A DNA stretch of 33,222 nucleotides. Origin: Phycisphaeraceae bacterium (GTDB lineage Bacteria; Planctomycetota; Phycisphaerae; Phycisphaerales; UBA1924). Numbering within the stretch: position 1 is the stretch's first letter; each line of letters begins with the position of its first letter. Positions 1 through 33,222 of this stretch are shown here, one piece after another. Under the pieces are notes generated by a model. The model ran no database searches. It saw only the letters and a program-made list of their open reading frames with translations, and was not told the DNA's origin. The position numbers were made by a program, and so were the translations under genes. The stretch spans positions 1-33,222 of the forward strand of contig BQJQ01000010.1 in assembly GCA_021604785.1 (NCBI GenBank), read 5' to 3'.

Positions 1-690
1 CGGGCCGGGCCGTTCTACGGCGCTCCGTGTGGGCGCCGACACCGCCGCGGCCCGGAGCAGCTCGCGCCGCGTCCGCAGCGGGAACGAGACCACGCCCTCG
101 TGCGCCACAACATGCACCCGGTCGCCCGCGGCCCGCGCCCGCGCGATCAATTGCTCTTTGAGATCCACATACCCCACCGATGCGACGTGGTCGAAGACCG
201 ACCGCCGGATCGCGTAGACCCCCGCCGGCGAGTGATCCTCGTTGCAGCTCACGAAGACATCCGCGTCGTTCCGTGCCGCCGCCTCGATGACGGGCGTCAA
301 CGGGCCCGTGTGGAATCGGGTCGCTTCGATCACCAGCGCCCAATCGCCCGCCGCCACGTCCGAGATCGCGTCCCGCACGGCTCCCGCCGGCCCCCGGTAC
401 GCATCACGTTCGCGGACGATCTGGACCGTCTCGCGGAGATCGTCCGCGACGCACGGCGCCATGACCTGCGGTCCGTGCACGACCCTCACGGGCACACCCG
501 CCCCCACGCCGCCCTCGCCGATCAGCCGGACCCACCGCTGGAGGATCGTCTCGTCCGCCGAAGCGGTCAGATCGAGGACCGAGCACCCCGCTGCGTGCGC
601 CAGGGGTGGTGCGACCACGCCCCCCGCGAGCAGCACGACCGCGCCAATCGCCGAGCCCCGAGATGGACCTGCCACGCTCCGCACACCCAC
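1..690 (-). CDS. NDP-sugar nucleotidyltransferase-like protein, degenerate, C-terminus cut by window edge
   Basis: The minus frame is open from about 690 to the window edge, so the C-terminus is missing. It begins with a beta strand and short glycine loop (GAVVLLAGG) followed by PPLAHAAGCSVLDL and an ILQRWVRLI helix. This copies the layout of the NTP_transferase fold that makes NDP-sugars (LAGGxGTR...PLL...ILxRWL), but the GxGTR part of the nucleotide-binding loop is absent. Further on are VIEATRFHTGP, VFVSCNEDHSPAGVYAIRR and SVGYVDLKEQLI, which match the sugar-binding half of such enzymes. No ATG is available; GTG codons at 690, 684 and 675 are all possible starts. It lies downstream of three exopolysaccharide genes on the same strand, 253 bases from the nearest. 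I infer a catalytically impaired or regulatory paralogue in polysaccharide synthesis. The fold is fairly sure, the activity is not. Confidence 0.62.
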   Translation of the reverse strand, partial: MGVRSVAGPSRGSAIGAVVLLAGGVVAPPLAHAAGCSVLDLTASADETILQRWVRLIGEGGVGAGVPVRVVHGPQVMAPCVADDLRETVQIVRERDAYRGPAGAVRDAISDVAAGDWALVIEATRFHTGPLTPVIEAAARNDADVFVSCNEDHSPAGVYAIRRSVFDHVASVGYVDLKEQLIARARAAGDRVHVVAHEGVVSFPLRTRRELLRAAAVSAPTRSAVERPGP

Positions 691-943
691 CTCCGCCCGC
701 GATTGCGGGAAGAACCGCGCCGACGAGCCACACCCGTCCAACGGACGATCACCAAACGGGACTTCTCCAAACCCCGTGCCGCCGCAGGACGCCCAGAACG
801 GGCATACCGCAGCCTCGGGCACGCATCCTGCACGCCCACGTACAAACCTATCTCAGAGCCCGACAGGTTCCAAGTGAATCAGCGCAAACAAATGGTTCTG
901 AAGGACACGGAACGCCATTTCGTCCGCCGGTAATGCGCGAGCG

Positions 944-1762
944 TCAAGCGGGGCAATCTGACCCGGGCCCGCGGCGGGTCCGACTGCCGCCAAACCTCCG
1001 GCGCAGGGCCCACACTCCGAGCCTCGCCGCGAAGGGCACCCCGTCCCGCAGATACCGCCCGGCCAGACGCCCGGGCTCGGCGCCCAGGCGATGGGCCCAC
1101 TCCAGCCCCGCCCGCTGCATCCACGCCGGCGCCCGCGGCACATCCCCCACCACGAAGCTCAGCGCGATCCCGATGCCCATCCACCACGCCCCCGGGAGTT
1201 CCCGCCGGAGCTCGTCGATGAGGTACTCCTGCTTGGGCGAGCCGAGGGCGACGAGGATGAGGTCCGGGTTTGCCCGGGCCAGGTCGGCGCGGATCGCGTC
1301 CATCTCCGCCGGGTCCCGCTCGAACCCGACCGGCGGGCAACGCGTCCCAGCGATCGTGACGCCGCACCGGCGCGCGAGCTCGTCTCCCGCGGACTCCGCG
1401 ACGCCCGGGTTGCCGCCGAGGAGGTAGACCGATCGTCCGTGCGCGCCCATTGCTTCAACCAACGGCAGCAGCATCCCCGACCCGGCGACCCGCTCGGGCA
1501 GCGGCGTGCCCGCGAGGCGCGAGGACCAGACGATCGGCATGCCGTCCGCGACGAGCAGGTCCGCTTCGCGGGCGATGCGTCGGTACCGCATGTTGGTCTG
1601 CGCGCGGAGGAGGTGGTCGAGGTTCGCCGTGACGACGACGCCACCGCGTTCCGATTCGAGCGCCGCGGCGATGTGGTCCACGCACCCTTGCTCCGTGACG
1701 GCGTCGAACTGCAACCCCATCACCTCGACGGTGCGCGGCGGGTTGGGCGGCGCGCCGGTCAT
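944..1762 (-). CDS. WecG/TagA/CpsF family glycosyltransferase
   Basis: A 272-residue enzyme of the GT26 family, which transfers a sugar (classically N-acetylmannosaminuronate, N-acetylmannosamine or glucose) to a lipid-linked intermediate during exopolysaccharide or teichoic-acid assembly at the inner face of the membrane. Family hallmarks are visible in order: VVTANLDHLL and LLVADGMPIVW (the conserved Thr and Asp region), PLPERVAGSGMLLPL, the second-domain LLGGNPGVAE, VALGSPKQE, GIGIALSFVVGDVPRAPAWMQ and GLEWAHRLGAEPGRLAGRYL. Length is normal for the family. The ATG at 1762 overlaps the stop of the upstream GT4 gene by 4 bp (ATGA), which indicates translational coupling and fixes the start; a longer frame exists upstream but lies inside the GT4 gene. 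The acceptor and donor sugars cannot be read from sequence. Confidence 0.93.
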   Translation of the reverse strand: MTGAPPNPPRTVEVMGLQFDAVTEQGCVDHIAAALESERGGVVVTANLDHLLRAQTNMRYRRIAREADLLVADGMPIVWSSRLAGTPLPERVAGSGMLLPLVEAMGAHGRSVYLLGGNPGVAESAGDELARRCGVTIAGTRCPPVGFERDPAEMDAIRADLARANPDLILVALGSPKQEYLIDELRRELPGAWWMGIGIALSFVVGDVPRAPAWMQRAGLEWAHRLGAEPGRLAGRYLRDGVPFAARLGVWALRRRFGGSRTRRGPGSDCPA

Positions 1763-3021
1763 GCCCCGGCTCCGGTCTCGTGAGACAGGGCTGCGAGGAT
1801 GAGCGACTCCAAGCGTTCGCCCTCGGTGCTGGTGCGGTGACGTGCCTCGACGGCAGTGCGCCCGATGCGGGCCATTGCCCCGCGCTCGGGGGCGGGCGTC
1901 GACGCGAGCGTTTCCATCGCATCGGCGACCAGATCCGCGCGCCCGGCGGGGAGAACCACCCCCGAGCGCCCATGCTCGATCAGCTCGGGAATGCCAGCGA
2001 TCGCGGTCGAAATGACCGGCGTGCCGGCGGCGAACGCCTCCATGATCACCATGGGCAGCCCCTCGGCGAAGCTGGGCAGCACGAGCGCGTGGGCGGCTGC
2101 CAGCCGCTCGCGGACGGCGTCGCCCGGCAGCGATCCGGTCAATTCGACCCGGTCGCCGATGCCGTGCTGGGCGACAGCCCGCTCGACGTCGGCCCGCATC
2201 TCGCCGTCGCCCACGATGACCAGGCGGGCGCGGGGGACACGCCCGAGGAGCTGCGCAAACGCGTCGATCAGGACGAGCTGCCCTTTTTGGGCGCTCAGAC
2301 GCCCGACGTTCACGAACGTCGGCACGCCCGTGGGCGGCTCGACGGGCGCACATCCGAGGTATTCATCCCCCACCGTGCAGCGAACGACGTGGATGCGCCC
2401 CCAGTCCGCGCGGTCGGCCCAACGCATCAGCTGCGAGCGGGTGTAGTCGGAGATTGCGACGGTGAAGCGCGCGTCGCGGATCTTGCCAGCGAGGTCGTGC
2501 CCGACGGGGTCGTCGAGCTCGTCGGGGCCGTGGATCGTGAGCGAGTACCCCGGGCCGCCCAGGAGGTGGGCGAGGCGGGCGACGGTCGCGGGGTTGGTGC
2601 CGAAGTGGACGTGGACGTGCTCGATCCGTTGGCGTTCGAGTTCGCGCGCCAGGACGCAGGCCTCTGCGAGGTAGATCAGGTGCTTGAGCACGCCGGCACG
2701 GGATCGGCGACCCATGACGAACGCGGTGCGCAGGGCGCGGGTGAAGCGGATGGGGTGCGTCAGTTTCGTGCGCGCGACATCGACGAGGATGCCCACCTTG
2801 GTGCGTTCGAGGCAGTAGAACGTCTGCTCGGCCTCGGCGAGGTCCGCCGGGTCGACCAACGCCGTGCGCGCCGGGCGGATCGCGAAGCGGGCGACGGTGT
2901 GCCCGCGTCGTTCGAGTTCCAGGAGCTCGCGCCGGATGAAGGTGTGGCTCACCGCCGGGTATTGGTTGGTCATGTACGCCAGACGCACGGGATCGTGGAT
3001 TGGGCTCGTGGGTGTGGTCAT
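1759..3021 (-). CDS. GT4-family glycosyltransferase (exopolysaccharide type)
   Basis: A 420-residue GT-B fold retaining glycosyltransferase. The N-terminal domain opens with LAYMTNQYPAVSHTFIRREL, typical of colanic-acid and exopolysaccharide GT4 enzymes that use nucleotide-sugar donors. The C-terminal domain carries FVNVGRLSAQKG, RLVIVGDGEMR and the EX7E motif in FAEGLPMVIMEAFAAGTPVIS, whose glutamates hold the donor nucleotide sugar. The ATG at 3021 overlaps the stop of the upstream O-antigen ligase-like gene by 4 bp, and its own stop overlaps the WecG-family start by 4 bp, so the three genes form one coupled operon. It would act on the cytoplasmic side of the membrane. Donor and linkage are not deducible. 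Confidence 0.92.
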   Translation of the reverse strand: MTTPTSPIHDPVRLAYMTNQYPAVSHTFIRRELLELERRGHTVARFAIRPARTALVDPADLAEAEQTFYCLERTKVGILVDVARTKLTHPIRFTRALRTAFVMGRRSRAGVLKHLIYLAEACVLARELERQRIEHVHVHFGTNPATVARLAHLLGGPGYSLTIHGPDELDDPVGHDLAGKIRDARFTVAISDYTRSQLMRWADRADWGRIHVVRCTVGDEYLGCAPVEPPTGVPTFVNVGRLSAQKGQLVLIDAFAQLLGRVPRARLVIVGDGEMRADVERAVAQHGIGDRVELTGSLPGDAVRERLAAAHALVLPSFAEGLPMVIMEAFAAGTPVISTAIAGIPELIEHGRSGVVLPAGRADLVADAMETLASTPAPERGAMARIGRTAVEARHRTSTEGERLESLILAALSHETGAGA

Positions 3022-4433
3022 GGGCGAGCCTCCGCGCCGGGGCGGGGTTGCGTCGGACCGGGCATCGCGGGCATCTGGCGCGCGTGGCGCGTCGTCCCAA
3101 ACGTCGCGAGCCCGCCGATGATGATGACGAAGACGGGGTTGAGCATCGCGTTGGGGATCGCGTCGAGGGCGAACATGATGGCGATCAGGGCGGCCGCCGT
3201 GGTGCAGGCGGACTCGGCGAGACGAGTCCGCTCCCGCTGCAAACGCATCAGGGCGAGCGACGCGGGGATCAGCAGCCATCCGAGCAGTGCGACGAGCCCG
3301 GCGATGCCGTACATGCCCAGGGCGAGCACCCACTGCCCGTCGGTGACGGAGATGTCGCGGCCCTGCTCGTCGTAGACGCGGTTGCGCTTCCACCCGGCCC
3401 ACCCGAAGACGGGGCGTTCGAGGGCGTGGTCTACGAGCCGGTCCTCATTGACGAGACGGAACGCGAGGGACTGGGCACGCTCCTCGGAGACGATGGAGAC
3501 GAGCTCGTAGGCGTGCCCGCCGTTCCATTCGAGCACGGTTCGGGCGGTGATGTAGGTCGGGGGGACGAAGGCGAGGGCAAGAATGAGGACCGGCGCCCGC
3601 GTTCGGCGGACGACCCAGAGCAGCGCGAGTCCGAGGAGCAACTGCAGCCACGCGCCGAACGAGCGGCACCCGATCGCGGTCAGGGTCAACGGGATCAGAG
3701 CCCAGAGAATCGAGACGCCGCGGACGCGCCGGAGCCAGCCAGAGGCCCACAGCTGCCACCCGGCGAGCGTGGCGGTGGTCATCCAGAACGCGACCATGAG
3801 GCCGTGCTCCATGAAGACGGTCGGGCGGTACCCGCCGAAGCGGATGGACTGCATGAAGTCGTGCGGGTGCTCGCCGTAGAACATGTTGTGGAGCTGGGGG
3901 CTCATGCGCATTTCATAGACGCAAAGCGGGGCGTAGAGCAGGCCGGCAATGAACAGGACGACGCAGGCGTCGCGGTGGGACTCGCGGGTGGTGAAGTAGA
4001 GTCTGCCGAGGAGGTAGGGGACGCCCCAGGCGAGGGTCTGCTCCCAGGTGGTGCTGAAGGCGTCGTAGACGCGCAGGGGCGTTTGCGCCCAGAGCTGTAC
4101 GTCCGGTGCGCCCGGGGGGCTCAGCGGGCCGTTGGCGAGGACCGAGGCGAACGGGACGAGACACCAGGCCAGCATGGGAAGATCGATGAGCCTGGGTTTG
4201 TAGCTCAGCAGCGTCCGGTGGTCGAAGAGCATGACCCCGAGCAATGCGGCGTAGGACGCGGCGGCGGTCTTGTTGAACCGGGGGAGCCCGGACCAGTCGT
4301 ACTCGGCCATCGGGAGGAACATCCACGCGAGGGCGTAGGCCGCGATGACCGCCCAGCGCGCGCGCAGCACCCAGAACAGCAGCGGGCCCACGACGAGCCA
4401 TCCGAACATGGTGAGCGGGACGAAAGGGGTCAT
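3018..4433 (-). CDS. O-antigen ligase/polymerase-like membrane protein
   Basis: A 471-residue polytopic membrane protein with roughly ten hydrophobic segments, starting MTPFVPLTMFGWLVVGPLLF. A long periplasmic-type stretch follows the helices near RDACVVLFIAGLLYAPLCVYEM and includes EHPHDFMQSIRFGGYRPTVF. A later soluble loop has RPVFGWAGWKRNRV then ISVTDGQWVLALGMYGIAGL. The pattern of FGWG-like residues, a polar loop and an acidic or asparagine residue before a last helix pair is what Wzy polymerases and WaaL ligases show (Wzy_C-type). Its coupling by a 4-bp overlap to two glycosyltransferases supports a role in polymerising or transferring lipid-linked repeat units at the periplasmic face. 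The ATG at 4433 was chosen because hydrophobic sequence begins there and upstream residues look non-coding. Polymerase versus ligase cannot be separated. Confidence 0.85.
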   Translation of the reverse strand: MTPFVPLTMFGWLVVGPLLFWVLRARWAVIAAYALAWMFLPMAEYDWSGLPRFNKTAAASYAALLGVMLFDHRTLLSYKPRLIDLPMLAWCLVPFASVLANGPLSPPGAPDVQLWAQTPLRVYDAFSTTWEQTLAWGVPYLLGRLYFTTRESHRDACVVLFIAGLLYAPLCVYEMRMSPQLHNMFYGEHPHDFMQSIRFGGYRPTVFMEHGLMVAFWMTTATLAGWQLWASGWLRRVRGVSILWALIPLTLTAIGCRSFGAWLQLLLGLALLWVVRRTRAPVLILALAFVPPTYITARTVLEWNGGHAYELVSIVSEERAQSLAFRLVNEDRLVDHALERPVFGWAGWKRNRVYDEQGRDISVTDGQWVLALGMYGIAGLVALLGWLLIPASLALMRLQRERTRLAESACTTAAALIAIMFALDAIPNAMLNPVFVIIIGGLATFGTTRHARQMPAMPGPTQPRPGAEARP

Positions 4434-4587
4434 GGCGTGCGCGCGGGAGGCATGTGGAACGGTATCGGACCGGGGCTGCGATACGCGCTGCCCCAGTGGG
4501 AAGCTACCACACCCACGGCGTCGGGCGACGAACCGGGCGCCGGCGCAACCGTCCCGATCGGCACGACCCGCGCGAGCTCGCGACCGA

Positions 4588-7146
4588 TCACCTGTTTCGG
4601 GGTTCGATGACTGCCCAGTGCGCGGGCTCGGAGCCGGTGAGCTCGAACCGGAGGACGCCGGCGTCGAGGGTGACCGGGAGCGGGTCGGCTCGGTGCCCGC
4701 GCGGGGTGAGGGGGGTGACGGTCGGGTCCTCGATTGAGGTCCGCAGCGAGATCGTCGCGGCGACGGGCTCGGCGAGGAAGGGCGGGCGGTCGCCCGGCGC
4801 GACGCCCTGGGCGACGGCGGTGACCAGGATGCGCCGGGAGGTGACGAGAGGCTCACCGTCGAGGGAGGTCAGGGCGATGGTCGCGGCGGGCGTGGTCGGC
4901 GCGATGGTCGAGTCGCCCAACTCGAAGCGTTCGCCGCCGATCCAGCCGGAGATGGCCTGCGTGCGCGGCGTGTCGATGGTGAGGATGGAGCGGTGCCAGT
5001 CGCGGGTGATCTGGGCGTTGTCGGTGGTGATTGAGGAGGCGCCGGCGGGGAGGGGATTTTCGGCGGGGTCGGTGATCGTGCGCGCGTTGTGGTCGGTTGG
5101 GAAGGTGTCGAAGTCGAGCTCGGGGGTGTCTGGCAGGCGGACGGCGAAGCGCGATCGCTCGGGCTCGGTGCGGAGCACGGGGGTGTGCTCGGGGGTGGAC
5201 TTGCGGAAGTATGTATCGTGTCGCGAGGGGGTGAAGACGGTGGTGGTCTCGCCGGGCGTGACGTGGCCCTCGCGGTACATCACCGCGGCGGCGGGCATGA
5301 GGGCCATCAGCGACGGGTCGATCCAGGTGGACCAGGGCTGGGCGTTCTTGGGCGGGGCGACGGGGTCTTGCAGGTAGCCGTAGTGCATGAGCGCATCCCA
5401 GCCCTGGAACGACGCGGTGGCGCCGAGCCAGAGGGGGGCCGTGAATCGGTCTCGCACGGGGTAGGGCACGTTCCACTCGGTCACGGTCAGCGGCTTGTGC
5501 TCGACCTGGGCGCAGGCGATCCAGTCGAGCCAGTGTGCGGTGGTGCGCGGGTCGGCGGCGAGGGCTTCCTCCTCGCCGTAGGAGTGGGCGTCGATGACGT
5601 CGCCGCGGGTGAGCGAGGCGAGCCCGTGGAGGCCCATGCCGCCCCAGAAGTTGGACGTCGCGATGGGGACACGGACGCCCATGGCGCGGAGGCGTTCGAT
5701 CGAGTGGTCGTAGAACGCGCGCTCGATCTCGTTGGCGACGAGCTTGGAGTCGCCCGGGTCCCAGGTGCGCATGGCGCGGGCGGGGTCGAGCCCCATAGCG
5801 CGGGCGGTGGCGCGGACGCGTCGCTCGAAGAGATCGTTGTGAACCGGGTTGCCCTTGTCGGCGAGCATGAGGTTGCCGAAGTGGGTCGTCAGGTCGTTCT
5901 CGTTGGTGATGAGGACGAAGGCGATCGCGGGGTCCTCGATGAACGTCGCGCCGGTGTACCGGTTGCGGTGCGTGAGGTAGTCGAGGGCGAAGGAGTCCAT
6001 GAGCCGCTCGATGCGCGGGTTGACGTAGTTGAAGCCCTTGGCTTGGCCGCCCTGGCGGGCGAGTTCGTCGGCGCCCGGGATAGTTTCGGAGGCGAGGAAC
6101 TCGCGCCCGACGTGGAGGTCGAGCCAGATGTAGACGCCGCGTTCGCGGAGCTTGGTGATCCACCAGTCGATGCGGTCGAGGGCAGCCGCGTCCAAGAGCC
6201 CGGTGCGTTGGCCTTCGGGGCCGAAGACGTTGGGGTTCACCCAGCGGGAGTCGTGGTGATGGATCCGGACGAGGTTGAACCCGAGGGCAGCGATGCGGTC
6301 GGCCTGGCGTTCGATGTCGGCGTGGGAGCCGTTAAAGAGGGAGTAGGCCTGGAGGTTGGTGCCCCAGAAGCGGGCCTCGGTGCCGTCGGCGAAGACGAGG
6401 CGGTCGCGATCGGTGCGGAGGAAGCCGTGGCCGCCGGCGGGCTTGTCGTTGAGGTACGACATGTCGATGGGCCAGGCGTTCCAGACCATAGTGTCGGCGT
6501 GCCACGTGCGCGCGTCGGGCGGTGCGTAACGCTCGGCGATGGGCGCCTGCGCGGTGGCACCCTCGGGCAGATCGAGGGTGTAGGCAAACCGATGCTCGCC
6601 GGCGGCGAGGTCGTGCCCGATGAACATGCACCGGACGCGGCCGGTGTCGGCACGCTCGAAGTAGAGCTCGGCGAGGGGGGCGTCGAACGTGGCGCGGACG
6701 GCGCCGCCCTGGACGGGCCAGGTCCAGCCGGCGTCACCGGCGAGCAATTCGGGCGTGCCCGCGCCGGCGGGTGCCGCGGCGTCGCGGTCGAGGGAGAACT
6801 CGATGCCGCCGCCGATGAGGTCGGTGAGGTCGCGCGACGCGGTGCAGGTGAACTCGACGCGGACGGTGCCGGGGGCGGTGTCGTCGATGGTGCCGGCGAA
6901 GGTGAGCCCGAGGTTGCGAACCGCGCCGGTGAAGGGGAGGACGCCTCGGGTCCGCTGACCGATCTCAAACTCGCTCCACGCGTATGCCCAATCGGCGGAC
7001 CAGAAGTGGAACTTGGCGGCGAGCGCCTGCGTGCCGTCCACGAAGACCTCGGGGGTGCCGGCGTCGGAGACGCGGACGGACCACTGCGGGGCGGCGATCG
7101 CGCGGGGGGCGAGCAGCGTCAGGAGGAGAAGCAGGAGTGGGCGCAT
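4588..7146 (-). CDS. secreted clan-A (TIM-barrel) glycoside hydrolase, family unassigned
   Basis: An 852-residue exported protein with a clear signal peptide (MRPLLLLLLTLLAPRAIAA, then PQWS). Residues about 20-240 form a beta-rich N-terminal domain. The catalytic barrel follows, opening at ARFWGTNLQAYSLFNG and LGFNLVRIHHHDS. The acid/base is most likely the Glu of VLITNENDLT (about residue 416) and the nucleophile the Glu of LTVTEWNVPYP (about 557), the Asn-Glu...Glu pairing of clan GH-A (GH5, GH39, GH42 and relatives). A beta-type C-terminal region ends the protein. It lies just downstream of a sugar ABC transporter on the same strand, so it may release the oligosaccharides that system imports. 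Substrate is unknown. No Shine-Dalgarno sequence is obvious; a GGGTATACCC palindrome at 7152-7161 sits just upstream of the start. Confidence 0.82.
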   Translation of the reverse strand: MRPLLLLLLTLLAPRAIAAPQWSVRVSDAGTPEVFVDGTQALAAKFHFWSADWAYAWSEFEIGQRTRGVLPFTGAVRNLGLTFAGTIDDTAPGTVRVEFTCTASRDLTDLIGGGIEFSLDRDAAAPAGAGTPELLAGDAGWTWPVQGGAVRATFDAPLAELYFERADTGRVRCMFIGHDLAAGEHRFAYTLDLPEGATAQAPIAERYAPPDARTWHADTMVWNAWPIDMSYLNDKPAGGHGFLRTDRDRLVFADGTEARFWGTNLQAYSLFNGSHADIERQADRIAALGFNLVRIHHHDSRWVNPNVFGPEGQRTGLLDAAALDRIDWWITKLRERGVYIWLDLHVGREFLASETIPGADELARQGGQAKGFNYVNPRIERLMDSFALDYLTHRNRYTGATFIEDPAIAFVLITNENDLTTHFGNLMLADKGNPVHNDLFERRVRATARAMGLDPARAMRTWDPGDSKLVANEIERAFYDHSIERLRAMGVRVPIATSNFWGGMGLHGLASLTRGDVIDAHSYGEEEALAADPRTTAHWLDWIACAQVEHKPLTVTEWNVPYPVRDRFTAPLWLGATASFQGWDALMHYGYLQDPVAPPKNAQPWSTWIDPSLMALMPAAAVMYREGHVTPGETTTVFTPSRHDTYFRKSTPEHTPVLRTEPERSRFAVRLPDTPELDFDTFPTDHNARTITDPAENPLPAGASSITTDNAQITRDWHRSILTIDTPRTQAISGWIGGERFELGDSTIAPTTPAATIALTSLDGEPLVTSRRILVTAVAQGVAPGDRPPFLAEPVAATISLRTSIEDPTVTPLTPRGHRADPLPVTLDAGVLRFELTGSEPAHWAVIEPRNR

Positions 7147-7220
7147 GGTGTGGGTATACCCGGGGACGGAGGGGCGGGTTCGGATGAGTCCTTCGGCCCG
7201 CACGTGAGGGCGCCGAAGAC

Positions 7221-7260
7221 CCCTCACCCCCGCCCTCTCCCCAGTGGGGAGAGGGAGGTA
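7221..7260. repeat. REP-like extragenic palindrome (copy A), possible terminator of the transporter genes
   Basis: A C-rich block (CCCTCACCCCCG) runs into a perfect 10-bp stem, CCCTCTCCCC at 7233-7242 and GGGGAGAGGG at 7246-7255, with a 3-base loop. It starts a few bases past the stop of the MalG-type permease gene, so on the minus strand it could end transcription or protect the 3' end, though no U tract follows. The sequence type is widespread as an extragenic palindrome in GC-rich bacteria. A diverged copy in the opposite orientation lies at 10643-10681. Confidence 0.65.
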
Positions 7261-7265
7261 GGACG

Positions 7266-8207
7266 TCAGGTCTTGAGCCCGGATGCGGCGCCGGAGTCCA
7301 CGAAGTACCGCTGGGCGGCGAAGAAGATCACGACGCAGGGGAGCATGGTGATGAGGCTGGCGGCGAGGAGGAGTTCGCGGTGCTCGACGCCGTACTGCCC
7401 GTTGAAGCTGTTGAGCTCGACGGCGAGGGTGCGTTGCTCGGGGGAGTTGAGGTAGATGAGCGGGGCGAGGAAGTCGTTCCACGTGAACATGAAGCTGTAG
7501 ATCGCGACGATCGCGATGACGGGTTTGGTCAGGGGGAGCATGACCTGCCAGAACGTGCGCCAAGCGGAGGCGCCGTCGATCTTGGCGGCTTCGTGCAGGT
7601 CGTGCGGGATCTGCATGAAGAACTGGCGGAACATGAAGATGAAGAAGGGCTGGCCGAAGGCGAAGGGGACGATCAGAGGCAGCAGCGTGTCGATCCACCC
7701 GAGCTGGCGGAAGAGCAGAAAGACGGGAATCATGCTGACCTGGTACGGCAACATCATCGTCGCGAGCATGACCATGAACGTGATGGAGCGCCCGCGGAAG
7801 CGGAAGCGGGCGAAGCCGTAGCCGATGATGGCGCTCGACAGGACTTGCAGCACCAGCACGATCGTTGTGACGACGATCGTGTTGGCGAGGGCAGGGAAAC
7901 GGGGGATCCAGAGGTCCGGGTGCGGGGTGCCGCCGAGGGCGTTGGCGGCCCACTCAGGGAGGCGCAGTCCCATGTACTCGAGCGACTCGATGAAGTTCCC
8001 CCACTGCGGCGTCTCGGGGAACCACTGCGAGAGGTTCGAGATCTCCTGGTCGGTCTTGAGGCTGCCGGTGACGAGCCAGAGGAACGGGATGAGCAGGAGG
8101 ACGGCGCCGAAGATGAGCAGGGAATATCGCAGCGCGAGGCGCGCGGGCGTGGTCCGCCCGCTGAGCTCGGCTTCGACCGCGCGCGTATTGGGGGCGTGGT
8201 CGCTCAT
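7266..8207 (-). CDS. carbohydrate ABC transporter permease, MalG type
   Basis: A 313-residue inner-membrane permease subunit of a CUT1-type sugar ABC importer. It has an N-terminal helix (SLLIFGAVLLLIPFLWLVTG), a periplasmic loop containing SLKTDQEISN, and further helices including VMLATMMLPYQVSMIPVFLL. The cytoplasmic EAA loop that docks the ATPase is clear: LHEAAKIDGASAWRTFWQVM followed by LPLTKP. The C-terminal region TLAVELNSFNGQYG is also typical of MalG relatives. The ATG at 8207 overlaps the stop of the preceding gene by 4 bp. Its partner is that upstream fused binding-protein/permease. No ATP-binding subunit is encoded in the window, so a shared MsmK/MalK-type ATPase elsewhere is implied. 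Confidence 0.95.
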   Translation of the reverse strand: MSDHAPNTRAVEAELSGRTTPARLALRYSLLIFGAVLLLIPFLWLVTGSLKTDQEISNLSQWFPETPQWGNFIESLEYMGLRLPEWAANALGGTPHPDLWIPRFPALANTIVVTTIVLVLQVLSSAIIGYGFARFRFRGRSITFMVMLATMMLPYQVSMIPVFLLFRQLGWIDTLLPLIVPFAFGQPFFIFMFRQFFMQIPHDLHEAAKIDGASAWRTFWQVMLPLTKPVIAIVAIYSFMFTWNDFLAPLIYLNSPEQRTLAVELNSFNGQYGVEHRELLLAASLITMLPCVVIFFAAQRYFVDSGAASGLKT

Positions 8208-10636
8208 CGCAGCCCCTCGTAATGCACGAGACCCTTGGAGCCCTTGAAGATCAGCAGCGTCAACGCGAGGATCGCGGCGAAGAGCACCCACGCGAGCGCG
8301 CTGGCGTAGCCCATGTTGTGGAAGCGGAACGCCTCGTCGTAGAGGTTGAGGACGTAGAAGAGCAGGTCGGGGTTGGTGTTGCCGATGCCGCCGGTGGCGC
8401 CGCGGATGACAAAGGCCTGGGTGAAGATCTGGAAGCTGGCGATGATCGCCATGACGACCTGGAAGAAGATGATCGGGGAGATCATCGGGAGGGTGACGTT
8501 CCAGAGCCGGCGGAGGGGGCCGGCGCCGTCGAGACAAGCGGCTTCGTGCAGCGAGCGCGGCACACTCTTGAGCCCGGCGAGGTAAATGACCATCGCGGCG
8601 CCGACGCCCCAGGTGGTCATGATGACCAGCGCGGGGCTGGCGAACCAGCGGGAGTCGGTGCCGAACCAGTCGGGGGCGGTGAGGACGAGGGTCTCACCGG
8701 CGCCGTTGCCGATGTTGAGGAGATCGAAGAGCGGGTTGAGGGAGTGATCGAGCGTCCATGTGATCGCGGCGTTGAGAATGCCGCGGGTGTTGTCGAAGAT
8801 CGTGATCCAGAGCGTGACCAGCGCGACGCCCGAGACGACCGAGGGGACGAAGTACGCGGTCCGGAAGATGCCGATGCCGCGGACCGAGAGGTTCATCAGC
8901 AGCGCCACGGCGATCGCGAGGATCTGTGTGATCGGGACCGCGAGCAGCGTGTAGTAGAGCGTGACACGGACGGACTTGTCGAAGCTCTCGTCGGGGGAGA
9001 AGACACGCTCGTAGTTGCCGATCCCGACGTAGCGGGCGGCCGACAGCGGGCCGGTGGCTTCCCAGCTCGTGAGGCTCAGCAGGAGCGAGAGGGCCATCGG
9101 GCCCAACGTAAAGAGCAGGAACCCGGCGACCCAGAGCCCGACGAAGGACCACCCGGTGCGTTCTTCGGTCGCGTCGATGCGGCCGAGCTTCTGGCGCCTC
9201 GCGAGGAGGACCGCCGTGATCAGCGCGATGAGGACGAGGACGCCCAGCGAGATCGTGAGTGTCCGCCAGGGCATGGGCGGGAGGTCGGGGTCCTTGAGCG
9301 GGGACTCGAGGAGGTTCGCCCAGCGAGACTCGACGCGGGCGGCGGCCTGTGCGGGCGTCTGCTCGGCGAGGCGCAGACTTTGGTTCTGCATCTCTTCGTT
9401 GAGGAACCGGGTGAACTCCTGCTGCAGCGGCCACTGGATCGGGCGCGCGGTTTCGAGCATCTCGATGAACAGGGGCGAGTTCGCCGGCTGCATGCCTTCA
9501 GCGTGGAACGATTCGGACTCGGCGACGGCGCGGAGCGAGGGAATCTCAAGCCCGAGCTCGGCGATGAGGGCCTGCCCGCGCGGGCCGCAGAGGAACGTGA
9601 GCAGCTCCCACGTCTCATCGGGGTGCTCGGACTCGGCGCTGATCGACCAGCAGACGGTCACGATGGGCGAGACGGTCTCGGGGATGTTCTGGTGCGGCGT
9701 GGGGACGACGTCCCACCGGAATTCGACTTGGCGGTATGTTGGGACCTTCCAACGCCCCATCGCGCCGATGATGCCGACCTGGCCGAGTCGGAAGAGCTCG
9801 TCCTCGGCCTGGGCGATGCCGGTCGCGTTGTAGACCGTGCCGTCCTCGAAGCGTCGGTCGTAGAGGAATTGCAGCGCTTCGAGCGTGCGCGGGTCGTCCA
9901 CGGTGGGGTCGGTGAAGTCGCCTGCAAAGTAGTCGCCGCCGAAGGTCCAGACGTGGCTCATGAGGACCCAGTCCCACGTCTGGATAACGCCGCCGTAGAC
10001 GGGGCGCGTGGGCCGGTCGGGAACGGTGCCCAGCGCTTGGATCTTCGCGACGGCGTCGGCGTACTCGTCCCACGTCCACCCGTCGTAGGGCACGGGCACA
10101 CCCGCGGCTTCGAAGAGGTCGAGGTTGACGTAGCAAACCGTGGTGGTGAAGCCCTTGGGAATGCCGTAGAGCGGGCCGGCGCCGGATCGGTGGGTCTCTT
10201 CGTTCCACCGGAAGGAGTCGATGAGCTGCGGATAGAACCGGTCGAGCCACGCGTCGCCCTCGGCGGCGGCGTACGGGTCAAGGTCCAGCAGCAGGCCCTG
10301 CTCGGACATCGACCCGAACAGGCGTTCGGCGGGCATGTAGAACGCGTCGGGCGGGTCTCCCGAGGCGAGCATGGTCTTGAGCTTGGTATCGAAATCGGCG
10401 GCGTGGAGGGGCTCGACCTCGACGCCCGGGTTCGCCTCCTCGTAGGCAGCGATGAGCTCGTCGATGATCGCCCGCTCGCGGTTGTCGCCCCAGAAGAGGA
10501 TCCGCAGGCGGGTCCCGGCGGTGTCTTCGGCAAAGCGCGAGACCTCGCGCGTCAGCACGTCGGCGAACGCCCAGACCACGAGCACCGCGCCCAGCGCGAT
10601 GAACACCCACCGGATGAAACGTCCCACGGCGTGCAT
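8204..10636 (-). CDS. fused sugar-binding protein and MalF-type ABC permease
   Basis: An 810-residue fusion of two parts normally encoded separately. Residues 7-25 form a membrane anchor (FIRWVFIALGAVLVVWAFAD). Residues about 44-440 are a MalE-type solute-binding domain: LRILFWGDNRERAIIDELIA, AYEEANPGVEVE, LASGDPPDAFYM, LYGIPKGFTTTVCYVNLDLF and GWTWDEYADAVAKI. After PPMPW a second helix (about 458-480) leads into a full MalF-type permease with LYYTLLAVPITQILAIAVAL, TAYFVPSVVSGVALV and the EAA loop LHEAACLDGAGPLRRLWNVT (about 696-715). The frame runs uninterrupted through the junction. ATG 10636 was chosen over upstream in-frame codons because the anchor starts there. It would present a tethered receptor in the periplasm that delivers sugar to its own permease. 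The ligand is unknown. Confidence 0.92.
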   Translation of the reverse strand: MHAVGRFIRWVFIALGAVLVVWAFADVLTREVSRFAEDTAGTRLRILFWGDNRERAIIDELIAAYEEANPGVEVEPLHAADFDTKLKTMLASGDPPDAFYMPAERLFGSMSEQGLLLDLDPYAAAEGDAWLDRFYPQLIDSFRWNEETHRSGAGPLYGIPKGFTTTVCYVNLDLFEAAGVPVPYDGWTWDEYADAVAKIQALGTVPDRPTRPVYGGVIQTWDWVLMSHVWTFGGDYFAGDFTDPTVDDPRTLEALQFLYDRRFEDGTVYNATGIAQAEDELFRLGQVGIIGAMGRWKVPTYRQVEFRWDVVPTPHQNIPETVSPIVTVCWSISAESEHPDETWELLTFLCGPRGQALIAELGLEIPSLRAVAESESFHAEGMQPANSPLFIEMLETARPIQWPLQQEFTRFLNEEMQNQSLRLAEQTPAQAAARVESRWANLLESPLKDPDLPPMPWRTLTISLGVLVLIALITAVLLARRQKLGRIDATEERTGWSFVGLWVAGFLLFTLGPMALSLLLSLTSWEATGPLSAARYVGIGNYERVFSPDESFDKSVRVTLYYTLLAVPITQILAIAVALLMNLSVRGIGIFRTAYFVPSVVSGVALVTLWITIFDNTRGILNAAITWTLDHSLNPLFDLLNIGNGAGETLVLTAPDWFGTDSRWFASPALVIMTTWGVGAAMVIYLAGLKSVPRSLHEAACLDGAGPLRRLWNVTLPMISPIIFFQVVMAIIASFQIFTQAFVIRGATGGIGNTNPDLLFYVLNLYDEAFRFHNMGYASALAWVLFAAILALTLLIFKGSKGLVHYEGLR

Positions 10637-10642
10637 CGCCGG

Positions 10643-10681
10643 CTCCCTCGCCCCGGCCGCGGAGGGGGCTGGGGTCGGGGA
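10643..10681. repeat. REP-like extragenic palindrome (copy B, inverted relative to copy A)
   Basis: A GC-rich imperfect palindrome just upstream of the transporter start: CTCCCTCGCCCCGGCCGCGG then AGGGGGCTGGGGTCGGGGAG. Its reverse complement lines up with copy A at 7221-7260 (C-rich block, CCCTC-type arm, GGGG-type arm, GAGGGAG end), with several substitutions. It lies in the 179-base gap before the M16 genes, which also contains a terminator at 10743-10767. Confidence 0.5.
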
Positions 10682-10742
10682 GTCTATCGGTTCGGGCCTG
10701 CGAATGCACTTGCCCTTGCCCGAACGCGGGGTTCGGCGCATG

Positions 10743-10767
10743 AAAAACCGCCCTCACGGGAGGGCGG
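10743..10767 (-). terminator. Rho-independent terminator of the M16 peptidase operon
   Basis: The stem CCGCCCT at 10748-10754 pairs with AGGGCGG at 10761-10767 around a 6-base loop. It is flanked on the low-coordinate side by AAAAA (10743-10747), which is a U tract on the minus strand. It lies about 50 bases past the stop of the second M16 gene and separates it from the transporter operon downstream. Confidence 0.85.
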
Positions 10768-10815
10768 CTTGTTGGGATCGCAGGTGATGCCCGGTGGCCT
10801 GAGCCGGGCTTGGGA

Positions 10816-12312
10816 TCAGTTCTGCTCGGGCAGTTCAAGCGTGAGCGGATCACGCATCGGGATCTCCTTCGCCTGGCCGCCCTTGATGTCGCCCATCGTG
10901 ACGACGCGGTTGGGGTCGGGTTCGGAGGCCGTGTTGCCCACGGCGATGTCGTCCCACGGGCCGACGATCAGCATCGCCATGTTGTCCGGGTCGAGGTACT
11001 CGCGGGCGACCCGCTGGACGTCCTCGGGCGAGACACCCCCGACGCGATCGCGGAACGTGTTCCAGTGGTCGGGGTCACGCCCGGTCCACTCGTCGGTGAC
11101 GAAGGTGCTCAGGATGCCGGCCTTGGACTCGAACCGGCGCGGGAACGTCTCGATGATGTTGCCCTTGACGGTCTCGAGCTCGTCGGTCTGGACAGCCTGG
11201 TCGCGGATGCGGTCGATCTCCTCGATCACGGTCCGCCCGGCGAGCGCGACGGTCGGGACCTTGGAGAAGTAGTACGAGATGAAGTCGCCGCGGGTGTCCA
11301 CGCGGTTGCGGAAGACCGAGCCGGCGGTGTAGGCGAGGCCCTCGTCGGTGCGGACGCGGTTGGTGATGCGGGAGGTGAAGCCCGAGCCGCCCAGGATGTC
11401 GTTCATGACCTGGACCGGGACGGCGTCCGGGTCGTCGCGGGTGAGCCCGCGCTGCCCGATGAGGACCTGGCCCTGAGCCTGCTCCTTCTTGATGTAGTAG
11501 ACGCCGGGCTCGAACTCGTGGGTGTTCTCGGCGGGCTTGGCCATGCGTGAGCCACGGTCCCACCCTTCGAGGGCGGACGAGAGGCGGCCGAGCATCTCGC
11601 GGGGCTCGAAGTCGCCCGCGACTGCGATGATCATGTTGCCCGGCTGGATCGTGCGGGCGTGGAACGCGCGCATGTCGTCGATGGTGATCGACTCGACGGA
11701 GGCGAGCGTCGCGCGACGGGCGTCGGGTGAGTCCACGCCGTAGAGCAGGAAGTCCCACTCGCGCAGGAGCACCTGCAGCCCGTCGTCGTTGCGTTGGCGC
11801 ATCGACTCGATGGTCTGGTTCTTGAGCACCTCAAAGCGGGCTTCGTCGAAGCCGGGTGAGCGGACCATGTCCATGAACAGGGCGAAGGATTCGTCGAGGT
11901 TGTCGGTCAGCGTGTTGAGGTTGGCGGTGCCGATGGAGCCGCCGATGCCGACCGAGACGTCCGCGGCGAGGAACGCGAGCTCCTCATCGAGCTGCTCGGG
12001 CGAGAGGGACTCGGTGCCGCCGGTCTGCATGAGCTGGCCGGTGAGCGAGGAGAGCCCGACCTTGTCGGACGGGTCGAGGTGGCCGCCGGCGCGGAAAGTG
12101 AACGAGATGTTCACCAGCGGGAGCTCCGAGCTGGGGGCGAGGTAGACGGGGATGCCGTTGAGCTCGGTGCGGTAATCGGTCGCCGCGGGCGGCTCGAACT
12201 CGACCTCGGGGAAGTTGATGTTCCGCGGGTGCGAGGGGATGTCGGCAGCAGCGAGCGACGCGGTGCCGGCGATCGCCGCGGCGGTGAGCGTCGAGAAGGT
12301 CAGGCGGGTCAT
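10816..12312 (-). CDS. M16-family peptidase-like protein lacking the zinc motif (partner subunit)
   Basis: A 498-residue exported protein with signal peptide MTRLTFSTLTAAAIAGTASL. It has the two-domain M16 layout: ELNGIPVYLAPSSELPLVNI, SFTFRAGGHLDPSDKVGLSS, then LTGQLMQTGG where active members have HxxEH. The C-terminal half has VQVMNDILGGSGFTSRITNR and DEGLAYTAGSVF, the R/Y pair region that binds substrate in the non-catalytic subunit of two-gene M16 systems. I infer it pairs with the active M16 protein encoded just upstream, as MPP alpha and beta do. The frame also opens at ATG 12336, which overlaps the upstream stop by 4 bp. I prefer ATG 12312 because AAAGGA precedes it by 8 bases and the signal peptide begins there. 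Confidence 0.9.
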   Translation of the reverse strand: MTRLTFSTLTAAAIAGTASLAAADIPSHPRNINFPEVEFEPPAATDYRTELNGIPVYLAPSSELPLVNISFTFRAGGHLDPSDKVGLSSLTGQLMQTGGTESLSPEQLDEELAFLAADVSVGIGGSIGTANLNTLTDNLDESFALFMDMVRSPGFDEARFEVLKNQTIESMRQRNDDGLQVLLREWDFLLYGVDSPDARRATLASVESITIDDMRAFHARTIQPGNMIIAVAGDFEPREMLGRLSSALEGWDRGSRMAKPAENTHEFEPGVYYIKKEQAQGQVLIGQRGLTRDDPDAVPVQVMNDILGGSGFTSRITNRVRTDEGLAYTAGSVFRNRVDTRGDFISYYFSKVPTVALAGRTVIEEIDRIRDQAVQTDELETVKGNIIETFPRRFESKAGILSTFVTDEWTGRDPDHWNTFRDRVGGVSPEDVQRVAREYLDPDNMAMLIVGPWDDIAVGNTASEPDPNRVVTMGDIKGGQAKEIPMRDPLTLELPEQN

Positions 12313-12332
12313 GGTAGTGGTCCTTTCGCGGG

Positions 12333-14159
12333 TCATCCTTCACCCCCGGTCGTGTCGTCTGTTGCTTCGTCAGAAGCGGGCGCTTCGCCGGTGGCGTTCA
12401 GCTCTGCGAGCCGGGCCTGGATCTGCTGGGTGATGTATGCCATGAGCGGCTGCATGTTCTCGGGAACCATGGCGCTCTGCGCTTGGATCTGCGTGAGGGC
12501 CTCCTCCAGCTCTTCGGCGCTCGCGAGTTCGAGCGTGGCGGTCTGTTGCTCGACCTGCATGCGGAGCATGTCCTGCATCTCCACGGGGACGCCGGCGAGC
12601 GCGTCATCGAGCGTCATCGCCCCGCCGCTGCCGGCGGACTCGTTGCGGGTGTAGAGCGCGATGGCCCCGCCGTCCGTGAGATACTCGTTGGCGACACGCA
12701 TGATGTCGTCGGGCGTCACCGCGTCGATTTTGTCCGCGTAGTCATTGATGTCCTGCCACGATCCGTACGCCTCGACGGCCAGGATCTGCTGGAGCATCCC
12801 CATGTTGTTCTGCAGGTCGCGGACCGAGTCGGCCCGCGTCTGGTTCTTGACCTTCTGCAGCTCACGCTCGGCGACGGGCTCGGTGCGGAGGCGTTCGAGC
12901 TCGCTCTCCAGAGCCGCGAGGAGCTGCTTGGGCGTGGCGTTGCCCTTGACCTGTGCGTCAATGTTGAAGGCGCCGGCGTACTTGAGGGTGTAGTTGACCG
13001 CCGTCGCGGACGAGGCGAGCTCGGAGCCCTCGATCATGGACTTGTACATGCGGCCCGTGCGGCCGTTCATGAGGTCAGCGACGACGTCAAGGGCCGCGGC
13101 GTCGGCGTGGCCGTACGGCACGCCCTGATACGCGACCGACGCCTGCGGCTGGCAGTCGCAGGAGCCTTCGAGCACCATCGTGCCCAGACGGTCCATCTCG
13201 ATGGTGGTCACGGGCGGGATGGGCTCGCCGGGGTCCTGCAAGCGGCCGAAGTAGCTCGTCACGAGCGTCTTGGCCTCGTCCACGTCGAAGTCGCCCACGA
13301 TGACGCCCACGAGGTTGCGCGGCTGGTAGTACGTCTCGAAGTACTCGCGCGTCGCCTCTTCGGTGTACGCCTGCAGGTCGCTGGGCCACCCGATGACGGG
13401 CCAGTTGTACGGGCTTGAGATCCAGAGCATGGAGTAGAACTGCTCGTCGAGCTCGCCGGTGGGCGACTGGGAATACCGCTGGCGGCGTTCCTCGACGACG
13501 ACGTCCTTCTCCGCGTCGAACTCGCGCAGCGACGGGTCGAACAGGCGGTCGGACTCGAGCCACGCCCAGAGCTCGAGCTTGTTGGCGGGGACGTTGATGA
13601 AGTACCGCGTCCAGTCGTAGAAAGTCTGGGCGTTCATGCCGCTGGCGCCCTCGCCGGTGTAGATCTTGTCAAACTCGTTGCCGATGGTGACGGACTTCTG
13701 GTCGTCCTGGATGCGGGTCATCTCGGCGCGGATCTCACGGATCTCGGGCGTGTCGTTGGCCGGGTCCCACGGGTCGGCGATCTCGCCGTCACGCATGCGG
13801 GGGTACTGCACTTCGTAGATCTTGGCGAACAGGTCCTCGCGGAGCTCTTCGAGCCGGTCGCGGAACGCCTGATCGCCCGCGGCGTCGGTGGTGCCGATCG
13901 CGTCGGAGCCCTTGAACATCATGTGCTCGAGGAAGTGGGTGACGCCAGACATTCCCGCGGGCTCGTTGGCCGAGCCGACGCGTGCGAGCCAGCCCGCCGC
14001 GACGTTGAGCGGCTGCTCGGTCCGGGGGACGAGGATAAAGGTCATCCCGTTGTCGAGGACGAACTCCTCGGCCTCGATCTGCTGGGCCGAGGCCGACCCG
14101 GCGGAAATGGCCACGGCGGTCGTCCCGATCAGGGCCGTCGTAACGCGTCTGCGCACCAT
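12333..14159 (-). CDS. M16-family zinc metallopeptidase, catalytic subunit
   Basis: A 608-residue exported peptidase. The signal peptide (MVRRRVTTALIGTTAVAISA, then GSASAQ) is followed by VLDNGMTFILVPRTEQPLNV and the inverted zinc motif in GVTHFLEHMMFKG (His75, Glu78, His79). A charged insertion of about 60 residues follows (RDRLEELREDLFAKIYEVQY and onward). Then come GASGMNAQTFYDWTRYFINV and AEKDVVVEERRQR, the family region holding the third zinc ligand. The second domain carries ALDVVADLMNGRTGRMYKSM. An Ala/Gln/Glu-rich tail of about 100 residues ends the protein. GGGAGA lies 6 bases before the ATG. It heads a two-gene operon with the M16 protein lacking the motif. It would cleave peptides or protein fragments in the periplasm; the substrate is unknown. 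Confidence 0.93.
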   Translation of the reverse strand: MVRRRVTTALIGTTAVAISAGSASAQQIEAEEFVLDNGMTFILVPRTEQPLNVAAGWLARVGSANEPAGMSGVTHFLEHMMFKGSDAIGTTDAAGDQAFRDRLEELREDLFAKIYEVQYPRMRDGEIADPWDPANDTPEIREIRAEMTRIQDDQKSVTIGNEFDKIYTGEGASGMNAQTFYDWTRYFINVPANKLELWAWLESDRLFDPSLREFDAEKDVVVEERRQRYSQSPTGELDEQFYSMLWISSPYNWPVIGWPSDLQAYTEEATREYFETYYQPRNLVGVIVGDFDVDEAKTLVTSYFGRLQDPGEPIPPVTTIEMDRLGTMVLEGSCDCQPQASVAYQGVPYGHADAAALDVVADLMNGRTGRMYKSMIEGSELASSATAVNYTLKYAGAFNIDAQVKGNATPKQLLAALESELERLRTEPVAERELQKVKNQTRADSVRDLQNNMGMLQQILAVEAYGSWQDINDYADKIDAVTPDDIMRVANEYLTDGGAIALYTRNESAGSGGAMTLDDALAGVPVEMQDMLRMQVEQQTATLELASAEELEEALTQIQAQSAMVPENMQPLMAYITQQIQARLAELNATGEAPASDEATDDTTGGEG

Positions 14160-14190
14160 GCGAAATCTCCCTCAGCGTGCACGATCCCCG

Positions 14191-14209
14191 CCGGGCTCGG
14201 TGCCCGGCT
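14191..14209 (-). terminator. hairpin between glgP and the M16 operon, weak terminator candidate
   Basis: GCCGGGC (14191-14197) pairs with GCCCGGC (14203-14209) around the loop TCGGT, and nearby CCCC/GGGG could extend the stem. It lies in the 102-base gap downstream of the glucan phosphorylase gene and just before the M16 start. There is no U tract, so termination is only possible, and it could instead be leader structure of the M16 mRNA. Confidence 0.4.
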
Positions 14210-14261
14210 ATGGGGGTCTACACCCTAGCGCGCGGGCCGGTTGCCCGCCGAGAGGGGGGCG

Positions 14262-15947
14262 TCATGCGAGGTAGGCCCGCTGGATGTACTCGCGGAGCAT
14301 CCGCTCGGTCGTGAAGTGGGCCCCGTTGATCGCGATGCACGAGCGCATGATCTCGGCCCAGTACTCCCGATCATCCCGCCAGGTCGGGAGGATGTCCCGC
14401 TCGAGCTTCTCGTAGGCGCTTTCAGCGTGCGTCCTCACGAGCTTGTCGCCCGTGCCCTCGCCGTCGATGGACCACCCGGTCATGTGCTCGGCGTGCCCCT
14501 CGACCCACCACCCGTCGATCGAGCTGAGCGAGGGCACGCCGTTGAGGGCGGCCTTCATCCCGCTCGTGCCCGATGCCTCCAAAGGCGGCTCGGGGTTGTT
14601 CAGCCACAGGTCCGAGCCCGACACGAGGTGCCCGGCGAGCTGCGTGTCGTAGTTGGGAACGTACACGATCGGCAGGTGCTTCTTGAGCTGCTTGGCGGCT
14701 TTGAAGATCGTCTGGATCCCGTCCTTGCCGCTGCCGTCGGCGGGGTGGGCCTTGCCGCAGAAGATCAGCTGGATCGGCGCGATCTCGTCGTTCATCTGGA
14801 TCAGCCGCTCGATGTCGGACATGATCAGCGTCGGGCGCTTGTAGGGCGTGGCCCGCCGGGCGAAGGTGATCGTGAACCGGTTCCCTTCGAGCGTGCCCTC
14901 GGCCCGCTTGTTGACGTACGACACCAGCCCCTTCTTCGCCGCGGCGTGTGCTTTGAGGACCTCGTCGTCGCTCGCGTTCACCGCAAGACGAAGCGCGGCG
15001 TTGTCGGTCCGCCAGTCCGGGCAGTGGCGGTCGAAGATTTTGACCATGTGCGGCGAGACCCAGGTCGCCGCGTGGATGCCGTTGGTGACGTGGTCGATGT
15101 CGTACCCGGGGAACATGTCCCGCGAGACCTCGCCGTGACGCTTGGCGACGCCGTTGGCGTAGCGGGTGAGGTTGAGGCAGAACTTGGAGGCGTGGAAGGT
15201 CTTACCGCCCCCCCACAGCTCGGGGTGCTTGAAGACGGGGTGGTCACCGAGAACGGCCTTGAGCTTGGCGACCGGGTACTGGTCGTGCCCCGCGGGCACC
15301 GGGGTGTGGGTCGTGAAGACCGTCCGGCTGCGCGGGTAGGCCATGCACGCTTCGTCCACCTCGGACTTGTCGAACCGCGAGAGATGCTCGGACATCTGCT
15401 CGATGATGAGGTGGCAGGCATGCCCCTCGTTCATGTGGTAGACGGCGACGTCGTGCGTGAGCGCACGGAGCATCCTCGGGCCGGCGATGCCCAGGACGGC
15501 CCGCTGACGGATGTTGTCCTCGGTGTTGCCCTGGTAGAGCTTGCGGGTGATCTTGCGGTCTGCCGCGGTGTTCTCGGGCAGATCCGTGTCGAGGAAATAC
15601 ACGGGGACGTACTTGCCCGTCGCGCCTTGGTAGATCTTGCGGAAGCACCGGACGAGGACGGTCCGCCCCTCGATGGGTACGTGGACGCGCTGGGGCATCT
15701 CCTCGAGCGTCTTCTCGGGGGACCAATCGACAGGGGCTTCCTTCTGGCGTCCCTGCTTGTCGAGCGACTGCGAGAAGTACCCGTCTCGATAACACAGCGT
15801 GCAGCAGACCAGCGGCACCCCCATATCGGCGGCGGACTTGATGGTGTCGCCGGCGAGCATGCCGAGCCCGCCGCAGTACGTTGGGATGGCGTCCTCGAGC
15901 CCGATTTCCATGGTGAAGTACGCGACGACGTGGTTTGGATCGGGCAC
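14262..15947 (-). CDS. glgP: alpha-glucan phosphorylase, short form (GT35)
   Basis: A 561-residue pyridoxal-phosphate enzyme that releases glucose-1-phosphate from glycogen or maltodextrins in the cytoplasm. The N-terminus VVAYFTMEIGLEDAIPTYCG and GGLGMLAGD, then TVFTTHTPVPAGHDQYP, HVTNGIHAATWVSP and FTITFARRATPYKRPTLIMS are typical of the short phosphorylase branch that lacks the long allosteric N-terminal region of E. coli GlgP/MalP (about 800 residues). The cofactor lysine is in EASGTSGMKAALNGVPSLS. The start is GTG at 15947, supported by GAGGAG 7 bases upstream and by homology beginning at once. It lies between the porin and the M16 genes on the same strand, but the gaps (102 and 188 bases) and a terminator upstream suggest it is transcribed alone. 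Confidence 0.95.
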   Translation of the reverse strand: MPDPNHVVAYFTMEIGLEDAIPTYCGGLGMLAGDTIKSAADMGVPLVCCTLCYRDGYFSQSLDKQGRQKEAPVDWSPEKTLEEMPQRVHVPIEGRTVLVRCFRKIYQGATGKYVPVYFLDTDLPENTAADRKITRKLYQGNTEDNIRQRAVLGIAGPRMLRALTHDVAVYHMNEGHACHLIIEQMSEHLSRFDKSEVDEACMAYPRSRTVFTTHTPVPAGHDQYPVAKLKAVLGDHPVFKHPELWGGGKTFHASKFCLNLTRYANGVAKRHGEVSRDMFPGYDIDHVTNGIHAATWVSPHMVKIFDRHCPDWRTDNAALRLAVNASDDEVLKAHAAAKKGLVSYVNKRAEGTLEGNRFTITFARRATPYKRPTLIMSDIERLIQMNDEIAPIQLIFCGKAHPADGSGKDGIQTIFKAAKQLKKHLPIVYVPNYDTQLAGHLVSGSDLWLNNPEPPLEASGTSGMKAALNGVPSLSSIDGWWVEGHAEHMTGWSIDGEGTGDKLVRTHAESAYEKLERDILPTWRDDREYWAEIMRSCIAINGAHFTTERMLREYIQRAYLA

Positions 15948-16059
15948 GGGGAGGCTCCTCAGGGGTCGGCGCTCACGCGAGCGCGGGAGCCACGATAGCG
16001 GTTTCGCCGCGCCGTGTGGGGGCCGCTGGCGTGAAGGTTCGGGGACCGCCCTCGGCGCG

Positions 16060-16088
16060 AAAAAAACGCCCGGGCGGGTGCCCGGGCG
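16060..16088 (-). terminator. Rho-independent terminator of the porin gene
   Basis: CGCCCGGGC (16067-16075) pairs perfectly with GCCCGGGCG (16080-16088) across the loop GGGT. Seven A residues at 16060-16066 give a U tract on the minus strand. It lies about 50 bases past the porin stop codon and upstream of glgP, so it insulates the two genes. Confidence 0.92.
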
Positions 16089-16135
16089 CGGAGGGAAGCA
16101 GGTTTGGATCCGGTCGGGGAGGGCTCTCCGGAGAA

Positions 16136-17335
16136 TTAGAAGACGATCTGAAGCTGGGCACGCAGGTTGAACTGCTCGTCCGTCGAGCCCAGCACACCCG
16201 TCGCGGTGCTCGGGGCGATCGGGGACGTGGACTGGCCCTCGGGGTAGTACGAGCCCTCGAACGTCAGCTTGGCGGCGTGCGAGTTCTCGATCAGGTAGTA
16301 GTTGATGCCCGCGGTGACGGCGTGGAAGTCGTCGTTGAGAGTCCGGTTGGAGTCGGCGAAGACCGCGTCCCAGCGGGCGAAGGCCTCGACGATGTCCGTG
16401 AAGAAGTACCCGCCCTGGACGATGACGCCGAAGTCGTCGAAGTCGCCCGCGGCCCCGTCCATGCTCTGGTAGATGAAGGCGCCGTAGAGGTTGGCGCCGT
16501 CGAACTCCATCGAGAAGTCGGCGGTGGCGCCGAGGATCTGGGTGCTTGCGGTCGAGCCGCCGGTGGCGCCGGTGCTGCCGCCGTCCTGGAAGTGGACGGC
16601 CCCGCCGAGCATCCAGGCCTTGTCCGAGCCGCGCCAGGACGTGAAGTCGTTGAACTGGTCCCAGTTGCCCGCGCCGAGGTACTCGAGGCGCCCGGAGAAG
16701 GCGTAGTCGGCCTCGGTGGCGGCGTTGTAGGCGGTGTTGGTCGTGTTTCCGCCGTCCGAGAAGGCGATGTCGGCCCGGAGCTTGTCCTTGGCGTACCGGA
16801 GCGAGATCGCCTGGGCGCGCCCCTGCGAGAAGAAGCCGTTGGTGACGGACCGCTCGCTGGTGAGCTGCTTCGAGCGGCTGACGTTCTGCTCGCGGAGGTA
16901 GCCGAGCGTGAACTGGCCGGCGCGGAGGTCCCAGTCGTCATTGAGCTCGATGTCCGCGTAGGCGTCGAGGAGCGTGAACCCGCCGCCCGAGCGGGCGAAC
17001 TCGCCCACCACGGAGTAGGAAACGCGGGGGTGGATGCTGCCCTTGACGCCCAGGCGGGTCGTCCCGAACTCGAACCCGGTGGTCATGTCCTCGGTGCTGA
17101 ACGTGTAGCCGTCCGAGAAGTTTGCCTGGTAGCGGGCCTGGAAGAACCCGAACACCTTCGGGGCGTACTCGCTGACGTTGGTGCCGAACGACGCGTGGGA
17201 GGACGCGTCGGCGGACAGCTCGTTGTGGTACGCGTTGGTCACGTCAATGGAGAGGTCGGTCGGCTCGGCACCGAGTGCGGTGCCCGCGGCGAGGACCAGG
17301 GCGCCGAGCGTGGTCATGGTCGTGTTGAGGTTCAT
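16136..17335 (-). CDS. phosphate-selective-type outer-membrane porin (OprO/OprP family)
   Basis: A 399-residue outer-membrane beta-barrel. The signal peptide is MNLNTTMTTLGALVLAAGTA then LGAEP. Alternating amphipathic strands follow, such as FQARYQANFSDGYTF, GFEFGTTRLGVKGSIHPRVS, YSVVGEFARSGGGFTLLDAY and WDLRAGQFTLGYLREQNVS. This last sequence, with its conserved GQF and following basic region, is typical of Porin_O_P proteins. The protein ends in FNLRAQLQIVF, a terminal Phe after alternating hydrophobics as required for barrel assembly. GAGG lies about 8 bases before the ATG. It is transcribed alone, divergently from hutH across 213 bases, and has its own terminator. The name of the family does not prove phosphate selectivity; general anion or nutrient uptake is equally possible. 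Confidence 0.88.
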   Translation of the reverse strand: MNLNTTMTTLGALVLAAGTALGAEPTDLSIDVTNAYHNELSADASSHASFGTNVSEYAPKVFGFFQARYQANFSDGYTFSTEDMTTGFEFGTTRLGVKGSIHPRVSYSVVGEFARSGGGFTLLDAYADIELNDDWDLRAGQFTLGYLREQNVSRSKQLTSERSVTNGFFSQGRAQAISLRYAKDKLRADIAFSDGGNTTNTAYNAATEADYAFSGRLEYLGAGNWDQFNDFTSWRGSDKAWMLGGAVHFQDGGSTGATGGSTASTQILGATADFSMEFDGANLYGAFIYQSMDGAAGDFDDFGVIVQGGYFFTDIVEAFARWDAVFADSNRTLNDDFHAVTAGINYYLIENSHAAKLTFEGSYYPEGQSTSPIAPSTATGVLGSTDEQFNLRAQLQIVF

Positions 17336-17548
17336 CGATTCATCCTCGGGGGGCAATCGGAACGGCCGGGAACTCCCGCGGCCTGCGCCGGGCCTATCGG
17401 CGGTCGCACCCGGGTTGTGCAGGGTCTTCGCCCCGGGATGGGGCTCGGGCACAAACTCCGCGTGACACTGAGCGGCCTGGAACGGGAATCACCCGGTCTC
17501 GGGGGCCCGCGGGTTGCCCCACGCCCAACGCGGGCGGAGAATCCGCCC

Positions 17549-19066
17549 ATGACTCTCGTCCTCGATGGCGGCTCGCTCAACGTCCGGGAACTCGTCGGTG
17601 TAGCGCGCGCGGGCGAACGCGTCGAGCTGGGCCCCACCGCGCGCGATGCCGTCGCGCGCGGGCGTCGCGCTCTTGAGGGTGCGCTCGCGACCGGCGAGAC
17701 CTTCTATGGCGTCAACACCGGCTTCGGGTCGCTCAGCCGCAAGCGGATCGACGGTTCGGACCTGCGCGCCCTGCAAACGAACTTGATCCGCTCGCACGCG
17801 GCGGGTGTGGGCGATGCGCTGCCGCGAGATGTGGTGCGCGGGATGCTGCTATTGCTCGCAGCGTCGCAGTCGCGCGGGCGCTCAGGCGTGCGCGTCGAGT
17901 TGGTCGAGGCGGTCATCGCGCTGCTCAACGCGGGCGTCACGCCTGTCGTGCCCGAGACCGGCTCGGTCGGGGCATCGGGCGACTTGGCGCCGCTGAGCCA
18001 CGCGAGCCTTGTGCTCATGGGCGAGGGACGGGCCGAGATCGGCGGCGAGGTTGTCGACGGCGCCGAGGCGCTGCGGCGCGCGGGGCTGTCACCCATCACG
18101 CTCGAAGCCAAGGAGGGGCTCGCCCTCATCAACGGCACGCACTTGATGGCCGCCCGGCTCGCGCTCATCTGGGACGACCTCGAACGCCTCTTTACCGCCG
18201 CGGTGACAGCCGCGGCGATGTCCATCGACGCCTGCCGTGGCACGGACACCTACCTCAACGAACGCGTCTACGACGCGCGAAACCAGGCCGGGGCGGCCCA
18301 CGTCGCCGGGCTGATCCGCGACCGGATGCGCGGCTCGGAGATCCTCGCCTCCCATCGCACCGACGACCCGCGCGTGCAGGACCCGTACTCGTTCCGGTGT
18401 GCCCCGATCGTGCTCGGCGCCGTTCGCGACGCGGCGGTGTACGTCCGCGGGCGCCTCGAAGCGGAGCTCGGCGCCGTCACCGACAACCCGCTCGTGTTCG
18501 CGGGCGAGGGCGACGCGGCTGAGATCGTCAGCGCCGGCAACTTCCACGGCATGCCCGTAGCCCTCCCGTTGGACGTCACGGCGATCGCGGTCTCGCACCT
18601 CGCTGGCATCGCCGAGCGGAGGGTCTATCACATGCTCAGCGCGCTCGACGCCGAGAGCCACCTAAACCCGTTCCTGAGCCCCCAGCCCGGGCTGCACTCG
18701 GGGCTGATGATCGTGCAATACACCGCCGCAGCGGCGTGCAACGAGCTGATCGGGCTGGCCAACCCCGCAAGCGTCGCAAACCTCTCCACCAGCGCCGGCA
18801 TGGAAGACTACAACTCCTTCGGCCCGCGCGCCGCGGCGAAGGCGGCCCGGGGCATCACGCTCGCACGTTCGGTCGTCGCGATCGAGTTGCTGTGCGCAGC
18901 CCAGGCGATCGAGGCCCACCGCCCGCTCAAGACAGGCGACCGGCTTGAGCTGGCCCACGCGAAGATCCGTGGGCGGGTCCCGCTGTTGACCGATGACCGC
19001 TCGCCGACGCCCGACATCGAGGCGATCGCCGGGCTGATCGACGAGGGCGCGTTCGACGACGAATGA
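17549..19066 (+). CDS. hutH: histidine ammonia-lyase
   Basis: A 505-residue cytoplasmic enzyme that removes ammonia from L-histidine to give trans-urocanate, the first step of histidine degradation. It carries [15 protein letters not shown], the self-forming MIO cofactor tripeptide Ala142-Ser143-Gly144 in [14 protein letters not shown], and [12 protein letters not shown]. Later blocks include the family signatures [42 protein letters not shown] and [20 protein letters not shown]. Length is normal. The ATG at 17549 is where homology starts; the frame continues far upstream without meaning. Its stop region is followed at once by hutU, so the two are co-transcribed. The promoter must lie in the 213-base gap shared with the divergent porin, but I see no convincing boxes there. 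Confidence 0.97.
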
Positions 19067-19077
19067 GGGAGCGACCG

Positions 19078-20832
<1,755 letters not shown>

Positions 20833-20902
20833 GCCCGATATCGCGGGAATGACCGCCGCCCCGCGCGCGTTCCACACAGACCACACCCGAAGGAGATTCC
20901 CA

Positions 20903-21583
20903 ATGAAGACGTTCCGCACCTGCCTCACGCTGACCGCGCTCTCCGGGCTCGCATTCGCAGGCGCCGGGTTCGGCCCGGGCTCGTCCACCGGCCACGACGC
21001 CCAGCCCGCCGAGCCGACCGAGGCCGGCGAGCTCGCCCCGCGGACAGGGCTGCCCGTCGGGTACGACGCCCCGGACGCCGCCCTGTGGACCGACGAGGGC
21101 GAGAAGATCCAGCTCGCCGACCTGATCGAGAAAGCCGAGGGCCCGGTCGTGCTCGTCTTCTACCGCGGCGGGTGGTGCCCGTACTGCACCAAGCACCTCG
21201 CGGCACTCCAGAACAAGGTGGACGACCTCGAAGAGCTCGGCGCGACGCTGCTCGCGATCTCGCCCGAGTCGTACGACAAGCTCGCGGTCTCGGAAGAAAA
21301 GTCCGAGGCGGAGTTCACCCTGCTCTCGGATGGCGAGATGGAGGCGTCCAAGGCGTACAACCTCATCTTCGATGTGGACGACGACACCCAGGCACACTAC
21401 CGCAACTACGGCATCGAACTCGAGAACTGGAACGCGAACGAGGAGTGGAAGCTGCCCGTGCCGGCGGTCTTTGTCATCGACACCGAAGGTGTGATCCGCT
21501 GGGCGCACGCCGATGAGGATTACTCCAAGCGAATTTCGGGGCGCAAGATCGTCAAGGCGGTCGAGGAACTCGTGGAGGATTAA
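20903..21583 (+). CDS. exported peroxiredoxin-like (AhpC/TSA) protein
   Basis: A 226-residue thioredoxin-fold protein with a signal peptide (MKTFRTCLTLTALSGLAFAG). The active region is VVLVFYRGGWCPYCTKHLAA, with Cys92 and Cys95 in a CPYC arrangement. It is followed by LLAISPESYDKLAVSEEKS, FTLLSDGEMEASKAYNLIFD and a late PAVFVIDTEGVIRWAHADED. This pattern is that of AhpC/TSA peroxiredoxins and PRX-like two-cysteine proteins, which reduce peroxides or act as thiol oxidoreductases; export suggests a periplasmic role. AAGGAG lies 7 bases before the ATG. It follows hutU by 70 bases on the same strand and may be read from the hut promoter, but it has no known link to histidine breakdown. Its stop overlaps the stop of the convergent DUF2071 gene. 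Confidence 0.9.
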   Translation: MKTFRTCLTLTALSGLAFAGAGFGPGSSTGHDAQPAEPTEAGELAPRTGLPVGYDAPDAALWTDEGEKIQLADLIEKAEGPVVLVFYRGGWCPYCTKHLAALQNKVDDLEELGATLLAISPESYDKLAVSEEKSEAEFTLLSDGEMEASKAYNLIFDVDDDTQAHYRNYGIELENWNANEEWKLPVPAVFVIDTEGVIRWAHADEDYSKRISGRKIVKAVEELVED

Positions 21584-22299
21584 TCCCGCTCGGCGTCGGG
21601 GAAGACCGCGACGTCGGACCCCTCGGCGACCACGACCGACGCCGGCGCGGTGTCCGAGAGCCACGCCCACTCAGGGCCGTAGAGCGCCCCCGCGTCGATC
21701 TCGACACGGGACTCGCGCACACGGTGCACCAGCCATTCGGGGTGCGCGACGCGGTAGACGGTCGGCACGCCCCGTCGGGTGCGGCCGAACCCCCACTCGT
21801 GCTCCTTGAAGTGGTGTTCGATTGAGTCCGCGGGCGCGGTGCTCGGCTCGGCGTCGCAGGTCGCCGAGATCCGGTGCTCGCGTTCGCCGAACTCGAACCG
21901 GTGCTCGATCGTGAGCTCATCGTCCGAGACCGCCGCGTGCGCCCGCATCCGCGCCTTCGCGTACGGCTCGTTGTAAATCACCCGCGCGACGGTCGCGGTG
22001 AGCCAACTCGGAACAAGCTCACGGACGAAGCAGACGCCCCGTCGGTCGCCGTCGGTGACGTAGAACCGGAGGTTGACCTCCGGGAAGTTCACGCACCCGG
22101 GCACGCGCATGCCCCGCACGCGGGTGTCGAGGAAGTCAAACGCGACGACGCTGACGAACGCACGCCCCTCCCATTCGTCGAGCGTCAGTCCCCGCGGCAG
22201 GCGCGGCTCCAGCAGGGCAGGGTCGGTCTCGTACTGGGCGAGGATCAGCCGGCGCCAGCTCGCGGTGAGGAATGCTCGTTGGGCGCGGTTCACAGGCAC
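21580..22299 (-). CDS. DUF2071 (YqjF-like) protein
   Basis: A 239-residue soluble protein of the DUF2071/YqjF family, whose function is not established. Hallmarks are RLILAQYETDPALLEPRLP, WEGRAFVSVVAFDFLDTRVR, NFPEVNLRFYVTDGDRRGVC, LVPSWLTATVARVIYNEPYA and FKEHEWGFGRTRRG. The family resembles acetoacetate-decarboxylase-like folds, but no activity can be claimed. It is a single gene on the minus strand placed inside an otherwise plus-strand block. Its TAA stop shares the four bases TTAA with the stop of the peroxiredoxin-like gene, and 62 bases separate its start from the divergent zinc-ribbon gene. Confidence 0.88.
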   Translation of the reverse strand: MPVNRAQRAFLTASWRRLILAQYETDPALLEPRLPRGLTLDEWEGRAFVSVVAFDFLDTRVRGMRVPGCVNFPEVNLRFYVTDGDRRGVCFVRELVPSWLTATVARVIYNEPYAKARMRAHAAVSDDELTIEHRFEFGEREHRISATCDAEPSTAPADSIEHHFKEHEWGFGRTRRGVPTVYRVAHPEWLVHRVRESRVEIDAGALYGPEWAWLSDTAPASVVVAEGSDVAVFPDAERD

Positions 22300-22361
22300 A
22301 GCCGACCTTAGCCGAGCGTGCCGGGTGGTGCTCCGCGTGGCGAGTTCTTAGACTCGCCGCG

Positions 22362-23027
22362 ATGTCCGACGAGGGGATGTACGAACTCGGGCCCGAGGCG
22401 CCGGTCCGCCGGCCACCGGTGCCCCGCCCGGAGCCGGTCGCCCTCCCGCCCGCGCCCTGCCCGGAGTGCGGGTACGACCTGCGCGGCAACGACTCGGGGC
22501 GGTGCCCGGAGTGCGGGTGGCGGGTCTCGCAGGCGCGGATCCGGGCCGAGCGTGAACGCCGCGAACGCAAGGTGCACGAGCAGGCGTGGTTCGCGCCGCT
22601 GATGATATTGCTCGGGGGCATCCTCGTTGTCGTCGTGTCGTTCGGGTACGAGGGGTACGCCGTAGGGGGCGCGGGCGAGGCGGCCTTCTACCTGGTCATC
22701 GGGGCGGTGCAACTCACGGTCTCGGTTGTGGTCGGCTGGGGCGTCTTCTTCCTGCTCGCGGCGTGGTGGTTCGGGTGGTCGCACACGATCCCAGTAACGA
22801 TGCTCCAGGTCGCCGCGGCGTACGCGGGCGCGATGGGCGTCTCGGCGGTGCTGGCCCTGTCGGGCGTGCCGGTGCTCCCGTGGCTGGTCTCGTGTGCCGT
22901 GCTGATCGGTTTGCTGTGCAGGCTGCTGGATCTCGAAGCGAACGAGGCTGTCCTGCTGGCGCTGATGAGCTGGGCTATCAAGTTTTTCGTCGCGATGTTC
23001 ATCGTCAACGCCCTGTTCTTCGCCTGA
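22362..23027 (+). CDS. zinc-ribbon integral membrane protein
   Basis: A 221-residue protein. After a proline-rich N-terminus, residues 33-51 form a four-cysteine zinc ribbon: CPECGYDLRGN followed by RCPECGW (Cys33, 36, 48, 51). A basic helix (QARIRAERERRERKVHEQ) leads to about five to six hydrophobic segments, among them PLMILLGGILVVVVSFGYEG and LTVSVVVGWGVFFLLAAWWF, ending in KFFVAMFIVNALFFA. This ribbon plus membrane-domain arrangement is common in planctomycetes and its function is unknown. The ATG at 22362 is chosen because the ribbon follows soon after and the upstream sequence overlaps the divergent gene. It lies 25 bases before the hutG-like start and may be co-transcribed with it. Confidence 0.82.
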   Translation: MSDEGMYELGPEAPVRRPPVPRPEPVALPPAPCPECGYDLRGNDSGRCPECGWRVSQARIRAERERRERKVHEQAWFAPLMILLGGILVVVVSFGYEGYAVGGAGEAAFYLVIGAVQLTVSVVVGWGVFFLLAAWWFGWSHTIPVTMLQVAAAYAGAMGVSAVLALSGVPVLPWLVSCAVLIGLLCRLLDLEANEAVLLALMSWAIKFFVAMFIVNALFFA

Positions 23028-23052
23028 GGGCGTGGCGTGGTAGAGTTCGCCC

Positions 23053-23934
23053 GTGCGCGTCCCCCACTGTCAACCCGGCGTCTGGCCCGAGGGCATCCCG
23101 AGCGGGCGGTTCGCGGCGGGTGTCCGTACGGATGACCCGGCCGGATGCACCGTCGCCCTGATCGGGATGCCCGACGACACCGGCGTGCGATTGAACAACG
23201 GGCGACCCGGGGCTGCCGAGGGGCCGGGCGCGTTCCGTGCGGCGCTTGCGGCGTACGGCGCCCGCGAGCCGGCGGGCATCGCCTGGCCCGGGGTCTTCGA
23301 CGCGGGCGATGTGACGCCTTCGGGGGATGACCTCCACGCGACGCACGCCCGCGTCACCGAGGCGGTGGGCGCCGCGCTCGATGCCGGGCTTTTCCCAGTC
23401 GGCATCGGAGGCGGGCACGACCTGACGTTCCCCTTCGTGCGCGCGGTCGCGGGACGTGCGGATGAGGCGATGGTCGGGGTCTACTTCGACGCGCACCTGG
23501 ACGTCCGCGATGCCGACGGGTCGGGCATGCCGTTCCGCCGGCTCATCGAGGGTGGGCACGCGCGGGAACTGCACGTTCATGGGCTGGATCGGTTCGCCAA
23601 CTCCCGAGAGCACGTCGAGTGGTTCCTCGCGAACGGCGGCCGGGTCGGAGACTTTGGCCGCAAGATGGAGTGGCCCGAAGGCGACCTGTTCGTCTCCCTC
23701 GACCTGGACGTGCTCGATCAGGCGCATGCGCCGGGCGTATCGGCGATGAACCCGAACGGGTGGTCCCCGATGCTGTGCGAGCAGTGGTGCCGGGCGGCGG
23801 GTCTGTGCGAGCGGGTGCGATGCTTTGACGTTATGGAACTCTCCCCGCCTCACGACGATCGCGGGCGCACGGCGCGGCTCGCGGCCCACATGTTCCTGGC
23901 GTTCCTCTCCGGATTCGCGGAGCGTGAGAAATGA
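23053..23934 (+). CDS. hutG: arginase-family ureohydrolase, probable formimidoylglutamase
   Basis: A 293-residue binuclear manganese hydrolase. Metal ligands are in GIGGGHDLTFPF (His), YFDAHLDVRD (Asp-His-Asp) and SLDLDVLDQAHAPGVSAMNP (two Asp), the three arginase-family signatures. Family members act on arginine, agmatine or N-formimino-L-glutamate. Because the gene overlaps hutI by 4 bp and hutH/hutU lie nearby, the likely reaction is N-formimino-L-glutamate plus water to L-glutamate plus formamide, the last step of histidine degradation. The start is GTG at 23053, giving MRVPHCQPGVW; no in-frame ATG precedes the conserved region. The specific substrate rests on context, not on residues I can read. 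Confidence 0.85.
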   Translation: MRVPHCQPGVWPEGIPSGRFAAGVRTDDPAGCTVALIGMPDDTGVRLNNGRPGAAEGPGAFRAALAAYGAREPAGIAWPGVFDAGDVTPSGDDLHATHARVTEAVGAALDAGLFPVGIGGGHDLTFPFVRAVAGRADEAMVGVYFDAHLDVRDADGSGMPFRRLIEGGHARELHVHGLDRFANSREHVEWFLANGGRVGDFGRKMEWPEGDLFVSLDLDVLDQAHAPGVSAMNPNGWSPMLCEQWCRAAGLCERVRCFDVMELSPPHDDRGRTARLAAHMFLAFLSGFAEREK

Positions 23935-25133
23935 CCGGGCGTGTCTTCATCCGCGGCGCGCGCGTGCTGACAATGGGCACCGGCCCCGGCCCGCGCCGGG
24001 GGGCAGCTCTGGGCGACCTCGTCGCGCTCGACGCGTGCGATATCGAATTCGCCGACGGCGTCGTCACGACAATCGGGCCCGGGCTCAGCGCGCCGGCGGG
24101 GGCCGAGGTCATCGACGCCCGCGGGCGCGTCGTCATGCCCGCGTTCGTCGATTGCCACACCCACGCGTGCTGGGCGGGGGATCGGCTCGACGAGTGGGTC
24201 GCCAAGCTCGGCGGCGCGACGTACCTCGAATTGCTCGAAGCGGGCGGGGGGATTATGTCCACCGTCCGGAGTGTGCGCGCGGCTTCGGACGATCTGCTCG
24301 CTGAGTCTCTCGCCGAACGCCTGCGCACGATGCGCGCGCACGGCACCGGCGCGTGCGAGGTCAAGTCCGGGTACGGGCTCACAACAACCGACGAGCTGCG
24401 CATGCTCCGGGCGGTCGTGCGGGCCGGGCGTGAGACCGGCATGCCCGTCTCCCCCACCGCCTGCATCGGGCACGCGATCGACCCGGGCGAGCCGAGCTTC
24501 GTTGAGCGAACCATCGCCGAGACCCTGCCCGCGGTGAGCGCCGAGTTCCCGGGTATCCCCATCGACGCGTACTGCGAGCAGGGCGCGTGGTCGCTGGCGG
24601 ACTGCCTCCGCCTGTTCGACCGGGCAGCAGAGCTCGGGCACCCCGCGCGCATCCACGCGGACCAGTTCAACGACCTCGGCATGATCCCCGAAGCGGTCTC
24701 CCACGGGTTCATGAGTGTGGATCACCTCGAAGCGTCCACACCCGAGCACCTGCGCGCGCTCGCGGAGTCCGGCACGTTCGGCGTGATGCTTCCCTGCTCC
24801 GGGTGGCACACGGATGGCAGGTACGCCGACGGGCGCGCGTACGTGGACGCGGGCGGGGCGCTTGCGATCGCGACCAATTACAACCCGGGCTCGTCGCCGT
24901 GCGGGTCGATGGCGACGGCAATCGCGCTGGCGGTGCGCCACCTCGGGCTGACACCGGGTGAGGCGATCGTCGCGTCCACCGCGAACCCCGCGGCGCTGCT
25001 CGGGCTCGAAGACCGCGGCAGGATCACCGTCGGCGGGCGCGCTGATCTGGTCATGCTCCGCCACACCGACGAACGGATGCTCGCGTACGAGTTCGGCATG
25101 AACCCGGTCGAGCGCGTCTTCGGCATCGGCTGA
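23931..25133 (+). CDS. hutI: imidazolonepropionase
   Basis: A 400-residue amidohydrolase-family enzyme that opens the ring of 4-imidazolone-5-propionate to give N-formimino-L-glutamate, the third step of the pathway. It shows the HxH metal motif in VDCHTHACWAGDRLDEW (His76, His78), GGGIMSTVRSVRAAS, GACEVKSGYGLTT, ARIHADQFNDLG (His242) and VDHLEAS. The usual TD(x)NPG block reads ATNYNPGSSPCGSM, with Asn316 where the metal-binding Asp is expected. The ATG overlaps the hutG-like stop by 4 bp (ATGA), so the two are coupled. A single base separates its stop from that of the convergent elbB gene. The assignment is strong from motifs and context; the Asn substitution deserves checking. Confidence 0.94.
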   Translation: MTGRVFIRGARVLTMGTGPGPRRGAALGDLVALDACDIEFADGVVTTIGPGLSAPAGAEVIDARGRVVMPAFVDCHTHACWAGDRLDEWVAKLGGATYLELLEAGGGIMSTVRSVRAASDDLLAESLAERLRTMRAHGTGACEVKSGYGLTTTDELRMLRAVVRAGRETGMPVSPTACIGHAIDPGEPSFVERTIAETLPAVSAEFPGIPIDAYCEQGAWSLADCLRLFDRAAELGHPARIHADQFNDLGMIPEAVSHGFMSVDHLEASTPEHLRALAESGTFGVMLPCSGWHTDGRYADGRAYVDAGGALAIATNYNPGSSPCGSMATAIALAVRHLGLTPGEAIVASTANPAALLGLEDRGRITVGGRADLVMLRHTDERMLAYEFGMNPVERVFGIG

Positions 25134-25134
25134 C

Positions 25135-25806
25135 TCAGGCCGAGACGGGCGAGCCGGTCAGTTCGAGGACCCGCTCGACGAGCTTGGAGATGCCCTCGAA
25201 GACCTCGGCGGGCCCGGACGCCTCCATGTACGCCGGGGTCGAGACGATGCGGTGCTCGTCGTCCGAGACGATCCCCGCCGCGGCCATCGCGACGTGCTGG
25301 GCGCCGAGCGCTTCGAGCCCCGCCGCGGTGCCGGCGTCGTGCCCGATAGTGAGCTTCGGGTGGACGTCAGATCCGAAGACACGGGCCCCCACCGCCGGAG
25401 CGATGCAGATGAACCCGATCGGCTTGCCCGCGCCGTGCGCCTCGCGGAGGACTCGCTCGACCTGCGGGTCAACCGAGCACGCCGCGCCCTCGGTTGCAAA
25501 CGAGCACAGGTTCTTGGCGGCCCCGAACCCGCCGGGCAGGACGAGGGCATCGAAGTCAGCGCCGTTGGCGTCCGCGAGGGATTTGATCTCGCCTCGGGCG
25601 ATGCGGGCGGCTTCGGTCAGCACGGACCGCTTCTCGCCCGTGGGCTTCTGGGTCGTGTGGTCGATGACCTGGAACTGGGTGTCGGGCGCGAGGCAGGTGT
25701 AGCTCGCGCCGCGCGCATCGAGGGCGATGAGGGCGCTGGTGGCTTCGTGGATCTCCGAGCCGTCGAAGACGCCGCAGCCCGAGAGGATGACGCCGACGTG
25801 TGCCAT
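25135..25806 (-). CDS. elbB: ElbB-type DJ-1/PfpI superfamily glyoxalase-like protein
   Basis: A 223-residue cytoplasmic protein of the class I glutamine-amidotransferase-like superfamily, close to E. coli ElbB: GVILSGCGVFDGSEIHEATS, CLAPDTQFQVIDH, EAARIARGEIKSLADANGAD, LVLPGGFGAAKNLCSFA and AGKPIGFICIAPAVGARVF. The nucleophile is expected to be the Cys in GFICIAPA. E. coli ElbB was named for enhancing isoprenoid output and has weak glyoxalase activity; its physiological role is uncertain. AAGGAG lies 7 bases before the ATG at 25806. It follows the flavin reductase gene by 16 bases on the same strand, so the two form an operon. Its stop is one base from that of hutI. Confidence 0.94.
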   Translation of the reverse strand: MAHVGVILSGCGVFDGSEIHEATSALIALDARGASYTCLAPDTQFQVIDHTTQKPTGEKRSVLTEAARIARGEIKSLADANGADFDALVLPGGFGAAKNLCSFATEGAACSVDPQVERVLREAHGAGKPIGFICIAPAVGARVFGSDVHPKLTIGHDAGTAAGLEALGAQHVAMAAAGIVSDDEHRIVSTPAYMEASGPAEVFEGISKLVERVLELTGSPVSA

Positions 25807-25822
25807 GGGTCGCTCCTTGGTG

Positions 25823-26413
25823 TTACTTCCCGGCGATGAGCGCCGCGGTGATCTCGGCGAGGGACGTGCCGATGCGCTCAAGCCCGGCGCGGGCGTTGTC
25901 GTCGGTGCATGTGCCATCGGCGGCGAAGACGTCGTTGGCGCCCGAGAGGGCGAAGTCGAACGCGATGACGTGGGTGCCGATGCCCGAGAGGATGCGCCGG
26001 GTCTCGGGCAGCCCGCGGATGCCGCCGAGCTTGCCGCCGGACGCGGCGATCAGGGCCGCGGTCTTGTGCCTGAAGCACTCCAGCGGTTGCTCACCATCAT
26101 GCGGGCGGCTGGCCCAGTCGATCGCGTTCTTGAGCGCCCCGGTGATCGAGCCGTTGTACTCCGGGCACCCGATCAGGAACCCGTCGGCCTTTTTCATCCG
26201 CTCGCGCAGGGCGAGGGCTTTGTCCGGGATGCCGGTCTTGTCCTCGTCGTCCTGGTTGTAGATCGGGAAGAGGATGTCGAGCGGGTCGGTCCGGTCGATC
26301 TCGGCGCCGGCCTTCTCGGCAGCGATAGCGGCGACCTCGATCGCTTTGCGGTTGACCGACTCAACTCGGAGCGAGCCGGAGATGAGAAGCAGGCGGGGAG
26401 AGCGGTTTGGCAT
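25823..26413 (-). CDS. NADPH-dependent FMN reductase family protein
   Basis: A 196-residue flavodoxin-fold reductase. The phosphate-binding loop is LLLISGSLRVESVNRKA and the flavin-binding region is GFLIGCPEYNGSITGALKNA followed by IDWASRP, which matches the ChrR/YieF/azoreductase-type family that reduces quinones, azo dyes or chromate with NAD(P)H and FMN. AAGGAG is placed 7 bases before the ATG at 26413. It heads a two-gene operon with elbB, 16 bases downstream. Pairing of a quinone-type reductase with a glyoxalase-like protein suggests handling of reactive carbonyls or quinones, which is inference only. Confidence 0.92.
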   Translation of the reverse strand: MPNRSPRLLLISGSLRVESVNRKAIEVAAIAAEKAGAEIDRTDPLDILFPIYNQDDEDKTGIPDKALALRERMKKADGFLIGCPEYNGSITGALKNAIDWASRPHDGEQPLECFRHKTAALIAASGGKLGGIRGLPETRRILSGIGTHVIAFDFALSGANDVFAADGTCTDDNARAGLERIGTSLAEITAALIAGK

Positions 26414-26492
26414 GCGTGGCTCCTTCAGGGTGCGTGTGCATCATAGAACACGCCGAGAGCCGCTTCATTCCCGCTTGGGGATCGGAGGAACA

Positions 26493-26522
26493 CGCCCGGG
26501 CGGCTGGCGGGCCGCCCGGGCG
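26493..26522 (-). terminator. long GC hairpin downstream of the small secreted protein gene
   Basis: CGCCCGGGCGGC (26493-26504) pairs perfectly with GCCGCCCGGGCG (26511-26522), leaving a 6-base loop. It lies 42 bases past the stop of the minus-strand gene at 26564-27040 and before the reductase gene. No U tract follows on either strand. It shares the CGCCCGGGC arm with the porin terminator. It may be a terminator without a U run or a transcript-end stabiliser. Confidence 0.6.
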
Positions 26523-26563
26523 CGAGAGGGGATCAACGAACAGAGTCAAGCGTGCCCGGCGTG

Positions 26564-27040
26564 CTACCAGGGGCACGCGGGCTGACGCGGGCGCCACCGC
26601 GGGGCGTTCCATGCGGGGCGCGAGCGGGGCCCGTAGGGCCGGCGCACGGCGGGGCGAGCCGGCCGCTTGTACGGCTTGATGATCACGCAGTTGCCCGCGT
26701 ACCGCACGCTCGCGTTGAACGATCCGGCGTGCCAGGTAATGCTCGGGCTGCGGTACCGGCGCGAGGTGCGGACGCGGACCTCGCCGCGTTCGACCCATGC
26801 GTGGTAGCCGGCCCGCTCGAAGGCGTCGAGCATCTGGTTTTTGACGCCGCGTTCGGTGATGGTGTAGTAGTGGCGGCCGATCTGGAGCGTGCCGGCCTTG
26901 TGGATCTGCTGGTGGCGGACGGACGGGCCGCGCCGCGAGTTCCCGTACCCGGGACCCGCCGCGAGTGCCGGGGCGGAGACGGCCGAGATCGTGATGAGGG
27001 CGCAGACCAGCCGCGCCGCTTTGTTGGTCAAGCGTGCCAT
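26564..27040 (-). CDS. small basic secreted protein, function unknown
   Basis: A 158-residue exported protein not recognised by family. The signal peptide is MARLTNKAARLVCALITISA then VSAPALAA. The mature part has a compact region with GTLQIGRHYYTITERGVKNQ, MLDAFERAGYHAWVERGEVR and NASVRYAGNCVIIKPYK. It ends in a tail rich in Pro, Arg and Trp (RPARPAVRRPYGPRSRPAWN and onward, ending QPACPW). The predicted charge is strongly positive, which would suit binding to polysaccharide, nucleic acid or membrane. Two cysteines (in GNCVII and PACPW) could form a disulfide. A perfect AGGAGG lies 6 bases before the ATG, the strongest ribosome site in the window, hinting at high expression. It is monocistronic, with a hairpin downstream. 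Confidence 0.75.
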   Translation of the reverse strand: MARLTNKAARLVCALITISAVSAPALAAGPGYGNSRRGPSVRHQQIHKAGTLQIGRHYYTITERGVKNQMLDAFERAGYHAWVERGEVRVRTSRRYRSPSITWHAGSFNASVRYAGNCVIIKPYKRPARPAVRRPYGPRSRPAWNAPRWRPRQPACPW

Positions 27041-27128
27041 GTGGAACCTCCTGTTTGGGTCAGGGTTTGGGTGCCCCGTGCACGGGCTGGCCCGGCGTGT
27101 CCGGGCTCGGTGAGAGACCGCCGCGGGG

Positions 27129-27271
27129 TGAACGCGGCTGACGCCGATCCCAAGAAATGCGGGGAAGAATCCGGCTGCGGGTCCGTGAGGGGCGTTTACA
27201 CCGGGTTTGTCGCGGTTTCGACCGGGTTTGGGGAATCCGTGTCAGGGTGAGCCGCGTTCAACAGGTATACC
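27129..27271 (+). promoter_or_regulatory. repeat-bearing leader upstream of the TPR/sigma-like operon
   Basis: Two perfect copies of ACCGGGTTTG lie at 27200-27209 and 27221-27230, a 21-base period that puts them on the same face of the helix. They are enclosed by an 11-bp perfect inverted repeat, TGAACGCGGCT at 27129-27139 and AGCCGCGTTCA at 27250-27260. GGTATACC at 27264-27271 contains a TATACC that could be a -10 element, but no good -35 is correctly spaced. A regulator-binding site is inferred; nothing shows which protein binds. The rest of the 260-base gap (27041-27300) holds no gene. Confidence 0.45.
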
Positions 27272-27300
27272 CGTGGAAACGGACCCCAAGGAGGGCACCC

Positions 27301-28002
27301 ATGAACGCAGATCAGACCCAATCCGGCTCAGACGACCGCATGAGCGACACGACCCTCGTCACGGCGAGCACGCCCGGTGAGCTGTCCTCGCTCGAAGCCG
27401 CGATCATGGACGCCTGCAACGAGCTGCACGACGCCCGCGCCCAGCGCGACGCCGGGCGGACCGAGGCGATCCGCGTCAAGCTCTTCAAGCTCATCGACCG
27501 GTACGACGAGACCGACGGCGACAACCATCCCAACGCCGCCTGGGCCCGCCCGAACCAGCGGGCGTTGGCGCTGTCCGCCGCGGGCAGGATCAACCAGGCG
27601 ATCTCGGCAGAAGAGATTGCGTTGAAGTACGCCGACAACGACCGGCGCCGCGAGATCAGCCTCGACAACCTCGCCGACCGGTGCATCCGCGCCGGGCGGT
27701 ACGAGGAAGCGGTCAGCTACTTCCTGCAGGCCGTCGAGGTTGCGCCGAACAGCGTGCCGGTGCTGATGACCGGCGCGCAGGCGTTGTACTTCGCGGGGAT
27801 GACCGACGAAGCCGACGGGATCTTCGCGGCGCTCTTGGGCGACCCCGCCCAGCTCGACCCGCGCGGCCCGCTTGGGGCCTACTTGGACTGCGAGGAGCGG
27901 CTCTTCGCGATGGCCGACCGTCTGCCCTCGCTGCGGGCGCTGTACAAGGCGTGGTCACGCGTCAAGTCCGGGCTCAAGCCCGAGCTGGGGGGCGCGTCAT
28001 GA
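27301..28002 (+). CDS. TPR-type protein, partner of the sigma-like gene
   Basis: A 233-residue soluble protein. The N-terminal 90 residues are helical and polar (LEAAIMDACNELHDARAQRD, then RVKLFKLIDRYDETDG). The middle holds tetratricopeptide-like helix pairs: PNQRALALSAAGRINQAISA, DNLADRCIRAGRYEEAVSYF then LQAVEVAPNSVPVLMTGAQA, and LYFAGMTDEADGIFAALLGD. No signal peptide or membrane segment is seen, so it acts in the cytoplasm, probably as a protein-binding scaffold. AAGGAGG is 6 bases before the ATG at 27301. The stop overlaps the start of the sigma-like membrane gene by 4 bp, so the two products are made together and may interact. Biochemical function is unknown. Confidence 0.8.
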   Translation: MNADQTQSGSDDRMSDTTLVTASTPGELSSLEAAIMDACNELHDARAQRDAGRTEAIRVKLFKLIDRYDETDGDNHPNAAWARPNQRALALSAAGRINQAISAEEIALKYADNDRRREISLDNLADRCIRAGRYEEAVSYFLQAVEVAPNSVPVLMTGAQALYFAGMTDEADGIFAALLGDPAQLDPRGPLGAYLDCEERLFAMADRLPSLRALYKAWSRVKSGLKPELGGAS

Positions 28003-28838
28003 GACCCGACCAGCACGACACGTTCTGGCAGCTCTACGAGCGCGACGCGCGCGGTCCGTTGGACGCGGCCTGCCGCGGGGCCGTCCGGCGACTCTCCGAC
28101 TCGACCATGGACCCGGCGGACCTGATCGCTTGGGTGGACACCCGCGTCTGGACGATGCTCGAGAAGGGCGCGTACCCGACGTTCCACGACGACCCGACGC
28201 CCGAGCAGGCGATCCAGCGGATCGTGGACAACGCCGCGACGCTCTCTCGGTGGGCCTACCTCGGGCTCTCTCGCGGGCACTGGCGCCGCACCGAGCGTGA
28301 GCAGGCGCACATCGGAGGCATGTCGCGGGCCGAGCGCCTCGCGACGGTCTCGACCGTGGGCAATGGGTTCGAGCAGTCCGAGCAGCTCAAGGGTGACCTC
28401 GCCAAGGTCCGCGCGACGCTCTCGGACACACTCAAAGCGAAGATCGCGGCCTCGTGGCCCGAGAAGGACGAACGCCGCCAGGTCGCCCAGATCCTCGGCG
28501 CCACCCGGCCCGAAGACGACGAGTTGATCCACGCCGCCACGTCCGGCGAGATCAAGGAGAACACCGTGCAGCAGATGCGGTCCCGCACGCGCAAGCGACT
28601 CGCGGAGCTGTTCCAGAACGCCACCCCCCTGTTCGCACTCGTTGCCGTGCTCGCCATCGGGCTCGCGTCGGGCCAGGCGTACGCGGACGAGCAGTCCGGC
28701 GGCCGCGGCGGGCTCGCGGAGATGCGCTCCACCGACGCCGGCGACCTTGGCCCCATCAGCGGCGAGCAATCCGGCGGCCGCAAGGGCGGCAAGCAGATCT
28801 ATTCGCGTGGTGGCGAACAGTCCGGCGGACGCGGCTAA
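27999..28838 (+). CDS. sigma-70-like protein with C-terminal membrane segment and EQSGGR repeats
   Basis: A 279-residue protein with an unusual layout. Residues about 9-98 resemble sigma region 2 (FWQLYERDARGPLDAACRGA, MDPADLIAWVDTRVWTMLEK, AIQRIVDNAATLSRWAYLGL). Residues about 134-206 resemble region 4, with a helix-turn-helix split by an insertion: RRQVAQILGATRPEDDELIH then ENTVQQMRSRTRKRLAELF. Residues 209-229 form one hydrophobic segment (TPLFALVAVLAIGLASGQ) ending AYA-D, like a signal-peptidase site. The last 50 residues carry EQSGGR three times (231-236, 256-261, 273-278). The N-terminal part should face the cytoplasm and the tail the periplasm. The start at 27999 overlaps the TPR gene by 4 bp and fits conserved spacing. 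It could be a membrane-tethered transcription factor or a sigma-fold protein that no longer binds RNA polymerase. Similarity is distant. Confidence 0.7.
   Translation: MRPDQHDTFWQLYERDARGPLDAACRGAVRRLSDSTMDPADLIAWVDTRVWTMLEKGAYPTFHDDPTPEQAIQRIVDNAATLSRWAYLGLSRGHWRRTEREQAHIGGMSRAERLATVSTVGNGFEQSEQLKGDLAKVRATLSDTLKAKIAASWPEKDERRQVAQILGATRPEDDELIHAATSGEIKENTVQQMRSRTRKRLAELFQNATPLFALVAVLAIGLASGQAYADEQSGGRGGLAEMRSTDAGDLGPISGEQSGGRKGGKQIYSRGGEQSGGRG
28689..28832 (+). repeat. three EQSGGR-coding repeats in the tail of the sigma-like gene
   Basis: The hexapeptide EQSGGR is encoded at 28689-28706, 28764-28781 and 28815-28832, each followed by Gly or Lys-Gly-Gly. The codons differ at third positions (GAGCAGTCC, GAGCAATCC, GAACAGTCC), which indicates that the peptide rather than the DNA is kept. 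All copies lie beyond the membrane segment. Confidence 0.85.
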
Positions 28839-28865
28839 GCCCAGTCAATACACCAAAGTCCCCTC

Positions 28866-28895
28866 GCACCGACCCGCCGCCGGGTCGGTGCTTTT
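28866..28895 (+). terminator. Rho-independent terminator of the TPR/sigma-like operon
   Basis: GCACCGACCC (28866-28875) pairs perfectly with GGGTCGGTGC (28882-28891), with a 6-base loop and TTTT at 28892-28895. It is 27 bases past the stop of the sigma-like gene and just before the convergent pntB stop. Confidence 0.93.
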
Positions 28896-28905
28896 GTGCG
28901 CTGAG

Positions 28906-30393
28906 TCAGTCTGCCTTGAACGCGTCAACCAGCGCGTTCACGGTCTGCTTCGCGTCGCCCAGGATCATCGCGTTGTTGTCGAGGAAGAAGAGCGGGTTCT
29001 CGATGCCCGCGTACCCCGAGCCCATCGACCGCTTGAGCGTGAAGACCTGGCGGGCGCGGTGCACCTCGACGATCGGCATGCCGAAGATCGGGCTCGCCTC
29101 GTCGGTCAGCGCCGCGGGGTTCACGACGTCGTTGGCGCCGATCACGATCGCGACGTCCACCGTCTCCATTGACGGGTTCACATCGTCGGGCTCAACGAGC
29201 TGCTCGTAGGGCACGTCCGCCTCGGCCAGCAGCACGTTCATGTGCCCGGGCATGCGCCCCGCGACGGGGTGGATTGCGAACCGGACCTCGGTGCCGTTGG
29301 CCGCCAACAGCTGCGTGAGTTCCTTGACCGCGTGCTGGGCCTGCGCGACGGCCATGCCGTACCCCGGGACGATGATCACGCTCTGGGCTGCTTCGAGGAT
29401 GTAGTATGCCTGCTCGGGTGAGAGGACGTTGGCGTCGCGCTTCTCGCCCGGCTCGCCGGATGATGTTGCCGCGGGCGCACCAGACCCGAACCCGCTGAAC
29501 AGCACGTTCGCGAGCGACCGGTTCATCGCGAGGCACATGATCCGCGTGAGGATGAGCCCCGACGCGCCGACGAGCGCGCCGGTGATGATGAGCAGCTCGC
29601 TCCCCACGGCGAACCCCGCCGCGCACGCCGCGAGCCCCGAGTAGCTGTTGAGCAGCGAGATGACGACGGGCATGTCCCCGCCGCCGATGGAGATGACCGC
29701 CGCCACGCCCAGCGCCATCGCGATCGGGATGACGAGGTACACGACCGGGAAAAGCCCGGGGTTCCACGCGAACGCGACACCGCACGCGACGGCGAGCAGC
29801 AGCAACCCCGCGTTGACCAGGTGCTGTCCCTTGTAGACGACGGGCTTGGACGAGATCTTGCCAGCGAGCTTGGCGAACGCGATGATCGAGCCGGAGAACG
29901 TAACCCCGCCGATGAGGATCGCCGCGACGATGGTGGCGGCGACGAAGTGCCCGTTGCCCCCACCGACCGCGGAGAGGACGTCCACAAGGTGCGTGCCCGT
30001 CTCACTCTCGGCGATGTTCGCGTTCGCCCCGCTTCGGATCTCGAGGGCCTGCTGCATCTGGGCCCACCCGATGAGGAGGGAGGCGACGCCGCCGAAGCCG
30101 TTGAACAGCGCGACCATCTCGGGCATCGCGGTCATCTTGACGAACCGGGCCGCGGGCACGCCGACGAGCGCGCCGATGCCCAGCCCGATGCCGATCCACG
30201 TCAGTGATTCAATGGAAAAGCTCTCGCCCCGCTCGCCGATGATCTGGACGACGGTGCCGACGATCGCCGCAAGCATGCCCAGCGCGGAGACAGCGTTGCC
30301 CTTGCGGGCCGTCTCAGGCTTGGCGAGCAGCTTGAGCCCGACGATGAACGCCACGCCCGAGCACAGGAACAGGATGACCGCGAGGGCGCCCAC
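28906..30393 (-). CDS. pntB: NAD(P) transhydrogenase subunit beta
   Basis: A 495-residue inner-membrane subunit. It has about nine membrane helices (from LAVILFLCSGVAFIVGLKLL through LLIITGALVGASGLILTRIM) followed by the soluble NADP(H)-binding domain III: SVIIVPGYGMAVAQAQHAVK, FAIHPVAGRMPGHMNVLLAE, VAIVIGANDVVNPAA and GIENPLFFLDNNAMILGDAK. The complex couples proton entry to hydride transfer from NADH to NADP+, supplying NADPH. The start is GTG at 30393, directly after the TGA of the preceding gene (stop at 30394-30396), so translation must be coupled. It is the last gene of a three-gene operon in the order of split-alpha transhydrogenases. Confidence 0.96.
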   Translation of the reverse strand: MGALAVILFLCSGVAFIVGLKLLAKPETARKGNAVSALGMLAAIVGTVVQIIGERGESFSIESLTWIGIGLGIGALVGVPAARFVKMTAMPEMVALFNGFGGVASLLIGWAQMQQALEIRSGANANIAESETGTHLVDVLSAVGGGNGHFVAATIVAAILIGGVTFSGSIIAFAKLAGKISSKPVVYKGQHLVNAGLLLLAVACGVAFAWNPGLFPVVYLVIPIAMALGVAAVISIGGGDMPVVISLLNSYSGLAACAAGFAVGSELLIITGALVGASGLILTRIMCLAMNRSLANVLFSGFGSGAPAATSSGEPGEKRDANVLSPEQAYYILEAAQSVIIVPGYGMAVAQAQHAVKELTQLLAANGTEVRFAIHPVAGRMPGHMNVLLAEADVPYEQLVEPDDVNPSMETVDVAIVIGANDVVNPAALTDEASPIFGMPIVEVHRARQVFTLKRSMGSGYAGIENPLFFLDNNAMILGDAKQTVNALVDAFKAD

Positions 30394-30705
30394 TCACGCA
30401 CCGCCCTTCTTCGCGTCGCGTTTCTTGCCCGCCTGGAACATCGCAAGCATCCGGTCCGTCACGAGGTACCCGCCGACGACGTTGACCGCCGCGAACCCGA
30501 CCGCCGCGGACGCGAGGATCGTGGTGAGCATCCCGCCGTCCCCGACCACCGCCAGCGACATCGCGCCGATGATCGAGATCCCCGAGATCGCGTTGGAGCC
30601 CGACATCAGCGGCGTGTGAAGCTGCGCGGGCACCCGCCGGATCAGCTCGAGCCCGAGGAACATCGCGAGGATGAAGATGAACGCGTACGTCAGCGCCAGG
30701 CTCAT
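30394..30705 (-). CDS. pntAB: NAD(P) transhydrogenase alpha subunit, membrane part
   Basis: A 103-residue membrane protein with three to four helices: ALTYAFIFILAMFLGLELIR, SISGISIIGAMSLAVVG-like segments (read as NAISGISIIGAMSLAVVGDG) and ASAAVGFAAVNVVGGYLVTD. It ends in a basic tail (MLAMFQAGKKRDAKKGG). It corresponds to the C-terminal membrane part of E. coli PntA, encoded separately as in Rhodospirillum rubrum. The PLMSGSNAISG block is the conserved conserved family signature after the first helix. The ATG at 30705 overlaps the stop of pntAA by 4 bp, and its TGA abuts the GTG of pntB. It contributes to the proton channel of the complex. Confidence 0.95.
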   Translation of the reverse strand: MSLALTYAFIFILAMFLGLELIRRVPAQLHTPLMSGSNAISGISIIGAMSLAVVGDGGMLTTILASAAVGFAAVNVVGGYLVTDRMLAMFQAGKKRDAKKGGA

Positions 30706-31847
30706 GCCACGCTCCCTTCCACGCGGGCGCGGATGGTCTCGTTGACGATCCGCCCGCCGTGCGCGATCAGCGACGCCTCGAGGAGCTCGTTGCCCAGCTC
30801 GATCTTGAGCTTCTTCGCCTCCGGGTCCCACAGCTCGGCGATGAACGACGCGAGGTTGTTCGCGTACATGCGGCTCGCGTCCACCGCGACGTGCCCCGGG
30901 AAGTTGGAGAACCCGAGCACGCGGACGCCGCCGATATTGACCTCTTCGTCGGCCCGCGAACCCTCGACATTCCCGCCCGACGAGACGGCGTAGTCGATCA
31001 CGAGCGAGCCCGGCTTCATCTCCCGCAGCATCGCGCCCGTCACGACGACCGGTGCCGGCCGCCCAAAGAGCGCCGCGGTCGTGATGACCACGTCCGCGCG
31101 CCCGCACGCAGCCGTCAGCCCGGCCTGTTGCTTCGCCCGCTGCTCGTCGGTCAGTTCCTTCGCGTACCCGCCCGCGCTCTCGCCCGTGCCGCCCAGGTCG
31201 ATGTCCACAAACTTCGCGCCCAGCGACTCGACCTGCTCTTTCACGACCGGACGCGTGTCGAACGCCTCGACCCGAGCCCCGAGCCGCTTGGCGGTTGCGA
31301 TCGCCTGCAGCCCCGCGACGCCCGCACCGATCACCAGCACCCGGGCCGGGTGGATCGTGCCCGAGGGCGTCCCCATCATCGGGAAGACTTTGCCCAGCCG
31401 CTCGGCCCCGAGCACCGCCATGTAGTACCCCGCGACCGAGTGCTGGCTCGACAGCGCGTCGAGCTTCTGAAACCGCGTCGTCCGCGGCACCATCTCCAAA
31501 CTCACCGCCGACACGCCTGCCCCGGCGAGCCGGTTCACCAGGCTCACCCGCGTGAACGGGTCGAGGAACCCGACGCGGAACGCTCCGGGCTTGAGGGCCG
31601 TGATCTCCGCCTCGTCCGGCGGGCGGACCCCGAGCACCACGTCCGCCGCCCCGAGCAGCGAGCCCCGGTCGCCCACGACCTCGGCCCCGGCGCCCGAGTA
31701 CAACCCGTCAGGCCACCGGCACCCGGACCCGAGCCCCGCCTCGACCGCGACCTCGAGCCCCATCCGGACCAGCGCACCGACCGACTCGGGCGACGCCGCC
31801 GCCCTGGTTTCGCCCTTCTCGGTCTCTCGAACGATCGCGCACCGCAT
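30702..31847 (-). CDS. pntAA: NAD(P) transhydrogenase alpha subunit, soluble NAD-binding part
   Basis: A 381-residue cytoplasmic domain I subunit that binds NAD(H). It is related to alanine dehydrogenase: MRCAIVRETEKGETRAAASP, FQKLDALSSQHSVAGYYMAV, the Rossmann loop ARVLVIGAGVAGLQAIATAK then RLGARVEAFDTRPVVKEQVE, ADVVITTAALFGRPAPVVVT and LVIDYAVSSGGNVEGS. Another in-frame ATG lies at 31859. I chose 31847 because GGAG precedes it by 6 bases and the family's first beta strand begins there. It heads the operon pntAA-pntAB-pntB, with its promoter in the 224-base gap shared with the divergent propeller gene. Confidence 0.96.
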   Translation of the reverse strand: MRCAIVRETEKGETRAAASPESVGALVRMGLEVAVEAGLGSGCRWPDGLYSGAGAEVVGDRGSLLGAADVVLGVRPPDEAEITALKPGAFRVGFLDPFTRVSLVNRLAGAGVSAVSLEMVPRTTRFQKLDALSSQHSVAGYYMAVLGAERLGKVFPMMGTPSGTIHPARVLVIGAGVAGLQAIATAKRLGARVEAFDTRPVVKEQVESLGAKFVDIDLGGTGESAGGYAKELTDEQRAKQQAGLTAACGRADVVITTAALFGRPAPVVVTGAMLREMKPGSLVIDYAVSSGGNVEGSRADEEVNIGGVRVLGFSNFPGHVAVDASRMYANNLASFIAELWDPEAKKLKIELGNELLEASLIAHGGRIVNETIRARVEGSVA

Positions 31848-31982
31848 GAGCCACTCCATCGGCAGCGTAGTTCCCCGGGCGTGATCGGCGGGCGTTTCCG
31901 GGCTCTTCTGAGCCCTGCGATGCCCGAGAACGCCCCGGAACAGGCGCCCGAGCCCTTGTCGGCGGGACAACCCTCAGAGTCG

Positions 31983-32011
31983 TTGGCCCTTGCCGGAACA
32001 CGGTTTACAAT
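31983..32011 (+). promoter_or_regulatory. sigma-70-type promoter of the propeller gene
   Basis: TTGGCC (31983-31988) and TACAAT (32006-32011) are separated by exactly 17 bases, a good match to the housekeeping consensus. A start of transcription near 32018 would leave a leader of about 55 bases before the ATG at 32072. This is the clearest promoter-like sequence I found in the window. Confidence 0.65.
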
Positions 32012-32071
32012 GACTGGGAGAGATTTCGCCGTGGGCCTGTTCGTGCCCGGCGGCACCTGTATCTAGCGAGG

Positions 32072-33079
32072 ATGTCCGTCATGCTGATGCGATTCGTGCT
32101 CCCCCTCGGCGCGGCGCTGTGCCTCGCCCCGGTGGCCCAGGCCCAGCCCTACGTGCTCGTGGCCGACGCCGTGGGCGACAAAATTGTCCGCTACAACGCC
32201 AACACAAGCCTGCCCTTCGACCACTTCGTGGGCAAGGGGCTCTCCCCGCTCGCCGCCCCGATGTACATGCGTGAGATGCCCGACGGCCGGATCGCCGTCG
32301 CGTCGCGAGACTCCAATTCGATCGAGGTCTACGACGAAGCCACCGGCGAGTGGGACGAGACGCTCGTCCAGGCCGGGTCGAGCTCGCTCAGCGGGCCCAA
32401 GGCGTTCTGCTTCGACGACGAAGGCAACATCTACGTCTCGTCGAGCATCAACAACCGCGTGCTCAAGTACAACTCCAGCGGCGCCTTCGTCCGGATCCTC
32501 ATCGAGGTCGGGCTGGACGACCCCTCCGGGCTCACCGTCGGCCCCGATGGCAACCTCTACGTCTGCAGCCGCGGGAACAACAAGGTCCGCTTCTACGACA
32601 CCGAGACCGGCGAGCGGATCGACATCGTCAACACGACCGCCGTCCCTCTGCTCGCGCCGAACGACATCAACTTCGATGACGGCGGCAACATGTACATCTC
32701 CGGGCGCGACTCGAACAACATCATCCGCGTGACCGCGTTCGGCGGCGCGTCCGTCTTCGTGCCCACCGGCCCGGGGCTGCTGCAGAGCCCGGGCCAGATC
32801 ATCTTCAACGACATGGGCAACCTCATCGTCGCGTGCCCTGGGTCAAATTCTGTCCTCGAGTACGCCGTGCCTTCGGCTCTGTTCATCGAGTCGCTCGTCT
32901 CATCGGCCAACTTGGGCGGGCTCAACACGGTTGGCGGCGTCGCCTTCGGCCCGCTGGCCACGACCCGCGACGCGTGCGAGGTCGCGGATCTGGACTTCAA
33001 CGGGTTCCTCAACGTCGATGACATTGAGCTGTTCGTGGACAGCTTCCTCGGTGACGGGTGCGACGAGCCCACGCCGTAA
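32072..33079 (+). CDS. secreted NHL-type beta-propeller protein with EF-hand-like tail
   Basis: A 335-residue exported protein with signal peptide MSVMLMRFVLPLGAALCLAP then VAQAQ. Repeated blade motifs follow, each a Gly/Asp turn with NxxxY: FCFDDEGNIYVSSSINNRVL, LTVGPDGNLYVCSRGNNKVR, INFDDGGNMYISGRDSNNII and IIFNDMGNLIVACPGSNSVL, typical of NHL or SMP-30/Vgb-like propellers. The C-terminal 30 residues (CEVADLDFNGFLNVDDIELF, then VDSFLGDGC) contain the calcium-loop pattern DxDxNGxxNxxD, like half of a dockerin, framed by two cysteines. Such tails are common on exported planctomycete proteins and may serve as a surface or sorting module; that role is inferred. It is a single gene with its own promoter and terminator. 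Ligand or enzymatic activity is unknown. Confidence 0.86.
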   Translation: MSVMLMRFVLPLGAALCLAPVAQAQPYVLVADAVGDKIVRYNANTSLPFDHFVGKGLSPLAAPMYMREMPDGRIAVASRDSNSIEVYDEATGEWDETLVQAGSSSLSGPKAFCFDDEGNIYVSSSINNRVLKYNSSGAFVRILIEVGLDDPSGLTVGPDGNLYVCSRGNNKVRFYDTETGERIDIVNTTAVPLLAPNDINFDDGGNMYISGRDSNNIIRVTAFGGASVFVPTGPGLLQSPGQIIFNDMGNLIVACPGSNSVLEYAVPSALFIESLVSSANLGGLNTVGGVAFGPLATTRDACEVADLDFNGFLNVDDIELFVDSFLGDGCDEPTP

Positions 33080-33094
33080 CGAAATCCTTCAGGA

Positions 33095-33124
33095 CCTAGG
33101 CCCGGACACGGGCCCAGGCCTTTT
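33095..33124 (+). terminator. Rho-independent terminator of the propeller gene, overlapping the hrpA 3' end
   Basis: CCTAGGCCCG (33095-33104) pairs with CGGGCCCAGG (33109-33118) around GACA, with one A-C mismatch, then CC and TTTT at 33121-33124. It lies 15 bases past the propeller stop. The left arm includes the stop codon of the convergent hrpA fragment. Confidence 0.82.
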
Positions 33125-33222
33125 CGAGTCGGGCTGGCGACACCTTGACCGCGGTGCCCAGCTCCTGAGCGAACTGCGCCACCCGCAGCTCCTCGGTCAG
33201 CCACCGGAACTCGGTCAGCCCC
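33096..33222 (-). CDS. hrpA: C-terminal end of an HrpA-like ATP-dependent RNA helicase (5' part outside window)
   Basis: The minus strand encodes 41 residues followed by TAG at 33096-33098. They include LTEFRWLTEELRVAQFAQEL and GTAVKVSPARLEKAWARV. The pattern FRWxxEELRVxxFAQxLGTxxxVSxxRL is the conserved end of HrpA, a DEAH-box helicase of about 1300 residues whose C-terminal region carries this signature. In E. coli HrpA helps rescue stalled or collided ribosomes. Only the tail is visible, so the helicase motifs cannot be checked. It is too short to be listed as an ordinary gene but the frame is open to the window edge. It converges on the propeller gene with 16 bases between their stops. 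Confidence 0.75.
   Translation of the reverse strand, partial: GLTEFRWLTEELRVAQFAQELGTAVKVSPARLEKAWARVRA

Follow-up and report, generated by a model that had tools for sequence, protein, structure and literature searches.

A putative self-tethered ECF-type sigma factor with an exported EQSGGR tail in a three-gene module of Phycisphaerales

Can a sigma factor act as its own membrane tether? When ECF sigma factors are controlled from the membrane, this is usually put down to anti-sigma proteins distinct from them, and the locus described here raises the question of whether regulator and sigma factor could be joined in one chain. The window analysed, 33,222 nucleotides long, spans an entire contig (G000:C10) from a draft genome. 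It holds a gene for a TPR-repeat cytoplasmic protein of 233 amino acids (27301..28002, plus strand), followed by a gene for a sigma-like protein of 279 amino acids with a C-terminal signal sequence and an EQSGGR tail (27999..28838, plus strand), which we call SIG and which is present as a single copy in the window's own genome. SIG starts at the ATG at 27999, and the two genes overlap by 4 bp. A Shine-Dalgarno sequence, AAGGAGGG, was read from the sequence 5' of the TPR gene, as was a G+C-rich, terminator-like hairpin with a T run 3' of the SIG gene (about 28866..28896, plus strand). These coordinates and signals bear out the preliminary description of the locus, made from its sequence alone, as two overlapping genes with a strong leader and a terminator. 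That description missed a divergent gene for a secreted protein, the conserved promoters and a putative envelope regulon.

The divergent gene (26564..27040, minus strand) was found by an iterated HMM search of minus-strand ORFs upstream of the TPR gene, and is present in 38 of 39 loci. It encodes a secreted protein of 158 amino acids, here named SecX, with an N-terminal signal peptide followed by a conserved domain, AGTLxIDG..AFRRAGYxA..P.VRW, that has no match in Pfam. Within one Phycisphaerales family, 32 of the 150 genomes searched have a SIG homologue, and these represent 12 of 74 genera; a class-wide sample of 298 genomes gave none beyond that family. A TPR homologue adjoins the SIG gene directly upstream in every genome that has SIG, which answers with a yes the earlier question of whether the TPR gene always accompanies the EQSGGR-tailed proteins. 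At the level of sequence, the locus is a three-gene module made of the SecX, TPR and SIG genes.

Other neighbours were considered as parts of the module and rejected. Upstream of it, between 20005 and 26413, the window carries hutU, a hutG-like gene, hutI, elbB and a gene for an NADPH-dependent reductase, in an order kept in about 20 of the 39 loci. A gene for an AhpC/TSA-type redoxin lies directly downstream of SIG in 16 loci, while its relative in the window sits inside the hut cluster (20849-21583). The hut cluster, elbB and the redoxin gene are syntenic in many loci and were not counted as parts of the module because they are missing next to it in others.

A diverged relative shows which parts of the module travel together. 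In genome G011 (L134:2420-4691) a minus-strand SecX gene, a TPR gene and a sigma-like gene stand in the same order as in the window, with E values of 9e-20 for the secreted protein and 2e-37 for the TPR protein. The sigma-like protein matches TIGR02950 (E 0.007), aligns at the profile level with P 4e-4, and has a C-terminal membrane segment and a tail, which does not contain EQSGGR. The module therefore occurs without the motif too, and the tail is not fixed. Independent variation of the TPR gene, membrane segment and tail had been named beforehand as an observation that would count against the proposal; in G011 the tail motif does vary in this way, and the relative retains the TPR gene together with the sigma domain and the membrane segment. 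A TGTCAC element was also seen 5' of this diverged module.

Whether SIG is a sigma factor was approached through its fold. AlphaFold was used to predict the structure of SIG, and the model is confident at residues 1-110 and about 131-205. Residues 1-107 (27999..28319, plus strand) form a domain that resembles sigma region 2 in structural alignment of the model. Residues 143-204 (28425..28610, plus strand) form a helix-turn-helix like that of region 4 with an extra helix in the turn, as delimited by profile alignment and by the model helices at 143-151, 156-166, 171-182 and 187-204. With VIA-align, model residues 3-103 aligned with the ECF factor RpoE (5uxx_C) over 84 residues with rmsd 2.9 and a Z of 7.5, which is the best value obtained and is modest for a helical protein. 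Sigma factors fill 15 of the top 16 rows (Z 7.5 to 5.2), with RpoE, SigH, SigL, sigma-E and AlgU as ECF members, and two-domain alignments span residues 1-219. When the SIG profile was aligned globally with a local ECF profile, built from 19 ECF ORFs of three genomes of the SIG host family, the two were colinear over 167 columns with a score of 20.0 and P 8e-4; the best of 60 column shuffles reached a score of 8.0, and the best P among them was 0.12.

Similarity at the level of single sequences is weak. The SIG family stays below the curated HMM cut-offs, with TIGR02937 sub-threshold in 3 of 32 members (best E 0.056) and Pfam sigma region 2 or 4 below cut-off in 1-2 of 32 (best E 0.092 for region 2 and 0.044 for region 4). 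Foldseek alone returned no match under E 0.001 for either the SIG or the TPR model. The ECF arrangement, in which region 2 and region 4 folds are joined by a linker with no region 3 between them, is thus seen in SIG at the level of fold and profile, but not at that of curated HMMs. The proposal that SIG joins region 2- and region 4-like sequence, for which structure prediction had been suggested as the check, is supported by the model, by VIA-align and by the profile alignment. Based on these comparisons, we take SIG to be a divergent ECF-type sigma factor, which would bind core RNA polymerase and direct promoter-specific transcription.

A promoter of the kind that an ECF factor would read lies in front of the operon. 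In the window it has the form TGTCAG-N17-AGGTA (27240..27267, plus strand), and the family consensus is TGTCAG-N16/17-CGGTW. Twenty of the 39 loci have this strict consensus 5' of the operon, where shuffled sequence gives 0.025 on average; the remaining loci have near matches that keep the spacer of 16-17 bp, and the spacer is 16 in 30 of the 39 loci. A second promoter-like element, CGTCAG-N17-CGGTC, faces the SecX gene (27116..27143, minus strand), and most loci have similar elements at a distance of about 130-190 bp from the start of the TPR gene. The operon of SIG is thus preceded by a two-element promoter with a spacer of about 16-17 bp, as is typical of ECF factors, and SIG itself would be the protein that reads it. 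Another candidate for the window promoter, GGAATC-N17-CGTT, was rejected, as it is found in no close relative. In ten loci a second conserved element, either an inverted repeat like TTTTTGTT..AACAA or TTTTGTTAGTAAAYAGAAACTTTTTGC, was seen 5' of the TGTCAG promoter, and it is possibly an operator or a second promoter.

The promoters also bear on the idea that SIG has a sigma-derived fold but is no longer a sigma factor, serving for instance as a membrane-bound anti-sigma factor or scaffold while another ECF factor reads the promoters. The weak sequence similarity and the extra helix in the region 4 turn would fit such a role, and there is no shortage of other readers: each of the three genomes checked encodes 16-31 further ECF factors, and these promoters might be read by any of them. 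Against this, the promoter footprint tracks the presence of the SIG gene, and the element or a near match to it stands 5' of the SIG operon in the 39 loci. Its -10 part also varies in step with the sigma gene's clade: in the distant clade g56 the operon has CGGA in place of CGGT in all five loci, and for three of the five the best divergent element has CGGA too. We consider the loss of sigma function very unlikely, and SIG very probably a working sigma factor for envelope genes.

Targets of SIG were sought by looking for the promoter element elsewhere in the genomes. Raw genome-wide matches were rejected as a definition of the regulon, being mostly chance by an N15 control: the N16 motif occurred 30 times and the N15 control 32 times in the same 13 genomes, and six of the 30 are the operon itself. 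The regulon is therefore small or the motif incomplete, and the targets kept are those where the element recurs before orthologous genes. It stands 5' of a glycine-zipper lipoprotein gene in 13 of 16 genomes with SIG and in 1 of 14 without (p 5.6e-5; background 7 of 600 windows), 5' of the oppABCDF operon in 12 of 20 and 0 of 10 (p 0.0016; with a stricter score 11 of 20 and 1 of 10, p 0.024), and 5' of a DUF4097-like lipoprotein gene in 5 of 15 and 0 of 15 (p 0.042, suggestive only), where all p values are guides, since the related genomes make them overstate the evidence and the targets were chosen after the scan. The window's own genome has the glycine-zipper gene with its element at G000:C42:12925, and the oppABCDF operon was complete where inspected. 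An envelope regulon linked to SIG is likely, because the element precedes the glycine-zipper lipoprotein gene and oppABCDF mainly in genomes that have SIG. Two further groups of genes were seen behind the same promoter element: histidine-rich small lipoproteins in two genera, and secreted low-complexity proteins rich in arginine and glutamine in three genomes, including that of the window.

The unusual part of SIG is what follows the sigma domains. Residues 211-229 (28629..28685, plus strand) form a hydrophobic segment with the features of a Sec signal sequence, which ends in AYA and is followed by D. Behind it comes a predicted exported tail of 50 amino acids (28686..28835, plus strand) with three copies of EQSGGR, at residues 231-236 (28689..28706), 256-261 (28764..28781) and 273-278 (28815..28832), all on the plus strand. 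The tail is modelled as disordered and with low confidence, with pLDDT below 50 for most of residues 221-273. The single membrane segment, the 50-residue tail and the three repeats were all located where the preliminary description had placed them, and its extracytoplasmic tail agrees with the positive-inside rule, which puts the tail outside. We hold that location to be very likely.

One to three copies of the motif are present in all 31 SIG homologues whose sequence runs through the tail, and 61 of the 64 copies read EQ[ST]GGR, with variable spacers between them. These copies have 52 different DNA encodings; selection therefore acts on the protein, and by this measure the conservation of the tail is far beyond chance. 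No EQSGGR-tailed proteins of other families were found in a pattern search of 150 genomes, and EQSGGR was in no paper of the literature searched. The idea that it is a genome-wide tag was rejected, as elsewhere in the 150 genomes GEQ[ST]GGR occurs only in KdsA and in scattered, apparently chance ORFs. In many Phycisphaerales (15 loci) KdsA contains G.GEQTGGR within a conserved stretch of the enzyme; that this matches the heptapeptide of the tail is evidently a coincidence.

The membrane segment is conserved in its layout as well. Basic residues, a hydrophobic core of 12 amino acids and a (-3,-1) signal-peptidase site follow one another in all 31 homologues, the site having the A-X-A form in 21 of them, and in most the first EQ[ST]GGR comes directly behind it. 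The layout is that of a Sec signal sequence which follows a cytoplasmic domain of 200 residues. The preliminary description took the tail for an outside sensor that stays attached, so that signal binding would call in a dedicated protease and release the sigma part. Its outside location and conserved motif stand, and the co-conserved SecX could be the ligand or gate of such a sensor. Two features speak against permanent attachment: in every homologue the core is short and a (-3,-1) site is present, as in cleavable signal sequences, and the predicted disorder of the tail fits a peptide more readily than a sensor domain. The tail may therefore be removed and exported instead of staying in place. 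Given this layout in all 31 homologues, we rate release of the tail by cleavage no less likely than a permanently attached sensor. A tail that stays attached as a sensor seems unlikely to us, and removal by signal peptidase fairly probable, judging from the conserved site. That this cut is also the regulated activation step is possible, with somewhat more doubt than confidence.

If the tail is released, the TPR protein might be what reads it. The TPR protein has Pfam TPR_2 and TPR_19 repeats above cut-off, and its AlphaFold model (pLDDT 88.8, pTM 0.83) resembles many peptide-binding TPR structures, among them RapH (3q15, Z 13.4), Rap-pLS20 (6t46, Z 13.2) and PlcR-PapR (2qfc, Z 12.8), with matches to unrelated peptide binders that are equally good. 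Outside the Pfam repeats, residues 18-43 form a strongly conserved N-terminus, T[IL]VT..ELSPIEAAIMDxCN.LHEAR. Four conserved polar residues, R116, S120, N123 and R127, lie along one helix face between residues 116 and 127 and could line a binding groove.

A rival reading is an exported-peptide loop of the Rap-Phr or PlcR-PapR type. Signal peptidase would free the tail, further processing would yield EQSGGR peptides, and these would re-enter the cell through Opp and bind the TPR protein, which would then control the sigma factor; the cell would in this way read its own export and import capacity. The TPR gene does lie directly upstream of the gene for the exported repeat peptide, often overlapping it, as in RRNPP pairs, and the motif is short and repeated with variable spacers. 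The signal-peptidase site in all 31 homologues, the resemblance of the TPR model to RapH, Rap-pLS20 and PlcR-PapR, and an oppABCDF operon that has the same promoter type and is itself in the putative regulon would all be expected of such a loop. Yet EQ[ST]GGR is near-invariant over 12 genera, where pheromones diverge; the unrelated peptide binders match the TPR model just as well; SBP_bac_5 proteins carry many ligands; the RRNPP systems studied so far are all in Gram-positive bacteria; and SecX is left without a role. We regard this loop as unlikely. The link to Opp and the RRNPP-like gene order leave rather slim room for peptide re-import. The strongest form is more doubtful still: a single chain that is both sigma factor and precursor of an exported repeat peptide, cut so that the sigma factor stays tethered and an EQSGGR peptide is set free, to be re-imported through the sigma-controlled Opp and read by the TPR partner.

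The best explanation, which we hold with about even confidence, is an autoregulated three-gene module for envelope signalling, built around an ECF-type sigma factor that anchors itself in the membrane. The two sigma regions of SIG, 2 and 4, would lie in the cytoplasm, with the C-terminal Sec signal sequence in the inner membrane and the EQSGGR tail outside. The site-1 protease would probably be signal peptidase I, acting at the conserved AxA-type site, after which an intramembrane protease would free the sigma part. The TPR protein would sit on the cytoplasmic side as an inhibitor or adaptor, and SecX is the best candidate for binding the tail and gating its cleavage; the two are thus probably the cytoplasmic and the outer regulator. 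Once freed, the sigma part would take RNA polymerase to the TGTCAG-N16/17-CGGTW promoters of its own operon, the SecX gene, the glycine-zipper lipoprotein gene, the oligopeptide ABC transporter operon and genes for other exported proteins. Sequence comparison shows the architecture, topology signals, co-conservation and promoter footprints of this module; that SIG binds RNA polymerase, is cleaved and is set free, and what the TPR protein and SecX do, we infer.

SIG apparently carries its own export signal and a strongly conserved secreted repeat peptide, within a fixed three-gene module that has a readable promoter and putative targets. Little is known of envelope stress signalling in Planctomycetes, and the module offers a testable mechanism there. 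It raises the questions of which function the tail has outside, whether a sigma factor can be a direct substrate of signal peptidase, and whether signalling by peptide re-import occurs in the phylum. If the re-import reading were true, the cell would time its envelope regulon by its own export and import cycle, and an RRNPP-like circuit would exist outside Gram-positive bacteria, with regulator and signal made from one chain. No description of a sigma factor with a C-terminal signal sequence was found in a literature search that did not extend to the main ECF reclassification and the Planctomycetes ECF surveys, where an earlier one may exist.

Among known systems, ECF41 and ECF42 are like SIG in that an ECF sigma factor has a C-terminal extension proposed to control it. 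The ECF41 promoter, TGTCACA-N16-CGTC (PMC3426412), is close to the TGTCAG-N16/17-CGGTW of the SIG operon. The extensions of these groups are soluble domains in the same chain, SnoaL-like in ECF41 and TPR in ECF42 (PMC8103513), whereas that of SIG is a signal sequence with exported repeats and the TPR protein is separate. SIG does not belong to ECF41, which is defined by a SnoaL-like C-terminal domain and COE target genes, as its C-terminus has no Pfam domain and its neighbours are different genes; nor does it belong to ECF42, where the TPR lies in the sigma polypeptide, as its TPR is encoded by a separate, overlapping gene.

In RRNPP systems short peptides are exported, re-imported by Opp and bound by TPR domains (PMC4873490). 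As in Rap-Phr and PlcR-PapR, a TPR gene is followed here by the gene for an exported short-peptide precursor, with Opp in the putative circuit, and the two genes adjoin in all genomes with SIG. The module differs in the atypical fusion of the precursor to a sigma domain, in a motif that is near-invariant, and in a host that is not Gram-positive.

RsiV and RsiP share with SIG a membrane segment with a signal-peptidase site, which may be where regulated proteolysis makes its first cut (site 1) to set a sigma factor free, and in all 31 SIG homologues this site lies at the outer end of the segment. For the anti-sigma factor RsiP, signal peptidase is the demonstrated site-1 protease (PMC8844934). 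The substrate there is the anti-sigma factor, while in SIG the sigma factor itself carries the segment. Sigma-E with RseA resembles the module as an ECF sigma factor over envelope proteins whose release is expected to proceed by proteolysis; in our locus no separate membrane anti-sigma factor was seen, and regulator and sigma factor are apparently one chain. This self-tethered arrangement, with its putative release step and putative roles for both partners, would be a new form of ECF signalling.
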